Shown here piece by piece: positions 1 to 64,000 of a stretch of DNA of 64,000 nt. The position numbers were made by a program, and so were the translations under genes. The notes under the pieces are model-generated. The model had not been told where the DNA came from. It saw only the letters and a program-made list of their open reading frames with translations, and made no database searches. This stretch comes from Streptomyces sp. NBC_01750 (lineage in GTDB: Bacteria; Actinomycetota; Actinomycetes; Streptomycetales; Streptomycetaceae): the NCBI RefSeq assembly GCF_035918095.1, contig NZ_CP109137.1, positions 2,730,001 through 2,794,000 of the forward strand, written 5' to 3'. Every line of letters starts with the position of its first letter. Position 1 is the stretch's first letter.

Positions 1-1250
1 TCCTCCACGAGAGCGGCGGTGCCGACCTCCTGCGGGCGCACGGACTGACCCTCGTCGAGGAAGAACACCGTCAACCGGGAGGCGTCGAGGAGCTCGTCCA
101 CCTGAGGCTTGGTGCCCCAGTCCTCGGGTTTCCAGAAGCGGTTGGTGGAGCGGTCGCGCAGGCGGTGGGCCTCGTCGCAGATCAGCACGTCCAGCGGCGG
201 GTCGGGCGGGGTGACGAAGTTGCTGAAGTAGGTGAAGGTCTCCTTGAACTCCCGGTCGCCGAAGCCGACATGCTCCTGCAGCGCGCCGTTGAAGGCCCTG
301 CTACCGCTCGCGTACTTGACCGTGCGACCCTCCGCCTCCAGTTCGGCCTTGAGCTGGAGGCCGATGGCGCTCTTGCCCGTGCCGGCACCGCCCGTGACGA
401 GGAACACCACCCGTCGCTCGTCGGGGAGGAGCGCGGGCCGCCGGGGATCGGGAAGCACCTTGGCGGCAGTGTCGAGGATCTGGTCCGCGACCTTCTTCTG
501 ACGGCCGCGCAGGGTGAAGACCGTGTCCTCGCCGCTGGAGCGGATCATGGCGTCGAGCAGCGGGGTGTTGCGCAGGCCCATGCTCCGTAACAGGATCTCG
601 GCCGCCGAGTCGGCACCGTCGTCGGCGAAGCTGCTCCGCAGGTCCGACAGCAGTTGGGCGCGGCGGTCGCTGGTGTAGACACGGGCGTAGGAACCGGTCG
701 GCGCGTCCACGCCGACCAGCGGGAGCACCGCGGCGTCGGTGGCGTTGTGCAGATAGGCGAAGCCGCCGCACTCGTAGTCCAGTCCGTGCAGCGGCCCTCT
801 GTCACTTGTGAACGCCTCGTAGTATTCGCGCAGTTGCAGCGCGGGATGCTTCTTCTCCCCCATACCGGGGACATGCACCAGTTCCGCGGTGGCTCGCTCC
901 ACCCGGGTCACCGTCGACCAACGCTTCAGCTCGACGAGTTGGACGGACAGCCCGTTCTCTTTGGGATGATGCCCCACGAGGACGACGTCGATGAGCCGCG
1001 GGTCCCCAGCGCGGTCGGTCTCGTCGAGCGTGGCCGCGCACTCGACGACCATCTCGACGTTCCCACGGTCGGCGGCGATCAGATCTTCGGCAAGATGAAC
1101 CAGGCTCTCTGCCCAGGCGGAACGTTCAGGCAACGAAGCGTCGGTGCTGAGGAAGTGCTTCCACCTCGCGGCGAGGTGGGGCACCATACGGCGTCTTGAG
1201 TTCAGGTTCAGCAGATCTCGCGCTGCCAGTTTCAGCAGGAGCATGGACAC
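1..1250 (-). CDS. DUF2075 helicase-like protein A, 3' end outside window
   Basis: An open minus-strand frame runs from a GTG at 1250 (or ATG at 1244) to the left edge with no stop, so only the N-terminal part (about 416 codons) is present. The middle shows a P-loop NTPase core: Walker A GGAGTGKSAIGLQL near residue 283, then YFSNFV, a Walker B-like LICDEAHRLRD, and FFLDEGQSVRPQEVG. These are the hallmarks of DUF2075 (Schlafen/SF1-helicase-like ATPases). The N-terminal 270 residues contain a PD-(D/E)XK-like stretch (VVLVGHHPKE, then LVELKRWS), suggesting a nuclease-type fold, which is inference. The GGGGGA ribosome site lies 8 bases before the GTG. A diverged paralogue follows at 1421-3331, and both share the same upstream element. 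A role in phage defence or DNA processing is inferred from the neighbourhood. Confidence 0.85.
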   Translation of the reverse strand, partial: MSMLLLKLAARDLLNLNSRRRMVPHLAARWKHFLSTDASLPERSAWAESLVHLAEDLIAADRGNVEMVVECAATLDETDRAGDPRLIDVVLVGHHPKENGLSVQLVELKRWSTVTRVERATAELVHVPGMGEKKHPALQLREYYEAFTSDRGPLHGLDYECGGFAYLHNATDAAVLPLVGVDAPTGSYARVYTSDRRAQLLSDLRSSFADDGADSAAEILLRSMGLRNTPLLDAMIRSSGEDTVFTLRGRQKKVADQILDTAAKVLPDPRRPALLPDERRVVFLVTGGAGTGKSAIGLQLKAELEAEGRTVKYASGSRAFNGALQEHVGFGDREFKETFTYFSNFVTPPDPPLDVLICDEAHRLRDRSTNRFWKPEDWGTKPQVDELLDASRLTVFFLDEGQSVRPQEVGTAALVE

Positions 1251-1275
1251 GAGGTGGATCCCCCAGGGCACGAGT

Positions 1276-1330
1276 GACTCGTGCGGATGGGGGCATGTCC
1301 ACGTGGGAAGCCCGTCGGGCCGCAATGACG
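1276..1330 (-). promoter_or_regulatory. Conserved two-block upstream element, copy A
   Basis: Two 25-base blocks (1306-1330 and 1276-1300), separated by 5 bases, lie just upstream of the first DUF2075 gene. They match the blocks at 3406-3430 and 3357-3381 with one difference in each block. The distal block contains the small palindrome GCCCGACGGGC. The proximal block ends 26 bases before the GTG start. The function is unknown; a leader, promoter or operator is inferred from position. Confidence 0.6.
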
Positions 1331-1420
1331 CCTGGGATCTTAAGGAAGTGAAGGCCCTCCCAACGCATATGACACATCGGTCGGCTGGAAGCACGGCCAT
1401 CATGGCCGGATATCACGCGC

Positions 1421-3331
1421 TCACCGCCGCAGAAGTGGCTCCTCGATCGCGGCAGGCTGTGGCTCCGGTCGGCCGGACACCAGTTCCCGCAGCCTCTCCC
1501 GGGTCTCCTGGTCGGTCGAGTACACGATCGTGCCGACCATGCCCCGCGTCAGCAGCACTTTGTACGTATTCCGAATGAGACGGTCCACATCGGTTTCCGG
1601 TGTGGCCTTCTTGAACACCGGGTCCTTGGACGCGGTGCGGTCGGTGACCCAGCGGTCGCCTCGCCAGACAAGGTCCGGACCGATGATGACGCCGGACCAG
1701 TCGTACTCGAACCCCTGGGCGGTGTAGACGCAGCCGATCTGCCCGAAGCCCGCAGGGTCGGTGGCCCACAGCGCGGACGGGGGCGCGCCGGAGACCGACC
1801 GGTCCCCGCGCAGGTTCCAAGGCCGGGCCCAGCCCCCGATGACGACGTCGGGAGGCAGTGGATCGCCGGGCTTGGGCTCGGGGGACCACCGCCAGCAGTA
1901 GCCCGCGGACATCCGGGCACCGTATTTCTCGGCGCGGCGGGCGTCGAGGAACGCCTCCAGCTCTTCAGGGCTGTCGGCGACCAGCAACTGCATGCGGTCG
2001 TCGGGCTCCCACACGACCGGCCCGCCGGGCTCAAGGCCGAGGAGCCGGACCACCCAGCGCAGGTAGGCGTCGCTGCCTCCGCAGCGGAACTGGCTGTCCA
2101 GGGGGACGACATGGCAGTCGATGCCCCGTCTGGCCGCGGCCTCACGGATTTCGTCCACGGTGCCCATCTCACCGGGACGCACCACTTGGTGCTCGTCGAG
2201 GAAGAAGACCGGTACGTGGGCGACGTCGATGAGTTCGTCGATCTGTGCCCTGCCGGTCCGCAGGGCCGCGCGAGTGTAGCGGTTGGCAGACGTCTCCCGG
2301 ATGCGGTGCGCCTCGTCACAGATCAGAGCACCCAGGCTGTTCTTCTCCGTGGTCATGAAGCTGTTGAAGTATTTGAAGAGATCCTGGACTTCCCGTTTCC
2401 GGGAGCCGGCCACCTTGCGCATCGTCTTGGTGAACGACTGCGAGCCGGTCGCGTGGACCGCAGCCACGCCCCTCCGGTAGAGCTCGCCGAGCAGTTGGAG
2501 CGCGATCACGCTCTTCCCGGTACCGGGGCCGCCTGTGACGATGACGACTTCCTTGTGGTCGGCGCGCTTCGCCCTCTCCAACGCGTTGAGCACCATGCGG
2601 TAGGCGACCTGCTGCTCGTCGAGAAGGACGAACTGCTGTCGCTCCCGCACTTCCTGAGCTGCCACGGACATCAACTGCTTAGACGGCACGGTGGCGCCCG
2701 CGAGCAGTTCGTCCGCCGCACGGGCCCCGGGGTGCTTGTCGCTCAGCTTCGACCGGAGGTGGTCCAGGAACGCACCGCGACGCTCCCCCGTGAAGAGCAG
2801 TCCCTGCCCGTCGCGCTCGATCTCCCGCAGCCCCGTCACCCCGAACTCGGTGGCGTTGTGCAGGAAGGCCACTCCGTGGATCCGCTCGCCGTGCTCGGCC
2901 ACCGCGCCGTTGAAGTTGATCAGGTAGTCGCAGTATCGCCGCACCTGCTCGATCGGGTTGAGCACGGGGTGCGCGTAGGCGTCGACATAGCACAGGGTGG
3001 GGTCGTCCTCGTGCGGAGCCGCCTGGCTCCACTGCTTCAGCTCCACCACAACGTAGGACGGCTCCTGCGTGATCGGGTGCAAGCCGGCGAGGACGACGTC
3101 GGCACGCTTGCTGTTCAGCGGTAGCGCGTACTCCAGCATGACCTCGACGTCGCCCAGGCCGGCGTCGTTGAGCGCGGCGGTCAGAAGCGGGATGCTGCGC
3201 TCCCAGGAACGCATCTCCGAGGCTCCGGGTCCATAGCCGTGCATGTGGACGAACTGCTCGGTGAGGTACAGGAACAGCGAACCGTCGAGTGCCATGACGG
3301 CGACCGTTTTCGCGGACGCGCGGAACAGCAA
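1421..3331 (-). CDS. DUF2075 helicase-like protein B
   Basis: This is a complete 636-residue paralogue of the gene at 1-1250. The ATPase core has Walker A TGGPGTGKSVIALQL (about residue 270), FKYFNSFM, Walker B-like ICDEAHRIRE, FFLDEHQVVRPGEMG, a DSQFRCGGSDAYL segment and, near the C-terminus, FEYDWSGVIIGPDL followed by YKVLLTRGMVGTIVY, the usual DUF2075 helicase motifs V/VI. The N-terminal 250 residues carry RADVVLAG and VVVELKQWS, again nuclease-like. I chose TTG at 3331: GGGGGA sits 5 bases upstream and the protein then begins MLFRASAKTV, aligning with protein A. The open frame extends further upstream, but that would translate through the conserved upstream element. Its substrate is unknown; association with a DUF4011 helicase-nuclease suggests nucleic-acid surveillance. 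Confidence 0.85.
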   Translation of the reverse strand: MLFRASAKTVAVMALDGSLFLYLTEQFVHMHGYGPGASEMRSWERSIPLLTAALNDAGLGDVEVMLEYALPLNSKRADVVLAGLHPITQEPSYVVVELKQWSQAAPHEDDPTLCYVDAYAHPVLNPIEQVRRYCDYLINFNGAVAEHGERIHGVAFLHNATEFGVTGLREIERDGQGLLFTGERRGAFLDHLRSKLSDKHPGARAADELLAGATVPSKQLMSVAAQEVRERQQFVLLDEQQVAYRMVLNALERAKRADHKEVVIVTGGPGTGKSVIALQLLGELYRRGVAAVHATGSQSFTKTMRKVAGSRKREVQDLFKYFNSFMTTEKNSLGALICDEAHRIRETSANRYTRAALRTGRAQIDELIDVAHVPVFFLDEHQVVRPGEMGTVDEIREAAARRGIDCHVVPLDSQFRCGGSDAYLRWVVRLLGLEPGGPVVWEPDDRMQLLVADSPEELEAFLDARRAEKYGARMSAGYCWRWSPEPKPGDPLPPDVVIGGWARPWNLRGDRSVSGAPPSALWATDPAGFGQIGCVYTAQGFEYDWSGVIIGPDLVWRGDRWVTDRTASKDPVFKKATPETDVDRLIRNTYKVLLTRGMVGTIVYSTDQETRERLRELVSGRPEPQPAAIEEPLLRR

Positions 3332-3356
3332 GGACTTCCCCCAGGCAGCACGAAGA

Positions 3357-3430
3357 GACTCGTGCGGGTGGGGGCATGTCCTTCGAGACTCCACCGGAGT
3401 GGAGCGGAAGCCCGTCGGGCCGCGATGACG
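3357..3430 (-). promoter_or_regulatory. Conserved two-block upstream element, copy B
   Basis: The same two 25-base blocks as at 1276-1330 occur here at 3406-3430 and 3357-3381, but the spacer is 24 bases instead of 5 and holds a perfect hairpin CTCCAC-TCCG-GTGGAG (minus strand). The element ends 26 bases before the chosen TTG start. The remaining intergenic DNA (3431-3616) shows no gene. Confidence 0.6.
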
Positions 3431-3616
3431 ATGTGTTCGAGGGTACCTGGCGGTACTGGCAGTCGTACCGGTGGCCGCATTGGAGGCAGCGGACCCCATG
3501 CCCGGTCTCCCCGACCGACATCCGGATACCGAGTGCATGGCCTCTGACCTCTGGAGTCGGCGAGGTCGACCTCGGTAGCGTCCGCGTCATCCCAGCGGAC
3601 GCGTCACCGCAACGAA

Positions 3617-6600
3617 TCAAGAACCCTCGGCGGGCATCAGGTCACCCTCCGAATCGATCAAGTCCCCTGCGGCGATCAACGCGTCGATGTCGCCAGTCAG
3701 CGCGTCCCGGATATCGACTCCGAGCCGCGCCCACCCGAAGAAGCGAGCGGCTTCCCGCAGCAGGTCCTCGCGATGCACGCCCGGTCCTTCGTCGACCACG
3801 TTTCTGAGCACGAGTTGCCGCTCCGCCACGGGAACCTCCGCGACTCGTCGGGCACACCGCTCAGTGGGCGTGCGGGCGAACTCCGTCTCGTGGCCGGGCC
3901 TGTCGTAGGCCGTACCGACGTGGACGATCTTGCCGTGTTTGAGCAGGCGGCGAAGAGCTCGATCGATGCGGTCGCGAACCACCTGGCCGGCTCGTCCGAG
4001 GCCCCACGCGAGACGGACCCGGGTGTAGATCACCTCCTTCTCGACGGGCCCTTCCACCTCAACCACACACAGCGCCACGTCCGCCACCACGTCAAGGGCA
4101 TCGGGGTCCTGCAACTCCACGCCCCACATGCCCCGCCGGCTGCTCGACCTGTCACGTACCTCTGCCAACAGGTCAGGGTCGACGTCCTGGTAGGGACGGC
4201 TCCAGGGGGCAGGGCCGGCGTCGACCGTCACGAACTCCACTCGCGGGACTGCCGGACCACCTGCTGCCCCTTCTACAGACTCTCCGCGCCCCGCGCTCAT
4301 GGGGCCGTCCACGGCCTCCGCCGTACTGTCACCGTTGCCACGGTTTCCGCCGCTGCCGTCCACCCCCACGGGTGGCGCCACTCGCACCGCATGCGGATCC
4401 TCCGCGCACGCCGCCTCCACCACGGACCGCAGCCGCGCCATCGCATCCCGCCGGTTGCGATACCAGTCCGTACCCCAGATTCGGTGCAGCCTCCAACCCA
4501 GGTCGCGCAGGACCGCCTCCCTGAGCCGGTCGCGGTCCCGGGCCGCCCGTGAGGAGTGATACATGGCGCCGTCGCACTCGATGCCCAGCGCGTACGTGCC
4601 GGGCGCGCCCGGGTGCCGTACCGCCATGTCGATGCGGAAACCGGCGACCCCCACCTGCGGCTGGACCTCATATCCCCAGCCGCGCAGAACGTCGATGACC
4701 TCCTCTTCGAAGGGGCTTTCCGGGGCTGCTTCCGGATCGGCGGCCTCCGTCTGAAGGATCGCAGGACCGTGCTGGGCGTACTGCAAGTACCGCTTGAGGT
4801 GTTGCACGCTCTTGTTGGCGCTGTCCGGCAGATCGCCTCCGTGGAAGGAGGCGATGACCTCCATGCGGCGCCGGGCGCGGGTCACGGCCACGTTGAGGCG
4901 TCGCCAGCCGCCCTCCCTGTTGATGGGGCCGAATGTCGACAGCAGCTTGCCCCGGTGGTCGGGACCGTAGCCGATGGAGAGGATGATGACGTCGCGCTCG
5001 TCGCCCTGGACGGTTTCGAGGTTCTTGATGAAGAAACCGTCGAGCCGGCCCTCCGTGAAGTGGTGGTCGAGGTCCGGGCGGGCTGCCCTCGCCTTCTGCA
5101 CCGCCTCCTCGATTGCCTCCGCCTGCGCCTTCGACAGCGCGACCACACCGAGGGTGTGCTCGGGGCGGGTGTCGAAGTGGTGGATGACGCGCTTGGCGAC
5201 CTTGGTGGCCTCGCGAGGGTTGTCGCTGCTCCCGCCGCGGTCGTAGACACCGTCCGCCTTGATGAACTCCACGCCGACGTCCGGTCCCTGTTCCAGCACG
5301 CCCGGGAACGTGACCATGGAGTTGTCGTAGAAGTCGTGGTTGCTGAAGGCGATCAGATTCTCGTGCCGGCTGCGGTAGTGCCAGCGCAGGGGTAGCCCGC
5401 GCAGGACTCCGCTGGCCTTGCACATGTCGAGGATGGACTCGAAGCCGTCGGTGTCGTCCTCGTCCCACTCGTCGCCGTCGTCGCTGTCGCTGGCCGCGAT
5501 GAAGAACGAGGTCGGCGGCAGCTGCTTCTGGTCACCGGCCACGATGAGGGCCTTGCCCCGGTAGACGGAGTTCACCGCGTCCTGGGGCAGCACCTGGGAT
5601 GCCTCGTCGAAGATGACGACGTCGAACTCAAAGTCTGGTGGCAGGAACTGGCTGACCGTCAGTGGACTCATCATGAAGCAGGGCTTGACCAGCCGTACGA
5701 CGTCGCGTGTCTGCTTCAGCAGGTGCCGTACGGGCATGTGGCGACGCTGCTTCTCGGCCTCGCGGCGGATCACGGCGGCCTGGCCCACCGATGTCCGGCG
5801 GGGGCGGCGGGAGTTGCATGCGGCGATGACCTCGGCGTGTGCCGCCGCCACCAGGTCCTGGTCCGCCCTCTGGAAGCGCTCCACCAGCTGGTCGCGTTCC
5901 ACGGCCCGCATCGGCTTCAGCCTATTGTCGGTGGCGAGCTGGCGCTCGACCCATGCGGTGAGCACCGCTCGTTCCATCGCGGCGGGGAAGTCCTCGGCGG
6001 AGACCTCGCGGCGCGCGAGCTGGTCGGGCAGCCCGTCGAGGTGGTAGCGGCGCAGCAGGGTCAGTGCGTCGGCGCAGCTAGTCCACGCTTCCGGGCCGAA
6101 GGGGTCGCGGTCGAGGCGGGACAGGACGGACTGGGCAGCGGTAAGGGATTCGGCGAGTTCGCGTCGCAGCTCCTCAGCCCGCTCGGGCTCGAAGTACCCG
6201 GCGAGTGCCTCGCGCTGACCGCTCCAGTCGTTGGCGCGGTCCGCGACGGACGGGTCAACTGATGCGGTCAGCATCAGCCGGGCCGCCGCTCGCGGCAGTG
6301 GCGCGGAGTGGCCGCCATGTGCGGTACGCCGAACCTTCTGGGCCCAGTCCAGGGCATCCAGGATCGCGTCGCGGCCTGTCTCGGTGCCCTGGTACAGGGA
6401 GCCGAGAAGGCTTCGGTAGGTGGCGTCGTTCTCCGCGAAAGAGGACTCGGCGGCGCGGGCGGAGACAACGGCGGCCACCGCTTCCCTGGCCCGCGACAGG
6501 GTGAGGCTTGTCTCCTCGTTCATCACGCGGGCGGTTGAGCGTATGAGGTCGGCCGCGTCTTCGAAGGGCTCCACGTGCGCGCGGAGCCAGCTCGCCGCTC

Positions 6601-9600
6601 CTTCGAGGGTTCGGGCGGCGAGTGCTGTGCCGACCGCCGCAATGTGGGGCTCGGCGGTGTACTCCTGCCATAGGTCCAGGTCACAGCGGATCTGGTCGGT
6701 CTGCGCGAGGAGTTCGCGCGGTTCGGGCCGGCCGTCGGCCAGTACGTTGACAAGGCTGGTCCGGCGCGCTGGCTCCGTGAGCGTGTCGGGTGCGAGGCGG
6801 GCGATCAGCCGGGCGGAGTCCAGAGCGGCCCGCAATGCCTCGGTGTGGGGGTGCCCTTCCGGGGCGTACCGGCCCAGCAACTCGCGCTGTTGCTCCGTGG
6901 TGTACGGGCCCGGTTGCTGTCGCGTCAGGTCAAGGCCGCGGCGCAGGAGCTGTCCCATGGGCTCGTAGCCCGTCACGCCGTTGGGTGCGGCGTCGTACAG
7001 GTCCTCCGCCTGCGTGTCGAGGCCCCGGTACCAGGGGCCGAGAAGGTTTCGGTCGGTCACGGCCTGAGCGGCGAACGTGGCGGTCTCCTTCTGTGCCGCA
7101 TGCGCGACCGTGACCGCCGTGCGCGCGGAAGCGAGTGTGTGCTCGGAACCGGGGCCACTGTCCCGGCGACCGACCGAGGCCACGGTGTCCAGCAGCACGA
7201 CGGCCTGCCGCACGGGGGCGAGGTGGGCGCGCAGCCAGCGGGCGGCGTCGGGGAGCGGCTGCTTGGTGAGATCGGCCGCATGCGGTGCCAGCAACGTGCT
7301 GTCCAAGGCCCGTCGCCACGTCGCGAGTTCGCTGCGCAGCGCCGTACCCAGCTCGACGAGTGCGGGTTGGGGCTCTCTGCCGTCGACCAGGTGAGTGGCG
7401 AGCAGGCTCCGCCGGTAGGGGTCGGCCACGGTTTCGGGCGCAAGTGCGTGGACCGCTTCGGCGTGCGCGAGTGCCTTGCGCAGCGCCGGGACGTCGGGCA
7501 ACGCCGTGCCCCGATAGCGGCCGATCAGCTCGGCGTGGGTCATGGTCAACGACCGCAGCTTCCGGTAAGCGGCGCACCAGGCGTCGGCGAGCGGCAGCTT
7601 GTCGTACAGCTCGCCGCGCCACGAGCCGCCGTGTGTCAGCTGGGCCACGAGCTTCCGGTCGGCCCGGATTCTGCTGGACAGCATGCCGGCGAGTCCCTGG
7701 CGGCCCTCGGTGAGCCGATGGATTGCTTCGGGCAGTTCGGGCTCGGAGACGACTTCGGGCAGGAAGATGCCGCGCGCCGTCTCCTCCGCGACAGCCAGTT
7801 CTTCGGCCGCTGAGGACATCTCCGCGACGGCTGCCTGGACGCCGGAAAGTGCCCGGGGATCGAGCCACGCTTCGAGCGTACGGTCCGAGGCTGTGGCCAA
7901 CTCCACGAGCGTGACCAGGTCCTCGGCCTCGGACGTCGCCTTCGGCCGCCGGCACCCAAGGCGCTCGGCCACCGAGTCGGCGTGCTCGGCGGCCATCTCA
8001 AGGGTGTCAGCGAGCGTGTCGAAGCACTCGGCCAGCTCCGCGGCCTCGCGGACGGGCATCGACGCAATGTCGACTCCCGGCGGTTCCAGTGCGGCGAGTG
8101 CCTGCTCGTTGGGCGGTCGTTCTGCGCTCAGTTCGGGACGCAGTTCGGCCCACCCCGGGCCTGCGTGGTCCGTCGCAAGGGCTCGGGCGGAGAGTACCTG
8201 GTCCCGTCGTGCGAAGAAGTCGCTCAGTGCGTCGGCGGCGCCCCGGACCGCCGCCTCCTCCGCTCGCGCGGGGCCATCAAGGTCCAACCACTGCTCAAGA
8301 GGGCGGTGCTCCGTGCCGGCCACGGCGATCACGTCACACAGATGACGTGCTTCCTCGGGGCTGCCGGGGTTCGTGAGCCCGGTGAAGTGGCTGACGCTGG
8401 TGAGGCTCTTCAGGGTCCGCTCGAGCACCCCAGCGGTCGCGTCGAAGTCCGTGGCGAGCTGTCGCGCTCGCTCTTCCGTGAGTCCGGCGAGGTCGAGGCC
8501 GCGCGGCGCCAGCGCCGAGAGCGTCTTCTCGGCTTCCCCAGGCTCAGCCTTCAGCCTGGTGGACAGCTCCTGCCAACGCCCGCCCACCGCCGCGCGGACG
8601 GCGGTGCTTGTACGCTGCACCTTGCGCAGTTCCGCGAGGAAGGCGTCGACCCGGTCGTCCACCTCGTCGGCGAAGGCATCGGTGGTCAGCCAGGCTTCCG
8701 GCACCGGACTCCGCACCTCGAGCAGCCGCAGGAGCGCGATCAGACGGTCGATTCCGCTCTGGTCTGTGACGGGCACTCCCCCGGGCGCGAGGTCCCGGTA
8801 CCGGTCGACCGCCGTCGTGAGCGCGTCCCGCGCCGCCTGCGCCTGCTCCAGCACAGGCCGTGGATGCGGCAGGCCGTCTCGCAGGTCACGCCAGGGGAAC
8901 GATGGGTCGGCGACCGCCTCCCAAGCGTCGGAGATGGCCTTCGTCGCCTCGACGATCAGGCGCAGGTCCTCGTCACTGAGCGTCTCGGCGTGAAACGTCG
9001 CCCTTGCCCCGGTGGGCGTGTCGTCACCACGGCTCAGATAGGCCACCGGCGCCTCGGACAGTTGGCCGACCCGACCAAGCACGTCGTGAAGGGTCCGTCC
9101 CAGCGGGTCGCGGACCTCGTTCATTGCTTCGGCGTAGGCGCTGAGCGCGAGGCGCAGTTCCCTGGCCTGGGCCAAGGTCTGCTGTGACAGTTGCGGTGCG
9201 CGCGGCTCCTCCGCGAGAACCCGGCCCAGCTCCTGAGCCACCGCTTTGCGGCTGGTGTTGTGGCTGTGGAGGGCCAGGGCGTACGAGTCGAGTCCGACCG
9301 ACTTCAGCCGGTCGAGGACAACGTCGAGTGCCGCCGCCTTCTCACTGACAAAGAGCACACTGCAGCCTGCGTGCATCAGACCTGCGATCATGTTCGTGAT
9401 CGTTTGGCTCTTGCCTGTGCCGGGCGGACCGTCCAGGACGAACGACTGTCCAGCCACGGCCGCGGCGACTGCCTGCCGCTGCGAGGCGTCGGCGTCAAGC
9501 ACCAGCGGGCTGTCCTCGGGCGGGCTCAGTTCGTCGATCCGGTCGAGCTCGATCTCCTCGAAGTCGAAACGGTCGGACGCGAGCCCGGAGTTCGTACCGA

Positions 9601-10387
9601 GAGCCATCGCCCGTACGAGGTCACTGCCGAGGACGCGGTCCTCGTTGTCCAGCAGGTCCTGGTACATCGATTCCTTGTGGGAGGCGAAGAGTGCGAGCAC
9701 TACACGGTCGGAGATCTGCCATCCGGCCTTGCCCGCCACCGCGCGTGCCGCGGCGGAGTGCACAGCCTGCAGGTCCGAAGGGTCCTGTTCGCCAACCGGA
9801 GCCCAGTCGATATGGAATTGCTCCAGCTTCACCTTCAGGGCCGGGTTGAGGCGCGGTTCCTCGTCGTCGCTCGCCCTGAGGCGGAGCCGGCCGTTGCGCG
9901 CGCGCTCGATGACCACCGGCATCAGTACCAGGGGGGCGTCACTGCCCGTCTCAGCTCCGTCCTCACGCCAGCGGAGCATGCCGACGCCGAGATTGAGGGT
10001 CCACAGGCCATAGTCGTTGAAGACCTGCGTCGCTTTGGCGCGCAAGCTGTTCAACGCGCGCAGAAGGGAAGGCGCGGTGGTCTTCTGGGTGACGATTCCG
10101 TCGGTGCGGTCGCCCTTCTTCGCCAGGACCACATCGCCGGGTCGCATGCCCTCGCCGACCTCCGGTTCCTCATCCGGTAGCGGCGCGAAGTCCCAGCCAC
10201 GGGCCAGGCCTTCGACGAACTCCTGCGCGGATGGGGTCGCGATCTCCAGTGTCGCCGACTTGGTGTGGCGGAAATTGAGCAGCCGGTTGCGGCCGCTCAG
10301 GTCCACGAGAGAGGTGCGCCAGCTCTCAAGCATCGCCTTGAGGCGGTCGAGTCCCTGGCTGCCCCCGAAGTCACCCGAGTTCGTCAC
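3617..10387 (-). CDS. Giant DUF4011 / SF1 helicase / Vsr-like nuclease / DUF3320 protein
   Basis: A single frame of about 2256 residues from GTG 10387 (GGGG 6-10 bases upstream; the open frame extends further but with low-complexity, non-homologous sequence). In order: an N-terminal DUF4011-type region (SLVDLSGRNRLLNFRHTKS, residues 20-40), Walker A LDGPPGTGKSQT near 320, a very long mostly helical insert of about 1270 residues, then helicase motifs FDEASQV (about 1590), VAGDQKQLPP, LRWHYRSRHE, ETVQGDERDVI (about 1790) and VAVTRARRR (about 1835). A Vsr/MTES_1575-like nuclease follows (SPFEEEVIDVLRGWGYEV, FRIDMAV, GIECDGAMYHSS; about 1890-1990). The C-terminus (about 2120-2250) fits DUF3320. 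From memory, DUF4011-helicase-Vsr is the architecture of the single-gene antiviral system Hhe. The ATPase and nuclease motifs look intact, so it is probably functional. Clustering with two DUF2075 genes supports a defence role, by inference. Confidence 0.9.
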   Translation of the reverse strand: MTNSGDFGGSQGLDRLKAMLESWRTSLVDLSGRNRLLNFRHTKSATLEIATPSAQEFVEGLARGWDFAPLPDEEPEVGEGMRPGDVVLAKKGDRTDGIVTQKTTAPSLLRALNSLRAKATQVFNDYGLWTLNLGVGMLRWREDGAETGSDAPLVLMPVVIERARNGRLRLRASDDEEPRLNPALKVKLEQFHIDWAPVGEQDPSDLQAVHSAAARAVAGKAGWQISDRVVLALFASHKESMYQDLLDNEDRVLGSDLVRAMALGTNSGLASDRFDFEEIELDRIDELSPPEDSPLVLDADASQRQAVAAAVAGQSFVLDGPPGTGKSQTITNMIAGLMHAGCSVLFVSEKAAALDVVLDRLKSVGLDSYALALHSHNTSRKAVAQELGRVLAEEPRAPQLSQQTLAQARELRLALSAYAEAMNEVRDPLGRTLHDVLGRVGQLSEAPVAYLSRGDDTPTGARATFHAETLSDEDLRLIVEATKAISDAWEAVADPSFPWRDLRDGLPHPRPVLEQAQAARDALTTAVDRYRDLAPGGVPVTDQSGIDRLIALLRLLEVRSPVPEAWLTTDAFADEVDDRVDAFLAELRKVQRTSTAVRAAVGGRWQELSTRLKAEPGEAEKTLSALAPRGLDLAGLTEERARQLATDFDATAGVLERTLKSLTSVSHFTGLTNPGSPEEARHLCDVIAVAGTEHRPLEQWLDLDGPARAEEAAVRGAADALSDFFARRDQVLSARALATDHAGPGWAELRPELSAERPPNEQALAALEPPGVDIASMPVREAAELAECFDTLADTLEMAAEHADSVAERLGCRRPKATSEAEDLVTLVELATASDRTLEAWLDPRALSGVQAAVAEMSSAAEELAVAEETARGIFLPEVVSEPELPEAIHRLTEGRQGLAGMLSSRIRADRKLVAQLTHGGSWRGELYDKLPLADAWCAAYRKLRSLTMTHAELIGRYRGTALPDVPALRKALAHAEAVHALAPETVADPYRRSLLATHLVDGREPQPALVELGTALRSELATWRRALDSTLLAPHAADLTKQPLPDAARWLRAHLAPVRQAVVLLDTVASVGRRDSGPGSEHTLASARTAVTVAHAAQKETATFAAQAVTDRNLLGPWYRGLDTQAEDLYDAAPNGVTGYEPMGQLLRRGLDLTRQQPGPYTTEQQRELLGRYAPEGHPHTEALRAALDSARLIARLAPDTLTEPARRTSLVNVLADGRPEPRELLAQTDQIRCDLDLWQEYTAEPHIAAVGTALAARTLEGAASWLRAHVEPFEDAADLIRSTARVMNEETSLTLSRAREAVAAVVSARAAESSFAENDATYRSLLGSLYQGTETGRDAILDALDWAQKVRRTAHGGHSAPLPRAAARLMLTASVDPSVADRANDWSGQREALAGYFEPERAEELRRELAESLTAAQSVLSRLDRDPFGPEAWTSCADALTLLRRYHLDGLPDQLARREVSAEDFPAAMERAVLTAWVERQLATDNRLKPMRAVERDQLVERFQRADQDLVAAAHAEVIAACNSRRPRRTSVGQAAVIRREAEKQRRHMPVRHLLKQTRDVVRLVKPCFMMSPLTVSQFLPPDFEFDVVIFDEASQVLPQDAVNSVYRGKALIVAGDQKQLPPTSFFIAASDSDDGDEWDEDDTDGFESILDMCKASGVLRGLPLRWHYRSRHENLIAFSNHDFYDNSMVTFPGVLEQGPDVGVEFIKADGVYDRGGSSDNPREATKVAKRVIHHFDTRPEHTLGVVALSKAQAEAIEEAVQKARAARPDLDHHFTEGRLDGFFIKNLETVQGDERDVIILSIGYGPDHRGKLLSTFGPINREGGWRRLNVAVTRARRRMEVIASFHGGDLPDSANKSVQHLKRYLQYAQHGPAILQTEAADPEAAPESPFEEEVIDVLRGWGYEVQPQVGVAGFRIDMAVRHPGAPGTYALGIECDGAMYHSSRAARDRDRLREAVLRDLGWRLHRIWGTDWYRNRRDAMARLRSVVEAACAEDPHAVRVAPPVGVDGSGGNRGNGDSTAEAVDGPMSAGRGESVEGAAGGPAVPRVEFVTVDAGPAPWSRPYQDVDPDLLAEVRDRSSSRRGMWGVELQDPDALDVVADVALCVVEVEGPVEKEVIYTRVRLAWGLGRAGQVVRDRIDRALRRLLKHGKIVHVGTAYDRPGHETEFARTPTERCARRVAEVPVAERQLVLRNVVDEGPGVHREDLLREAARFFGWARLGVDIRDALTGDIDALIAAGDLIDSEGDLMPAEGS

Positions 10388-10593
10388 GCTGGCCCCTGAT
10401 GTTGTCGCTTCTGGGCCAACGGAGCACCGGCGTCGACGGCAATCCCCTCTGCTGCCAACGCAAAGCGCGGCCAGAGAAGTCCGTACTGTCCTGGTGGCCG
10501 CACGAGTCCCGCTGATCCCCCCTGGATGCGGAAATTCTACGGTCAGCTCACCAATGCGTGAAGCGTTAACTACGGAACGGTTTTTCTCGGTAG

Positions 10594-11110
10594 TCACGAA
10601 GCCTCGGTATGCCCCGGCCCGCAGCCCCTTCGAGAAAGCGAATGGAGCACAACCGACTCCATCGCCCGGTCCCACGGCCTCGACGGCCGCCCGTCCAACG
10701 CGGGTGTCTGCTTCGACTCCTCCATTGGACACAGCCACCCCAGGCCGCGTGGCGCCTCAGTCGTGCGGCGGGCAGCCTGCGGCAACGAGACCAGGAGTTC
10801 GTGCCCTGCACCGCCGTGTGCGAGCAGGCCGGAGTTGTGGACGAGGAGCACCGCCTTGGGCCGGACGTCTCCGCTGGCCCCCTCAGCCGGTCGGCCAGGC
10901 GGGCGGGTGACGCGGCGGGCGTAGGAGCGCATGCCAGGCTTGAGCTTGCCGGTCCCGGTAAAGATGGCGTCGGCCCCTGGACTTTCGTCCAGTCGGTGCC
11001 GAGTTCGTCGGCGAGTGCGCGGAAGAGGGCCAGGAACTCCACGTTGAGGTCGACCGACAGCGCTCCAAACTCGTCGGCCAACAGTACGCCCGCCGTGACG
11101 TCGCCTGGAC
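10594..11110 (-). pseudogene. Frameshifted remnant resembling C-terminus of a pgl/BREX-type large protein
   Basis: Two minus-strand frames join into one plausible protein if a frameshift is allowed at the four-base homopolymer 10974-10977. The upstream part reads DEFGALSVDLNVEFLALF...LGTDWTKVQG. The downstream part reads ADAIFTGTGKLKPGMRSYAR, then VLLVHNSGLLAHGGAGHELL, and APRGLGWLCPMEESKQTPAL. The pattern (conserved GLLA, then a LWLLCP-like strand and LDG) recalls, from memory, the C-terminal region of large BREX-2/pgl proteins such as the PglW kinase; the assignment is tentative. There is no upstream catalytic region, so this is a fragment. It lies between the giant helicase and a second decayed gene on the other strand. 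Confidence 0.4.
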
Positions 11111-11159
11111 CCTCGACCCCGCCCCGTACGGAATCCCGCCCCAACGTCGCCACGTCCCG

Positions 11160-11665
11160 GCTCACGAACGGCCGCCACGCCCTGATCGTCGTCGAGCAGG
11201 CAGGCCGCATCGAGGTCTACGCCGACCGGCCCGACACGTTCCCCGTCCACCCGACGTCACCGTCAACGCCACCGATCCGGCCGCCGTCGTGACGCTCGCC
11301 GCCCGCGTGATGCTCTCCGTCCTCCCCGACCTCGACGGCGACGAGAGCCGGGAGACCGGCCGCACCAAGGGGGTAGGACCAGGTCCTCACCGACCGGTGG
11401 GCGAAGTTGGCGGAAGTCGGCTACGAGCTGATCCGCCTCGGCTCGTCCGTCACATCGCCCTGACCTACCAGGGGCCCGTGAGCGGCGTGTACGCCTTCCT
11501 GCCGGTCGTCGGCTCGCCGTACGCCGGGCACGCCGAGGATCACGCCGGGAGCGCGTTCACGCGGCACCTGACGGACCGCTTCCCGTGGCTCCGTGCGGTC
11601 GACGCCCACGAGGTCCACTTCGACGCCCGCCGCCCGCCCTCCGGCTGGATCGCGCTCCCATCGAC
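11160..11665 (+). pseudogene. Decayed mobile-element-type hypothetical gene with three frameshifts
   Basis: Reading across frames gives one coherent protein: RHALIVVEQAGRIEVYADRP, then after a shift near 11250 TVNATDPAAVVTLAARVM...LPDLDGDE, then after a deletion near 11345-11380 VLTDRWAKLAEVGYELIRLG, and after a third shift near 11455 GPVSGVYAFLPVVGSPYAGH...SAFTRHLTDRFPWLRAVDA. Each piece is protein-like, but none is connected in frame. No function is recognised; the style resembles hypothetical proteins carried by actinomycete integrative elements. The 3' end abuts the truncated psiE-like gene, so the junction near 11.67 kb is probably a deletion or recombination scar. Confidence 0.45.
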
Positions 11666-11682
11666 GGACGAGCCCGACGATC

Positions 11683-11985
11683 ATGCTCTCCACGCTGGAC
11701 AACAGCCTTGTGCTGTTCATGGTGGCCGAGCTGCTGCACACGGTCCGCCTCCCCATCAGGAACCGGACACTGGACGCGGAACCCTTTCTCGTTGTAGGCC
11801 TGATCGCGGGAATCCGTAAGGTTCTCATCGTCACCGCCGAGGCCGAGCGGTTCAAGTGGAATCCCCAGGGAATCGAGCTCGTCATCCTGGCCGGGCTGAT
11901 CTTCGTCATGGCGCTGGCCACCCTGGTCTGGCGGCGCGCGAGTCGGCCCCGTGAGTTCGCGTTCCCCAAAGGCATCGGTGCCTGA
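11683..11985 (+). CDS. PsiE-like membrane protein, apparently 5'-truncated
   Basis: From ATG 11683 the 100-residue product reads MLSTLDNSLVLFMVAELLHT, then EPFLVVGLIAGIRKVLIVTA and GIELVILAGLIFVMALATLVW. These match the second half of phosphate-starvation-inducible PsiE family proteins, which are usually around 150-170 residues with an extra N-terminal membrane helix. The frame stays open to 11593, but that upstream part is basic, low-complexity and unlike PsiE, and it overlaps the end of the decayed gene in another frame. There is no convincing ribosome site at 11683. It may be a remnant rather than a working gene; PsiE function is itself poorly known. Confidence 0.5.
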   Translation: MLSTLDNSLVLFMVAELLHTVRLPIRNRTLDAEPFLVVGLIAGIRKVLIVTAEAERFKWNPQGIELVILAGLIFVMALATLVWRRASRPREFAFPKGIGA

Positions 11986-12106
11986 CCCGCCCGGCGCGGG
12001 CAGCCCGGGGGTTACTGTACGGAGTCACGCTGCGGTTGCTGCTCCCGCGCCCACCGCGTTACCTGGAACGGGGCGGAGCGAGGCTCACGGAGCGCGAGGA
12101 GCGGTG

Positions 12107-13258
12107 ATGATCACGCAAGACCAGGTCGATCGAATTCTCCGGCTGGACGGGAACGGACTTCCGTTGGTCTCGCTCTACGTCCCCGCGGAACCGGACAGGA
12201 CGGGCCGCCGCGCGTTCTTGACCCGGGTGGCGAGCCTGCTGGACCGCATCCGGCCCCTCGCGGAGGATCGCACACTTGAGCACGCCGCGCGGCTCTCGCT
12301 CCGCGACGACATCGCGAAGATCGAGAAAACGCTCGAGGAGGAGCCCCACAGATCGGGCGCTGTCGCCGTCTTCTCCTGCAGCGGCAACGGCGTCTACGAG
12401 CAGGTGTGGCTGCCGCGAAGCACCCGCGAACGCATCGTGGTGGACGCCGATCCGTACGTCCGTCCGATGCTGGGCGTGCTCGACGAGTACTACCGCACCT
12501 GCGCGGTCATCGTGGACAAGGGGACCGGCCAGGTCTGGGAGCACTACATCGACCAGGCCCGGGAGCTGGAGACGATCCGCGACCGTACGCTGCGCAAGCC
12601 CAACTACGCCGCGGGGCTCGCCGAGGACCGGGTCCGCAACAAGGCCGACGAGCTCAGCAAACGGCACTACCGGCGGCTCATCGGCGAGCTGAAGCAGCTC
12701 TTCGGGACCGGGAGCTTCGACCTGCTCGTCGTCGGCGGCCACCCTTATGAGGTACCGGTCTTCATCGAATTTCTCCCGCGCGAACTGCGGGACCGGCTCA
12801 TCGGCAGCTTCACCGTCGACCGCGGGACCGCCACGCCCGCGGACATCAAGCAGAAGGTGCAGGAGCTCGTCTCCGACCACGCACAACAGGAGCAGCGACA
12901 GCTCGTCGGCGAGATCCTCGAAGCCAGGGCGGCCCGGCGGCCCTGCGCCGTCGGGCTCGACGAGACGCTGTGGGCGGCCTCGCTGGCCGCGATCCGGACG
13001 CTGGCGGTGGACGAGGAGGCGGTCGCCCCAGGTGTCGTCTGCGACCGGGACGGGCTGCTTGCGCGCTCGGGAAAGACCTGCCCGCTCTGCGGGGAGCCGC
13101 TGCGCGAGGTTCCCGACATCATCGACGCACTGACCGAGACCGTCAAAGACGACGGCGGCGAGGTCCGGCACATCGAGCCGGAGACGGAACTTCGCGCGCA
13201 CCAGGTCGGGGCACTGCTGCGCTTCGAACCTCCCCCGGAGCAGGCCGGCGCGGGGTAG
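12107..13258 (+). CDS. Bacterial eRF1-like (baeRF) family protein
   Basis: A 383-residue soluble protein. LPLVSLYVPAEPD near the N-terminus, NKADELSKRHYRRLIGELKQ and FDLLVVGGHPYEVPVFIEFL in the middle, and a C-terminal treble-clef-like CPLCGEPL segment fit the bacterial archaeo-eukaryotic release-factor-like families (Vms1/eRF1 fold) seen in actinobacteria. Eukaryotic relatives act on stalled ribosomes as peptidyl-tRNA hydrolases; a ribosome-associated stress role here is inference. I chose ATG 12107 because AGGAG lies 5 bases upstream (GTG 12104 is possible). The longer open frame back to 11951 has no such signal. It stands alone, between the truncated psiE-like gene and a long intergenic stretch. 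Confidence 0.75.
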   Translation: MITQDQVDRILRLDGNGLPLVSLYVPAEPDRTGRRAFLTRVASLLDRIRPLAEDRTLEHAARLSLRDDIAKIEKTLEEEPHRSGAVAVFSCSGNGVYEQVWLPRSTRERIVVDADPYVRPMLGVLDEYYRTCAVIVDKGTGQVWEHYIDQARELETIRDRTLRKPNYAAGLAEDRVRNKADELSKRHYRRLIGELKQLFGTGSFDLLVVGGHPYEVPVFIEFLPRELRDRLIGSFTVDRGTATPADIKQKVQELVSDHAQQEQRQLVGEILEARAARRPCAVGLDETLWAASLAAIRTLAVDEEAVAPGVVCDRDGLLARSGKTCPLCGEPLREVPDIIDALTETVKDDGGEVRHIEPETELRAHQVGALLRFEPPPEQAGAG

Positions 13259-13442
13259 TCCGCCGGATCCCTTGACCACCTCACAGAACCGGAGTAATCA
13301 CTGTAAATAGGACCGGTCAACCACGACAGGGCTCCCTCGTGGAGTACCTGTCGGGCACCGGCCAGGTCCCCGGCGGCTTCTGAGAAACGCGTAGTGGGTT
13401 GATCAGAATTTTCCGGGGACCGCCTGTGTGCAGGATGCCCTC

Positions 13443-13466
13443 AGGCCCGGATCGAAGACCCGGGCC
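13443..13466 (+). terminator. Hairpin with T-rich tail
   Basis: An 8-bp perfect stem (AGGCCCGG / CCGGGCCT) with an 8-base loop is followed by TTTGT. It lies 185 bases after the eRF1-like gene and before the small ORF at 13517, so it may be a distal terminator. Confidence 0.45.
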
Positions 13467-13516
13467 TTTGTGCTGTCTCCGGCTCCTGTTTCCGCGCGGA
13501 CAACTACTGACAACCA

Positions 13517-13684
13517 ATGCTCATGATCGCCAGATCTGCTCGGGCAGTGGTCGCCGACAGCGCTCACGGAATCGCGGATCCCGCACTCGGAGGCGCCGGA
13601 CTCGGAGAGTGGGCCTACAACAGCTACGGCCTGCCGCTAGATCAGGCGCCTTTAGTAACAAGATCAAGCACCACAATGAAGTAA
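13517..13684 (+). CDS. Possible 55-residue orphan peptide with TTA codon
   Basis: The ATG at 13517 opens 55 codons ending in TAA. The product starts MLMIARSARAVVADSAHG, has a Gly-rich centre and ends LVTRSSTTMK. Codon use is unlike the neighbours: it includes CTA and TTA, and TTA is rare in Streptomyces and read by the bldA tRNA. There is no clear ribosome site upstream, so expression is doubtful. It lies in a 900-base stretch without confident genes (13259-14167) that otherwise holds hairpins. No family is recognised. It could be chance or a small regulated peptide. Confidence 0.25.
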   Translation: MLMIARSARAVVADSAHGIADPALGGAGLGEWAYNSYGLPLDQAPLVTRSSTTMK

Positions 13685-13689
13685 GAGTT

Positions 13690-13718
13690 CCGATGCCTTC
13701 GCTTCGCTCAGGCATCGG
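13690..13718. terminator. 8-bp stem hairpin after the orphan ORF
   Basis: CCGATGCC at 13690-13697 pairs perfectly with GGCATCGG at 13711-13718 around a 13-base loop, 5 bases after the stop of the small ORF at 13517. Confidence 0.4.
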
Positions 13719-13783
13719 CACGCATCGGCGTCCCCTCGTCCTCGCAACCCCTGCATAGACGCAGCGGCGAAGGGTGAACCTCA

Positions 13784-13818
13784 GCGGGGCTCAGGCCGGC
13801 AACCGGCCTCAGCCCCGC
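13784..13818. terminator. 16-bp GC-rich hairpin, likely bidirectional terminator
   Basis: The arms 13784-13799 and 13803-13818 are inverted copies with one mismatch around a 3-base loop (CAA). This is a strong stem typical of Streptomyces terminators that lack a U-tract. No gene is supported between here and the rnpB terminator. Confidence 0.5.
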
Positions 13819-14167
13819 CGCCGCTATTCCCGGCCCCCTTGGTCTCGCCGCCGGGCCGCGGCCGCCGACGCCTCTCTCCGGCGAGTATCAGTCGGTACGC
13901 AAGGCTGCTGACGATCAGACGAAGAGTGCTGCTCCACTCAGCAGGGCTGTCAGGGAGGTACAAGCCAGAAGCGGCTGCGTACATCCTCAGACATCTCGAC
14001 GGGACCAGACAGATGACCCATGACATAGGCCGCCTGCACCAGGTCAGGCCCCACCGCCGCCAATCTCCGGCCCCACTTCCCATGGCTACCCTCGTGGCTG
14101 CCGTCGTAGCCGAGCGGTCCGGTTTGAACCGGTACGGAACGGGCTCCAGGCAAGTCTCGAATCTCAG

Positions 14168-14209
14168 AAAAAGGGCCCCTGACCAGCAATTTCGCTGGCC
14201 GGGGGCCCA
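14168..14209 (-). terminator. rnpB intrinsic terminator
   Basis: Read on the minus strand, GGGCCCC and GGGGCCC arms enclose an inner stem-loop (CCAGCGAAATTGCTGG) and are followed by TTTTT. It begins 5 bases after the 3' end of the RNase P RNA. Confidence 0.85.
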
Positions 14210-14213
14210 TACC

Positions 14214-14626
14214 GGCAGACGAGTCGGGCTGTACGCCGGGTTCTGTCTCCCGGTCGCCTCGCGGCGGCCGGGGAGACGGCCATCCATCTAGGACCGGCGT
14301 TGCCACCGGTCTCGTGCGGTCTACCCGCGGACTCGGGCGGGCAGCCCTCGAACGTCCGCGCAGGGCCGCTTTTGAGGGCGGCCCCTCTTGACCTTGCTCC
14401 AGGTGGGGTTTACCTAGCCGCCTGAGTCACCTCAGGCGCTGGTGGTCTCTTACACCACCGTTTCACCCTTACCGGGGACCGAGGTCCCCGGCGGTCTGTT
14501 TTCTGTGGCACTGTCCCGCGGGTCACCCCGGGTGGGCGTTACCCACCACCTTGCCCTGTGGAGCCCGGACGTTCCTCGGGAAGATCCAGAAGATCTTCAC
14601 GCGGCCGTCCGCCCGGCTCGTCTGCC
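14214..14626 (-). ncRNA. rnpB: RNase P RNA (type A)
   Basis: The catalytic RNA of RNase P, which removes the 5' leader of tRNA precursors. The terminal pairing (P1) is visible: GGCAGACGAG at the 5' end (14626 downward) complements CTCGTCTGCC at the 3' end (ending 14214). The conserved 5' core GAGGAACGTCCGGGCTCC lies near 14578-14561, GGGTAAGGGTGAAACGGTG and a GTAAGAGACCACCAGCGCC loop lie in the centre, and the conserved 3' core AGACAGAACCCGGCGTACAG precedes the P1 return strand. Length (about 413) and GC-rich helices fit actinobacterial type A. A strong intrinsic terminator follows. The 5' end lies only 13 bases after the stop of the TetR gene on the same strand, so the rnpB promoter must sit inside that coding sequence. 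Confidence 0.97.
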
Positions 14627-14638
14627 GTGGCACCCATG

Positions 14639-15166
14639 CTACCTGGCGCGTGTGCGGACGAAGCCCGCCGAGCCGGTGGCCCAGGCCGCCGCGAGGTCAG
14701 CGCCCGGCGGGAAGCGGCCGTTCAGTTCGAGGATGGTCATGCCGTGGGCGAAGGCCCAGGCCGCCCGGGCGGCGTCCGCGTCGCCGCCGACCGCGCGGAG
14801 GAGAGGGGCAACGGCACGGTCCTCCACGCCCGCGGGCAGGGCCTCGCGGGCTATCGGGCGGTCGGTGGCGAGACGGTAGAGGTGCGGATGGGCCAGGGCG
14901 TAGGCGCGGTAGGCGGTGGCCAGAGCCTGGAAGGAGCCGGCGGCCGCGGCCTCGGCGGCCTCGAGGACCTCGGCGGTCTCGCGGAGGAATTCGGCGATCA
15001 GGGCCGTCTCGACCGAGGACTTGTCCGGGAAGTGCTTGTAGAGGGACGGTGCCTTGATGCCGACCCGCTCGGCGAGGCGGCGCATGGTGAGCGCTTCCGG
15101 GCCTTCCTGCTCGAGCAGTTCGCGGGCCGCGGTGACGATCTGCTGCGCACGGGTGGGGTCAGGCAC
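14639..15166 (-). CDS. TetR family transcriptional regulator
   Basis: A 175-residue repressor. The helix-turn-helix occupies residues 5-50 (IVTAARELLEQEGPEALTMR, then LAERVGIKAPSLYKHFPDKS), followed by an all-helical ligand domain with the DUF1956/TetR_C-type pattern ending FAHGMTILELNGRFPPG. I chose GTG 15166, with GGAAGG about 9 bases upstream. The open frame upstream is basic low-complexity sequence. The adjacent upstream gene on the same strand (RNB nuclease) ends 226 bases away, so it is probably its own unit. The ligand is unknown. Its coding region overlaps the likely promoter of rnpB. Confidence 0.88.
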   Translation of the reverse strand: MPDPTRAQQIVTAARELLEQEGPEALTMRRLAERVGIKAPSLYKHFPDKSSVETALIAEFLRETAEVLEAAEAAAAGSFQALATAYRAYALAHPHLYRLATDRPIAREALPAGVEDRAVAPLLRAVGGDADAARAAWAFAHGMTILELNGRFPPGADLAAAWATGSAGFVRTRAR

Positions 15167-15392
15167 GCTGGAAGCCTTCCTTTCAACGGATTCCGTAGCC
15201 GAAGGCGCGATCGTACGAGATACGGGCCGACCAGCCGCACAGGCCCGCGACGACCGGTGCCCGGACCGGCGTCGTCCGGCCCGTCCGGCCGGATGCGGTG
15301 CGGAAGCCGAGGCTGAGTAGGGCCGCGGGCCGGCCGTGACCGAGGGCGGGTCCCCGGGCGCAGCCAACGTTGTTGACCACGGCTGTTCGCGC

Positions 15393-16832
15393 TCACGCGA
15401 GCGCGAACAGGACCTTCGCCGCCCCCGGGTCGGCCTGCGTGAGGCGAGCCCGTACTCGCTCCCCCAGCGGAAGCCCCTCGCCGCCGCCATCGATCCTGGC
15501 CACCACCGCCGGGTCCTCCAGCTGGACCGTCCCGACGGCCGGGTCGCACTCCTTCACCTCCACCACGAAGGCGTCGAAGATCTCGCCGACCCGCTCTCTC
15601 AGCAGCACCGCCTCGACGATGTCTACACACTCCCGCTCCACCGTGTTGGCGCGTCGGGAGCCCTCCGCCATCTCCTGCGGCAGCTTGTCCAGCGCGGCCG
15701 TCACCCACTCCGGCGGCGGTTTCCCGGCCACCGCAGCCACGCACAGCTCGCCCGCGTACCGGTCGACGAGCCGCCGCAGCGGCGCGGTGCAGTGCGTGTA
15801 CTCGTCGGCCACGGCGGCGTGGACCGCGGGCGAGGGCAGTTCGCCTCCCGAGAAAGCGGCGTAGCCCGCGCCGCGCAGCAGCGTCGTGCACTCCTGGAGG
15901 AAGGCGGCATGGCGGCCGTTGTGCGGGTCGAGGGAGCGGACGACTTCGGCGTACGAGACATGGTGCGGCCAGTCGATGCCCAGGGCCTTCGCGCAGCGGC
16001 GCAGCCTAGCCACCGCGCCGACCGGGGCATTGGGCAGGGTGCGCAGGATGCCGGTGCCCGACGCGGTCATGAGATCGGCCGCGGCCATGCCGGTGAGCAG
16101 GGAGATCTGGCCGTTCCAGGCGTCGGCCGGGAGCGGGGCGCGGTACTCGAGGAAGTACGCGCCGTCCTGCTCGACGACCTCCTGCTCCGGGACGTTCAGC
16201 GAGATGCCGCCGCGCTCACGCTCCAGCGCCTCGCGCAGCAGCCCGATGTCCTTGAGCAGCGCCGTCGGCTCCTCGGCGGTGCCGGCGTCGATCTGCCGCT
16301 GCACACCTTCGTAGTCGAGCCTGGCCCGGCTGCGTACGAGCGCGCGGCGCACCTCGGTCGTGACGGTACGGCCCTCGGTGTCGAGGTCGATCCGCCAGAG
16401 CAGCGCCGGCACGGTCTGGCCGGGCAGCAGACTGGCCGCGCCCTCGGAGAGCGGGGCCGGGTGCAACGGGACCTTCTCGTCCGGGAAGTAGAGGGTCTGC
16501 ACCCGGCGGTGGGCCTCGGCGTCGATCGCGCCGCCGGGGGTGACGAAGGCGGCGACGTCGGCGACCGCGTAGTGCACCCGGAAGCCGCCGTCGCGGCGGG
16601 CGAGATGCATTGCCTGGTCGAGGTCGGCGGAGGCCGGCGGGTCGATGGTGAAGAACGGGATGTCGGTGGCGTCGTGGTCCGGCAGGCGCGGTGCCCTGGC
16701 GGCGGACTCCGCCTCGGCAAGGACCTCGGCCGGGAAGCCCTCGGGCACGTCGAGCGTCGTACGCAGCTCACGCAGTGCGGCCCGCAGCGGAGCTTCGGCT
16801 GCGCCGGTCATGTGCATATGGCGGCGGGGCAT
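15393..16832 (-). CDS. RNB-domain ribonuclease (RNase II/R family)
   Basis: A 479-residue 3'-5' exoribonuclease. The RNB catalytic block is clear: FFTIDPPASADLDQAMHLAR (about residues 63-82) supplies the metal-binding aspartates, followed by YAVADVAAFV, LYFPDEKVPLHPAPLSEGAA and, further on, EYTHCTAPLRRLVDRY. It is shorter than RNase R, with no evident N-terminal cold-shock or C-terminal S1 domains, as usual for the stand-alone actinobacterial RNB proteins. I start at ATG 16832; ATG 16817 and 16811 are alternatives and none has a good ribosome site, so leaderless translation is possible. It is divergent from yaaA, with about 100 bases between. It probably degrades structured RNA or takes part in rRNA/mRNA turnover; this is a family inference. 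Confidence 0.92.
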   Translation of the reverse strand: MPRRHMHMTGAAEAPLRAALRELRTTLDVPEGFPAEVLAEAESAARAPRLPDHDATDIPFFTIDPPASADLDQAMHLARRDGGFRVHYAVADVAAFVTPGGAIDAEAHRRVQTLYFPDEKVPLHPAPLSEGAASLLPGQTVPALLWRIDLDTEGRTVTTEVRRALVRSRARLDYEGVQRQIDAGTAEEPTALLKDIGLLREALERERGGISLNVPEQEVVEQDGAYFLEYRAPLPADAWNGQISLLTGMAAADLMTASGTGILRTLPNAPVGAVARLRRCAKALGIDWPHHVSYAEVVRSLDPHNGRHAAFLQECTTLLRGAGYAAFSGGELPSPAVHAAVADEYTHCTAPLRRLVDRYAGELCVAAVAGKPPPEWVTAALDKLPQEMAEGSRRANTVERECVDIVEAVLLRERVGEIFDAFVVEVKECDPAVGTVQLEDPAVVARIDGGGEGLPLGERVRARLTQADPGAAKVLFALA

Positions 16833-16933
16833 GGACCGAGCGTATGGCGGGCGGGGACGGACGGCACCCCGGATGACCGTAGGCTGGCGCGGGGCCCGCA
16901 CCCCCGCCCCCGTACGTACGAAGGAGACTTGCC

Positions 16934-17734
16934 GTGCTCGTGCTGTTGCCGCCGTCGGAGGGTAAGGCCGCTTCCGGGCGCGGGGCTCCGCTGAAGCCGG
17001 AGTCGCTGTCGCTGCCGGGTCTTGCCGGGGCGCGCGCCGCGGTGCTGGACGAACTGGTCGAACTGTGCGCCGCCGACGAGGAGAAGGCGCGGGAGGTGCT
17101 CGGGCTGAGCGAGGGCCTGCGCGGCGAGATCGCGAAGAACGTGGAGCTGCGGACCGCGGGGACCCGGCCGGCCGGGGAGATCTACACGGGCGTGCTGTAC
17201 GACGCGCTCGGTCCGGCGACGCTGGAGCCCGACGCGCGGCGGCGGGCCCGGCAGTCGCTGCTGGTGTTCTCGGGGCTGTGGGGCGCGGTGCGGATGGGCG
17301 ACCGGATTCCGTCGTACCGCTGCTCGATGGGCGTGAAGCTGCCGGGGCTCGGCACACTGGGGGCGTACTGGCGGGGGCAGATGGCCTCCGTGCTGCCCGA
17401 GGCGTCGGGCAACGGCCTGGTGCTGGATCTGCGGTCCTCGGCGTATGCGGCGGCGTGGAAGCCGCAGGGCGAGGTGGCGGGGCGTACGGCGACGGTGCGG
17501 GTGCTGCACTCGCAGCTGGTGGACGGGGTCGAGAAGCGGTCGGTGGTCAGCCACTTCAACAAGGCCACGAAGGGCCGGCTGGTACGGGACCTGCTCACGG
17601 CGGGCGCGAAACCGAAGGGGCCCGGCGAGCTGGTGGAGACGCTGCGGGATCTCGGGTACGTGGTGGAGGCGCAGGAGCCGGCCCGGGCGGGGCGGGCGTG
17701 GGCCCTGGACGTGGTGGTCTCCCAGATTCACTGA
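16934..17734 (+). CDS. yaaA: Peroxide stress protein YaaA (DUF328)
   Basis: A 266-residue cytosolic protein starting LVLLPPSEGKA at GTG 16934, with AAGGAGA 7 bases upstream. Conserved YaaA features include the N-terminal PPSEGK motif, YTGVLYDALG, LVFSGLWGAVR, DRIPSYRCSMGVKLPGLG and VVSHFNKATKGRLVRDLL. In E. coli the protein limits Fenton damage by lowering free iron during peroxide stress and binds DNA. It is followed after 61 bases by KDPG aldolase, with an inverted repeat between. Confidence 0.92.
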   Translation: MLVLLPPSEGKAASGRGAPLKPESLSLPGLAGARAAVLDELVELCAADEEKAREVLGLSEGLRGEIAKNVELRTAGTRPAGEIYTGVLYDALGPATLEPDARRRARQSLLVFSGLWGAVRMGDRIPSYRCSMGVKLPGLGTLGAYWRGQMASVLPEASGNGLVLDLRSSAYAAAWKPQGEVAGRTATVRVLHSQLVDGVEKRSVVSHFNKATKGRLVRDLLTAGAKPKGPGELVETLRDLGYVVEAQEPARAGRAWALDVVVSQIH

Positions 17735-17736
17735 TG

Positions 17737-17755
17737 CGTTGCACTGTATGCAACG
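17737..17755. promoter_or_regulatory. Inverted repeat CGTTGCA-N5-TGCAACG before KDPG aldolase
   Basis: A perfect 7-bp inverted repeat with a 5-base spacer lies just after the yaaA stop and 41 bases before the aldolase ATG. TTGCA-N5-TGCAA palindromes are a common operator form for IclR/GntR-type regulators of sugar-acid genes. The role is inferred. Confidence 0.45.
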
Positions 17756-17795
17756 CTCGTTGCGTGGCTCGCAGTGCGACCGGCAGGATGGGGCC

Positions 17796-18458
17796 ATGCC
17801 CTCTGTGCTGGACCTCGCGCCTGTCGTTCCCGTCGTCGTCCTCGACGACATCGCCGATGCCGTACCACTCGCGCGGGCCCTGGTCGCGGGCGGTCTGCCG
17901 GCGATCGAGGTGACGCTGCGGACGCCGGCCGCGCTCGACGCGATCCGCGCGATCGCGGACGAGGTGCCGGACGCGGTGGTCGGCGCGGGCACGGTGATCT
18001 CGGCGGACGGCGTGAACGCTACGGTCGCGGCCGGAGCGCGGTTCCTGGTCAGCCCCGGGTGGACGGAGCGGCTGCTGGACGCGATGGAGGCGTCGGGCGT
18101 GCCGTTCCTGCCCGGTGTCTCGACGACCTCGGAGGTCGTGGCGCTGCTGGAGCGTGGGGTGAGCGAGATGAAGTTCTTCCCGGCGGAGGCGGCCGGCGGC
18201 GCACCGTATCTCAAGTCCCTTGCCGGGCCGCTTCCGCAGGCGCGCTTCTGCCCGACGGGCGGGATTTCGCTCGGTTCGGCACCGTCGTATCTTGCGCTGC
18301 GGAACGTGGGGTGTGTGGGCGGTACCTGGATGCTGCCCGCCGACGCGATCGGCGCCAAGGACTGGGCACGGGTCGAGAGACTGGCGGCCGGAGCGGCCGC
18401 GCTGCGCGGCCGGGTTCAGCCGAAGTCCACATCGACGAAGTCGGCCACCGGTCGGTAA
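17796..18458 (+). CDS. eda: 2-dehydro-3-deoxy-phosphogluconate (KDPG) aldolase
   Basis: A 220-residue class I aldolase that cleaves KDPG to pyruvate and glyceraldehyde 3-phosphate (Entner-Doudoroff and sugar-acid catabolism). Motifs: LPAIEVTLRTP (catalytic Glu), VGAGTVIS, RFLVSPGW, FLPGVSTTSEV, and EMKFFPAEAAGGAPYLKSL containing the Schiff-base lysine, then FCPTGGIS. The start at ATG 17796 has AGGATGG upstream. Its 3' end overlaps the convergent GNAT gene by 43 bases. No Entner-Doudoroff dehydratase is nearby, so the substrate pathway is unclear. A palindromic operator candidate lies upstream. Confidence 0.93.
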   Translation: MPSVLDLAPVVPVVVLDDIADAVPLARALVAGGLPAIEVTLRTPAALDAIRAIADEVPDAVVGAGTVISADGVNATVAAGARFLVSPGWTERLLDAMEASGVPFLPGVSTTSEVVALLERGVSEMKFFPAEAAGGAPYLKSLAGPLPQARFCPTGGISLGSAPSYLALRNVGCVGGTWMLPADAIGAKDWARVERLAAGAAALRGRVQPKSTSTKSATGR

Positions 18459-19267
18459 CCGAGGCGCTGATAGAGGGCGTTGCTGGTGGGGTTGGCCTGG
18501 TCAGTGAAGAGCAGGACCTGTTCGGCGCCCGCCTCGAGCGCGGCGCGGCTGACGGCGGCGGTGACCGCGCCGGCGTATCCGCGTCCGCGGAGCCCGGCCG
18601 GGGTGTAGACGGGCGAGACCCGGGACTGTCCCGCGACGAGCGGCGAACACCCTGCCATGGAGACCGGCCGTCCGTCGTCCCCCTCCCACAGGTACAGGCG
18701 TCCGTCGGCGACGCGGCGCGCGATGTTCTGTGTGTAGTCCGCGTCGGACGTCTCACCTACGTCGACGGCGAACCCCTTCATCCAGGCGGCGGCCACCGGG
18801 ATGTCGTCGGCGGTGGCCTGCCGGGCGCGGCCGGGTGGAGCGGGCCGCTGTGGCGTCAGCTCACCGAGCCGGAAGAGCCGGAGCCGCCGGCCGACGTTCC
18901 AGCCTCCTCCGCCCGTCCACTCGTCGGCGAAGGCCTGTGTGCTGCCGTCCCCGCCCCTCACTCCCCCGAGCGTCACCCCTGCCGCGCGCAACTCCCGCGC
19001 CAGCGCACGGGCGAGGGCTTCCGGCATCGGGCCGAGCAGCGGTGGCCGCGGCGGCGTCTGCAGGAACGCGCCGTCCACAGGCGCGTCGTCGCTCTCCCGC
19101 CACCACCCGAACCAAGCGGGTTCCGTGTCCCCGTACGCGTGCGGTCCGTGCCGACGCACCGTCTCGCTCACGGTGAGCAGCGCGGTGCTGAGGACGGAGT
19201 CCCGCGCCAGGCAGTCGCCGGCGACGCGGCGGAACTCCTCGACGTCCTCGGTCAGATACCAGGTCAT
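18416..19267 (-). CDS. GNAT family N-acetyltransferase
   Basis: A 283-residue protein with an N-terminal region of about 140 residues (WYLTEDVEEFRRVAGDCLA) and a C-terminal GNAT domain. The acetyl-CoA loop is TPAGLRGRGYAGAVTAAVSR (about residues 220-240), followed by VLLFTDQANPTSNALYQRLG, typical of GNAT strand 5 and helix 4. This two-part layout is common in actinobacterial acetyltransferases of unknown substrate. The gene lies 21 bases upstream of no partner on its strand: the RNase H/phosphatase gene ends at 19289, so both may be cotranscribed from the operon starting near 22232. Its 3' end overlaps the KDPG aldolase gene tail-to-tail. Confidence 0.88.
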   Translation of the reverse strand: MTWYLTEDVEEFRRVAGDCLARDSVLSTALLTVSETVRRHGPHAYGDTEPAWFGWWRESDDAPVDGAFLQTPPRPPLLGPMPEALARALARELRAAGVTLGGVRGGDGSTQAFADEWTGGGGWNVGRRLRLFRLGELTPQRPAPPGRARQATADDIPVAAAWMKGFAVDVGETSDADYTQNIARRVADGRLYLWEGDDGRPVSMAGCSPLVAGQSRVSPVYTPAGLRGRGYAGAVTAAVSRAALEAGAEQVLLFTDQANPTSNALYQRLGYRPVADFVDVDFG

Positions 19268-19288
19268 CGCGTCTACCGGGTCGCCGCG

Positions 19289-20602
19289 TCAGCGCAAGTG
19301 AGACGTGTCGTTGAGCAGTCGCAGCGACGCGTTGCCGTCCGAGTAGTACGCCACCACCGAGAGCGACGCCGCCGAGAGTTCCATCCGGAACAAGGACTCC
19401 GGCGGAGCGCCCAGGGCCAGCCGCACCAGGGTTTTGACCGGCGTGACGTGCGTGACCAGCAGCACCGTGCGGCCGGCATAGCGCGCGAGCAGCTTGTCGC
19501 GGGTTGCCGCGACGCGGCGGGCCACCGTCGCGAAGCTCTCGCCGCCGCCCGAGGGTGTCGCCCTCGGCGAGGCCAGCCAGGCCTTCAGATCGTCGGGGTA
19601 CCGCTCCTGCGCTTCCGCGAACGTCAGACCCTCCCACGCGCCGAAGTCCGCCTCGCGCAGACCCTCCTCGATACGGACATCGAGGTTCAGGCGGGCCGCG
19701 ACCGCCTCCGCGGTCTCGCGGCAGCGCTTCAGCGGGGAGCTGACGATCTCCTCGATCGTGCCGCGGGCCGCGAGAGCGGTCGCGACCGCGTCGGCCTGGC
19801 GCCGGCCCACCGCAGACAGTGAGGGGTCGCTGCCGCCGCTGCCCGAGAAGCGCTTCTCGGGGGTGAGGGGCGTCTCGCCGTGACGAAGGAGGACGAAGGT
19901 GGCCGGGGTGCCGAGGTCGGCGGGGCCCCAGCCGACCGTCGGGGTCGCCGCCTCGGTCTCGAGGCTCCCGGTGGCTGTGGCGACGCCGGAGGACTCCGTA
20001 CGGCCCGCGCCCGCGGACCCGGCCGCGCCGGAAGAGTCCGTACGGCCGGAACCGGTCGAAGGGCCGCCCGCCAGCGCCGCCCTCGCCCTCGCCGCGCCGG
20101 CGGTCGCGTCGCCCACCACGCGCGCCGCCGCCGCGTCCCGCGCGTCATGCGCGTCCAGGGCCGCCGTGGAGCGCGACGGCTCCCACTGCTTGCCCTTCCT
20201 GCCCGCGTCCATCGCCTCGTTGGCCAGCCGGTCCGCGTGCTTGTTCTTCTCGCGCGGGATCCACTCGTACGTCACCCGGGCGGGCGGCAGGATCCGCGCG
20301 GCCTCCGCCGCGAGCGGCTTCATGTCCGGGTGCTTGATCTTCCAGCGGCCCGACATCTGCTCGACGACCAGCTTGGAGTCCATCCGGACACGGACCCCGG
20401 CCTCGGGGTCGAGGGCCTTCGCGGCCTTCAGTCCCGCGATCAGGCCCTTGTACTCGGCGACGTTGTTCGTCGCCACACCGATGTACTCGGCCACCTCGGA
20501 CAGGGGCTCGCCCGTCTTCGGGTCGAGCACGACCGCGCCGTAGCCCGCCGGGCCCGGATTCCCCCGGGAGCCGCCGTCCGCCTCGACGACGAACTCCCGC
20601 AT
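19289..20602 (-). CDS. Bifunctional RNase H / acid phosphatase
   Basis: A 437-residue fusion. Residues 1-135 are an RNase HI domain with the catalytic acids visible in FVVEADGGSRGNPGPAGYGA, NNVAEYKGLI, VRMDSKLVVEQMSG and NKHADRLANEAMD. An Ala/Ser-rich linker (about 140-225) follows. Residues 228-437 are a histidine-phosphatase (CobC/phosphoglycerate mutase) domain with the RHGET motif (FVLLRHGETPLT), EADFGAWEGL and LLVTHVTPVK. This matches the actinobacterial family typified by M. tuberculosis Rv2228c, where the phosphatase half acts on an alpha-ribazole-phosphate-type substrate. The ATG overlaps the stop of the zinc-ribbon gene (TAATG), which implies translational coupling. Confidence 0.95.
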   Translation of the reverse strand: MREFVVEADGGSRGNPGPAGYGAVVLDPKTGEPLSEVAEYIGVATNNVAEYKGLIAGLKAAKALDPEAGVRVRMDSKLVVEQMSGRWKIKHPDMKPLAAEAARILPPARVTYEWIPREKNKHADRLANEAMDAGRKGKQWEPSRSTAALDAHDARDAAAARVVGDATAGAARARAALAGGPSTGSGRTDSSGAAGSAGAGRTESSGVATATGSLETEAATPTVGWGPADLGTPATFVLLRHGETPLTPEKRFSGSGGSDPSLSAVGRRQADAVATALAARGTIEEIVSSPLKRCRETAEAVAARLNLDVRIEEGLREADFGAWEGLTFAEAQERYPDDLKAWLASPRATPSGGGESFATVARRVAATRDKLLARYAGRTVLLVTHVTPVKTLVRLALGAPPESLFRMELSAASLSVVAYYSDGNASLRLLNDTSHLR

Positions 20603-21345
20603 TACAGACCCGACTCTGCGGTGCGGACCAGAATGCGACGGCAGTTCTCACAGCGCAGCACCGTGTCCGGCGACGCCGCCTTGACCTCGTTCACCTCGGT
20701 GATGTTGAGCTCCAACTGGCAGCCCTCGCACCGTCGCTGGTAGAGGCGGGCCGCGCCCACCCCGCCCTGCTGGACGCGCAGCTTCTCGTACAGCTTCATC
20801 AGATCGGCAGGTACGGAGCCGCCCGCGACCTCGCGCTCCTTGGTGACCGAGGCGACCTCGCCGTCGATCTGCTCCTGCGCGGCGTCCCGGCGCGCGGTCG
20901 CATCGTCCAGCTTGGCCTGGACGGCGGAGACCCGCCCGGTCAGCTCGGAGACACGTTCCTGCGCGGACTCCCGGCGCTCCATGATCTCGAGGACGACGTC
21001 CTCGAGGTCACCCTGGCGCTTGGCGAGCGAGACGATCTCGCGCTGCAGGTTCTCCAGGTCCTTGGGCGAGGTGACGGCGCCCGAGTCGAGGCGCTGCTGG
21101 TCGCGTACGGCGCGCTGGCGCACCTGGTCGACGTCCTGCTCCGCCTTGATCTGCTCGCGGGCGGTGTCGCTCTCCTCGGTCTGCGCGGCGACCAGCAGGT
21201 CGCGCAGTTGGGTGAGGTCCTTGGTGAGCGACTCGATCTCGGCGTGCTCGGGCAGCGACGTGCTCTTGTGGGCGAGCTGCGACAGTCGTACGTCGAGGGC
21301 CTGGACGTCGAGGAGTCGGATCTGGTCGGCGGGCGCGGCGTTCAG
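20602..21345 (-). CDS. C4 zinc-ribbon coiled-coil protein (DUF164 family)
   Basis: A 247-residue protein: a long charged coiled coil (residues 5-185, with heptad-like EIESLTKDLTQLRDLLVAAQ) followed by a C-terminal zinc ribbon with CEGCQLEL and RCENCRRIL. This family sits between Nif3 and RNase H/phosphatase genes across actinobacteria; its function is not established, though nucleic-acid binding is likely. The frame has no ATG/GTG/TTG near the conserved N-terminus. The only suitable start is CTG 21345, with GGAG 7 bases upstream and overlapping the Nif3 stop (CTGA), giving MNAAPADQIRLLD. The stop overlaps the next ATG. An uncommon CTG start with coupling is therefore inferred. Confidence 0.9.
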   Translation of the reverse strand: MNAAPADQIRLLDVQALDVRLSQLAHKSTSLPEHAEIESLTKDLTQLRDLLVAAQTEESDTAREQIKAEQDVDQVRQRAVRDQQRLDSGAVTSPKDLENLQREIVSLAKRQGDLEDVVLEIMERRESAQERVSELTGRVSAVQAKLDDATARRDAAQEQIDGEVASVTKEREVAGGSVPADLMKLYEKLRVQQGGVGAARLYQRRCEGCQLELNITEVNEVKAASPDTVLRCENCRRILVRTAESGL

Positions 21346-22232
21346 TTGGGGGCTCCAGGAGAAGAGGAATCGGAAGGGGCGCGCGAAGCGCTCCCGGGCA
21401 GTTCGGCGGCGGGGGCGATCTGGGCGGACCAGGGGTCGGTGACCGTGTGCGAGACGTGGACCCGAAGGCCCCAGCCGTGCCGGTCGGAAATCTCGTCGAG
21501 CTGGGCGGCGGCCTGCTCGCACCAGGGCCACTCGGTGGCCCAGTGGGCGGCGTCGACCAGCCCGAGGGGCGAATGCTGCGTGGCTTCGGAGACCGGGTGG
21601 TGGCGCAGGTCGGCGGTGAGGAACGCATCCACACCCGCGGCCCGCACCTGGTCGAAGAGGCTGTCGCCGGAGCCGCCGCTGACCGCGACGGTACGGACGA
21701 CCGCGTCCGGATCGCCGGCGATACGGACGCCCTGCGCGGTGCCCGGCAGTCGCTTCGCCGCGCGCGCGGCGAACTCCCGCAGCGTCTCGGGGTGGTCGAG
21801 CTCGCAGATCCGGCCGAGGCCGCGGTGACCGCTCGGATCCGTGGCATCCGGCACCAGAGGGCGTACGACCCGGAGGTCGAGCGCGCCCGCGAGGGCGTCG
21901 GAGACTCCGGGGTCGGCGGTGTCCGCGTTGGTGTGCGCGACATGCAGGGCGATGTCGTGCTTGATCAGCGTGTGCACGACACGGCCCTTGAAGGTGGAGG
22001 CCGCGACCGTGGTCGTACCGCGCAAATAGAGCGGGTGGTGCGTGACGATCAGCTGGGCGCCGAGCCCGATCGCCTCGTCGGCGATCTCCCGCACCGGATC
22101 GACGGCGAACAGAACCCGGCTGACCTGGGCTTCCGGGTCCCCGCAGACCGTGCCGACGGCGTCCCACTGTTCGGCCCGCTCGGGAGGCCAGAGGGCGTCG
22201 AGCGCGGCGAGGACTTCCGACAGACGGGGCAC
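21342..22232 (-). CDS. Nif3-like dinuclear metal centre protein
   Basis: A 296-residue Nif3/YbgI family protein, first gene of the operon with the zinc-ribbon and RNase H/phosphatase genes. Metal-ligand motifs: LIVTHHPLYLRG (about residues 61-72), HVAHTNADTADPGVSDALA, and C-terminal DAFLTADLRHH. YbgI-type proteins form hexameric rings with dinuclear metal sites. A GTP cyclohydrolase-like hydrolase role has been proposed for some; the true substrate is unknown. It starts at ATG 22232 in a 309-base divergent intergenic region (22233-22541) that shows no other gene. Confidence 0.93.
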   Translation of the reverse strand: MPRLSEVLAALDALWPPERAEQWDAVGTVCGDPEAQVSRVLFAVDPVREIADEAIGLGAQLIVTHHPLYLRGTTTVAASTFKGRVVHTLIKHDIALHVAHTNADTADPGVSDALAGALDLRVVRPLVPDATDPSGHRGLGRICELDHPETLREFAARAAKRLPGTAQGVRIAGDPDAVVRTVAVSGGSGDSLFDQVRAAGVDAFLTADLRHHPVSEATQHSPLGLVDAAHWATEWPWCEQAAAQLDEISDRHGWGLRVHVSHTVTDPWSAQIAPAAELPGSASRAPSDSSSPGAPN

Positions 22233-22541
22233 GGGAACAGGTTACCCGCGCTCCGTGCTCCGTCGGCCTGGGAGGCCTGTTCGACCACTGCCGCTGCTTG
22301 ATCGAATACGTACGCGGAGTGTCGGATACGTGCCTGCCGCCGTCTGCGCGGGACAATCACGTGCTCCTGATCCGTGGCTCGGGGGCGCCACGCTTCAGGC
22401 ACCACTGCCCCGCTGAGCACAATCGCCCCCTGCCCCTCAGGTGAATCCCCGCATGGCCACCCTTATGTGTGAAGTGGGGTCTCACCTGTTGTTCGGCAGG
22501 AAGTGCGATACCTAGCTTCAGTCACCGGAGGTGACGTGCCG

Positions 22542-23708
22542 ATGACAGCCTGTGCCATCGAGACCGCCACGGAGGACGGAACCGTGGGGAGTCCGGGATT
22601 CACGATGACCACGGACGGGACCTACGCGGCCCGGCTGGCGGGGGGCGGAGATGCCCTGTTCCCCGAGCGGTGGACGCTCGACGGACCCGAGCCCTATGCG
22701 GTGCCCCTGCCGCTCGGCCAACCGGAGGAGCGCGACGCCGAGGTGCTGCCGCTGGCCGACGGGCGGGTGCTCATCCGGCGGCGGGTGGCGGGCAGGCATG
22801 CCTTCTCGCTGCTGTATCCGACGGGGCCGGGGACGGGCGAACTGCCGCTCGGCTGGATCGAGTCGGCGCAGCTGACGCTGCTGCCGCCGTCGCCGGACGG
22901 TGTGTGCGCCTACGCTCTGGCGCCGGGCGCGAAGTCCAGCTCGATCTGGCTGGTTGCGGGCGGCGCGTACGGACCCGAGCATGTCGCCGAGGTGCCGGGG
23001 CGCTGCTCGGGCGGGGTGTGGCTGGACGGTACGGGGCGGATGCTCGCCCTGGACCGGCAGTGGGACGAGGGTCCGGTCAAGGCGGTGGCGGTCGATCTGG
23101 AGCGGGGCGGGGAGGTGACGCCGCTGCTGCAGATCACCGAGGAGAGCGACGACCGGCTGCTGCTGGCGGAGCCGGACAGCGGACTGCTGCTGATCCGCTC
23201 GAACGCGCCGGGCCACGGCCGGCTGGGCTGGGGGGTGCTGGGGAGTCTGCGGCCGGTGCGCTTCCCGGAGTGTCTGCGGCTCGCGGACTGCGCGGTGACG
23301 CCGTTCGCCGTACAGCCGGGGCAGGCGCTGATGCCGGAGAGCTGCGCGGTGGCGCTGCGGATCGACGGGGCGGCGGGGAGCTGGCTCGGCCTGTGGCGCC
23401 CTTCGGGCCGACGGCTGCATCAACTGGCCGCGCCGGACGGGTGGTTGGCGGGTGCCGGGCTGTGGAGCCGGGAGGGGGTGCTGCAACTGCCGTACGCGAC
23501 CGGGGCGGTGCCGTGCGGGGTGGCGCGGATCGACGGGCCGGCGGACCTCTTCGTACCTGATGTGACTGACGGCAGGGCGGTGGTCACAGAACCGGCACAA
23601 GCGGAACGCGCAGGTGAGGAACCGTCCGGGGACGTGGGGACTCCTGTTGTGTGCAGGCCGGTTCCTTTGCAGCAGGCGCCTCTCACCGGGCGTACGGCCC
23701 CTGATTGA
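22542..23708 (+). CDS. Uncharacterised protein, probable beta-propeller-like repeats
   Basis: A 388-residue protein with no signal peptide and no recognised catalytic motif. Repeating strand-rich segments (DGRVLIRRRVAGRHAFSLLY, SSSIWLVAGG, SGGVWLDGTGRMLALDRQWD, GPVKAVAVDLE, DDRLLLAEPDSGLLLIRS, GSWLGLWRPSGRRLHQL) suggest a WD40/TolB-like propeller; this is structural inference only. I chose ATG 22542 because GGAGG lies 10 bases upstream; GTG 22536 is too close to it. It is divergent from the Nif3 operon. The last 40 residues are low complexity. Function unknown. Confidence 0.8.
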   Translation: MTACAIETATEDGTVGSPGFTMTTDGTYAARLAGGGDALFPERWTLDGPEPYAVPLPLGQPEERDAEVLPLADGRVLIRRRVAGRHAFSLLYPTGPGTGELPLGWIESAQLTLLPPSPDGVCAYALAPGAKSSSIWLVAGGAYGPEHVAEVPGRCSGGVWLDGTGRMLALDRQWDEGPVKAVAVDLERGGEVTPLLQITEESDDRLLLAEPDSGLLLIRSNAPGHGRLGWGVLGSLRPVRFPECLRLADCAVTPFAVQPGQALMPESCAVALRIDGAAGSWLGLWRPSGRRLHQLAAPDGWLAGAGLWSREGVLQLPYATGAVPCGVARIDGPADLFVPDVTDGRAVVTEPAQAERAGEEPSGDVGTPVVCRPVPLQQAPLTGRTAPD

Positions 23709-23824
23709 ATTCTGGGGCCGGGCTGCTCACCGCACCGACCGTACGCCGGCGGTGACGGGTTCGTAGGTGTGGGCGGGGGCCCTGCGACACGTAATTCAGC
23801 GATCACGACGGGGTGACTTCCCAC

Positions 23825-23998
23825 ATGTCTGAAGCCCGAACCGACACGACCCAGGAGCGTCCGCACGGTGCGGCCGCCGTCCAGGCCGAAGCCGGCGGCG
23901 CCGGAAAGCACCGGGGCGGTGCGGCCACGACGGAGGAGTCTGCGACTCCGGCGCACGGGCGGCACCGCCGTCCCGGGGAGGTAGGCAGCGCGGTCTGA
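23825..23998 (+). CDS. Small hydrophilic hypothetical protein
   Basis: A 57-residue Ala/Gly/His-rich polypeptide from ATG 23825, beginning MSEARTDTTQERPHGAAAVQ and ending HGRHRRPGEVGSAV. It is preceded by GGGGTGA about 10 bases upstream. Short peptides ending in HGRHRRPG followed by acidic or small residues are commonly annotated in Streptomyces, but no function is known to me. It lies in the gap between the beta-propeller-like gene and the repeat before the SDR gene. Confidence 0.45.
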   Translation: MSEARTDTTQERPHGAAAVQAEAGGAGKHRGGAATTEESATPAHGRHRRPGEVGSAV

Positions 23999-24000
23999 CG

Positions 24001-24085
24001 CGGAGCCCCGCGGCTCCGCCCCGGACCCCGCTCCTCAATCGCCGGAGGGCTGAAACCGAGCCCGTCCGGCGATTGAGGACAAGCC
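24001..24085. repeat. Streptomyces GC-rich intergenic repeat, copy 1
   Basis: Contains a perfect 15-bp inverted repeat (TCCTCAATCGCCGGA at 24032-24046 against TCCGGCGATTGAGGA at 24065-24079) flanked by GGAGCCCCG/CGGGGCTCC-type GC blocks. Related sequences occur at 30906-31025, 59050-59235 and 61590-61760. Located between convergent genes, it may act as a terminator. Confidence 0.75.
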
Positions 24086-24104
24086 GGCCGCCGGACCGGC
24101 CCGG

Positions 24105-25046
24105 TCACCCCCGCCTGAGCCCCAGAACCTCCGCCGCCGCGAACGTCTCCCCCGGTGGCCGGTCCGCATAGTGCGGGGTGAGCAGCGCGTCCAGCTCGTC
24201 GTAGCTGAACGCCTCCTTCGATGTGTCGAACTTCGCGGCCACCCTGGGCCGTTCGACGATCGCCACCATGCCGCCGTGCACGACGAGCAGCTGGCCGTTG
24301 ACCTTGGCCGCCGCCGGAGAAGCCAGATAACCCACCAGCGGGGCGACGTGTTCCGGCGCCAGCGGGTCGAGCCCGCCGTCCACCGGTTCCGCGTAGCCCG
24401 CGAAGACGTCCTCGGTCATACGGGTCCTGGCCCGCGGGCAGATCACATTGGCCGTCACTCCGTACTTGCCCAGCGCCAGCGCCGTGGACGTGGTGAGGCC
24501 GACGATGCCGCCCTTCGCCGCCGCGTAGTTCGGCTGTCCCGCGGAGCCGGCGAGGAATGCCTCCGACGACGTGTTGACGATCCGGCCGTAGACCGGGCCG
24601 CCCGCCGCCTTGGAGCGCTCGCGCCAGTGGACGGCCGCGAAGCGGGTCGTGTTGAAGTGACCCTTGAGGTGGACCCGTACGACCGAGTCCCAATCCTCCT
24701 CGCTCATGGAGAAGACCATCCGGTCGCGCAGGATGCCCGCGTTGTTGACCAGGATGTCGAGCTTTCCGTGATGGGAGACGGCCAGCTCGACAAGCTCGCG
24801 GGCCTGCTCGAAGTCGGAGACGTCCCCCTGGTGGGCCACGGCGGAGCCGCCCGCCGCCCGGATCTCGGCGGCGACCTCCTCGGCCGGCGCGGCCGAGGCC
24901 TCTCCGGACCCGTCACGGCCGGGCCGGCCGAAGTCGTTGACGACGACGCTCGCGCCGAGCCCGGCCAGTTCCAGCGCTTCCGCGCGGCCGAGGCCGCGGC
25001 CCGCCCCGGTGACGATCGCGGACAGGCCCTCCAGTGGCAGAGACAT
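24105..25046 (-). CDS. SDR oxidoreductase, steroid-CoA 17/22-hydroxyacyl dehydrogenase type
   Basis: A 313-residue short-chain dehydrogenase. Rossmann motif IVTGAGRGLGRAEALELAG (residues 10-28), DVSDFEQARELV, VNNAGILRDRMV (NNAG), catalytic SSEAFLAGSAGQPNYAAAKG (Ser-Tyr-Lys), then GVTANVICPRARTRMT. The NDFGRPGRDG insertion and ARTRMTEDVF segment resemble MFE-2/Hsd4A-like and Rv3548c-like SDRs of the KstR regulon, which oxidise beta-hydroxyacyl-CoA side chains of sterols. It starts at ATG 25046 (GAGGGG upstream), 10 bases after the alcohol dehydrogenase stop and third in an operon with ADH and MaoC whose promoter holds a perfect KstR site. Confidence 0.85.
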   Translation of the reverse strand: MSLPLEGLSAIVTGAGRGLGRAEALELAGLGASVVVNDFGRPGRDGSGEASAAPAEEVAAEIRAAGGSAVAHQGDVSDFEQARELVELAVSHHGKLDILVNNAGILRDRMVFSMSEEDWDSVVRVHLKGHFNTTRFAAVHWRERSKAAGGPVYGRIVNTSSEAFLAGSAGQPNYAAAKGGIVGLTTSTALALGKYGVTANVICPRARTRMTEDVFAGYAEPVDGGLDPLAPEHVAPLVGYLASPAAAKVNGQLLVVHGGMVAIVERPRVAAKFDTSKEAFSYDELDALLTPHYADRPPGETFAAAEVLGLRRG

Positions 25047-25056
25047 CCGGTTCCCC

Positions 25057-26142
25057 TCAGATTTCGATGCAGGTACGCAGCGCCTCGCCCGTGCGCATCT
25101 GGGCCAGCGCGTCATTGATCTCCGCGAGCCGCACCCGGTGGGTGATCAGCCCTTCGAGATCGATCCGGCCCGCGCGCCACAGGGCGATGGCACGCTCGTA
25201 CGAGGTGAGTACGTCCCCGCCGCCGTACATGGACGGCAGGATCCGCTTCTCGTCGAAGAACAGCTCGAACATGTTGAGCTGAAGGAAGTCGTCCGTGGCG
25301 CCCGCGCCGACGATGCACAGGGTGCCGCCGCGCCGGGTCGTCTCGTACGCGGTGCGGGCCGTCGCCGACCTGCCGACGACCTCGAAGACGTAGTCGAAGC
25401 CCTCGCCCGCGGTGAGCTGCTGTTTGGCGTCGGCCAGCTCATCGGGCGAAACGGCCTCCGTGGCACCGAACTTGAGGGCTGCCTCACGTCGGCTCGCGAC
25501 CGGGTCGACGGCGACGATCCGGGCCGCGCCCTTGAGCCTGGCGCCCTGGATCGCGGAGATACCGACTCCGCCGCAGCCGATGACGGCGACCGAGGAACCC
25601 GCCGCGACATCAGCGGTGTTGATGGCCGCGCCGAGGCCCGTGGTCACTCCGCAGCCGATCAGCGCGGCGATGTCGAAGGGCACATCGTCGGGGATCGGTA
25701 CGGCGCAGCCCGCGTCGACGACGACCTCCTCGGCGAAGGTGCCGGTACCCGCGAAGCCGAAGACGTCGGAAGGGCTTGCGCCGGAACGCCTGAAGTTGGG
25801 GGTGCCCGCGTTCATGAAGCCGGCGAGACAGAGCTGGGTCTGGCCGCGTTTGCAGGCGGGACAGACACCGCACGCGGGCAGCCAGCACAGCAGCACCCGG
25901 TCGCCCTGCTTGAGGCCGCTCACACCGTCGCCGACGTCGATGATCTCGCCGGCGCCCTCGTGCCCCGGGATGAAGGGCGCGGGCTGCGGCAGCACGCCGT
26001 TCATCGCGGAGACGTCGGAGTGGCACAGTCCGGTGGCCCGGACCCGGATCTTGACCTTTCCGGGGCCGAAGCCCACCGCCTCGATGTCGTCGAGGACTTC
26101 GAGCTTGTCCTGCCCTGTCTCGTGCAGTACGGCTGCGCGCAC
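25057..26142 (-). CDS. Zn-dependent alcohol dehydrogenase (class III-like MDR)
   Basis: A 361-residue medium-chain dehydrogenase. Zinc and cofactor motifs: RVRATGLCHSDVS (catalytic Cys), PFIPGHEGAGEIIDVGDGVS, structural zinc cysteines in PACGVCPACKRGQTQLC, CGVTTGLGAAINTADV, and the NAD site AVIGCGGVGISAIQGARLKG. It oxidises a primary or secondary alcohol to aldehyde/ketone with NAD. Within the MaoC-ADH-SDR operon under a KstR-type operator, a steroid-side-chain or derived alcohol substrate is likely, by inference. I chose GTG 26142 (GAAGGGAG 7 bases upstream) rather than the longer frame, because that would overlap the MaoC stop. Confidence 0.9.
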   Translation of the reverse strand: MRAAVLHETGQDKLEVLDDIEAVGFGPGKVKIRVRATGLCHSDVSAMNGVLPQPAPFIPGHEGAGEIIDVGDGVSGLKQGDRVLLCWLPACGVCPACKRGQTQLCLAGFMNAGTPNFRRSGASPSDVFGFAGTGTFAEEVVVDAGCAVPIPDDVPFDIAALIGCGVTTGLGAAINTADVAAGSSVAVIGCGGVGISAIQGARLKGAARIVAVDPVASRREAALKFGATEAVSPDELADAKQQLTAGEGFDYVFEVVGRSATARTAYETTRRGGTLCIVGAGATDDFLQLNMFELFFDEKRILPSMYGGGDVLTSYERAIALWRAGRIDLEGLITHRVRLAEINDALAQMRTGEALRTCIEI

Positions 26143-26170
26143 GGTGCGGCTCCCTTCAGGAGTGATCGGC

Positions 26171-27049
26171 TCAGAAGTGATCGACAATGGTGTCGGCGAG
26201 GACCGGCGCGTCGTCCCTCTCGACGGCCGTCACCGAGACCTGGACGCGGGCCGGTTCGAGACAGCGCCACATCCTGATGCGCAGGGTCTCGCCGGGGAAG
26301 ACCACCCCGGCGAAGCGTGTGGAGTACGAGCGGATGCGGGTGACGTCCCCGCCGAGCATCGTGTCGACGACCGCCTTGAGCGTCATGCCGTACGAGCAGA
26401 GCCCGTGCAGGATCGGCCGGTCGAAGCCGGCGAGCTCGGCGAACTCGGGGTCGGCGTGCAGCGGGTTGAAGTCGCCGGAGAGCCGGTAGAGCAGTGCCTG
26501 GTCCTCGCGGATGGCGCGCTCCACGGTCCTGTCCGGGTCGCGGCCGGGGAGTTCGATGCGCCGGGAGGGGCCGCGGTCGCCGCCGAAGCCGCCTTCTCCG
26601 CGTACGAAGATCTGGGCGTCGCTGGTCCACAGCGGGCCCTTGTCGTCGGCCGCTTCGGAGCGCAGGACGAGGATCGCGGCCTTGCCCTTGTCGTAGACCG
26701 CCGCGATCCGGGAGGTCGATACGGCCCGGCCTTCGACCGGGATCGGCCGGTGGATCTCGACACTCTGTCCGCCGTGCAGTACGGATGCCAGGCTGATGTC
26801 GAGGCCGGGTCCGGTGAGCCCGCCGATGACGCCCTTGCCCGCGCCGGCGACGGTGGCGAAGCTGGGCAGCACATGCAGCTTCGACTCGAGGGTGTAGCGC
26901 AGTTCGTCGGGGTCGGTGGCGGGTCCTGGCGCGCCTTGGAAGGAGCCGGCTCCGAGGCCGAGGTGGTAGAGCAGGACGTCTTTGTGGTCCCAGCCGATCT
27001 CGGCGCTGCGGGGTTCCGCGGCGACGGCCTTGGCGGCATCAATGGGCAT
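26171..27049 (-). CDS. MaoC-type enoyl-CoA hydratase
   Basis: A 292-residue double hot-dog protein of the MFE-2 hydratase-2 type. The N-terminal half has WDHKDVLLYHLGLG and SKLHVLPSFATVAG. The C-terminal half has the catalytic hydratase motif YRLSGDFNPLHADPEFAELA (Asp/His) followed by FDRPILHGLCSYGMTLKAV. Such proteins hydrate 2-enoyl-CoA esters; mycobacterial Hsd4B (Rv3538) is the KstR-controlled counterpart in cholesterol side-chain beta-oxidation. First gene of the operon MaoC-ADH-SDR. A perfect KstR palindrome lies about 97 bases upstream of ATG 27049. Confidence 0.92.
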   Translation of the reverse strand: MPIDAAKAVAAEPRSAEIGWDHKDVLLYHLGLGAGSFQGAPGPATDPDELRYTLESKLHVLPSFATVAGAGKGVIGGLTGPGLDISLASVLHGGQSVEIHRPIPVEGRAVSTSRIAAVYDKGKAAILVLRSEAADDKGPLWTSDAQIFVRGEGGFGGDRGPSRRIELPGRDPDRTVERAIREDQALLYRLSGDFNPLHADPEFAELAGFDRPILHGLCSYGMTLKAVVDTMLGGDVTRIRSYSTRFAGVVFPGETLRIRMWRCLEPARVQVSVTAVERDDAPVLADTIVDHF

Positions 27050-27145
27050 GAGGATGCTGCTCCTTGAGGAGTGGAAGACCTCGGCGCGGCCGTCCGCACC
27101 GTCGGCCGCACCGAGGTCGCACGGGACCGGCCCCGGCGCCCGTTC

Positions 27146-27159
27146 TAGAACGCGTTCTA
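27146..27159. promoter_or_regulatory. KstR operator (perfect palindrome)
   Basis: TAGAACGCGTTCTA exactly fits TnnAACnnGTTnnA, the published core of the KstR site, and is fully self-complementary. It lies upstream of the MaoC operon and 155 bases before the divergent ABC transporter gene. An overlapping palindrome TTCTAGAA sits at 27143-27150. Confidence 0.85.
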
Positions 27160-27314
27160 GGCCGATGGCCCCCTATGTATAACGCAGGCCCCAGCACTTG
27201 TGAAGACTGCTGACGCCATGTCAGGAGCGGTCGCTCACCCAGGACATTTGTCACTGCCGAGTGCGTACATGCGCATCTGCCGGGACCCTGTGCCCGCTCC
27301 GTAGCGTGATCCAC

Positions 27315-28247
27315 ATGACGCAGACGCAGTTGCAGACGACAGACAGCGAGGCGGCGGTGAGCTTCGCGGGGGCGGCCAAGGTCTTCGGCGACGTGCGCGC
27401 CGTCGACGGCATCGACCTCGGCATCCGGCGCGGCGAGACGGTCGCCCTGCTCGGCCGCAACGGCGCGGGCAAGTCCACCGCCATCAGCCTGATGCTCGGC
27501 CTGAACGACCCCGACGCCGGCCAGGTCCGGCTCTTCGGCCGCACCCCCGAGCACGCGGTGAGCGGCGGACGTGTCGGCGCGATGCTCCAGGACGGCCGCC
27601 CGATCCCCCGGGTGACCGTGCGCGAAGTGGTCACCTTCGTGGCCGCCACCTACCCGCGGCCGCTGCCTGTCGCCGAGGCGCTGGAGCTGGCCGGGCTCAC
27701 CGAACTCGCGGACCGCCGCGCCGACCGGCTCTCCGGCGGCCAGGTCCAGCGCGTGCGCTTCGCCGTCGCGCTGGCCGGCAACCCGGAGCTGATCATCCTC
27801 GACGAGCCGACCGCGGCACTCGACGTCGAGGCGCGGCACGCCTTCTGGAGGTCGATGCGCGGCTACGCCGAGCGCGGCAACACCGTGCTCTTCTCCACCC
27901 ACTACCTGGAGGAGGCCGACGACAACGCCGACCGGATCGTCGTCGTCGACCACGGCCGGATCGTCGCCGACGGCACGAGCGAGGAGCTCAAGCGCTCGGC
28001 CGGCGGCAATCTCGTCTCCTTCGACCTGGCGGGCCGCAGCACCGAGGGGCTCACCCTGCTTCCCGGCGTCGTCTCCATGGAGGTACGGGGCGACCGTGCC
28101 CGGCTGCGTACGGACGACTCGGACGCGACGGTCGTCGCACTCGCCGAACTGGGCGCGATCCGTGGCCTCGAAGTCGCCCCGGTCTCGCTCGAAGACGCCT
28201 TCCTCGCCCTCACCTCGGCCTCGCCCGAACTGGAGACAGCCCGATGA
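27315..28247 (+). CDS. ABC transporter ATP-binding protein
   Basis: A 310-residue ATPase of the drug/lipid exporter (DrrA-like) class. Walker A LLGRNGAGKSTAI (about residue 50), Q-loop MLQDGRP, signature LSGGQVQRVRFA, Walker B LIILDEPTAALD, H-loop FSTHYLEEAD. A C-terminal extension of about 90 residues is typical of ABC-2 exporters. It starts at ATG 27315, probably close to the transcript start. The permease gene begins inside its stop (ATGA), followed by a histidine kinase and response regulator, also overlapping, so all four form one operon: a self-regulating export or stress-sensing unit similar in layout to DesKR/LiaRS-type modules. Confidence 0.93.
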   Translation: MTQTQLQTTDSEAAVSFAGAAKVFGDVRAVDGIDLGIRRGETVALLGRNGAGKSTAISLMLGLNDPDAGQVRLFGRTPEHAVSGGRVGAMLQDGRPIPRVTVREVVTFVAATYPRPLPVAEALELAGLTELADRRADRLSGGQVQRVRFAVALAGNPELIILDEPTAALDVEARHAFWRSMRGYAERGNTVLFSTHYLEEADDNADRIVVVDHGRIVADGTSEELKRSAGGNLVSFDLAGRSTEGLTLLPGVVSMEVRGDRARLRTDDSDATVVALAELGAIRGLEVAPVSLEDAFLALTSASPELETAR

Positions 28248-28963
28248 TCATCGCCTACCTCAAGCTGGAAGTACGCCGCACGCTGCGCGACACCGGATTC
28301 GTCATCTTCGGTATCGGGATGCCGGTGATGATGTACCTGCTCTTCACCAACCTCGGCGAGAACGCCGCCGAGTGGAAGACCGCCTCCATGGTCGGCATGG
28401 CGGCGTACGGAGCGCTCGGCGCGGCCCTGTCCACCGGCGGAGGGGTGGCCGAGGACAAGGCACTCGGCTGGCTGCGGCAGCTGCGGATCACGCCGATGAG
28501 CCCGCGCCAGGTCGTCACCGGCCGCGCGCTCACCGGCTCGGTGACCGTGCTGCCCGCGATCGTCGCCGTCCTCGCGGCCGGCGGTCTGCTCAACGGCGTA
28601 CGGCTGGATGCCTGGCAGTGGGTGGCACTCAGTGTGCTGCTCTGGCTCGGCGCACTCCCCTTCACGCTGCTGGGGCTCGGCAACGGCTACCGGCTCTCCG
28701 CGCAGACGACGGGCGTGGTGAACATGGCCTGCAATCTGGGGCTCGCGGTCGTCGGCGGACTGTGGTTCCCGGTGGACCTGTTCCCCGGCTGGCTGCGCTC
28801 ACTGTCGCAGTACACCCCGGCCAACCGCTTCGCGGACCTGGGCTGGTCGACGACACTGGGCCACGCGCCCGGCCTCACCACGGTGATGGTGCTGCTGGGC
28901 TGGCTGCTGGTGTTCGGCTCGTACGCGGTGATCTCATACCGTCGGGCCGCGAGGACGGCATGA
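28244..28963 (+). CDS. ABC-2 type transporter permease
   Basis: A 239-residue integral membrane protein with about six helices (FVIFGIGMPVMMYLLFTNLG, VLPAIVAVLAAGGLLNGV, WVALSVLLWLGALPFTLLGL, TTGVVNMACNLGLAVVGGLW, VMVLLGWLLVFGSYAVISY) and the ABC-2 segment GWLRQLRITPMSPRQVV. It pairs with the upstream ATPase, overlapping it by 4 bases, to form an exporter of unknown substrate. The stop overlaps the histidine kinase start (ATGA). Confidence 0.92.
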   Translation: MIIAYLKLEVRRTLRDTGFVIFGIGMPVMMYLLFTNLGENAAEWKTASMVGMAAYGALGAALSTGGGVAEDKALGWLRQLRITPMSPRQVVTGRALTGSVTVLPAIVAVLAAGGLLNGVRLDAWQWVALSVLLWLGALPFTLLGLGNGYRLSAQTTGVVNMACNLGLAVVGGLWFPVDLFPGWLRSLSQYTPANRFADLGWSTTLGHAPGLTTVMVLLGWLLVFGSYAVISYRRAARTA

Positions 28964-30237
28964 CGGGAGCGACGATGCGCGGGAAGAGCGAGTGGTACGC
29001 CGGGTACACCGCGCGGATGGACGCCTGGAAGGCCGACTGGTGCGGACAGAAGGCCGAATGGCGGACTCGCAGGAAAGCCGGGCAGCGAGGGGCCGAGGAG
29101 ATGGGCCCGCCCAACGGCTTCGCGATGCTGCCGTGGCTGCTGATGGGAATGGGTGCCTTCTCCAACCTCCTCCAGGGCAAGACCCCCAACCCCTGGATCG
29201 GCGGCATCGGTCTGCTGGTCTTCAACTCCCTCTACATCTCCGTGGTGTTCCGCGCCTTCGTCAAGGAGGCACGGGAGGCGCCCTCCACCCGCTGGCTGCT
29301 GGTGGCGATGACCGCGGTCACCTGTGGCCTCGCCATCGGGTACGGCGGCAGCTGGCTGCTCTTCTTCCCGCTCCTCGGCCTGGCCGTCGGCTCGGTCGTG
29401 CGGGGCCGCAGGCTCGGCCCGACCGTGCTGGGGCTGAGCGCCCTGGCCGGGGTGATCGCCGGGGTGCGGGACGGGTGGGGTGCGGTCAATGTCGCGTACG
29501 GGACGTTCATCTCCGGCATGGTGACCGCCGCCATCCTCGCCCTGTCCGAGACCGTGCGTGAACTCCGGGACACCCGGCAGGAGCTGGCCCGTACCGCCGT
29601 CGAGAAGGAGCGGCTGCGCTTCTCCCGCGATCTGCACGATCTGCTCGGCCACACCCTCTCGGTGATCGTGGTCAAGTCGGAGGCCGCGCGCCGCCTCGCC
29701 CCTCGCGACATGGACGCCGCGATCATCCAGATCACGGACATCGAGTCGGTGGGCCGCCAGGCCCTCACCGAGATACGCGAGGCGGTGACCGGCTACCGCG
29801 AGGGGAGCCTCGCCACCGAACTGGACCGGGCCCGCTCGGCGCTCACGGCGGCAGGCATCGAACCGGTGGTCCGTCAGTCGGGCCCGCCGCTCGAACCGCA
29901 GACGGCGGCGCTGCTGGGCTGGGTGGTCCGCGAGGCGGTGACCAATGCCGTACGCCACAGCGGCGCGGCCCGCTGCGAGATCGCTCTGGAGGGCGCCCAG
30001 GACCGGGTCCGCCTCACGATCACCGATGACGGCCGCGGATCCCCTGTCGACTCTGTCGCCGCCACCCCGGGCGGCACGGGTCTGAAGGGCCTGACGGAAC
30101 GCCTCTCGGCCGCGAGCGGCTCGTTGGAGGCGGGCCCGTCGCAGCGGGGCGGCTTCCGGGTCCGGGCGGAACTCCCCGTGGACGAGGTGCGGCAACAGCG
30201 GGAGCAGCAGGGAGCGGAACCTGTGCAGGTCGAATGA
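28960..30237 (+). CDS. Sensor histidine kinase (HisKA_3, DesK-like)
   Basis: A 425-residue kinase. The N-terminus has a basic Trp-rich cytoplasmic stretch (about residues 10-45), then about five to six membrane helices (NGFAMLPWLLMGMGAFSNLL to GTFISGMVTAAILAL). The phosphoacceptor is in FSRDLHDLLGHTLSVIVVKS (about residue 225), and the ATPase domain has VREAVTNAVRHSGA and LTITDDGRGS plus GGTGLKGLTERL. Sensors with little extracytoplasmic sequence usually read membrane state or their own transporter. It overlaps the permease before it and the response regulator after it, so the four genes form one regulatory circuit. Confidence 0.93.
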   Translation: MTGATMRGKSEWYAGYTARMDAWKADWCGQKAEWRTRRKAGQRGAEEMGPPNGFAMLPWLLMGMGAFSNLLQGKTPNPWIGGIGLLVFNSLYISVVFRAFVKEAREAPSTRWLLVAMTAVTCGLAIGYGGSWLLFFPLLGLAVGSVVRGRRLGPTVLGLSALAGVIAGVRDGWGAVNVAYGTFISGMVTAAILALSETVRELRDTRQELARTAVEKERLRFSRDLHDLLGHTLSVIVVKSEAARRLAPRDMDAAIIQITDIESVGRQALTEIREAVTGYREGSLATELDRARSALTAAGIEPVVRQSGPPLEPQTAALLGWVVREAVTNAVRHSGAARCEIALEGAQDRVRLTITDDGRGSPVDSVAATPGGTGLKGLTERLSAASGSLEAGPSQRGGFRVRAELPVDEVRQQREQQGAEPVQVE

Positions 30238-30905
30238 GCCCTGGTCGGACATACCCTTACGCCGTGGAAGAGATGCCCCCGGATCACCGGCCCGCCAAGT
30301 CCGTTCGCGTCCTCCTCGCCGAGGACCAGGGCATGATGCGCGGCGCGCTGGCGCTGCTGCTGGGACTCGAGGAGGACATCGAGGTGGTGTCCCAAGTCGG
30401 CCGTGGTGACGCCATCGTCGATGCCGCGCTCGTCTCGCGGCCCGATGTGGCACTGCTGGACATCGAACTGCCGGGACGCAGCGGTCTTGACGCGGCAGCC
30501 GATCTGCGGGACGAGGTTCCCGACTGCCGGGTGCTGATCCTCACCACCTTCGGCCGGCCCGGCTATCTGCGCAGGGCGATGGAGGCCGGGGCCGCCGGAT
30601 TCCTGGTCAAGGACGGTCCCGTCGAGGAGCTGGCCGAGGCGATCCGGCGGGTGCTCACCGGGGAGACGGTGATCGACCCGGCGCTGGCCGCGGCGGCGCT
30701 GAGTGCGGGGCCGAGTCCGCTCACCGCGCGCGAACGGGATGTACTGAACGCCTCGGTGGACGGTGCGACGGTCTCCGACATCGCGGCGGCCCTGCATCTG
30801 TCCGAGTCGACCGTGCGGAACTATCTGTCGTCGGCGATCGGCAAGACGGGCACGCGCAATCGCATGGAGGCGGTACGGGCTGCCCGTCGGCAGGGCTGGC
30901 TGTAA
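30234..30905 (+). CDS. NarL/LuxR family response regulator
   Basis: A 223-residue regulator. The receiver (about residues 20-140) has VRVLLAEDQGMMRGAL (acidic pair), VALLDIELPGRSGLDAA (phosphoacceptor Asp), LILTTFGRPGYLRRAM and FLVKDGPVEEL (conserved Lys). The C-terminal LuxR helix-turn-helix has LTARERDVLNASVDG and AAALHLSESTVRNYLSSAIG. ATG 30234 overlaps the kinase stop; GTG 30264 is an alternative giving an N-terminus closer to the receiver. It probably activates the ABC operon. Confidence 0.93.
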   Translation: MSPGRTYPYAVEEMPPDHRPAKSVRVLLAEDQGMMRGALALLLGLEEDIEVVSQVGRGDAIVDAALVSRPDVALLDIELPGRSGLDAAADLRDEVPDCRVLILTTFGRPGYLRRAMEAGAAGFLVKDGPVEELAEAIRRVLTGETVIDPALAAAALSAGPSPLTARERDVLNASVDGATVSDIAAALHLSESTVRNYLSSAIGKTGTRNRMEAVRAARRQGWL

Positions 30906-31025
30906 CCGGGGGCTCCGCCCGAACATTCAAGCCCGGCGATTACCGGGGGCGCCGCCCGAACATTCAAGCCCGTCCGGCGATTGAGGACACGCCCGAAGGG
31001 CGTACGGGGTCGGGGGCGGAGCCCC
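30906..31025. repeat. Streptomyces GC-rich intergenic repeat, copy 2, with 37-base direct duplication
   Basis: Two near-identical 30-base segments start at 30906 and 30943, each containing CCGCCCGAACATTCAAGCCCG. The second runs into CCGTCCGGCGATTGAGGACA and a GGGGCGGAGCCCCGG block. It lies between the convergent response regulator and MFS genes. Confidence 0.75.
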
Positions 31026-31027
31026 GG

Positions 31028-32467
31028 CTACGACTCCGTACGCCGCGGCAGCCACAGCACCATCAGCACAGCCGCCGCCAGCAGCAGCCCCGTCCCCGTA
31101 CGGAACGCCAGCGCATAGCCGGCCGTCAGCGCCTCCGGATCCGTGCCGCCCGCCGTTCGCGCCGCCGCGACCGTGGACAGAACGGCGAGGCCCAGGGCGC
31201 CGCCCATCGTCCGCGAGGTGTTGATCAGCCCGGCGACCAGGCCCGCGTCGCCCGGCTCCGCGCCCGATGTGGCGAGCGAGGCGAGGGGCGTCGCGGCGAG
31301 TCCGACGCCGGCCATCATCAGAATGCCGGGGCCGAGGATCGAGGTGAGGTACGTGCCGTCGGCGGTCATGGTGGTCTGCAGGCCGAAACCGGTCGCGGCG
31401 ACCAGCGCGCCGATGACGGCGACGTTCCTGGCACCGGCCCTGGCCATCAGCCGGGGCGCCAGCTTCGAGCCGACGATCACGCTCAGCGAGCTCGGGATGA
31501 GCGCCAGACCCGCCTGGAACGGCGTGTAGCTCAGCACATTCTGCGCGTACACCGTCATGAAGAACCACATCGCGAAGGACGCCGAACCGCAGACCAGCAT
31601 CGCCACGTTCGCCGCGGAGACCGCCCGCGACCGGAACACCTTCAGCGGCATCAGCGGCGCCGCGGTCCGCTTCTCCACCGCCAGGAAGACCCCGAGCACC
31701 GCAAGCCCGCCGATCAGCGGCAGCAGTGTGGCGGGCGCGGTCCAGCCCGACTCCTCGGTCTGCACGATGCCGTAGGCGACCGCCGCGAGGCCGCCGGTGA
31801 CCAGCACCGCGCCCGGCAGGTCGAGCCGGCGGCCGTCGCCCGCCCGGCTCTCGGTGAGCCGGATCGCCGCACCCACCAGTACCAGAGCGCCGAACGGCAC
31901 ATTGATCAGCAACACCCAGCGCCAGGACAGCAGATCGGTGAGGGCGCCGCCGACGAGCCCGCCGGCCGCGCCGCCCGCCGCGCCCACCGCCGTCCAGGTG
32001 GCGATCGCCCGGGCCCGCGCGGGGCCCGGCGGCACGGCCGCCGTCACGATGGTCAGGGTGGCCGGGGCGAGCACGGCCGCGCCCAGGCCCTGTACGGCGC
32101 GGGCTGCGAGCAGCTGCCAGCCCTCCTGTGCGAGCCCGCCGGCGACGGACGCGGCGGTGAACAGGCCGAGCCCGACGAGGAACATCCGCTTGCGGCCGAA
32201 GATGTCCGCGGCCCGGCCGCCGAGCAGCATGAAGCCGGCGAAGGCGATGGAGTACGCGTTGAGCACCCACTGCAGGCCGGTCGTGGAGAGCCCGAGGTCG
32301 GCGCGCATCGAGGGGAGCGCGACATTGACCACGGACACGTCGAGGACGACGAGGAACTGGCCGGCGCACGCGGCGAGAATCACCGCCCAGGTACCTGAGG
32401 ACCGGGCGGCGGATGCCGGTATGAGGGGCTGCTGGACGTCCGAGGAGGCTTGGGCCATGACGGTCAT
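31028..32467 (-). CDS. MFS transporter, DHA2 (14-helix) drug exporter type
   Basis: A 479-residue multidrug-type exporter. Helix 1 contains ILAACAGQFLVVLDVSVVNV with the DHA2 motif, followed by LLGGRAADIFGRKRMFLVGL (motif A) and VQGLGAAVLAPATLTIV (motif B/C region), with further helices through LLLAAAVLMVLWLPRR. It extrudes hydrophobic compounds with proton antiport. The start may be ATG 32467 or 32458. A 34-base palindrome ends 17 bases upstream of 32467, so the gene is almost certainly controlled by a dimeric repressor not encoded next door. Confidence 0.9.
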   Translation of the reverse strand: MTVMAQASSDVQQPLIPASAARSSGTWAVILAACAGQFLVVLDVSVVNVALPSMRADLGLSTTGLQWVLNAYSIAFAGFMLLGGRAADIFGRKRMFLVGLGLFTAASVAGGLAQEGWQLLAARAVQGLGAAVLAPATLTIVTAAVPPGPARARAIATWTAVGAAGGAAGGLVGGALTDLLSWRWVLLINVPFGALVLVGAAIRLTESRAGDGRRLDLPGAVLVTGGLAAVAYGIVQTEESGWTAPATLLPLIGGLAVLGVFLAVEKRTAAPLMPLKVFRSRAVSAANVAMLVCGSASFAMWFFMTVYAQNVLSYTPFQAGLALIPSSLSVIVGSKLAPRLMARAGARNVAVIGALVAATGFGLQTTMTADGTYLTSILGPGILMMAGVGLAATPLASLATSGAEPGDAGLVAGLINTSRTMGGALGLAVLSTVAAARTAGGTDPEALTAGYALAFRTGTGLLLAAAVLMVLWLPRRTES

Positions 32468-32483
32468 GGTCGCAGCCGCCCGG

Positions 32484-32517
32484 CGGTCCGTACATCGGGA
32501 AATCGATGTACGGACCG
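32484..32517. promoter_or_regulatory. 14-bp perfect inverted repeat, operator of the MFS gene
   Basis: CGGTCCGTACATCG (32484-32497) is exactly repeated in inverted form at 32504-32517 around the 6-base spacer GGAAAT. The size and GTAC-containing arms fit a TetR-family operator. It overlaps the region between the thiolase stop (32532) and the MFS start. Confidence 0.7.
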
Positions 32518-32531
32518 GGGGCCCGCCGGAC

Positions 32532-33722
32532 CTAGGACCTCCGCAGCAGTGTGACGACCGCGGCCCCGCCAAGCCCGATGTTGTGCGCGAGCCCGATCCG
32601 CGCCCCGTCCACCTGCCGCGGACCCGCCTCGCCCCTCAGCTGCCGCACCAGCTCGGCCACTTGGGCCAGCCCGGTGGCGCCCAGCGGATGCCCTTTGGAG
32701 ATCAGGCCGCCCGACGGGTTGACCACCCATCGTCCGCCGTAGGTCGTCGCACCGCTCTCCACCAGCTTTCCGGACTCGCCGTCCGGGCACATGCCCAGCG
32801 CCTCGTAGGTGAGCAGCTCGTTGATGGAGAAGCAGTCGTGCAGCTCCACGACGTCGACGTCCTCGATGCCGAGTCCGGAGCTCTCGAAGACCTGCCGACC
32901 GGCCGCCCGGGACATCGGCTTGCCGACGACGTCGATGCAGGAGCCGGAAGCGAAGGATTCGCCGGTGTCGGTGGTCATCGACTGGGCCGCGATCTCCACG
33001 GCCTTGTCGTGGAGGCCGTGCTGGACGACGAAGCGCTCGGAGACGACGACCGCGGCGGCCGACCCGTCGGAGGTGGGCGAGCACTGGAGCCTGGTCAGCG
33101 GCCGGTGGATCGTCTTCGCCGCGAGAATCTCGTCGACCGAATAGACCTCCCGGAACTGGGCGTCGGGGTTGTTCGCCGAGTGCTTGTGGTTCTTGGCGGC
33201 GACGGCGGCGAGCTGCGCCTCGGTGGTGCCGTACCGCTCCATGTGCTCGCGGGCGGCGTTGCCGAAGATCTGGGCGGTGGGGGGACTCGACTCGAAGCCG
33301 TGCCCGGCGGCCATGACGCCGTAGTGCCGGGCGACGGGTGAGGTCTCCAAGGCGCTGCCGTCGGATCCCGCGCCGAGCGCCCCGCGGGTCATCTTCTCGA
33401 AGCCCATCGCCAGTACGCAGTCGCTGATACCGCCCTCGACGAACTGCCGCGCCATCATCAGCGCCGTCGAGCCCGTCGCGCAGTTGTTGTTGACGTTGTA
33501 GACGGGCACGCCGGTCAGATCGAGTTCGTACGCGGCCCGCTGGCCCGCCGTGGATGCCTGGAAGCAGTAGCCGACGGGCACCTGCTCGACGAGGTCGTAC
33601 GAGATCCCGGCGTCGGCCAGCGCCTGCGTCCCCGCCTCCTTCGCCATGTCCCAGTACTGCCGGTCACGCGTCTCGGGCTTCTCGAATTTCGTCATCCCGG
33701 CGCCGACGATGTAGCTCTTCAT
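32532..33722 (-). CDS. Lipid-transfer / SCP-x type thiolase (Ltp1-like)
   Basis: A 396-residue thiolase-fold protein of the nonspecific lipid-transfer (SCP-x) branch. Motifs: YIVGAGMTKFEKPETRD at the N-terminus, VNNNCATGSTALMMARQF with the nucleophilic Cys (about residue 92), LQCSPTSDGSAAAVVVS, VVELHDCFSINELLTYEALG, and NPSGGLISKGHPLGATGLAQ (catalytic His). It closely resembles M. tuberculosis Ltp1 as I remember it. It probably cleaves, or aldol-cleaves, beta-keto/hydroxy acyl-CoAs in sterol side-chain degradation. It lies 11 bases downstream of the FadE34-like gene, whose promoter carries a KstR site, so the two form one operon. Confidence 0.92.
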   Translation of the reverse strand: MKSYIVGAGMTKFEKPETRDRQYWDMAKEAGTQALADAGISYDLVEQVPVGYCFQASTAGQRAAYELDLTGVPVYNVNNNCATGSTALMMARQFVEGGISDCVLAMGFEKMTRGALGAGSDGSALETSPVARHYGVMAAGHGFESSPPTAQIFGNAAREHMERYGTTEAQLAAVAAKNHKHSANNPDAQFREVYSVDEILAAKTIHRPLTRLQCSPTSDGSAAAVVVSERFVVQHGLHDKAVEIAAQSMTTDTGESFASGSCIDVVGKPMSRAAGRQVFESSGLGIEDVDVVELHDCFSINELLTYEALGMCPDGESGKLVESGATTYGGRWVVNPSGGLISKGHPLGATGLAQVAELVRQLRGEAGPRQVDGARIGLAHNIGLGGAAVVTLLRRS

Positions 33723-33733
33723 TGCGTACTCCT

Positions 33734-35896
33734 TCAGTCCCGCGGGAGGCCGAGGATGCGCTCGGCGACGACATTGAGCTGGACCTGCGTGGTGCCGCCC
33801 GCGATGGTCAGACAGCGCGACATGAGGAAGCCGTGCACAGCCCGCTCACCGGCTCCTTCGCACAACGCGCCCTCGGGGCCGAGCAGTTCGAGACCCAGCT
33901 CGGCGACCTTCTGCTGATGGGAGGTCTGGAGGAGTTTGCGTACGCTCGCGCCCGCCCCCGGCTCCAGGCCCGACACCTGCTGCAGAGTGGTCCGCAGGCC
34001 GATGCAGGCGAGCGCGTGCGCCTCGGCGGCGATGGCCCCGATACGGGACCGACAGGCCCCGTCAGCCTCGGGCGCCCGCGCGATCAGCGCCTCGAGTCCC
34101 GTGTCGAAAGTCAACTGGTCGGCCATGTGCACGCGTTCGTTGCCGAGAGTGTTGCGGGCGACCTTCCAGCCGTCGTCGACCTGCCCGACCACGGCGTCGT
34201 GCGGGAGCAGCGCCCCGTCGAAGTACACCTCGTTGAAGAGCGACTCCCCGGTGATCTCCTTGAGCGGCCGGATGTCGATCCCCTCGGTGTTCTTCATGTC
34301 CACGAGGAAGTACGTCAGTCCCTGGTGCTTGGGAGCCGCCGCATTCGTTCGGGCGAGCAGGATCCCGTAGTCGGCCCACTGCGCGGCGCTCGTCCACACC
34401 TTCTGGCCGGTGATCCGCCAGCCGTCGCCGGTCCGTTCGGCCCGTGTGCGCAGCGACGCCAGATCGGACCCGGCGTCCGGCTCCGAGAACAGCTGGCACC
34501 ACCGCAGCTCGCCGCCCAGGGTCGGCCCCAGGAACCGCTCCCGCTGCGCCGGACTCCCGTACGCGATGAGCGAGGGCACCACCCAGGTCGCGATCCCGAG
34601 GCCGCCGGTCTTCACCCCGGCGGCCCGCAGCTCCTCCTGTACGACGAGCTGCTCGACGGGTCCGGCGCCGCGGCCGTACGGCTTCGGCAGATGCGGGGCG
34701 GCATACCCGGTGGGGGCCAGAGCCCGGCGTACCCCAGCGGGATCGAGACCCCGCACGCCCTCGGCCGCCGCCCGCGCCGCACCCCGGTACCTCTGCGCCT
34801 CCGCGGGCAGCTCGAGACGCAGCTCGCGCCGCGCTCCCCGTGCCGCGAGCCGCACGGCCCGCAGCCGGTGGCTGTCGCCGGGTCCCAGCAGCTGACGCGC
34901 GACAAGCGCCCGCCGCAGATACAGATGCGCGTCGTGCTCCCAGGTGAAGCCGATTCCGCCGAGTACCTGGATGCAGTCCTTGGCGCAGCTGTACGCGGCG
35001 TCCAGCGCGCTTCCGGCGGCGAGCGAGGCCACCAGGCCCCGTACGCCCGGGTTCTCGTCCACCGCGCGCGCCGCGTCCCACGTCAGCGCCCTCGCCTGCT
35101 CGACGCGCACCAGCATGTCGGCGCAGAGATGCTTGATCGCCTGGAACCGCCCGATGGGCTGCCCGAACTGCTCGCGCACCTTCGCGTACTCCGCGGCGAT
35201 CTCCAGCGACCGTGCCGCCACCCCGCAGGCCTCCGCCGCGAAGAGCACGGCGGCCAGATCCCGTACGAGCGCGGTGTCGACCGTGAGGACCCGCGGCTGC
35301 GGGACGACGACTCCGTGCGCCGCCACCTCGGCGGTCGGCCGGGTCGGATCGGCGCTCTCATGGGCGCGTATCGCGAGCGCTTCCGCGTCCACGGCGGCCC
35401 AGACCGTGCCGTGCGCCGTCTCCGTGGCGAGCAGCAGCAGATCGGCCTGCGTTCCCGCGAGGACGGGCGGTGCGGTCCCGTCGAGCAGATAGCCGCCGTC
35501 GACGGCGACGGCGGTGAGCGTGCCGGTCCCGAGCGCCACGGCACCGATCCGCCGGCCGTCCGCGAGCGCGGCGACGAGTTCGTCCCGGCCCGAGCGCCGC
35601 AGTATCTCGGAGGCGAGGACGCTCACGAGATACGGCCCCGGCAGCACGCCCCGTCCTGTCTCCTCCAGAACGACGGCCAGATCGAGGAGCGTGCCGCCTC
35701 CGCCGCCGTACTCCTCGCGGAGATGCACGCCGAGGAGCCCCTGCTCGGCGGCGCCGTCCCAGTGGCCGGGGCGGCCGACCCCGCTGGAGGGCACATCGAG
35801 ATGTTTGCGCACCTCTTCGGGCGGCACGGCGCGTGCCAGCCAGCCGCGTACGGACCGGGCCAACTCCCGCTGCTCCCGCGTGATTCCGATGCCCAT
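33734..35896 (-). CDS. Fused two-domain acyl-CoA dehydrogenase, FadE34-like
   Basis: A 720-residue protein with two complete acyl-CoA dehydrogenase folds in tandem. The N-terminal copy (about 1-370) includes GLLGVHLREEYGGGGGTLLD and KVREQFGQPIGRFQAIKHLC. The C-terminal copy (about 370-720) includes EELRAAGVKTGGLGIATWVV, CQLFSEPDAGSDLASLRTRA, GQKVWTSAAQWADYGILLAR and CLTIAGGTTQVQLNVVAERI. Mycobacterial FadE34 (Rv3573c, about 711 residues) has this architecture and dehydrogenates the five-carbon side chain of cholesterol-derived CoA esters under KstR control. The start ATG 35896 lies 12 bases from a KstR site. Fusion replaces the usual alpha2beta2 heterotetramer. Confidence 0.92.
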   Translation of the reverse strand: MGIGITREQRELARSVRGWLARAVPPEEVRKHLDVPSSGVGRPGHWDGAAEQGLLGVHLREEYGGGGGTLLDLAVVLEETGRGVLPGPYLVSVLASEILRRSGRDELVAALADGRRIGAVALGTGTLTAVAVDGGYLLDGTAPPVLAGTQADLLLLATETAHGTVWAAVDAEALAIRAHESADPTRPTAEVAAHGVVVPQPRVLTVDTALVRDLAAVLFAAEACGVAARSLEIAAEYAKVREQFGQPIGRFQAIKHLCADMLVRVEQARALTWDAARAVDENPGVRGLVASLAAGSALDAAYSCAKDCIQVLGGIGFTWEHDAHLYLRRALVARQLLGPGDSHRLRAVRLAARGARRELRLELPAEAQRYRGAARAAAEGVRGLDPAGVRRALAPTGYAAPHLPKPYGRGAGPVEQLVVQEELRAAGVKTGGLGIATWVVPSLIAYGSPAQRERFLGPTLGGELRWCQLFSEPDAGSDLASLRTRAERTGDGWRITGQKVWTSAAQWADYGILLARTNAAAPKHQGLTYFLVDMKNTEGIDIRPLKEITGESLFNEVYFDGALLPHDAVVGQVDDGWKVARNTLGNERVHMADQLTFDTGLEALIARAPEADGACRSRIGAIAAEAHALACIGLRTTLQQVSGLEPGAGASVRKLLQTSHQQKVAELGLELLGPEGALCEGAGERAVHGFLMSRCLTIAGGTTQVQLNVVAERILGLPRD

Positions 35897-35907
35897 GGGC
35901 GGCAGAC

Positions 35908-35921
35908 TAGAACACGTTCCA
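35908..35921. promoter_or_regulatory. KstR operator upstream of fadE34-like gene
   Basis: TAGAACACGTTCCA fits TnnAACnnGTTnnA at all eight fixed positions. It is 12 bases before the acyl-CoA dehydrogenase ATG, a position that would block transcription start, and 97 bases before the divergent methyltransferase gene. Confidence 0.8.
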
Positions 35922-36017
35922 ATCTGATGGTAGGTCAGACGACGGCCTTCCTGTCCGTGCCGCGCACGGGATACGGCACCATGGGCGGCCAGGACACCTG
36001 TACGACCTGGAGGAACC

Positions 36018-36668
36018 ATGGCCGCCGCGCCCAAGCCGGAGACCCTCGCCGCCTTCGAGGCGGCCAAGGGCTTCATGCCCGTGACCGAGGGCCTCGCCCT
36101 CTACGCGGCCGCGGCGGAGGCGGGCGCGCTCGGGCTGCCGCTGCTCGAGGTGGGCACCTACTGCGGGCGCTCGACCATCCTGCTCGCCGACGCCGCCCGC
36201 GAGGCGGGCACGACGGCCGTCACGGTCGACCACCACCGGGGCAGCGAGGAGCAGCAGCCGGGCTGGGATTACCACGACCCGAGCGTCGTCGACCCGGAGG
36301 TCGGCGAGATGGACACGCTGCCGACCTTCCGCCGCACCCTGCACAAGGCCGGCCTCGAGGACCACGTCATCGCCGTCGTCGGCCGCTCCCCGCAGGTCGC
36401 GAAGATCTGGGGCACACCGCTCGGCCTGGTCTTCATCGACGGCGGCCACACCGACGAGCACGCGGGCGGCGACTACGAGGGCTGGGCGCCGCATGTCGCC
36501 GACGGCGGCCTGCTGGTGATCCACGACGTCTTCCCCGACCCGGTCGACGAGTGGACCGGTCAGGCCCCGTACCGCGTCTACCTCAGGGCACTCGCGTCCG
36601 GCGCGTTCACCGAGGTCTCGGTGACCGGCTCACTGCGCGTCCTGCGGCGTACCGGAACGGGGATCTGA
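36018..36668 (+). CDS. Class I SAM-dependent methyltransferase-like protein
   Basis: A 216-residue protein with a Rossmann methyltransferase fold: LLEVGTYCGRSTILLADAA (motif I, about residues 41-59), TAVTVDHHRGSEEQQPGWDY, VFIDGGHTDEHAGGDYEGW and LLVIHDVFPDPVDEWTGQAP. The pattern of a GxYCGRST loop with FIDGGH fits the Methyltransf_24 family, often annotated as small O-methyltransferases or glycan methylases; the substrate is unknown. Good GGAGG site before ATG 36018. It is followed after 23 bases by an amidase gene, possibly cotranscribed. Confidence 0.85.
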   Translation: MAAAPKPETLAAFEAAKGFMPVTEGLALYAAAAEAGALGLPLLEVGTYCGRSTILLADAAREAGTTAVTVDHHRGSEEQQPGWDYHDPSVVDPEVGEMDTLPTFRRTLHKAGLEDHVIAVVGRSPQVAKIWGTPLGLVFIDGGHTDEHAGGDYEGWAPHVADGGLLVIHDVFPDPVDEWTGQAPYRVYLRALASGAFTEVSVTGSLRVLRRTGTGI

Positions 36669-36691
36669 GCGGCCGGGCTAGCATCGCGAGG

Positions 36692-37654
36692 GTGTCGTAC
36701 GACGAGAACTGGCCTCCCACACCGCCGCGCCGCTCCGGCCGCGGCAATCTCACGATCGCGATTGCCGCGCTGGTGCCGACCGCGCTGGCGGGCTGGCTCG
36801 TCTGGGAGTCGATGAGCGGCCCGGACGAGAACGAGCCGCCGAAGGCGCTGCCGAGCCGGTCGGCCGCCGTCGGCAAGCCCGCTCCTCCGGCCACTCCGTC
36901 GCCGTCCGCCAGCTCCACCACCGCCTCGCCCTCGCCGTCGCCGTCGCCGTCGCCGTCGAAGGGAAAGCCCGGAGCGTCGGGACCGCTCGCCGGCAGGGTG
37001 GTGGTCGTCGACCCAGGACACAATCCCGGCAATTTCCAGCACACGAGCGAAATCAACAAACTCGTGGATATCGGAACCAATCGCAAGGAATGCGACACGA
37101 CGGGCACGTCCACCAACGCCGGTTACACCGAAGCCGAATTCAGCCTCGATGTGTCACAACGTCTTCGCACGCTGCTCGAGAAGCAGGGCGCGACGGTGAA
37201 ATTCACTCACACCGACGACCGGCCGTTCGGCCCCTGTGTGGATGAACGGGCACGCATCGGCAACAAGGCCGGGGCCGATGCGGTGATCTCCATTCACGCC
37301 GACGGCTCGGCCACCGGCAACCGCGGCTTCCATGTGATCCTTCCGGCCCTGGTCAAGGCGGGTGCGGCGGACACCGCGAAAATCGTCGGCCCCTCGCGCG
37401 ACCTCGGCGAGCGGATCGCCGGAAAGTTCGTACGCGCGACCGGCAGCGCGCCCTCCAACTATGTGGGCGACGGAACGGGGTTGGACGTACGCGAGGATCT
37501 CGGCGGCCTCAACCTGTCCACAGTGCCCAAGGTGTTCATCGAATGCGGCAATATGCGTGACCCGAAGGATGCCGCTCTGCTGACAAGCTCCAACTGGCGC
37601 CAGAAAGCGGCACAGGGAATGGCGGACGGCATCAGCAGCTACCTCGACCGGTAA
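36692..37654 (+). CDS. N-acetylmuramoyl-L-alanine amidase (Amidase_3), membrane anchored
   Basis: A 320-residue protein. Residues 20-42 form a single membrane helix (LTIAIAALVPTALAGWLVWE), followed by a Pro/Ser/Lys-rich linker (about 50-100, with SPSPSPSPSPSKG). The catalytic domain follows: VVVVDPGHNPGN (zinc His), FSLDVSQRLRTLLEKQGATV, GADAVISIHADGSATGNRGF (zinc His) and STVPKVFIECGNMRDPKDAA (catalytic Glu). It hydrolyses the amide between muramic acid and the peptide stem outside the cell. The GTG start at 36692 has GCGAGG upstream. The insert around DIGTNRKECDTTGTSTNAGY is typical of the actinobacterial subgroup. Confidence 0.92.
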   Translation: MSYDENWPPTPPRRSGRGNLTIAIAALVPTALAGWLVWESMSGPDENEPPKALPSRSAAVGKPAPPATPSPSASSTTASPSPSPSPSPSKGKPGASGPLAGRVVVVDPGHNPGNFQHTSEINKLVDIGTNRKECDTTGTSTNAGYTEAEFSLDVSQRLRTLLEKQGATVKFTHTDDRPFGPCVDERARIGNKAGADAVISIHADGSATGNRGFHVILPALVKAGAADTAKIVGPSRDLGERIAGKFVRATGSAPSNYVGDGTGLDVREDLGGLNLSTVPKVFIECGNMRDPKDAALLTSSNWRQKAAQGMADGISSYLDR

Positions 37655-37801
37655 CTCCTGCACCCGGCAGACGGCCGGATCGGGCAGACGATAGATTCAC
37701 CTCTACGATGGGGAGTCACCCCCGAGCTCCGTGCCGTGCACACCGCCGCAACGGCGGCAGCGACGACCGCCCCGATGACACGACCGACGAAGGACTTTTA
37801 C

Positions 37802-38620
37802 GTGAACATCCGCTCCCTCACTCGAGGCGATGGCGTGGTGATCGGAGCAGCGGTGTTGCTGTTCATCGCCTCGTTCCTCGACACGTTCGACTGCTCCGGC
37901 AGCAACTGCGACGGCGTGCCGAACGCCTGGGACAACGGTTCCCTGCTCCTGGGTGTCTACTTGGCCGGCATCATCGGCGCCGCACTGATCGTCATTTCGC
38001 GCGGGCTGCCGCAGCCGCCGAAGGTCATCGGGCTCGACCTCGGCCAGCTCGGCGTCGCCCTGACCGTCTTCACGGCGTGGAGCTCGCTCGGCGCGATCTT
38101 CGACCCGGCGGGCTCCCTGGATGTCGGCAGCAGTGTCGACGCCGGCACCGGCCTCATCCTCGGCTTCATCGCCGCGCTCGTCCTGGCCGCCGGTGCGGTC
38201 TGCTCGCTCATCGTCCCGGCATTCAAGGCCCCGCTCCTCGGCGCCCCGAAGCCGGCCGCGCAGCCGTACGGCGCGCAGCCCGGTATGGCCGGCGGCTACG
38301 GCTACCCGGGTGCCCAGCAGCAGCCCTACGGCGCGCAGCCCGGCCAGCCCCAGCCCTACGGCGCCCAGCCGGGCCAGCAGCAGTCGGCCCCGGCCGCGCC
38401 GCAGAACGCCGGTGGCGCCTCGGACTTCACGCCGTTCTGGTTCGCGGTGCCGGTGGCCCGTCCGCTGTACGGCGAGGACGGTTCGCCGACGCCGATCGCC
38501 GAGCTCGCTCCCGGCACCTGGTACCTCGCGGTCGAGCAGCGCGGTCCCGGCCTGGTGGCCCAGACGCAGGACGGCCGTCGTGGCGTGCTGCAGGACACCT
38601 CGGGCATCCAGCGCGGCTGA
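37802..38620 (+). CDS. Four-helix membrane protein with YGAQPG repeats (DUF5336-like)
   Basis: A 272-residue protein. It has four membrane helices (GVVIGAAVLLFIASFLDTF, SLLLGVYLAGIIGAALIVIS, LGQLGVALTVFTAWSSLGAI, GLILGFIAALVLAAGAVCSL), then a low-complexity Pro/Gln/Gly stretch with repeated QPYGAQPG units (about residues 155-205), and a C-terminal soluble segment of about 65 residues (PFWFAVPVARPLYGED to RRGVLQDTSGIQRG) that looks like a small beta domain. The layout resembles actinobacterial proteins with a DUF5336-type membrane part and a repeat tail. I chose GTG 37802 (AAGGA 7 bases upstream) over ATG 37736. Function unknown; a cell-envelope role is likely. Confidence 0.85.
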   Translation: MNIRSLTRGDGVVIGAAVLLFIASFLDTFDCSGSNCDGVPNAWDNGSLLLGVYLAGIIGAALIVISRGLPQPPKVIGLDLGQLGVALTVFTAWSSLGAIFDPAGSLDVGSSVDAGTGLILGFIAALVLAAGAVCSLIVPAFKAPLLGAPKPAAQPYGAQPGMAGGYGYPGAQQQPYGAQPGQPQPYGAQPGQQQSAPAAPQNAGGASDFTPFWFAVPVARPLYGEDGSPTPIAELAPGTWYLAVEQRGPGLVAQTQDGRRGVLQDTSGIQRG

Positions 38621-38740
38621 CGCACACCGCGCAAGCGGCTGCGCAAACGGTCCGCACAGCGGCCCCTCGCCCTTCCGGGCGGGGGGCCGCCGACGTACCC
38701 TGACGAGTCGTCAGAAACGTATCGCTGGAGGGGACACGGC

Positions 38741-39751
38741 ATGCGACTCGGACTCGCTCTCGGCTACTGGGGCCGCGGCCCCGACCCCGCCCATCTCGAT
38801 CTCGCGCGCGAGGCCGAGCGCCTGGGCTACGACTCCGTGTGGACGGCGGAGGCCTGGGGTTCCGACGCCTTCACCCCGCTGACCTGGATCGCGGCGCACA
38901 CCACCCGGATCCGACTCGGCACGGCGGTGGCGCAGATGGCCGCCCGTACGCCCACCGCCACCGCGATGCACGCACTCACCCTGGACCACCTGTCCGGCGG
39001 CCGGATGATGCTCGGACTCGGGCTGTCGGGGCCGCAGGTGGTGGAGGGCTGGTACGGCCGGCCGTTCCCGAGGAGCCCGCTGACGGCGACCCGCGAGTAC
39101 GTCGATGTGATCCGCCAAGTCCTCAGGCGCGAGGCCCCTGTTGAACTGGCGGGCCGCTTCCACTCCCATCCGTACCGAGGAGAGGACGCCACCGGCATCG
39201 GCAAAGCGCTCAAGCCGATCACGCATCCGCTGCGCGCCGGGCTGCCGCTGCTGCTGGGCGCGGAGGGTCCGAAGAACATCGCCCAGACGGCGCGTATCGC
39301 CGACGGCTGGCTGCCGCTGTACTGGTCGCCGATGCGCACGGACGTCTACGAGGCCTCGCTCAGCGGCATCTCCGACGGGTTCATGATCGCGCCGATGGTC
39401 CGCTCCACGGTCTGTGCGGATGTGGCGGAGGGCCTGCTGCCCGTGAAGGCGATGCTCGGCTTCTACATCGGCGGTATGGGCCACGCGGCGCGGAACTTCC
39501 ACGCCGATCTGATGGCCCGGATGGGCTTCGAGTCCGAGGCCCGCCGTATCCAGCAGCTGTTCGCCGACGGCCGCCGCGACGAAGCCGTCCATGCCGTCCC
39601 CGACGCCTTCGCCGACGAGATCTCGCTGGTCGGTCCGCGTGAGCGGATCGCGGAACGCCTGGAGTTGTGGCGCAAGGGCCCGGTCACGGACCTGCTGGTG
39701 ACCGCTCCGGACCCGCACACCCTGCGCGTCCTGGCGGAGCTGAACTCCTAG
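38741..39751 (+). CDS. LLM-class F420-dependent oxidoreductase
   Basis: A 336-residue luciferase-like TIM-barrel protein. It starts MRLGLALGYWGRG (GAGGGG upstream of ATG 38741) and shows SVWTAEAWGSDAFTPLTWIA, RIRLGTAVAQMAARTPTATA, HLSGGRMMLGLGLSGPQVVE and PLLLGAEGPKNIAQTARIAD, typical of F420-binding LLM enzymes. In actinobacteria these reduce or oxidise diverse ketones and alcohols. Genes of this type also occur in steroid clusters, but no KstR site is seen upstream here. Substrate unknown. Confidence 0.92.
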   Translation: MRLGLALGYWGRGPDPAHLDLAREAERLGYDSVWTAEAWGSDAFTPLTWIAAHTTRIRLGTAVAQMAARTPTATAMHALTLDHLSGGRMMLGLGLSGPQVVEGWYGRPFPRSPLTATREYVDVIRQVLRREAPVELAGRFHSHPYRGEDATGIGKALKPITHPLRAGLPLLLGAEGPKNIAQTARIADGWLPLYWSPMRTDVYEASLSGISDGFMIAPMVRSTVCADVAEGLLPVKAMLGFYIGGMGHAARNFHADLMARMGFESEARRIQQLFADGRRDEAVHAVPDAFADEISLVGPRERIAERLELWRKGPVTDLLVTAPDPHTLRVLAELNS

Positions 39752-39849
39752 CCCCGCTCCGCGTCTGCGCCGGGCGATTGCCGCCTGCCACCATGCGGAA
39801 GCATCCGGAAGAGCCTGAATGGTTTCACACGCTCACAAGCGGTAACCCG

Positions 39850-40149
39850 ATGCCCATGAGTCCTCGTCATCACAACGGAACGAATCAGGCCGCGACGGTC
39901 ATCATGATCGTTGCCGATGTCATGGCCGTCATCCTCGGCCTCTGGATCCTGATGTACCTGCTGGACGCCAACCGCGCCAACGACCTGGTGAACTTCGTCC
40001 AGGACACCGCGCGCTGGCTCGCCGGCTGGTCCTACGACCTGTTCACCTTCGACGAAGCCTGGGCGCGTGTCGTCGCCGGCTACGGCCTGGCGGCGGTGGT
40101 GTACCTCTTCATCGGCCACGCGGTGGCGGGCCGGCTGCGACGCCACTAG
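39850..40149 (+). CDS. Small two-helix membrane protein
   Basis: A 99-residue protein with two hydrophobic helices: TVIMIVADVMAVILGLWILM (residues 19-38) and VAGYGLAAVVYLFIGHAVAG near the C-terminus, with a charged loop (DANRANDLVNFVQDTARW) between. No catalytic motif. ATG 39850 or 39856 are preferred; the frame is also open from ATG 39793. A long hairpin follows the stop. Homologues in Streptomyces are unnamed, to my knowledge. Confidence 0.8.
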   Translation: MPMSPRHHNGTNQAATVIMIVADVMAVILGLWILMYLLDANRANDLVNFVQDTARWLAGWSYDLFTFDEAWARVVAGYGLAAVVYLFIGHAVAGRLRRH

Positions 40150-40156
40150 AGCATGT

Positions 40157-40204
40157 CCTCGAGCGCGGCGCCGAGGGGCTGACATTGCCCCTCGGCGCTC
40201 GAGG
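40157..40204. terminator. Long GC-rich hairpin between convergent genes
   Basis: CCTCGAGCG plus CGCCGAGGGGC pair with GCCCCTCGGCG plus CTCGAGG around TGACATT, leaving a small bulge. It lies 8 bases after the small membrane protein stop and 36 before the convergent gene end, so it may serve both strands. Confidence 0.7.
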
Positions 40205-40239
40205 AGGCGCGGCCCGGGGCGGAGCCCCGTCTCCGGCCC

Positions 40240-41322
40240 CTAGCAGCAGTCGGGAACGAGCCCCTTCGGCAGTCGCTCCCCGCTGAAGACCGCGGTGGTC
40301 GCCTCATCGCCCCCGAGGGCGGCCACCGCCAGCAGCAGCGAACCCGCTGTCCAGGTGGTGAGTTCCTCCGGCCACATGGCCCGGTCTCCCTCGAAGACGT
40401 ACCCCGTCCAGTACATACCGCCCTCGGCGCGCAGATGCTGGATGGACTGAAGGATCTCCAGCGCCCGGTCGGACTCGCCCATCACCCACAGCGCCAGGGC
40501 GAGTTCGCAGCTCTCCCCGCCGGTCACCCACGGGTTGGGCAGCACGCACCGTACGCCGAGGCCCGGTACGACGAAGTCGTCCCAGCCTTCCTCGATACGG
40601 GACTTGGCCTCCGGGCCGGTCAGCGCACCGCCGAGGACGGGGTAGTACCAGTCCATCGAGTAGCGGCTCTTGTCGAGAAAACGCTCGGGGTGCCGGCGGA
40701 TCGCATGCGCGAGGGCGCCCGCCGCAAGCTCCCAGTCGGGTTGCGGCTCCTCGCGCTCCTCGGCGATCGCCAGCGCGCAGCGCAGTGCCTGGTGGACCGA
40801 CGAACTACCCGTCAGCAGCGCGTCATTGACCGGTGTTCCGTCCGCCTCCCGCTTCCAGCCGATCTGGCCGCCGGGCTGCTGCAGCGCCAGTACGAACTCG
40901 ATCGCGGCGAAGACGGCCGGCCACATCCGGTCGAGGAACATCTCGTCGCCGGTGGCCAGGTAGTGGTGCCAGACGCCGACGGCGATGTACGCGCAGAAGT
41001 TGCTCTCACGGCCGCGGTCGGTGGGCCGGTCCGCCTCGCCGTCGTGGTACGCGGCGTACCAGGATCCGTCCGCGTTCTGATGCCGCCTCAGCCATTCGTA
41101 AGCGCGGGCCGCGGCCTCGTGCTCGCCCGCAGCGTCCAGCGCCATGGCCGCCTCGGTGTGGTCCCACGGGTCGAGGTGATGCCCTCTGAACCACGGGATC
41201 GCGCCGTCCTCGCGCTGCAGGGCGAGTATCCCGGCAACGGTCTCGAGGGCTTCCTCCGATGTGAGGACCCCGGGCAGGACAAGGTGTTCTGTACGGCCGG
41301 GGCCGCTCCTGGACACAGTCAC
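40240..41322 (-). CDS. Alpha/alpha-barrel prenyltransferase/squalene-oxidase-repeat-like protein
   Basis: A 360-residue soluble protein with repeating helical hairpins and Trp/Gly-rich QW-like motifs: ILALQREDGAIPWFRGHHLD, AMALDAAGEHEAAARAYEWL, RHQNADGSWYAAYHDGEAD, ALQQPGGQIGWKREADGTPV and RAEGGMYWTGYVFEGDRAMW. It fits the six-hairpin (alpha/alpha) toroid fold of terpene cyclase and glycosidase-like proteins, without the DDxD catalytic motif, so it may be a glycoside-processing or scaffold protein. It starts at GTG 41322, overlapping the methyltransferase stop (GTGA), downstream of a GT4 glycosyltransferase. The three genes look like one pathway modifying a glycan or glycolipid. Confidence 0.8.
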   Translation of the reverse strand: MTVSRSGPGRTEHLVLPGVLTSEEALETVAGILALQREDGAIPWFRGHHLDPWDHTEAAMALDAAGEHEAAARAYEWLRRHQNADGSWYAAYHDGEADRPTDRGRESNFCAYIAVGVWHHYLATGDEMFLDRMWPAVFAAIEFVLALQQPGGQIGWKREADGTPVNDALLTGSSSVHQALRCALAIAEEREEPQPDWELAAGALAHAIRRHPERFLDKSRYSMDWYYPVLGGALTGPEAKSRIEEGWDDFVVPGLGVRCVLPNPWVTGGESCELALALWVMGESDRALEILQSIQHLRAEGGMYWTGYVFEGDRAMWPEELTTWTAGSLLLAVAALGGDEATTAVFSGERLPKGLVPDCC

Positions 41323-42053
41323 TTGGCGGCCACTGCGGGCAGGTGCGGCTTGGTCGCGTACGCCACGAAGCTCTTGCCGATCAGCGGGTTGAGCGCCTGC
41401 TCGGCGAGCCGCGTGGCCAGCGGCTTCTTCATGATGTCCCAGACCAGCAGCTGGTGGTACGCCTTGACCGGCAGGGCCTTGTCGTTGTCGACGCCGAAGG
41501 CGCACTTGAGCCACCAGTAAGGCGAGTGCAGCGCGTGTGCGTGGTGCGTGCCGTACGGCTTGAGGCCGGCTTCCTTCATCTTGCCGAGCAGCTCGTCGGC
41601 CTTGTAGATACGGATATGGCCGCCCTCGACCTCGTGGTATGCGTCGCTCAGCGCCCAGCAGATCTTCTCGGGGCCGTAGCGCGGCACCGTGACGGCGATC
41701 CGCCCGCCGGGCCTCAGCACCCGCACCATCTCGGCCAGCACACCCTTGTCGTCCGGGATGTGCTCCATGACCTCGGAGATGATCACGACGTCGAAGGATT
41801 CGTCGGGGAACGGCAGATTGAGTGCGTCGCCCTCCATGGCCGTGGCGGTGGCACCCTCCGGGGCCTCCCCGGCCTCCTTCATCGCGGCGAACCACTTCGC
41901 GACCTCGCGGATCTCCTCGCCGTTCTGGTCGAGGGCCACGACCTGCGCACCGCGCCGGTAGCACTCGAACGCGTGCCGGCCTGCGCCGCAGCCCAGATCG
42001 AGCACGCGGTCGCCTGCGGCGAGCGGGAAGCGGGAGAAGTCGACGGTCAGCAC
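41319..42053 (-). CDS. SAM-dependent methyltransferase (Methyltransf_11)
   Basis: A 244-residue methyltransferase. Motif I is DRVLDLGCGAGRHAFECYRR (about residues 15-34), then VVALDQNGEEI, AMEGDALNLPFPDESFDVVI, EVMEHIPDDKGVLAEMVRVL and RPGGRIAVTVPRYGPEKIC. GTG 42053 is the first good start; the longer upstream frame is low complexity. It overlaps the barrel protein gene downstream. The glycosyltransferase lies 199 bases upstream on the same strand. From memory, M. tuberculosis has a similar methyltransferase/glycosyltransferase pair (Rv0224c/Rv0225) close to a KstR-regulated aldehyde dehydrogenase; the parallel is suggestive only. Confidence 0.9.
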   Translation of the reverse strand: MLTVDFSRFPLAAGDRVLDLGCGAGRHAFECYRRGAQVVALDQNGEEIREVAKWFAAMKEAGEAPEGATATAMEGDALNLPFPDESFDVVIISEVMEHIPDDKGVLAEMVRVLRPGGRIAVTVPRYGPEKICWALSDAYHEVEGGHIRIYKADELLGKMKEAGLKPYGTHHAHALHSPYWWLKCAFGVDNDKALPVKAYHQLLVWDIMKKPLATRLAEQALNPLIGKSFVAYATKPHLPAVAAK

Positions 42054-42252
42054 GAAGACCTGCTTTCGCGGTCGGGGGTTCGAGTACGCGGGTCCGCAGT
42101 GCGGTCCGGATTCGTGAGCCTGCGGCCCACACTTATGGCCGCGGGGCGGCCGGGACTCCGGGCCGCGGAGGGGGCCGGTGCCTGTGGCGCGGGGCGCAGG
42201 GGATGCCGGGAACCGGTACCGGCCCGGGCACGCCGCGCCTGGTGGAGGCGGG

Positions 42253-43578
42253 TCACCGGGCGGCCCCCCGCGCCGCGGACCGGGGCTCGCGGGTGGCGAT
42301 CGCCTCGCGGTAGTGCTCGGCCGTACCGATCGCCGCCTGCCTCCAGGTGAACCGCGCCAGCACCCGCTCCCGGCCCGCCGCCCCCAGCCGTACGCGCAGC
42401 GCCTCGTCACTCAGCAGCCTGCCCAGAGCCGCGGCGAGCGCACCCGCGTCGCCCGGCGGCACGGCCAGGCAGGTCTCCCCGTCCGGGCCCGCGACCTCGG
42501 GGATCGCGCCGCCGGTCGTGGCGAGAAGCGGTGTGCCCGTCGCCATCGCCTCCGCGGCGGGCAGCGAGAAGCCCTCGTACAGCGATGGCACACACGCGAT
42601 TTGCGCACTGCGCACCAGGTCGACCAGTTCGGCGTCGGAGATGCCCTTGACGAACTCGACGGCGTCCTCGAGGCCGTACCGCTCGATCAGCTGCGCGACG
42701 GGTCCGTCCTCCGCGCGCTTGCCGACGACGACGAGATGCGCGGCGGGATGCTCCGTACGGACCTTCGCCAGGGCCTCGACAAGATGGACCAGGCCCTTGA
42801 GCGGGACGTCCGCGCTGGAGGTGGTGACGATCCGGCCGGGGATCTCCGCGACCGCCGGATTTGGCGAGAAGAGGTCGGTGTCGGCCCCGATATGGACGAC
42901 ATGGACGCGGTCGGCTCGTACGCCGAGGTGATCGACGATCTCCTGCTGCGAGGAACCGGAGACGGTGAGCACCGAAGGCAGTCGGCGCGCGACCCGCTTC
43001 TGCATCCGCGTGAAGCCGTACCAGCGGCGTACGGATGCGCGCCTGCGCCAGCCGTCCGCCGCGTCCAGGTCCAGCTGCCGGTCGACGGTGATCGGGTGGT
43101 GGATGGTGGTGACCAGCGGTGCGCCGAGGTCGCCGAGCAGCCCGTACCCGAGCGTCTGGTTGTCGTGGATGACGTCGAACTCACCACGCCGCGCGGCCAG
43201 ATGGCGCCGGGCGCGCAGCGAGAAGGTGAGCGGCTCCGGAAAGCCGCCGGTCCACATGGTCGCGACCTCGAGCGCGTCGATCCAGTCGCGGTACTCGTCG
43301 CGCTTCGGCGTACGGAACGGGTCCGGGCTCCGGTACAGGTCGAGGCTGCCCAGCTCGGTGAGCGGCACGCCGTCGTCCAGTACGGGAAAGGGCTGCGCGC
43401 CGATCACCTCGACGCTGTGGCCGAGGCGGGCGAGCTCGCGCGAGAGGTGCCGTACATAGACGCCCTGGCCGCCGCAGAAGGGGTTGCCCTTGTAGGTGAG
43501 GAGCGCGATGCGCAGCGGCTCGTCACCGCCGCCTGACCTGCCCGTACGAGGGCCGGCCTCTATGGCCTCAGCGGTCAC
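42253..43578 (-). CDS. GT4 family glycosyltransferase
   Basis: A 441-residue GT-B fold enzyme. The N-terminal domain has LRIALLTYKGNPFCGGQGVY and HLSRELARLGHSVEVIGAQP. The C-terminal donor domain has VLTVSGSSQQEIVDHLGV, RIVTTSSADVPLKGLVHLVE, LVVVGKRAEDG and the GT4 E-x7-E motif in PSLYEGFSLPAAEAMATGTP. It uses a nucleotide sugar and retains configuration. The start ATG 43578 is 55 bases from a KstR-type operator shared with divergent kstR. Together with the methyltransferase and barrel protein it probably builds a modified glycan or lipid; the acceptor is unknown. Confidence 0.93.
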   Translation of the reverse strand: MTAEAIEAGPRTGRSGGGDEPLRIALLTYKGNPFCGGQGVYVRHLSRELARLGHSVEVIGAQPFPVLDDGVPLTELGSLDLYRSPDPFRTPKRDEYRDWIDALEVATMWTGGFPEPLTFSLRARRHLAARRGEFDVIHDNQTLGYGLLGDLGAPLVTTIHHPITVDRQLDLDAADGWRRRASVRRWYGFTRMQKRVARRLPSVLTVSGSSQQEIVDHLGVRADRVHVVHIGADTDLFSPNPAVAEIPGRIVTTSSADVPLKGLVHLVEALAKVRTEHPAAHLVVVGKRAEDGPVAQLIERYGLEDAVEFVKGISDAELVDLVRSAQIACVPSLYEGFSLPAAEAMATGTPLLATTGGAIPEVAGPDGETCLAVPPGDAGALAAALGRLLSDEALRVRLGAAGRERVLARFTWRQAAIGTAEHYREAIATREPRSAARGAAR

Positions 43579-43632
43579 TCACGGCCCCCTTCTCACTGCC
43601 TTTTCGCCGGAGCGTAACCGCTCGCGCTAATC

Positions 43633-43646
43633 TAGAACAAGTTTCA
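43633..43646. promoter_or_regulatory. KstR operator between kstR and the glycosyltransferase
   Basis: TAGAACAAGTTTCA fits TnnAACnnGTTnnA at all fixed positions. It lies 132 bases upstream of the kstR ATG and 55 bases upstream of the divergent glycosyltransferase, so it may mediate autoregulation and possibly control both directions. Confidence 0.75.
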
Positions 43647-43777
43647 GACTTGATCGCTCAAGGAGCTTCGAATCTACCGGCAGGTAGCGCTGCTGTAAGG
43701 GCCGGATCAGGTGATTCGCGCCACGACGGAGGCCCTGCCATGCTGTGCGATCCGGACTCGTGCATGGAACGGGACAT

Positions 43778-44410
43778 ATGACAGCCGAAGCCAAGCCGGT
43801 GGTGCCCGCGTCGCCGCCCCTGACGGAACGCCAGGAGGCGCGCCGGCGTCGCATCCTGCACGCCAGCGCTCAGCTGGCCAGCCGCGGCGGCTTCGACGCG
43901 GTACAGATGCGCGAGGTCGCCGAGTCCTCGAGCGTCGCGCTCGGCACGCTCTACCGCTACTTCCCCTCCAAGATCCATCTGCTGGTCGCCACGATGCAGG
44001 ACCAGCTCCAGCACATGCACACGACTCTGCGGAAGAAGCCGCCGGGCGGGGACAGCGCGGCGGAACGGGTTGCCGAGACTCTGATGCGGGCCTTCCGCGC
44101 GCTCCAGCGCGAACCGCATCTCGCGGACGCGATGGTGCGGGCGCTGACCTTCGCGGACCGCAGCGTCAGCCCCGAGGTGGACACGGTCTCCCGCCAGACC
44201 ACGGCGATCATCCTGGACGCCATGAGGCTGGAGAATCCGACGCCCGAGCAGCTCTCCGCGGTCCGCGTGATCGAGCACACCTGGCACTCGGCGCTGATCA
44301 CCTGGCTATCGGGGCGCGCCTCGATCGCACAGGTGAAGATCGACATCGAGACGGTGTGCCGGCTGATCGATCTGACGACCCCGCCCGGGCCGGTCAAGGG
44401 CCGGGGCTAG
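43778..44410 (+). CDS. kstR: KstR-type TetR repressor of steroid catabolism
   Basis: A 210-residue TetR regulator. The DNA-binding domain is RQEARRRRILHASAQLASRG, GFDAVQMREVAESSSVALGT, LYRYFPSKIHLLVATM (about residues 18-70), nearly the same order and wording as mycobacterial KstR (RRKRILDATMAIASKGGYEAVQMRAVA..., recalled from memory), followed by RAFRALQREPHLADAMVRAL, ALTFADRSVSPEVDTVSRQT and a C-terminal WHSALITWLSGRASIAQVK that also parallels KstR. KstR releases DNA on binding a steroid-CoA intermediate. The six or more matching operators in this window, all before sterol-type genes, strongly support the assignment. Start ATG 43778 (GGGAC just upstream); GTG 43745 would add 11 unconvincing residues. 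Confidence 0.92.
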   Translation: MTAEAKPVVPASPPLTERQEARRRRILHASAQLASRGGFDAVQMREVAESSSVALGTLYRYFPSKIHLLVATMQDQLQHMHTTLRKKPPGGDSAAERVAETLMRAFRALQREPHLADAMVRALTFADRSVSPEVDTVSRQTTAIILDAMRLENPTPEQLSAVRVIEHTWHSALITWLSGRASIAQVKIDIETVCRLIDLTTPPGPVKGRG

Positions 44411-44751
44411 ACGGCTTTCGGGCACCGCGCCGGGGCCGGGCCATCAGGCCGGAGTTCGCCGGACACTTCCCGCCACACCGGTGGTCGCGGCCGCCCACCG
44501 CGTCCCGCGCACGTCCCTCGCCAACCGGCCGCAGGCGAGCCGGACTCCCGTTCGATCACCCCAGGGGTCTCGAAGGCAACGCGCGTGCGCCGGTGACACA
44601 CTCCGGGGTTCACGCGCGGTACGTGCGCCCCCCTTGCCCCCTCTTGGCTTGTTCTGCGACTGCATGAGGAGGAAAGCCAGCCAAGAATGTTCGTTCGCGC
44701 CGGACGGGGCATCCGGTGAGCGGTGAGCGGTCAACTGATGGGGGACAGAAC

Positions 44752-45360
44752 GTGATCCGGGTACTTCTCGTGCACGATGTCGGTATGTTGCGGTCGGCGC
44801 TGGCGGAGAGACTCGCCGGAGAGCCCGACCTGGAGGTCTACGACGCGCCCTGGCGCAGTGCGCCGGGCCGGGCGCGATTACTCCGCCCCGACGTGTGCGC
44901 GGTGGACCTGGACTGTTCCGAGTCGTACGGCATCGCGCCGCTCGGCGAGCTGCCGGAAGGCCGGACCGGTACGGGAAGAAGACCGTTGCTGGTCCTTGCC
45001 AACGCAAACCGGCCAGGTCCGCTCCGGCGGGCGGTCGAGGCGCACGCCTGTGGTTTTGTCGACAATGAGGGCACGCCCGAGAATCTGATCGCCGCCATCC
45101 GCAAGGTGGCCGGGGGGGAACGTTTCGTCGACGACTCACTGGGCTTCGGCTTTCTGCGCGCATCTCAGATTCCGCTGACCAAGCGGGAGTTGAATGTGCT
45201 GTCACTGGCCGCCGAGGGAGCCTCGATCACCGACATAGCGAACAGTCTCCATCTGTCCAACGGCACGGTGCGCAACTACATGGCGGCCATCACCCGTAAG
45301 ACCGGCGCGCGCAACCGGGTCGACGCCATAAGGATCTCCCAGGGCGAGGGCTGGGTGTGA
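44752..45360 (+). CDS. Atypical LuxR-family response regulator
   Basis: A 202-residue protein with a receiver-like N-terminus and a LuxR helix-turn-helix (LTKRELNVLSLAAEG, NSLHLSNGTVRNYMAAITRK). The receiver is degenerate: VLLVHDVGMLRSALAERL has His-Asp rather than an acidic pair, VCAVDLDCSESYGI keeps an Asp at the phosphosite, but the conserved Lys is replaced (CGFVDNEGTPENL). It therefore probably signals without phosphorylation or through ligand binding, as in atypical actinomycete regulators. GTG 44752 is preferred (GGGGGA 6 bases upstream); GTG 44716 is an alternative. No kinase is adjacent. The 341 bases before it (44411-44751) hold no supported gene. Confidence 0.88.
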   Translation: MIRVLLVHDVGMLRSALAERLAGEPDLEVYDAPWRSAPGRARLLRPDVCAVDLDCSESYGIAPLGELPEGRTGTGRRPLLVLANANRPGPLRRAVEAHACGFVDNEGTPENLIAAIRKVAGGERFVDDSLGFGFLRASQIPLTKRELNVLSLAAEGASITDIANSLHLSNGTVRNYMAAITRKTGARNRVDAIRISQGEGWV

Positions 45361-45691
45361 GAACCCTGCGAAGGCCCTGTCGGTTCGCGGTAGCAGGACG
45401 AGCGGGCCGGCGGCTCCTCGTGGTGCCGTACTCCGCGTGCGTCCCGTCCATCACCAGCACGCGGCCGGCGAGTCGAGCCGGTCCGGTGCGCGACGACACA
45501 TCGGCGTGCCGCCGGGCCGGGCGGCGGACATCCGCCCGGCGCGCGCCTCGGCCGCCGGGTCGAGGTGGCAGGTCGCCTTACCGAGCGGCACGAGCCGCAC
45601 GAGCGGCATGAGGCGCGCGGCGCGGCATGGGCAAGGGCGAGCCGCAGGCAGGCGAGTGCCTACGGTCCACCTCGAAGCCTTCCCGGTCACC
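45361..45691. other. Intergenic region with no supported gene
   Basis: This 331-base stretch between the response regulator and the ferredoxin terminator carries several overlapping short open frames, all with compositions of shadow frames (Arg/Ala/Pro rich) and without ribosome sites. I see no RNA gene or clear operator. Confidence 0.6.
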
Positions 45692-45740
45692 CGGCGCGAC
45701 GAACCCCGGGCCATGGCCCGGCCCGGGGTTCGTCGCGCCG
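45692..45740 (-). terminator. 21-bp perfect hairpin after the ferredoxin gene
   Basis: Arms 45692-45712 and 45720-45740 are exact inverted copies around a 7-base loop (ATGGCCC). It begins 6 bases after the ferredoxin stop on the minus strand. It is very stable and lacks a U-tract, as is common in Streptomyces. Confidence 0.8.
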
Positions 45741-45745
45741 CTCCG

Positions 45746-45979
45746 CTACTCCTCGGGCGGGAAGACCGGTTCCCCGCTCTCCAGCAGGGTGATGGCGATC
45801 GCCTCGACCGGGCAGTTCTCGGCCGCCGCGAGGATCATCTCGTGGGCGTCGGTGTCGGCGTCCCGCGGATGCGACTGCCGGGCCGAGTCGAGTGCGAAAC
45901 CGTCCGGGGCATGGCTCACGCACATGCCCGAGCCGATGCAGACGCTCCGGTCGACCTCGACGTGCCAGCGGTCTCCCAT
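45746..45979 (-). CDS. 3Fe-4S ferredoxin
   Basis: A 77-residue single-cluster ferredoxin of the type that feeds actinomycete P450s. VDRSVCIGSGMCVSHAPDGF supplies two cysteines (C-x5-C, the position between them being Gly as in 3Fe-4S forms) and AAENCPVEAIAI the third with its proline. It lies 11 bases downstream of the aldehyde dehydrogenase on the same strand, behind a degenerate KstR site. M. tuberculosis FdxD is the KstR-regulated counterpart by analogy. It could serve the CYP125-like P450 at the right edge, since that gene has no ferredoxin within the window. Confidence 0.9.
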   Translation of the reverse strand: MGDRWHVEVDRSVCIGSGMCVSHAPDGFALDSARQSHPRDADTDAHEMILAAAENCPVEAIAITLLESGEPVFPPEE

Positions 45980-45990
45980 GACTTCTCTCC

Positions 45991-47451
45991 TCAGTTCTCT
46001 CCGTACCCGGCCGGCAGATGGATCATCTTGTGCTCCAGGTACTCGCCGTAGCCCTCGGGCCCGAACTCCCGCCCCAGGCCCGAGTTCTTGTAGCCGCCGA
46101 ACGGCCCGAGCATGTCGAGGCTGAATGTATCGACGTTGTACGTCCCCGTCCTGATCCGCCGCGCGAAGTCGATGCCGCGCTCGACGTCGGTCGTCCAGAC
46201 GCTGCCGCTGAGCCCGAAGTCGGAGTCGTTCGCGATCTTCGCCGCCTCGTTCTCGTCCCCGTACGGCAGCAGACAGATCACCGGGCCGAAGATCTCCTCG
46301 CGGGCGACGCGCATGGAGTTGTCGACGCCGCCGAAGAGTGTCGGCTCCACGTACCAGCCCTGCTCAAGACCGGCCGGACGCCCGCCGCCCGTGAGTATCT
46401 TGGCGCCTTCTTCCTGCCCGATCCGGATGTAGTCGAGCGAGCGCTGCTGCTGGCGGCGGGCCACCAGCGGCCCGACCTGCGTCGCCGCGTCGAGCGGGTC
46501 GCCGACCACCAGGGCGCTCGCCGCGGCGGCGAACGCCTCCGCCATCTCGTCGTAGCGGCTGCGCGGCGCGAGGATACGGCTCTGGGCCACGCACGCCTGC
46601 CCGTTGTTCATCCAGGCCGCCGGGACGATCCCGGCCACCGCCGACTCCAGGTCCGCGTCCGGCAGGATCACCGCCGCCGACTTGCCGCCGAGTTCCAGTG
46701 TGACGCCGGTGAGATTGCGTGACGCGACCTCCATGACCCGCCTGCCGGCCGCGACCGAGCCGGTGAAGGAGACCTTGTCGACGCCGGGGTGCCCGACCAG
46801 GTACTCGCTCACTTCGCGGTCCGCGGGGAGGATCGAGAGCACACCCTTGGGCAGCCCGGCCTCCTGCGCGATCCCGGCGAGGATGTACGAGTCCAGGGGT
46901 GACTCGGGCGATGGCTTGAGCACCACCGTGCAGCCGGCCAGCAGCGCCGGGCCGAGCTTGGCCGCGGCCGTGAACTGCGGGACGTTCCAGGGAATCACGG
47001 CCGCCACGACGCCCACCGGCTCACGCCGTACGAGGATCGGCCCGAGCACTCCGGCCCGCTGCTCCTCGTGCGGATATCCGCGCGCGACGGTGATCGCCGC
47101 GTCCCACACCATCATCGCGCCGAGCGCCTGCGCGAGCACGCTCCACGAGTACGGAGAGCCGTTCTGCGCGCTGATGGAGCGGGCTATCTCCTCGTGCCGT
47201 ACCGCGATCGCGTCCTTGATCCTGGTGATGACGGAGATCCGCTCGTCGAGCGTCATCCGCGGCCAGGGCCCCTCGTCGAAGGCCTCGCGGGCGGCGGCCA
47301 CCGCCCGGTCGACATCCGCCGGTGAGGCGTGCGGGACCCGCCCGATGACCTGCTCGGTGTGCGGCGACACGACCTCGATGACGTCGCTGCCGAGCGGATC
47401 GGCCCACTCCCCGCCGATGAACAGCTTTCCGTGTTCCACAAGCTCGGTCAT
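45991..47451 (-). CDS. NAD-dependent aldehyde dehydrogenase
   Basis: A 486-residue ALDH. KLFIGGEWADPLGSDVIEVV at the N-terminus, VAAVIPWNVPQF, SFTGSVAAGRRVMEVASRN, LELGGKSAAVILPDADLESA (catalytic Glu) and NNGQACVAQSRILAPRSRYD (catalytic Cys) are all present, followed by EEIFGPVICLLPYGDENEA and GPFGGYKNSGLGREFG. It oxidises an aldehyde to acid with NAD(P). Start ATG 47451 has AGGAGG upstream. The operon with the ferredoxin and a KstR-like half-palindrome 50 bases upstream link it to sterol breakdown, for example oxidising an aldehyde from CYP125/ADH action; this is inference. Confidence 0.94.
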   Translation of the reverse strand: MTELVEHGKLFIGGEWADPLGSDVIEVVSPHTEQVIGRVPHASPADVDRAVAAAREAFDEGPWPRMTLDERISVITRIKDAIAVRHEEIARSISAQNGSPYSWSVLAQALGAMMVWDAAITVARGYPHEEQRAGVLGPILVRREPVGVVAAVIPWNVPQFTAAAKLGPALLAGCTVVLKPSPESPLDSYILAGIAQEAGLPKGVLSILPADREVSEYLVGHPGVDKVSFTGSVAAGRRVMEVASRNLTGVTLELGGKSAAVILPDADLESAVAGIVPAAWMNNGQACVAQSRILAPRSRYDEMAEAFAAAASALVVGDPLDAATQVGPLVARRQQQRSLDYIRIGQEEGAKILTGGGRPAGLEQGWYVEPTLFGGVDNSMRVAREEIFGPVICLLPYGDENEAAKIANDSDFGLSGSVWTTDVERGIDFARRIRTGTYNVDTFSLDMLGPFGGYKNSGLGREFGPEGYGEYLEHKMIHLPAGYGEN

Positions 47452-47499
47452 GGCTGCTGCCTCCTGCGGCCCGGCGCTTTTCTGACTCTGTTTCAGAAC

Positions 47500-47513
47500 T
47501 GATACCAGTTCTA
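47500..47513. promoter_or_regulatory. Degenerate KstR-like operator before the ALDH gene
   Basis: TGATACCAGTTCTA matches TnnAACnnGTTnnA at seven of eight fixed positions (TAC for AAC). It also overlaps a second arrangement, GAACTG-N4-CAGTTC at 47496-47511. It lies 49 bases upstream of the aldehyde dehydrogenase start. The rest of 47514-47833 holds no supported gene. Confidence 0.5.
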
Positions 47514-47833
47514 GTTGAAGGAGTCCACGGCAGGAACGAAATAGCCCCGACCAGTGGTTTCCCGCCGGGAGGGGAGTGCTTGAGCCGCAGTCGTCGAGTA
47601 CCGGGTGGCGCACACGTCACCCGCACGGGTGATCCGGGTGGCGCGGCCGCGTGCGCGGGTGCTTGCTGGTCCTAGTCGTCATCCGGGGGTCCGCGCGGGG
47701 CCGCAACGCCACGTCCGGCCTACGGCGCGGCCGGCGGAAGCGGGGCATCCGGCACCTGCCCGTCGCCGCCGCGGCCGGGCGGGGAACAGGCCGTCACCGG
47801 ACCGGGTGACGCACGGACAGGGAGAGGAAGCGA

Positions 47834-48511
47834 ATGACCTCCATGGAGAAGAGCAGCCAGTCGCTGCGCACTCCACGAGCCGCAGGCCTGGTAGGGATCA
47901 TCTTCGCCATCCTGCTCGCCGCCGCCATCGTTCTGGTCCGCCTGGCGATACCGCACGAGGGGAGCAAGGGGGCCAGCAGCTGGTTCAGCGATCCCTCGCG
48001 TCGGCACACGGTGGAGACGGCGCTCAGCCTCATCCCGTTCGCGGGCATCTTCTTCCTGTGGTTCATGGGCGCTGTCCGCGCGCGGATCGGAGAGGCGGAG
48101 GACCAGTTCATCTCCACGGTCTTTCTCGGCAGCGGTCTGGTGTTCGTGGCGACTCTTTTCGGGGCCGCGGCGGCAGCGGGAAGTCTGCTGGTCACGGCCG
48201 ACGCGGCCGGGGTCGACTCTCAGCTGCAGGTGTGGTCCTTCGGCAATCACTTCACCTACAACCTGCTGACGACCTACTCGATGCGCATGGCCGCGGTATT
48301 CACCTTCTCGACCTCCTCGATCGGGCACCGGCTCGGGGTCCTTCCGCGCTGGCTTTCCCTCCTGGGCTACCTGGTCGCCCTGATACTGCTCTTCGTGACG
48401 GGCAATATCGCCTGGTCCGAGCTGGTCTTCCCCGGGTGGGCCCTGATCCTCAGCCTCTACATCCTTGTCGCCAGCTTCCGCCCGCGCCCCGTGCCGGCCG
48501 TCTCGTCATGA
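47834..48511 (+). CDS. Multi-pass membrane protein of unknown function
   Basis: A 225-residue membrane protein. Helices: AAGLVGIIFAILLAAAIVLV (about 16-35), TALSLIPFAGIFFLWFMGAV, ISTVFLGSGLVFVATLFGAA, NLLTTYSMRMAAVFTFSTSS, LSLLGYLVALILLFVTGNIA and a last helix LVFPGWALILSLYILVASFR. No transport or enzyme motif is recognised. Good AGAGGA site before ATG 47834. It is divergent from the aldehyde dehydrogenase and upstream of the ferredoxin/reductase/P450 set, with 136 bases between. Confidence 0.85.
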   Translation: MTSMEKSSQSLRTPRAAGLVGIIFAILLAAAIVLVRLAIPHEGSKGASSWFSDPSRRHTVETALSLIPFAGIFFLWFMGAVRARIGEAEDQFISTVFLGSGLVFVATLFGAAAAAGSLLVTADAAGVDSQLQVWSFGNHFTYNLLTTYSMRMAAVFTFSTSSIGHRLGVLPRWLSLLGYLVALILLFVTGNIAWSELVFPGWALILSLYILVASFRPRPVPAVSS

Positions 48512-48647
48512 CCAGCCGTCTCCTCATGACCTCCAGCCATTTCCTGAGCGTTGTCGACCGTTAACTCCATTGGCCCGCCTGTGCTCGCGGAACCACAGCG
48601 GCACTCGCATGCTGGGCCAGGGGTACTACTGGAAGGGCGGCCCCTTG

Positions 48648-48884
48648 ATGAGGCTTGTCGTCGATCTCAACCGTTGCCAGGGGTACGCGCAGTGTGCCTT
48701 CCTCGCACCCGATGTATTCACCATGCACGGCGACGAGGCGTTGTTGTACAAGCCGCACGCCGACGAAGCACAGCGGCAGCACGTGGCGCGGGCCGTCGCG
48801 GCATGTCCGGTCCAGGCCATCCTCGTGGACGACCCGGGCGATACGCCTGCCCCGGTGAGGGAGGGGCTGTCCAGTGGCCGGTGA
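48648..48884 (+). CDS. 3Fe-4S ferredoxin of the P450 cluster
   Basis: A 78-residue ferredoxin: MRLVVDLNRCQGYAQCAFLA gives C-x5-C with Tyr at the usual fourth-ligand position (3Fe-4S type), then VAACPVQAILV gives the last Cys-Pro. Such ferredoxins pass electrons from a FAD reductase to a class I P450. Its stop overlaps the start of the reductase gene, and the P450 follows, so the electron chain is complete in one operon. ATG 48648 is preferred; the frame extends upstream to 48465 without ferredoxin similarity. Confidence 0.9.
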   Translation: MRLVVDLNRCQGYAQCAFLAPDVFTMHGDEALLYKPHADEAQRQHVARAVAACPVQAILVDDPGDTPAPVREGLSSGR

Positions 48885-50265
48885 CGGGTACTTGGAGTGG
48901 ATGAGGCGCGAGGGGCGGATCGTGATCGTGGGCGCCTCCCTCGCCGGCCTCCGGGCCGCGGAGACCCTGCGGAAGGAGGGCTTCACCGGCTCACTCACGC
49001 TGATCGGCGACGAGCCGTACGAACCGTACGACCGACCGCCGCTCTCCAAGCAGGTCCTGCTGGGCCAGACGTCCGCCGATCGGACCGCACTGCCACAGCG
49101 CATGGAGTTCGACGCTCACTGGCGGCTCGGTGTCGCCGCCACCGGGCTGGACATGGCGAACAGACGGGTGCGCCTGGCCGACGGCGACGAGGTGGAGTAC
49201 GACCGGCTGCTGATCGCGACCGGCGTTCACGCCCGGCCGTGGCCGCATGAGGCGGAAGCCGACCTTGACGGGGTCTTCGTACTGCGCACGCGCGACGACG
49301 CGGCCGGACTGCAGCGGCGGCTGGTGGGCGCACGCCGGGTGCTCGTCATCGGCGCCGGCTTCACCGGCTCGGAGATCGCGTCCGCCTGCCGCGAGCGCGG
49401 GCTGCCGGTCACCGTCGTCGAACGCGCCGCGGCGCCTCTCGTGGGCGCGCTCGGCGGTGTGGTCGGCCAGGCGGCCGCGGAGCTGCAACGCGAACACGGC
49501 GTGGACCTGCGCTGCGGCCTCATGGTCACGGGGTTGGAGGGCGACTCGGCAGGACGCCTGCGGTGCGCCCACCTGTCCGACGGCACCACCGTCGAGGCGG
49601 ATGTCGCGGTGGTCTCGCTCGGCGCGACGCGCAACACCGCATGGCTGGCCGACTCGGGGCTCGGCGCCGGCCCGCGCGGAATCGCCTGCGACGCCGGATG
49701 CCGCGCCTTCGACGTCCGGGGCATCGTGACCGACGACGTCTTCGTCGCCGGCGACGTCGCACGATCCCCGCACGCGCTTTTCGGCTACCAGTTCCTGTCC
49801 CTCGAACACTGGGGCAATGCCGTCGCACAGGCCGAGATCGCGGCGCACAACATGATCAGCGCCAGTTCGGATCGCCGTCCGCACCTGTGGGTGCCGGCCT
49901 TCTGGTCCTCCCAATTCGGGGTCAGCATCAAGTCGGTGGGCGTCCCGTCCCTGGGCGAGGAGATCCTCATCGCCCAGGGGGCACTCGCCGAACACCGCTT
50001 CACCGGCGTGTACGGATACCAGGGCCGCGTCATCGCCGCCGTCACCTTCGACCAGACGAAGTGGCTGGAGTTCTACCAGCGGCAGATCGAAACGGCTGCG
50101 CCGTTCCCGCCGCCGTTCCCCACGGTGGACCGCCGACCGGAAGGTCTGCGGCCGGTCCCGGCCGACTTCCCCGACCCGTCCCTGCCCACCCACGCGCCGT
50201 CCGTCACCCTCAGCGGCTACTCGCCGACCGACCGGCGGATCACCTTCACCCCGGTCCGGGCCTGA
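48874..50265 (+). CDS. FAD-dependent ferredoxin reductase
   Basis: A 463-residue putidaredoxin-reductase-like flavoprotein. FAD site IVIVGASLAGLRAAETLRKE (about residues 16-35), DRPPLSKQVLLG, YDRLLIATGVHARPWP, NAD site RVLVIGAGFTGSEIASACRE (about 150), VFVAGDVARSPHALFGYQFL with the second FAD aspartate, and a C-terminal reductase domain (PAFWSSQFGVSIKSVG, VYGYQGRVIAAVTFDQ). It transfers electrons from NAD(P)H to the ferredoxin encoded just upstream, with an 11-base overlap. GTG 48874 or ATG 48901 may start it. The C-terminal tail of about 60 residues is Pro-rich. Confidence 0.92.
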   Translation: MAGDGYLEWMRREGRIVIVGASLAGLRAAETLRKEGFTGSLTLIGDEPYEPYDRPPLSKQVLLGQTSADRTALPQRMEFDAHWRLGVAATGLDMANRRVRLADGDEVEYDRLLIATGVHARPWPHEAEADLDGVFVLRTRDDAAGLQRRLVGARRVLVIGAGFTGSEIASACRERGLPVTVVERAAAPLVGALGGVVGQAAAELQREHGVDLRCGLMVTGLEGDSAGRLRCAHLSDGTTVEADVAVVSLGATRNTAWLADSGLGAGPRGIACDAGCRAFDVRGIVTDDVFVAGDVARSPHALFGYQFLSLEHWGNAVAQAEIAAHNMISASSDRRPHLWVPAFWSSQFGVSIKSVGVPSLGEEILIAQGALAEHRFTGVYGYQGRVIAAVTFDQTKWLEFYQRQIETAAPFPPPFPTVDRRPEGLRPVPADFPDPSLPTHAPSVTLSGYSPTDRRITFTPVRA

Positions 50266-50330
50266 CCACGGGCACGGCAACGCCCGTCCGAGGCCCGCAA
50301 AGCCGTCTCCAACGCCCACAAGGACCCGCC

Positions 50331-51572
50331 ATGACGCAAGCCACGCTCCTGGGACAGATCCTCGACCACGCCAACCGCGCCGACCCCTACCCCCTCTACG
50401 CCGAGCTCCGCAAGACTCCGGTGTACCGGGAGGAAGACACCAACACGTACGTGGTCAGCAACTACTGGGAGATCAAGGGCCTGCTCCACGATCCGCGGAT
50501 CAGCTCCGACGCCCGCAATCTGTCCCCGCGGGCAGCCGGCGCCCTCCCTGACCAGGAGGAGGAAGAGAGTGCCCTGCCACCCACCTTCCTGAAGCTCGAC
50601 CCTCCCGAGCACGACCGGTTGCGCCGTATGACGATGCGGCCGTTCGGACCGCCGGAGACCCCTCGGCGCGTCCACAACATGCGCGGCGAGCTCTCCAAGA
50701 TCGTTTCGGACCTCATCGACGACTTCGGAGACCGGGAGCAGATCGACCTCGTCGACAACTTCTCCTACCCCTTCCCCGTGACCGTGATCTGCAGACTGCT
50801 CGGGATCCCCCGCGAGGACGAGGCACGTTTCCACACGTGGGCCGACACCATCGCCGCCAGCCTGGACCCGGACCCGTCCGAGGACCCCACCGAGCGGCGC
50901 CGCATCGCCCAGACGGCGCGCACAGACCTCGGCGTGTATCTGGCCGGGCTCATCGACGAACGCCGCAAGGCACCCGGCGACGACATGCTCTCCGCGCTGG
51001 CCACCGAGCACGGACCGGACGGGCAGATGTCCCAGATGGAAGTGCTCAGCACCGCCGCTCTGCTCCTGATCGCCGGCCACGAGACCACGGTCAACCTCAT
51101 CACCAACGGGATGCTCACCCTGCTGCGCAACCCGGATGTCCTCAAGCGGCTCCGGGCCGAACCCCAGCTGGCCGTCCCGCTCGTGGAAGAACTCCTGCGC
51201 TTCGAGCCCCCCGTACAGCTGCTGCCCCAGCGCACCACCCTCGCGGACATCGAGGTCGCAGGCACCACCATCCCCAAGGGCGCCTCCCTCTGGCTCGTCC
51301 TTGCCTCCGGCAACCGGGACCCGCAGCGGTTTCTCGACCCCGACCGCTTCGACCCCGACCGCAAGGACAACCAGCACCTCGGCCTCGGCAGCGGCATCCA
51401 CAACTGCTTCGGCGCGCCCCTCGCCCGCCTGGAGGCACAGATCGCCCTGACCGAACTCGCCCGCAGGCTCGACAACCCGCGGCTGCTGGAGGACCCGCCC
51501 CCCTACCGCCAGAACGCTGTGCTGCGCGGACCGCGCCATCTGAACATCGCGTTCGACGGCTGCCGCCCCTAG
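50331..51572 (+). CDS. Cytochrome P450 with variant heme-binding loop
   Basis: A 413-residue soluble P450. ANRADPYPLYAELRKTPVYR at the N-terminus, FLKLDPPEHDRLRRMTMRPF (C helix), I-helix LLLIAGHETTVNLI, K-helix EELLRFEPPVQ (ExxR) and heme loop HLGLGSGIHNCFGAPLARLE with the Cys ligand. The usual Phe seven residues before the Cys is Leu here (LGSGIHNCFG). AAGGA 6 bases before ATG 50331. Part of an operon with ferredoxin and reductase; no KstR site was seen, so its substrate may be unrelated to sterols. CYP family not assigned. Confidence 0.94.
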   Translation: MTQATLLGQILDHANRADPYPLYAELRKTPVYREEDTNTYVVSNYWEIKGLLHDPRISSDARNLSPRAAGALPDQEEEESALPPTFLKLDPPEHDRLRRMTMRPFGPPETPRRVHNMRGELSKIVSDLIDDFGDREQIDLVDNFSYPFPVTVICRLLGIPREDEARFHTWADTIAASLDPDPSEDPTERRRIAQTARTDLGVYLAGLIDERRKAPGDDMLSALATEHGPDGQMSQMEVLSTAALLLIAGHETTVNLITNGMLTLLRNPDVLKRLRAEPQLAVPLVEELLRFEPPVQLLPQRTTLADIEVAGTTIPKGASLWLVLASGNRDPQRFLDPDRFDPDRKDNQHLGLGSGIHNCFGAPLARLEAQIALTELARRLDNPRLLEDPPPYRQNAVLRGPRHLNIAFDGCRP

Positions 51573-51597
51573 CGCTGTCGCCGACCACCCGCGTCAT

Positions 51598-51630
51598 GTC
51601 TGGTGCTGAGCCCCTGGCTCAGCACCAGAC
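51598..51630 (+). terminator. 15-bp perfect hairpin after the P450
   Basis: GTCTGGTGCTGAGCC (51598-51612) and its exact inverse (51616-51630) are separated by 3 bases. It lies 26 bases after the P450 stop and ends the ferredoxin-reductase-P450 operon. Confidence 0.85.
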
Positions 51631-51740
51631 GACTGTCCCGGCCGGCCCGCTCCCCACAGCCCGGCCGCGCCCCAGCCGCTGCCGGCCCTCCGGCAGGCGG
51701 CCTCGAGAGGCGGCTGCCCTCCCCGTCCGCCCGTCCGACA

Positions 51741-52037
51741 TCAGCGACGGCGAGTGCCGATGCGCTCGAACAGCATTGGACGGCGAGCGCGCAGTGGATT
51801 CTCCTTGATCGACTTCGGGCGCCATTCCCGCTTCGAGAACTCGCATAAGCGGCAAAGATGCTCATAACAACCAGGCGAGAGGCTTGCCCATCCATCGCCC
51901 AGTGACATCGACCACAGGGACATTTGGAACTTAGGTCGCTGAATAGTAGATGGCATCTTGACGACATAGCGACATTTGTCCGTCTTGATACAGACATGCT
52001 CCACGCAGGATTTGGGGGCATTCGATCCGCTCGACAC
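51741..52037 (-). CDS. Possible Cys-rich small protein, atypical codon use
   Basis: From GTG 52037 a 98-residue frame reads SCVEHVCIKTDKCRYVVKMP, FQMSLWSMSLGDGWASLSPG and CYEHLCRLCEFSKREWRPKS. The spacing of Cys/His (CxxHxC, CxxHLCxxC) could bind a metal. Codons include TTA, ATT, ACT and AAT, and the local GC is clearly lower than in neighbouring genes, suggesting foreign origin. An overlapping minus-strand frame (51569-52021) is less protein-like. There is no strong ribosome site and no recognised family. The surrounding 51631-52298 has no other gene. Confidence 0.35.
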   Translation of the reverse strand: MSSGSNAPKSCVEHVCIKTDKCRYVVKMPSTIQRPKFQMSLWSMSLGDGWASLSPGCYEHLCRLCEFSKREWRPKSIKENPLRARRPMLFERIGTRRR

Positions 52038-52298
52038 TTTCGCCCGTTCAGCGAGCGAGCAAGGGCTTCTGACGGAGCGTCAGGAAATTACGGAACCCCA
52101 TAAACCGGACCAGCACGCCCGTGCGCCCTTTTCAAGAGCCGTCCGGTACTACGAAGCGTGATAGCACCGGCGCTCATTGCCCTGCCCCGACAGCGGTTCT
52201 AAGAATGGCGGCGCAAAGCGTCTCCGCAGCTCAGGTGCAGGATCTGCGCAGAGTCGGCCACACCGGGGGCGCTCCGCGATTATCGAGCGAGGTCACGC

Positions 52299-53021
52299 AT
52301 GAGCAAGCACCGTAAGAAGACGTACTACCGGAAGATAACGATCGCCGCCGTCGCCGTGGGAGCCGTGGCTGTGCCCTCTGCCGCCATGGCCTGCGTGGAC
52401 CCTCAGGTCGACGCGGGCAGTCAGCCCCACGCCCACCACTGGAAGGGCGCGAAGTCGGAACATCGGTGGACGGGACATCGGTGGACGGGTGCTCCGTGGG
52501 GCCACAGGCCGACCGCGGGAGAGTCGAAGACGCCCACCGGGTCTCCGGCCGCGCCGAAGGCCACCGCCACTCCCAGCGCGCCGAAGACCACCGCGCCGAA
52601 GGCGACCGCGTCTCCCAGCGCACCGAAGGCCACCGCCCCCGCTTCCGGGGCTGCCGCCCGCGTGCTGCAACTCGTCAACAGCGAGCGCGGCAAGGTCGGC
52701 TGCTCCGCGCTGACCATGAACGCGAAGCTGACCAAGGCCGCCCTGGACCACAGCAAGGACATGGCTTCCCACAAGAACATGTCCCACACGGGTTCCGACG
52801 GGTCGTCTCCTGGCGACCGGATCACGAGTGCCGGTTACAGCTGGAGCACCTACGGCGAGAACGTCGCCTACGGCTACGCCACACCCGAGAGCGTCATGGC
52901 GGGCTGGATGTCCAGCCCCGGCCACAAGGCCAACATCCTCAACTGTGCGTTCAAGGAGATCGGCATCGGCCTCGCGCAGCCCGGCGACTACTGGACGCAG
53001 GACTTCGGAACGGCCCGATAG
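52299..53021 (+). CDS. Secreted CAP-domain (SCP/PR1-like) protein
   Basis: A 240-residue exported protein. Basic N-terminus then a hydrophobic signal (KITIAAVAVGAVAVPSAAMA, cleavage near residue 31), His/Trp-rich and Thr/Ala/Pro/Lys-rich linkers with SAPKTTAPKATASPSAPKAT repeats (about 60-115), and a CAP domain (about 118-240): VLQLVNSERGKVGCSALTMN, AALDHSKDMASHKNMSHTGS, YGENVAYGYATPESVMAGWM, SPGHKANILNCAFKEIGIGL. The His/Glu/His cavity residues are present. Bacterial CAP proteins are secreted factors of uncertain activity. A hairpin terminator follows. Confidence 0.92.
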   Translation: MSKHRKKTYYRKITIAAVAVGAVAVPSAAMACVDPQVDAGSQPHAHHWKGAKSEHRWTGHRWTGAPWGHRPTAGESKTPTGSPAAPKATATPSAPKTTAPKATASPSAPKATAPASGAAARVLQLVNSERGKVGCSALTMNAKLTKAALDHSKDMASHKNMSHTGSDGSSPGDRITSAGYSWSTYGENVAYGYATPESVMAGWMSSPGHKANILNCAFKEIGIGLAQPGDYWTQDFGTAR

Positions 53022-53095
53022 CGGGCACGAGGAATCCGGCCGCCATCCGCCCCGGTCCCGCTTCCGCGGGGATGGCGCGCACGCTCCACCGATGA

Positions 53096-53127
53096 AAGGC
53101 CCCGACCGGTTCGCCGGCCGGGGCCTT
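53096..53127 (+). terminator. Hairpin after the CAP-domain gene
   Basis: AAGGCCCCGACCGG and CCGGCCGGGGCCTT (one mismatch) enclose TTCG. It lies 75 bases after the CAP-domain stop and before the KstR site at 53190. Confidence 0.75.
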
Positions 53128-53189
53128 CGTCGTCGGCGCGCCGCAGGCCGGCCAACTCCCCGGGAATGACAGTCGACTTGGGCGACCAT

Positions 53190-53203
53190 TGGAACCAGTT
53201 CTA
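53190..53203. promoter_or_regulatory. KstR operator before the MBL-fold hydrolase
   Basis: TGGAACCAGTTCTA fits TnnAACnnGTTnnA at all fixed positions. It is 14 bases before ATG 53217 and 47 before ATG 53250 of the downstream gene. Confidence 0.75.
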
Positions 53204-53249
53204 GTTATAGTGAACGATGGCCGTGCCGCCCAGGAGAGACGAGAGCCTC

Positions 53250-54296
53250 ATGACCCAGGTGACCGACCACGGCGGGGGCGTCTGGTCCATCGAGGTGCCC
53301 ATCCCGGACAACCCGCTCGGTCACACGCTGGTCCACCTGCTCGACACCGGCCGCGGGCCCGTACTCATCGACACGGGCTGGGACGACCCGGCCTCCTGGG
53401 ACACCCTCGTCGCGGGTCTCGGCTCGATCGATGTCGCGGTCGGTGACATCCACGGCGTCGTCATCACCCACCACCACCCCGACCACCACGGACTGTCCGG
53501 ACAGGTCCGGGAGGTCTCCGGCGCCTGGATCGCGATGCACGCCGCGGACACTGCGGTCGTACGCCGCACCAGGGAGGCCGCACCGGCCCTCTGGCTCGAG
53601 TATCTGGCGGACAAGCTCACCAGGGCCGGCGCCCCCGACGAGCACACCGCGCCGCTGCGCGCCGCCCGCGCCTCGGGCCGGATGCGCACGCTGCCGGGCC
53701 TGCGCGGGGCCCTGCCCGACCGGGAGATCGTTCCCGGCGAACTCCTCGACCTGCCGGGCCGCCGGCTGCGCGCCATCTGGACCCCGGGCCACACGCCCGG
53801 CCATGTCTGCCTCCACCTGGATGAGGCCCATCCGGCGGGCAGCCCCGGCAATGGACGGCTCTTCTCCGGCGACCATCTGCTGCCCGGGATCACCCCGCAC
53901 ATCGGCCTCTACGAGGATCCGGCCGCCGGCGACACAGCCACCGTCACCGATCCGCTCGGCGACTACCTCGACTCCCTGGAGCGCATCCGCCGCCTCGCAC
54001 CCGCCGAGGTGCTCCCGGCTCACCAGTACGCCTTCCCCGACGCCGCCTCCCGGGTACGGGAGTTGCTCGCCCACCACGAGGAACGGCTCACCGGTCTGCT
54101 CGGGCTGCTCGCCGCGCCGCGCACCGCGTGGCAGGTCGCCGAGCGGATGGAGTGGAACCGGCCCTGGGAGCAGATCCCGTACGGATCACGCAACATCGCG
54201 GTCTCGGAGGCGGAGGCGCATCTGCGGCGCCTGGTGAAGCTCGGGCACGCGGAAGTGCTCGCGGGGAGCGGCCCCACGCTGTACGTGGCGGTCTGA
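53250..54296 (+). CDS. MBL-fold metallo-hydrolase
   Basis: A 348-residue metallo-beta-lactamase-fold enzyme. GPVLIDTGWDDPASWDTLVA, the HxHxDH motif in VVITHHHPDHHGLSGQV (about residues 79-95), AIWTPGHTPGHVCLHLD, RLFSGDHLLPGITPHIGLY and a C-terminal winged-helix-like extension (LLGLLAAPRTAWQVAERMEW). This C-terminal layout (BLACT_WH) is typical of LACTB2-like and lactonase-like hydrolases. The KstR-type site upstream predicts a thioester or ester hydrolase in steroid degradation; the substrate is unknown. ATG 53250 is chosen (GAGAG upstream); ATG 53217 is possible and would leave almost no leader after the operator. Confidence 0.9.
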   Translation: MTQVTDHGGGVWSIEVPIPDNPLGHTLVHLLDTGRGPVLIDTGWDDPASWDTLVAGLGSIDVAVGDIHGVVITHHHPDHHGLSGQVREVSGAWIAMHAADTAVVRRTREAAPALWLEYLADKLTRAGAPDEHTAPLRAARASGRMRTLPGLRGALPDREIVPGELLDLPGRRLRAIWTPGHTPGHVCLHLDEAHPAGSPGNGRLFSGDHLLPGITPHIGLYEDPAAGDTATVTDPLGDYLDSLERIRRLAPAEVLPAHQYAFPDAASRVRELLAHHEERLTGLLGLLAAPRTAWQVAERMEWNRPWEQIPYGSRNIAVSEAEAHLRRLVKLGHAEVLAGSGPTLYVAV

Positions 54297-54359
54297 GTAC
54301 GTGGCGGTCCGGCCCGGGGTGGCCACCGGCGTCCGGCCGACGACCGGTCGGTACAGTGA

Positions 54360-54475
54360 GCGAGTCGTCATCATGACCGTACGGGGGGAAGCCGGTGCAA
54401 ATCCGGCGCTGACCCGCAACCGTGAACCGCCGTCGCAGGCGGTGAGTCGGAATGCCCCGTACACGGTCGTGACCG
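54360..54475 (+). promoter_or_regulatory. Cobalamin (B12) riboswitch
   Basis: The aptamer shows the hallmarks in order: GGGGGAAGCCGGTGCAAATC (54383-54402), CGCTGACCCGCAACCGTGA, a variable hairpin ACCGCC-GTCGCA-GGCGGT and GAGTCGGAATGCC. P1 is formed by GACCGTACGGGG with CCCCGTACACGGTC. Downstream, GCCACCGGC-AGCC-GCCGGTGGC and a GGAGCCGG / CCCGGCTCC pair just before the AGGAGAGG ribosome site could form the expression platform. It should shut off the following five-gene uptake operon when cobalamin is plentiful. Confidence 0.93.
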
Positions 54476-54587
54476 GCTCGTGCCACCGGCAGCCGCCGGT
54501 GGCCGGCACCGTCGAGGAATACGGAGCCGGAGCCCTGGTACCTCAGCGTGCCTGTGCCCGGCTCCCCCAGGAGAGGCCCAGCCCGCC

Positions 54588-55841
54588 ATGACCACCGTTC
54601 GCCGCAGCGCCATATCGCTCGCCGCCTCCGCCGTACTCGGCGTGGCCATTGTCGCGGCCGCCGCACCGGCCGCGACAGCGGCGCCGTCTCCGAAGCCGTC
54701 GACCGTGCTGCCGGCCGGTCTGTACGGCACGGGCGACCCGACGTACGACGGTGTCTGGCGGCAGTCGCTGGCGCTGCTCGCACAGGACACGGTGGGCGTC
54801 ACGCCGGCCGACAAGGCCGTGGACTGGCTGACCGGTCAGCAGTGCGACAACGGCGGCTTCCCCTCGTACCGCGCGGACGCGACCAAGGCGTGCGACGCCA
54901 AGCTGCCGCTGGACTCCAACGCCACGGCGGCCGCGGTGCAGGCGCTCGCCGCGCTCGGCGGGCAGGACGCCGCCGTGAAGAAGACGGCCGACTGGCTGAA
55001 GTCCGTGCAGAACGCGGACGGCGGCTGGGGCTACAACCCGGGCGGAGCCAGCGACGCCAACTCCACGTCCATCGTGATCGGCGCGCTCGCGGCGGCGGGC
55101 GAGAAGCCGGCGGCGGTGAAGTCGAAGGGCGGGAAGACGCCGTACGACGCGCTGCTGGCGTTCGCGAAGCCGTGCGGCGGGAAGGACGGCGGCGCGTTCG
55201 TCTTCCAGCTGAAGTCACCCGGCATCGTCGCCGACTCCACGGCGGCGGCCGTGGCCGGCGCGCACGGCAAGGGCCTGGTCGTGACGGCGGGCACGAAGGA
55301 CGCCAAGGGCACGGTCTGCGAGAAGGCGACGACGGTCGAGGGTGCGGCGCACAACGGCGCGGCGTACCTGGCGACCGCGCTCGCCAGGACCGGGCACCTC
55401 GACACGGCGCCGATGCCGGGCGCCACGGACCCGACGGAGAAGCCGGACTTCGGGAACACGGCGGACGCGATCGTCGCGCTGAACGCGCAGGGCCTCGGCG
55501 ACCAGGCGAAGAAGCCGCTGGAGTGGCTGCGGCAGAACTCGGCGGCCTGGGCGAAGGCGTCCGGCCCGGCGGCGTACGCGCAGCTGATCTTCGCCGCGCA
55601 TGCGAGTGGCGCGGACCCGAAGAGCTTCGGCGGGACGGACCTGGTGGCGGGGCTCAACGCGACGGGCCCCGCGCCCAAGTCGGCGAAGGGGCAGCCGGCG
55701 CAGGCCGCGGACGAGAAGAAGGACGAGAAGAAGGACTCCGGCTCGGGCGTCGGGGTGTGGTGGATCGTGGGCGTGTTCTTCGTCGCCAGTGTCGGCGCCG
55801 GAATCCTCATCAGCGGCCGCAAGAAGAACCAGCAGCGGTGA
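54588..55841 (+). CDS. Secreted membrane-anchored prenyltransferase-repeat (transcobalamin-like) protein
   Basis: A 417-residue extracytoplasmic protein. Signal peptide (residues 1-34, AISLAASAVLGVAIVAAAAP), an alpha/alpha-toroid domain of terpenoid-cyclase/prenyltransferase repeats (LTGQQCDNGGFPSYRADATK; TADWLKSVQNADGGWGYNPG; NGAAYLATALARTGHL; NTADAIVALNAQGLGDQ), an acidic/Lys linker (about 365-385) and a C-terminal membrane helix (GVWWIVGVFFVASVGAGILI) ending RKKNQQR. Intrinsic factor and transcobalamin share this fold. Placed first in a B12-riboswitch operon with an ECF transporter, it is plausibly a surface cobalamin-capture protein (inference). Four cysteines may form disulfides. Confidence 0.88.
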   Translation: MTTVRRSAISLAASAVLGVAIVAAAAPAATAAPSPKPSTVLPAGLYGTGDPTYDGVWRQSLALLAQDTVGVTPADKAVDWLTGQQCDNGGFPSYRADATKACDAKLPLDSNATAAAVQALAALGGQDAAVKKTADWLKSVQNADGGWGYNPGGASDANSTSIVIGALAAAGEKPAAVKSKGGKTPYDALLAFAKPCGGKDGGAFVFQLKSPGIVADSTAAAVAGAHGKGLVVTAGTKDAKGTVCEKATTVEGAAHNGAAYLATALARTGHLDTAPMPGATDPTEKPDFGNTADAIVALNAQGLGDQAKKPLEWLRQNSAAWAKASGPAAYAQLIFAAHASGADPKSFGGTDLVAGLNATGPAPKSAKGQPAQAADEKKDEKKDSGSGVGVWWIVGVFFVASVGAGILISGRKKNQQR

Positions 55842-56506
55842 TGCGCACCCGAGTCCTCTGTCTCGTCCTCGCGCTCGGCGCCGCGCTCACGGTGCTGGGC
55901 GCGGGTCCGGCGCAGGCGGCGGGTTACCGCTACTGGTCGTTCTGGCAGAGCGGCGGCGGGAAGTGGACGTACGCCACCGAGGGACCGGCCACGGCGAGGC
56001 CGTCGGACGGCTCGGTGAACGGTTTCCGCTTCTCGGTGAGCGAGGACAGCGGGGACTCGGCGCAGCCACGAAAGGCCCCGGACTTCGACGCGATCTGCGG
56101 CGGGACGCCACCGAAGGACGGCATGAAGCGGATCGCGCTGGTCATCGACTCCGGAACGCCGGCGGACGCGCCGGCGGGCGAGACCCCGCCCGCGGCGCGG
56201 TCGGCGTGCACGCAGGTCGGCAAGGACGCGACGAGCGCGGAGGCGCTGGCATCGGTGGCGAAGCCGCTGCGGTACAACAGCGAAGCGCTGCTCTGCGCGA
56301 TCTCGGGCTACCCGAAGTCGGGCTGCGGCGAACAGGTCGCGGCGAAACCGGAGCCGTCAGCTTCTGCGGCCACGTCCGCGTCCGCGGCGAACAGCGGGAG
56401 CGATGACGACAAGGGCGGTCCGTCGGTCGGCCTCATCGCCGGCATCGCGGCGGTAGCGGTACTCGGCACCGCGGCGGTGTGGCAGTCACGCCGCCGCCGG
56501 GGATGA
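55841..56506 (+). CDS. SCO2322-like secreted, membrane-anchored protein
   Basis: A 221-residue exported protein starting in the stop of the preceding gene (TGATG). Signal peptide (VLCLVLALGAALTVLGAGPA), then GYRYWSFWQSGGGKWTYATE, FDAICGGTPPKDGMKRIALV, a Ser/Ala-rich linker (about 165-185) and a C-terminal helix (SVGLIAGIAAVAVLGTAAVW) ending RRRRG. Members of this family occur only next to the B12-regulated ECF operon, as far as I recall. No enzyme motif; four Cys suggest a disulfide-stabilised domain. A partner of the transcobalamin-like protein or of the transporter is inferred. Confidence 0.85.
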   Translation: MRTRVLCLVLALGAALTVLGAGPAQAAGYRYWSFWQSGGGKWTYATEGPATARPSDGSVNGFRFSVSEDSGDSAQPRKAPDFDAICGGTPPKDGMKRIALVIDSGTPADAPAGETPPAARSACTQVGKDATSAEALASVAKPLRYNSEALLCAISGYPKSGCGEQVAAKPEPSASAATSASAANSGSDDDKGGPSVGLIAGIAAVAVLGTAAVWQSRRRRG

Positions 56507-58221
56507 CGACCGGGGCATCGACGGTGCGAGACGAGGCGGAGCCACTGCGGCGGGGTGGATCCGGAGATGCGGTGACCCGCGGCCCGGAGGCGAGGCGCGG
56601 GATTGACGGGGCGTCGCCCCAGGCGGCCGACAGCCACGGCGACGCGACGCAACAGCAGGCGGCCGAACGGCCGGTGGACGGATCGTCCCCATCGACCGGC
56701 CTCGCACCGGCACGGGCCGCCGGTCACCCGGGCGACGAGACAGCGCAGCGAACAGCCGGTCACCCGGGCGACGGGGCGCAGCCCCATGCCCCTGGCCGGA
56801 GCGGCACGGCACCGCAACAAGCCGCCGACCACCGGGACCGCGGAAAGCCGTCCCCATCGACCGGCCTCGCACCGGCACGGGCCGCCGGTCACCGAGGCGA
56901 CGAGACAGCGCAGCGAACAGCCGGTCACCCGGGCGACGGGGCGCAGCCCCATGCCCCTGGCCGGAGCGGCACGGCACCGCAACAAGCCGCCGACCACCGG
57001 GACCGCGGAAAGCCGTCCCCAGCGACCGGCCTCGCACCGGCACGGGCCGCCGGTCACCGAGGCGACGAGACAGCGCAGCGAACAGCCGGTCACCGGGGCG
57101 ACGGCACACCGCCCCGCAGGTCGTACTTCCTCGCGCCCGCCGCCAGTCGAAGCAACGCCCTGCATGCCGGGGCCTGGTGGATCTGGGCCCTCGGGCTGGC
57201 CACCGCCGCGTCGCGGACCACCAATCCGCTGCTTCTCGGGCTCCTCGTCGGCGTCGCCGGATACGTCGTGGCCGCCCGGCGTACCGACGCGCCCTGGGCC
57301 CGTTCGTACGGGGCCTTCGTCAAGCTCGGGCTCTTCGTCATCGGCGTGCGCGTGCTCTTCTCCGTCGTCCTCGGCTCGCCGATCCCGGGGACCCATGTCC
57401 TGTTCAGCCTCCCCGAAGTACCGCTGCCCGACTGGGCGCGAGGCGTACGCATCGGCGGCAGGGTCTCCGCCGAGCAGCTGCTCTTCGCGCTGTACGACGG
57501 CGCCAAGCTCGCCACGCTCCTCATCTGCGTCGGCGCGGCCAACGCGCTCGCCAACCCCGCCCGCCTGCTCAAGTCCCTCCCGGGCGCCCTGTACGAGGTC
57601 GGCGTCGCCGTCGTCGTCGCCATGACCTTCGCGCCCAACATGGTCGCGGACGTGGTCCGGCTGCGCACCGCCCGCCGCCTGCGCGGCCGCCCCACCGGCG
57701 GCATAAGGGCGATCGTGCAGATCGGGCTGCCCGTCCTGGAGGGCGCGCTCGAGCGGTCGGTCGCCGTCGCCGCGTCCATGGACGCGCGCGGGTACGGACG
57801 TACCGCGCACGTCCCGCCCGCCGTGCGTCGCACCACCACCGTCCTCACGCTCGGGGGGCTCCTCGGCGTCTGCGCCGGTTCGTACGGACTGCTCGCCGCG
57901 GAGGGCGCTTCGTACGCTCTGCCCCTCCTCGTCGCCGGGCTCCTCGCCGCGCTCGCCGGTCTCCGGCTCGGCGGCCGGCGCTCCGTACGCACCCGCTACC
58001 GTCCCGACCGCTGGGGCCCGCGGTCCTGGCTGGTGGCCGGATCCGGCGCGGTCGTCGCTGCCCTGATGATCCGGGCGGGTACATACGACCCGGAGGCGCT
58101 GCACCCCGGTGTCGTACCGCCGACCGCGCCGACGCTGCCCCTGTTGCCCGCCGCGAGCATCGTCATCGGTCTGCTTCCCGCCTTCATCGCGCCCGTACCC
58201 GCCTCGCAGGAGAAACCGTGA
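56503..58221 (+). CDS. ECF transporter T component (CbiQ family) with repeat-rich N-terminus
   Basis: A 572-residue protein. The first about 205 residues are hydrophilic and low complexity, containing 2.5 copies of a 55-residue repeat (TGLAPARAAGH, DETAQRTAGHPGDG, APQQAADHRDRG). The remaining about 360 residues are a CbiQ-type membrane protein: GAWWIWALGLATAAS, LGLFVIGVRVLFSVVLGSPI, LLFALYDGAKLATLLICVGA, PGALYEVGVAVVVAMTFAPN and the coupling motifs SMDARGYGR and RTARRLRGRP that bind the ATPases. Typical CbiQ proteins are 200-300 residues, so the N-terminal extension is unusual. It overlaps the previous gene (ATGA) and the following ATPase gene (GTGA). Confidence 0.9.
   Translation: MTTGASTVRDEAEPLRRGGSGDAVTRGPEARRGIDGASPQAADSHGDATQQQAAERPVDGSSPSTGLAPARAAGHPGDETAQRTAGHPGDGAQPHAPGRSGTAPQQAADHRDRGKPSPSTGLAPARAAGHRGDETAQRTAGHPGDGAQPHAPGRSGTAPQQAADHRDRGKPSPATGLAPARAAGHRGDETAQRTAGHRGDGTPPRRSYFLAPAASRSNALHAGAWWIWALGLATAASRTTNPLLLGLLVGVAGYVVAARRTDAPWARSYGAFVKLGLFVIGVRVLFSVVLGSPIPGTHVLFSLPEVPLPDWARGVRIGGRVSAEQLLFALYDGAKLATLLICVGAANALANPARLLKSLPGALYEVGVAVVVAMTFAPNMVADVVRLRTARRLRGRPTGGIRAIVQIGLPVLEGALERSVAVAASMDARGYGRTAHVPPAVRRTTTVLTLGGLLGVCAGSYGLLAAEGASYALPLLVAGLLAALAGLRLGGRRSVRTRYRPDRWGPRSWLVAGSGAVVAALMIRAGTYDPEALHPGVVPPTAPTLPLLPAASIVIGLLPAFIAPVPASQEKP
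56686..57104. repeat. 165-bp in-frame tandem repeat, about 2.5 copies
   Basis: The segment starting ATCGACCGGCCTCGCACCGG at 56691 recurs at 56856 and (with one change) at 57021, a 165-base period. Copies 1 and 2 are almost identical over their whole length; copy 3 is cut after about 80 bases. Because 165 is divisible by 3, the CbiQ frame is preserved. Confidence 0.9.
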
Positions 58222-59996
58222 TCCGCTTCGAAGACGTGTCGGTGACGTACGGCGATGCCGGCGCACCCGCGATCAGCGGTGTCGACCTGACCGTGCCCGA
58301 GGGCGAGTTGGTGCTTCTGGTCGGGCCGTCCGGTGTCGGCAAGTCGACACTGCTGGGCGCGGTCTCCGGCCTCGTCCCGCACTTCACCGGCGGCACCCTG
58401 CGCGGCCGCGTCACCGTCGACGGCCGCGACACCCGTACCCACAAGCCGCGCGAACTCGCCGATCTCGTCGGCACGGTGGGCCAGGACCCGCTCGCCCACT
58501 TCGTCACCGACACGGTCGAGGACGAGCTGGCGTACGGCATGGAGTCGCTCGGCCTCGCACCCCAAGTGATGCGCCGCCGCGTCGAGGAGACGCTCGATCT
58601 CCTCGGGCTGGCCGAGCTGCGCGAACGCCCGATCGCCACGCTCTCCGGCGGACAGCAGCAGCGCGTCGCCATCGGCTCGGTGCTGACCACGCACCCCAGG
58701 GTCCTTGTGCTCGACGAGCCGACGTCCGCGCTGGACCCGGCGGCGGCGGAGGAGGTCGTGGCGGTCCTGCAGCGGCTGGTCCACGATCTCGGCACGACGA
58801 TTCTGATGGCGGAGCACCGCCTGGAGCGGGTGGTGCAGTACGCGGACCAGGTCATCCTGCTGCCCGCGCCCGGGGAGCCCCCGGTGATCGGGGCGCCGGC
58901 GGAGGTCATGGCGGTCTCGCCGGTGCACCCTCCGGTGGTGGCGCTGGGCCGCCTGGCGGGCTGGGACCCGCTGCCGTTGTCGGTACGGGACGCGCGCCGC
59001 GGGGCCGGTGCGTTGCGGGAGCGCCTGGAAGGTCTTACCCCCACCCCGCCCCTTCCCGTAACCGGGGCTCCACCCCGGACCCCCGTACGGCCTTCGGCCG
59101 TGTCCTCAATCACCGGACGGGCCGCAATGCAGCCCCGCCGGCGATTGATGCGCGGGGTCCGGGGCGGAGCCCCGGCCCGGACCGGGCCGATGTCAGCCCC
59201 GCCGGCGATCGAGGCGCGGGGTCCGGGGCTGATCCCCCGCTCGGGCGGTCCGCTCGCCGAGACCCGGGCGCTCACCGTCCGCCGCGACCGCATAGAGGCC
59301 CTCCGCCACATCGATCTCACCGTCGCCCCCGGCGAAGCCATCGCCCTCATGGGCCGCAACGGCGCCGGAAAGTCGACTCTCCTCTCCACTCTCGTCGGCA
59401 TGGTCGAGCCCACCTCCGGCACCGTCCTCGTCGGCGGCCACACACCCCACCGCACCCACCCGCGCGAGCTCGTGCGCCAGGTCGGCCTCGTTCCGCAGGA
59501 GCCGCGCGATCTGCTGTACGCGGACACGGTGGCGGCGGAGTGCGCGGCGGCCGACGCCGACGCGGGCGCCGCACCCGGCTCCTGCCGCGCCCTGGTGACG
59601 GAGCTTCTGCCCGACGTACCGGACGGGACCCATCCCCGCGATCTCTCCGAGGGTCAGCGCCTCGCCCTGGCGCTGGCCATCGTGCTCACCGGGCGGCCGC
59701 CGCTCCTCCTCCTCGACGAGCCGACCCGAGGTCTGGACTACGCGGCGAAGGCCCGGCTCGTCACCGTCCTCAAGAGCCTGGCCGCCGATGGGCACGCCAT
59801 CGTCCTGGCCACCCACGACGTGGAGCTGGCCGCCGACCTCGCGCACCGGGTGGTGATCCTGGCCGACGGCGAGATCGTCGCGGACGGCCCGACCGCCGAG
59901 GTCGTGGTCTCCTCGCCCGCCTTCGCGCCCCAGGTCGCCAAGATCCTGGCCCCGCAGAAGTGGCTGACCGTCTCCCAGGTCAGGGACGCCCTGTGA
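58218..59996 (+). CDS. ECF transporter fused ATP-binding protein (two ABC domains)
   Basis: A 592-residue fusion of two ABC ATPases. Domain 1 (about 1-250): LLVGPSGVGKSTLLGAVS, LSGGQQQRVAIGSVL, VLVLDEPTSALDPAA. Domain 2 (about 340-592): ALMGRNGAGKSTLLSTLV, DLSEGQRLALALAIVLTGRP (a variant signature), LLLLDEPTRGLDYAAKARLV, LATHDVELAADL. It powers vitamin uptake with the CbiQ-type T and S components. The linker between the domains (about residues 275-335) is Pro/Arg/Gly rich and is encoded by DNA of the genome's intergenic repeat family. GTG 58218 and the next GTG 59993 both sit in stop overlaps. Confidence 0.92.
   Translation: MIRFEDVSVTYGDAGAPAISGVDLTVPEGELVLLVGPSGVGKSTLLGAVSGLVPHFTGGTLRGRVTVDGRDTRTHKPRELADLVGTVGQDPLAHFVTDTVEDELAYGMESLGLAPQVMRRRVEETLDLLGLAELRERPIATLSGGQQQRVAIGSVLTTHPRVLVLDEPTSALDPAAAEEVVAVLQRLVHDLGTTILMAEHRLERVVQYADQVILLPAPGEPPVIGAPAEVMAVSPVHPPVVALGRLAGWDPLPLSVRDARRGAGALRERLEGLTPTPPLPVTGAPPRTPVRPSAVSSITGRAAMQPRRRLMRGVRGGAPARTGPMSAPPAIEARGPGLIPRSGGPLAETRALTVRRDRIEALRHIDLTVAPGEAIALMGRNGAGKSTLLSTLVGMVEPTSGTVLVGGHTPHRTHPRELVRQVGLVPQEPRDLLYADTVAAECAAADADAGAAPGSCRALVTELLPDVPDGTHPRDLSEGQRLALALAIVLTGRPPLLLLDEPTRGLDYAAKARLVTVLKSLAADGHAIVLATHDVELAADLAHRVVILADGEIVADGPTAEVVVSSPAFAPQVAKILAPQKWLTVSQVRDAL
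59050..59235. repeat. Streptomyces GC-rich repeat lying in-frame inside a coding sequence, copy 3
   Basis: Within the ATPase linker the DNA holds GTGTCCTCAATCACCGG, two copies of CAGCCCCGCCGGCGAT (59130s and 59190s) and two GCGGGGTCCGGGGC blocks, the same building blocks as at 24001-24085 and 30906-31025. Its length keeps the frame open and it introduces no stop. Confidence 0.75.
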
Positions 59997-60865
59997 ACCA
60001 CACCACACGGGGCCGCGCCGTACGCCTCGGCCCCCGGTCCATCGCCGCCCTCGTCCTGGTCAGCGCGATCGGGGTGATCGCCTTCGGCTGGCCGCTGCTC
60101 GCCGACGCCGACTCCGGGCTCGCCCACTCCGCCGACGCGCCGTGGCTCTTCGCCGCGCTGCTCCCGCTCCTCGTCGCCGTCGTCGTCGCGACGATCGCCG
60201 ATACCGGGATGGACGCCAAGGCGGTGGCGATGCTCGGAGTGCTCGCCGCGGTCGGCGCCGCGCTGCGGCCGCTGGGCGCGGGCACTGCCGGCCTGGAGCC
60301 CATGTTCTTCCTGATGGTGCTGAGCGGGCGGGTGCTCGGGCCGGGCTTCGGCTTCGTACTCGGCTCGGTCACCATGTTCGCGTCCGCGCTGCTCACCGGC
60401 GGCGTCGGCCCGTGGATGCCGTTCCAGATGCTGTCGATGGGGTGGTTCACGATGGGCGCGGGCCTGCTGCCGGAGCCGGACCGGCTGCGCGGCCGCGCCG
60501 AGCTTCTGCTGCTCGGGGTGTACGGGGCCGCCGCCGCGTTCGCCTACGGCACGATCATGAATCTCCAGGGCTGGACGTACATCGGCGGTCTCTCCTCCGG
60601 TATCTCCTTCCACCCCGGCGATCCGGTGCGGGAGAACCTGGTCCGCTTCCTCGCCTACTGCGCGGCGACCTCCTTCGGCTGGGACCTCGGACGTGCGGTG
60701 CTCACCGTCGTACTGACCCTCACCATCGGCTCGACGGTCCTCAAGGCGCTGCGCCGGGCCACACGCCGTGCCGCCTTCGAGGCGCAGGTCACATTCGAGA
60801 CCCCCGACAGGGCCCCCCGGGGTGAGCCGCCCCACAGGGCTTTGGTCCGATACGAGCCCGAATAG
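59993..60865 (+). CDS. ECF transporter S component (predicted cobalamin-specific)
   Basis: A 290-residue integral membrane substrate-binding component with about six to seven helices: SIAALVLVSAIGVIAFGWPL, LFAALLPLLVAVVVATIADT, AVAMLGVLAAVGAALRPLGA, FFLMVLSGRVLGPGFGFVLG (the typical ECF-S GRxxGPxxGFxxG signature), MPFQMLSMGWFTMGAGLLPE and VLTVVLTLTIGSTVLKAL. The B12 riboswitch at the head of the operon points to cobalamin or a precursor as ligand, as for the CbrV-type S components. It starts at GTG 59993 in the stop of the ATPase gene, and the operon ends here. Confidence 0.9.
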   Translation: MNHTTRGRAVRLGPRSIAALVLVSAIGVIAFGWPLLADADSGLAHSADAPWLFAALLPLLVAVVVATIADTGMDAKAVAMLGVLAAVGAALRPLGAGTAGLEPMFFLMVLSGRVLGPGFGFVLGSVTMFASALLTGGVGPWMPFQMLSMGWFTMGAGLLPEPDRLRGRAELLLLGVYGAAAAFAYGTIMNLQGWTYIGGLSSGISFHPGDPVRENLVRFLAYCAATSFGWDLGRAVLTVVLTLTIGSTVLKALRRATRRAAFEAQVTFETPDRAPRGEPPHRALVRYEPE

Positions 60866-61139
60866 TACCTTTTATCGGCCATAGCGACCCATCCGATCCC
60901 CCCTGCCACCTGCGGAACCTCCGCCGCCGAGCCGCCTGCGTTCCCTCCCGGGTGCGAGCTCGACTAGTAACAAGGGTCGTTGCCACGGGCTGACCCCGCC
61001 GCTACAACTGGTCCAGTCGCAAGGCGCAGTCAGTGCTCCTCACCGGAGCCGCAGTGCCTCTCAGGCGGCCGGATCCCTCGCGTACAAGCGAGTTCCGGCA
61101 TGCCCGCGACGGCCCTGTTCTCGGAAGTTAGGTCACCCT
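60866..61139. other. Intergenic region before the transglycosylase-like gene
   Basis: This 274-base stretch has no supported gene. It contains a small hairpin CTCGC-GTACAA-GCGAG (about 61078-61093). I looked for c-di-AMP (ydaO) riboswitch signatures, which often precede Streptomyces cell-wall hydrolase genes, and could not identify them. Confidence 0.5.
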
Positions 61140-61571
61140 GTGTCCCGCTCGCTCGTCAGCCGAATCACCCGCCGCCCGAAGTCCGCTCTCGTCGGCTCCG
61201 CCCTTGTCCTGGGCACTGCCGGCATGGCGCTCGGCATGAACCCGGCCACGGCCGCCGCAGCTCCCACCTCGGAGAACGGGTCCGGGTCCCCCAAGGCGAT
61301 CGCCCAGAAGATGATCGCGGACGACGCGCAGTTCCAGTGCTTCAGCAAGATCGTGGAGCACGAGAGCGGCTGGAATGTGAACGCCTCCAACCCCTCCAGT
61401 GGTGCGTACGGCCTCGTCCAGGCACTGCCGGGCGGCAAGATGTCGTCCGCGGGCGCCGACTGGAAGACCAACCCGGCCACCCAGATCAAGTGGGGCCTGG
61501 ACTACATGAAGTCGCGCTACGGCAGCCCTTGTGGCGCCTGGTCCTCCTGGCAGGCGCAGGGCTGGTACTGA
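61140..61571 (+). CDS. Secreted transglycosylase-like (aggregation/SLT fold) protein
   Basis: A 143-residue exported protein. Basic N-terminus and signal (SALVGSALVLGTAGMALGMN, cleavage near residue 40 at ATAAAA), then a lysozyme-like domain: QKMIADDAQFQCFSKIVEHE with the catalytic-position Glu in HESGWN, NPSSGAYGLVQALPGGKMSS, and CGAWSSWQAQGWY at the end. This is the small actinobacterial transglycosylase/Rpf-like type that cleaves peptidoglycan, without a LysM or other binding domain. GTG start 61140; only a weak upstream GGTCA. Two cysteines could form a disulfide. Confidence 0.9.
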   Translation: MSRSLVSRITRRPKSALVGSALVLGTAGMALGMNPATAAAAPTSENGSGSPKAIAQKMIADDAQFQCFSKIVEHESGWNVNASNPSSGAYGLVQALPGGKMSSAGADWKTNPATQIKWGLDYMKSRYGSPCGAWSSWQAQGWY

Positions 61572-61589
61572 TCCAGCCCACGAGACCTC

Positions 61590-61760
61590 CTGGGGCTCCG
61601 CCCCGGAACTCGCGCCTCCATCGCCGGAGCGGCTGATCCGGCCCGCTGGAAAATCCAGCGCATCCGGCGGGAAAATCCGGCCCGTCCGAGCGGGCAGATC
61701 CAGCCCGTCCGACGATTGAGGACACGCCCCCTACGCCCTTCGGGCGTGGAGGAAGCCCCG
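61590..61760. repeat. Streptomyces GC-rich intergenic repeat, copy 4
   Basis: Several degenerate units (ATCGCCGGAGCGGCTGATCC, GCGGGAAAATCCGGCCCG, CAGCCCGTCCGACGATTGAG) run in series and end in ACGCCCTTCGGGCGT and GCCCCGG blocks. It lies between the convergent transglycosylase and thiolase genes. Confidence 0.7.
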
Positions 61761-61819
61761 GAGGACGTACCGGGGGCCCGGGGTTTGCCCCCGGGTACGG
61801 CACGAGGCGGGCAGGACCC

Positions 61820-63187
<1,368 letters not shown>

Positions 63188-63275
63188 TCAACTTCTGATG
63201 GGTCGTCAGACAAGCCGTGTCACCACCCCGTGACCACCTCGGTCACCGACACCACCGCCAGACCTGGAGTTGACC

Positions 63276-64000
63276 TTGAAGCTGCCGAAGGACTGCCCCC
63301 ATGTGCCCGAAGGGTTCGACTTCACCGATCCCGACCTGCTCCAAGCCCGCGTCCCCCACCCGGAGTTCGCCCGGATGCGGCAGACCGCCCCGGTCTGGTG
63401 GTGCAGCCAGCCGGCCGGCATCTCCGGCTTCCAGGACGAGGGCTACTGGGCCGTCACCCGGCACGCCGACGTCAAGCATGTCTCCACCCACCCCGAACTC
63501 TTCTCCTCCAACACCAACACCGCGGTCATCCGCTTCAAGGAGTCGATCAGCCGCGACCAGATCGAGGTCCAGAAGCTGATCATGCTCAACATGGACCCGC
63601 CGGAGCACACCCGTGTCCGCCAGATCGTCCAGCGCGGATTCACCCCGCGGGCGATCCGGTCCCTGGAATCGGCCCTGCGCGGCCGCGCCCGCTCCATCGT
63701 GGAGACCGCGCCGGCCGGCGCGAAGGACGACGGCAGCTTCGACTTCGTCACCAACATCGCGGTGGAACTCCCGCTCCAGGCGATCGCGGAACTCATCGGC
63801 GTACCGCAGGAGGACCGCACGAAGATCTTCGACTGGTCCAACAAGATGGCGGCATACGACGACCCGGAGTACGCGATCACCGAGGAGATCGGCGCCGAGG
63901 CGGCGATGGAGATCGTCGCGTACTCGATGAATCTGGCCGCGGCCCGCAAGGAGTGTCCGGCCAAGGACATCGTGTCCCAACTGGTCGCGGCGGAGCACGA
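63276..64000 (+). CDS. CYP125-like steroid C26/27 hydroxylase P450, 3' end outside window
   Basis: The first 241 codons of a P450 that runs off the right edge. PEGFDFTDPDLLQARVPHPE, FARMRQTAPVWWCSQPAG, GYWAVTRHADVKHVSTHPEL, IEVQKLIMLNMDPPEHTRVR, QIVQRGFTPRAIRSLESALR, AVELPLQAIAELIGVPQEDR and FDWSNKMAAYDDPEYAITEE parallel, from memory, CYP125 (Rv3545c), including MLNMDxPxHTR and the WSN-DDPEYA segment. CYP125 hydroxylates the terminal methyl of the sterol side chain to start its degradation. The I-helix and heme loop lie outside. TTG 63276 has GGAG 6 bases upstream; TTG 63270 is possible. Confidence 0.9.
   Translation, partial: MKLPKDCPHVPEGFDFTDPDLLQARVPHPEFARMRQTAPVWWCSQPAGISGFQDEGYWAVTRHADVKHVSTHPELFSSNTNTAVIRFKESISRDQIEVQKLIMLNMDPPEHTRVRQIVQRGFTPRAIRSLESALRGRARSIVETAPAGAKDDGSFDFVTNIAVELPLQAIAELIGVPQEDRTKIFDWSNKMAAYDDPEYAITEEIGAEAAMEIVAYSMNLAAARKECPAKDIVSQLVAAEH

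Follow-up and report, generated by a model that had tools for sequence, protein, structure and literature searches.

The two diverged Schlafen-type genes at the start of this stretch of Streptomyces sp. NBC_01750 are each preceded by a two-block element that is real and forms the 5′ leader of the mRNA on the minus strand. This leader is probably an RNA switch that controls translation in a defence locus, as judged from sequence comparison and predicted folds. The fold, its position in the transcript and its link to the genes rest on comparison, and the switching, its direction and its effector are what we infer as the most likely reading. The silencing of bacterial defence nucleases until infection is poorly understood, and a compact conserved RNA fold starting several unrelated genes of one kind of defence-like locus provides a sensor that can be tested directly. 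Whichever ligand or protein the leader responds to may point to an infection signal of Actinobacteria and to how bacterial Schlafen relatives are regulated. The covariance model can moreover serve as a marker for finding such loci.

Two diverged paralogues carry a strongly conserved leader

The window, that is, the whole stretch of 64,000 nucleotides that was analysed, holds both copies of the element, and positions 1276-3430, covered by a preliminary description, comprise both copies and most of gene B. The features are as follows.

3..1250, minus: gene A, Schlafen-group-3 helicase protein, GTG start at 1250-1248, cut by the window start; PF09848 at 9.6e-31 on the piece
1330-1306, minus: copy A, block 1
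1305-1301, minus: copy A, spacer of 5 nt
1300-1276, minus: copy A, block 2
1421..3331, minus: gene B, N-terminal domain and Schlafen-group-3 helicase, TTG start at 3331-3329; PF09848 at 9.2e-92
3430-3406, minus: copy B, block 1
3382..3405, minus: copy B, variable spacer of 24 nt with hairpin, capping P3
3381-3357, minus: copy B, block 2

The two 25-base blocks described before each gene were recovered, with 24 of 25 bases alike per block. The genes are strongly diverged paralogues, as had been claimed: their proteins are 32-38% identical, and the first 600 coding bases share 344 of 540 aligned bases (64%), so the leader is conserved far above the genes. The 60 upstream bases are alike at 28 of 51 positions (55%). 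It was likewise correct that the spacers differ (5 nt in A, 24 nt with a CTCCAC/GTGGAG hairpin in B) and that the distance to the start is equal, with 25 bases after block 2 and the start codon beginning at base 26 in both. Two features had been missed: block 1 pairs with block 2, and the conserved element extends beyond block 2 through a GCACGA/UCGUGC hairpin and a GGGGG run.

No third site was found in the window with block 2 (25 bases, at most 3 mismatches; mean of 0.00 matches in 100 shuffles) or with 23 bases of block 1 (at most 3 mismatches; mean of 0.01 in 100 shuffles). Across the 9.0 Mb genome, a 21-base pattern matched these two copies exactly and one more site with 3 mismatches, the control giving 2 matches, and model R2 returned these two copies and nothing else; no further copy rose above chance.

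Both proteins match the Schlafen group 3 helicase family PF09848 (formerly DUF2075) strongly, at 107.8 bits for the piece of A and 308.5 bits for B against a curated cut-off of 24, and the leader occurs in one subfamily only. Invariant columns include Walker A residues G265, G266, G268, G270 and K271 and the DEAH residues D337-H340, together with D76, E95 and K97 in the N-terminal part (all numbered from base 3325); the N-terminal D/E/K residues may be those of a PD-(D/E)XK nuclease. The structural model of protein B had a pLDDT of 89.2, and its best solved match by E-value was human SLFN11, with a low whole-chain TM of 0.30/0.24.

The blocks pair into a nested fold supported by covariation

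Three stems join the block 1 and block 2 strands. P1 (GCGG/CCGC) is followed by the internal loop CCCGAC/CCAY, P2 (RGGC/GCCY) by the loop UU/ACAY, and P3 (CC/GG) is capped by the variable spacer.

1283..1323, minus: aptamer-like fold, copy A; R2 63.6 bits, within the lowest-energy fold of 1328-1278, with covariation
1323-1320/1286-1283, minus: copy A, P1
1313-1310/1294-1291, minus: copy A, P2
1307-1306/1300-1299, minus: copy A, P3
1319-1314/1290-1287 and 1309-1308/1298-1295, minus: copy A, internal loops
3364..3423, minus: aptamer-like fold, copy B; R2 69.8 bits, within the lowest-energy fold of 3428-3359
3423-3420/3367-3364, minus: copy B, P1
3413-3410/3375-3372, minus: copy B, P2
3407-3406/3381-3380, minus: copy B, P3

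The pairing of RGGC, in the second half of block 1, with GCCY in block 2 was shown by diverse copies. Among 55 diverse sequences, 94.3% of cells were paired in the nested fold, and 25 cells had changed on both sides, compared with 6.2 ± 1.9 in shuffles, none of 500 reaching that count, and no more than 5 in slid versions. Swaps from G-C to A-U were seen at the outer P2 pair in 11 sequences, at the third P2 pair in 4 and at the outer P1 pair in 5, and the outer P2 position was unpaired in 10 of the 55. Because the fold was partly derived from these first 55 sequences, the count was repeated on 83 distinct later sequences, which gave 13 double changes versus 1.1 ± 0.9 (0 of 500 shuffles); these sequences were found with R2 in two orders and were aligned by fitting them to that model, and some may repeat named genomes used before, though few. 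A local GCCC/GGGC hairpin inside block 1 was also considered and was rejected, showing no covariation.

The spacer ranged from 3 to 37 nt among 101 parsed leaders, and 18 of the 54 spacers of at least 10 nt folded better than 95% of their shuffles. A further explanation, that the blocks are coding sequence of an upstream frame (TCPHPHESL...), draws on that frame being open through the gene B leader in the window; in relatives, however, insertions of 1-2 bases between block 2 and the start break the frame and the spacer length varies freely, and we regard this explanation as practically negligible.

The leader has one of the features expected of a riboswitch, a conserved aptamer-like fold with covariation in a 5′ UTR. 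Searches of Rfam gave no family match at E ≤ 10 for window positions 1000-4000 and nothing at the gathering score for loci L034, L086, L089, L103 and L105. For L302 and L328 at E ≤ 5 there was a single match, at L328:730-804 on the opposite strand; it does not overlap the leader and scores far under its gathering threshold. A narrow literature search on these genes in Streptomyces found nothing, and we make no claim that the RNA is unpublished.

Likely promoter and Shine-Dalgarno sequence, and predicted exclusive folds

A TANNNT box ending 4-20 nt upstream of P1 was found in 109 of 127 leaders, with 15.1 expected from shuffles; since this likely −10 box lies just upstream, the leader can be placed at the 5′ end of the mRNA. 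In 13 of 17 leaders read, the start codon lay 11-16 nt past the G that opens the G run, the other four having no start by the rule used, and this spacing marks GGGGG as the likely Shine-Dalgarno (SD) sequence. In the window copies it stands 6-9 nt before the start.

1337..1342, minus: TAAGAT, the likely −10 box for gene A, separated from P1 by 13 nt
3440..3445, minus: TACCCT, the likely −10 box for gene B, separated from P1 by 16 nt
1268..1284, minus: hairpin GCACGAG/CUCGUGC, copy A
3348..3365, minus: hairpin GCACGA/UCGUGC, copy B
1264-1260, minus: GGGGG before GTG 1250
3342-3338, minus: GGGGG before TTG 3331
1260..1265, minus: UGGGGG, likely SD of gene A; closed-fold partner CCCCCA at 1293-1288
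3338..3343, minus: UGGGGG, likely SD of gene B; closed-fold partner CCCCCA at 3374-3369

The preliminary description had left a choice between operator, promoter and RNA leader. The RNA leader was supported by the compensatory nested fold, the −10 box upstream and the likely SD inside, and the DNA operator was not, as it explains neither the compensatory pairs nor the SD anatomy. An operator or promoter bound by a transcription regulator common to the genes would fit the −10 box adjoining the element, but the compensatory pairs span a spacer of 3-37 nt in 101 leaders, and a DNA site would need neither an SD nor a distance to the coding start that hardly varies (39 of 40 rows of the protein search below fall within 27-48 nt); we therefore hold it to be very unlikely.

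The first 51 nt (A) or 70 nt (B) were predicted to fold as P1/P2/P3, with one additional P3 pair in both copies and one additional P1 pair in copy A. These short 5′ pieces were not unusually stable (z of −0.61 and −1.44; matched by 48 and 18 of 200 shuffles), which slightly lowers our confidence in the switch. For the full-length leaders of both window copies, the best predicted fold paired CCCCCA with UGGGGG, and these leaders were unusually stable for their composition (z of −2.93 and −2.11). As the 3′ strand of P2 can pair with either its P2 partner or the GGGGG of the SD, the two predicted folds would exclude each other. The predicted layout is that of a translational RNA switch, and switching itself would follow from it in the manner proposed below.

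In the 90 parsable leaders of the 127, the free fold was better than the aptamer-constrained fold by a median of 13.1 kcal/mol. The SD was fully paired in the free fold of 82 of the 90; with the aptamer enforced it was on average only 27% unpaired, still completely paired in 30 of the leaders and completely free in 3. Prediction thus captures the closed state well, but not the open one. The pairing of P1/P2 and that of the SD both draw on strongly conserved C/G runs. Certain variant SDs, GGAG among them, have CUCC as their partner in place of CCCC (L180, L224), and these matched variants suggest, from sequence comparison, that the aptamer strand and the SD may be coupled. In a permutation test of this coupling, class 1 leaders gave 1/5000, but a control with the strand read backwards passed too, and class 2 leaders gave 4385/5000. 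A duplex of aptamer strand and SD reached p ≤ 0.05 in only 44 of 127 leaders and in 1 of 14 of class 2.

A folded leader might also act with no effector, braking translation constitutively or serving as an RNA thermometer, so that a harmful nuclease stays at a low level. The very stable closed fold (median −41.95 kcal/mol over the 90 leaders), with the SD hidden in nearly all of them, agrees with this. Such a brake, however, needs the SD hairpin alone, which leaves the class-wide conserved block 1 and the loops CCCGAC and UU/ACAY superfluous, and it would not need the covariation of P1 and P2. We consider it improbable, and prefer the translational switch.

The leader is linked to one subfamily of Schlafen-type genes

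When 150 genomes of the genus were searched at the DNA level, 38 had a match at E ≤ 0.001; three of these (G093, G147, G149) were short matches with no Schlafen-type gene, look like chance and were set aside. R1, a covariance model made from 53 copies, found matches at E ≤ 0.1 in 58 genomes of a class sample of 296, and all 30 loci fetched for the best places had a Schlafen-group-3 helicase gene or a piece of one directly after the element. Seven weak R1 matches (L151-L157, E of 5.7e-4 to 5e-3) came with no Schlafen-type gene and were taken as chance. In a phylum sample of 296 genomes, partly shared with the class sample and with the share outside the class not given, 6 genomes matched at E ≤ 0.001, all from the one class and one of them by chance.

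With R2, 38 of 42 matches in the 296 class genomes stood just before a Schlafen-group-3 helicase gene, and the other four lay in such loci. Two of these four precede damaged or cut Schlafen-type genes (G337, G202:C39), the third (G295) stands before a gene that comes after the Schlafen-type gene and has an EVE match below threshold, and the fourth (G163) is a weak match divergent from the Schlafen-type gene. No aptamer away from a Schlafen-type locus was found among the 42 of the class sample. Two further orders gave matches in 19 of 166 and 92 of 317 genomes; of the stretches read from them, some of which overlap, 80 of 81 hold a Schlafen-type gene or a piece of one, and the last ends at a contig end.

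The reverse search, by protein, gave 61 rows in the 296 class genomes (two of the genes giving two rows each), of which 40 had the aptamer, placed 27-48 nt (in one case 108) before the point of the query's first residue. Among rows of at least 50% identity aligned from the first 30 residues, 31 of 32 have the leader, the exception being G330, a close homologue at 55% identity; all six type A rows in the genus have the aptamer. The 21 rows with no aptamer are G330 twice, G338, three rows that match in full at 32-33% identity, G413 and G202:C6, which lie at contig ends, 11 partial rows covering the helicase part at 30-48% identity, and fragments of G168 and G337, the degraded gene of G337 in fact following an aptamer. 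R1 or R2 shows the leader in 78 of 80 named loci. These loci were picked by protein similarity, limited to the top 80 of 500, with queries that came nearly all from leader-bearing loci; the set is therefore biased, and the row count in class genomes is the fairer measure. The two in which no leader was seen are L196, whose upstream sequence is 6 nt long, and L223. In the sampled genomes, then, the blocks are not widespread away from DUF2075 genes. The family link proposed earlier holds for one subfamily, as seen in the close rows, and fails for DUF2075 genes as a whole, since distant rows have no leader.

Viral spread of the leader was rejected. The two-block pattern picked out 7 viral contigs, none with a Schlafen-type gene, a stricter pattern gave 0 matches there, and a viral protein search found relatives in 5 contigs, one of them with a leader (L247).

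Some elements stand before no full gene: L058 keeps 26 codons, L063 none, L073 lacks an inner piece and L044 has none. L058, L063 and L073 look like deletion remnants. L044, also recorded as L162 (G053:C8), is an orphan copy with a near-perfect long hairpin and no Schlafen-type gene in the fetched stretch. At another locus (L052), three Schlafen-type genes carry three diverged leaders.

These data bear on the idea that the RNA is itself a working part of the system, one that the Schlafen-type nuclease-helicase or its partners would use as substrate or guide, or be inhibited by. It accords with all 42 aptamers of the class sample lying in Schlafen-g3 loci, and with one locus being able to have the leader on several genes. 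Against this, 38 of the 42 directly precede the start codon of a Schlafen-type gene, the SD usually being part of the element, and the geneless copies read resemble remnants, L044 alone being unexplained; we judge the idea unlikely. A regulatory leader of the downstream gene is the reading we retain.

Leaders group with orthologues

Recombination between copies had also been suggested, and was unsupported in most loci. In 18 two-copy loci, leader likeness to orthologues averaged 0.84-0.92, while likeness to the other copy of the same genome was 0.69 and 0.78, about equal to that between genomes. That recombination between the two copies keeps the sequence alike would suit an element common to two tandem paralogues, as well as L042 and L043, where the two leaders of one genome have an unusual spacer in common; yet leaders group with orthologues and not with the same-genome copy, and the same element occurs in loci where one leader was found. 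We consider it highly improbable as an explanation of the conservation. The common spacer in L042 and L043 possibly records a local conversion event.

Other genes under the leader

A diverged copy of the leader stands before a neighbouring gene in Janibacter, Phycicoccus, Nostocoides, Humibacillus, Rhodococcus, Gordonia, Geodermatophilus and others. Nine of ten such proteins scanned have an HNH endonuclease domain, two (L201, L159) have an EVE match, both below cut-off, and the L186 protein matches a type IV restriction model at 8.4e-62. In L186 (1089-2366) and L302/L336, the gene with a class 2 leader is divergent from the Schlafen-type gene and matches a type IV methyl-directed restriction model. 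In L328, L338 and L339 the leader precedes the gene immediately before the Schlafen-type gene (L328:1005-1778, L338:2265-3023 and L339:2091-2849), and CBS domains were found in those of L328 and L338.

Proposed mechanism and comparison with known systems

In the switch that we propose, the −10 box just upstream would put the mRNA start at the leader, and the blocks would pair into the nested hairpin, interrupted by the two conserved internal loops; prediction gives this fold for the first 50-70 nt as well. P1/P2/P3 may form an aptamer or a protein-binding site. The likely SD lies within the conserved 3′ part, close to the start, and GCCCCCA, made up of the 3′ side of P2 and the loop, is the strand predicted to pair with it in the full-length fold. 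If the aptamer is held, the SD would be freed and the Schlafen-type nuclease-helicase made; if not, the strand would shift onto the SD and translation would be off. Restriction to Schlafen-type loci favours a locus protein or an infection-specific signal over a general metabolite, and a locus protein, possibly the Schlafen-type protein itself, and a small molecule changed by infection are about equally likely candidate effectors. More tentatively, the leader could be an anti-phage riboswitch, in which a small molecule or nucleotide responsive to infection opens the SD and jointly turns on the Schlafen-type, HNH restriction-like and CBS genes; this stronger form is possible but rather doubtful, and if it is true, a dangerous nuclease would be made only when needed.

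Translational riboswitches and orphan riboswitch candidates have a compact conserved fold in the 5′ mRNA with internal loops and an exclusive pairing that hides the SD. The leader resembles them in its place at the 5′ end of the mRNA and its compact fold with internal loops, may also have such an exclusive pairing, and differs in being limited, in the samples, to one kind of defence-like locus and in having no family match in Rfam 15. In autoregulatory leaders of the ribosomal-protein type, a protein of the operon binds its own mRNA leader. By analogy, a locus protein could bind this fold and set translation, but here the same leader stands on the genes of several unrelated proteins.

Surroundings of the locus

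The two genes probably serve in resistance to viruses, and the defence evidence at the locus consists of candidate-model matches (PDC-S41, PDC-S37) and Pgl neighbours. By PADLOC, PglW and PglX lie directly after gene A in the genome, as part of what is presumably a Pgl/BREX type 2 system, the name and type that we take to apply to PglW/PglX loci in Streptomyces; these PglX and PglW genes occupy L075:134-8436 (contig C1 2720134-2728436), outside the window. The only two leaders found in this genome sit on Schlafen-type genes, and most fetched stretches have no Pgl gene, with PglW/PglX relatives in 13 of the 42 loci L034-L075 and in 6 of the 80 named loci. In S. fungicidicus, the plasmid copy and drmB are some 7 kb apart.

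Directly 5′ of the leader-bearing genes, window positions 3617-10738 (minus) encode a 2373-residue helicase with DUF4011, an MTES_1575 nuclease domain and DUF3320, which is the PADLOC candidate PDC-S37 (1249.5 bits). Near the locus, at 11951-13255 of the window (plus), lies a gene for a baeRF family 10 domain protein, which is archaeo-eukaryotic release-factor-like.
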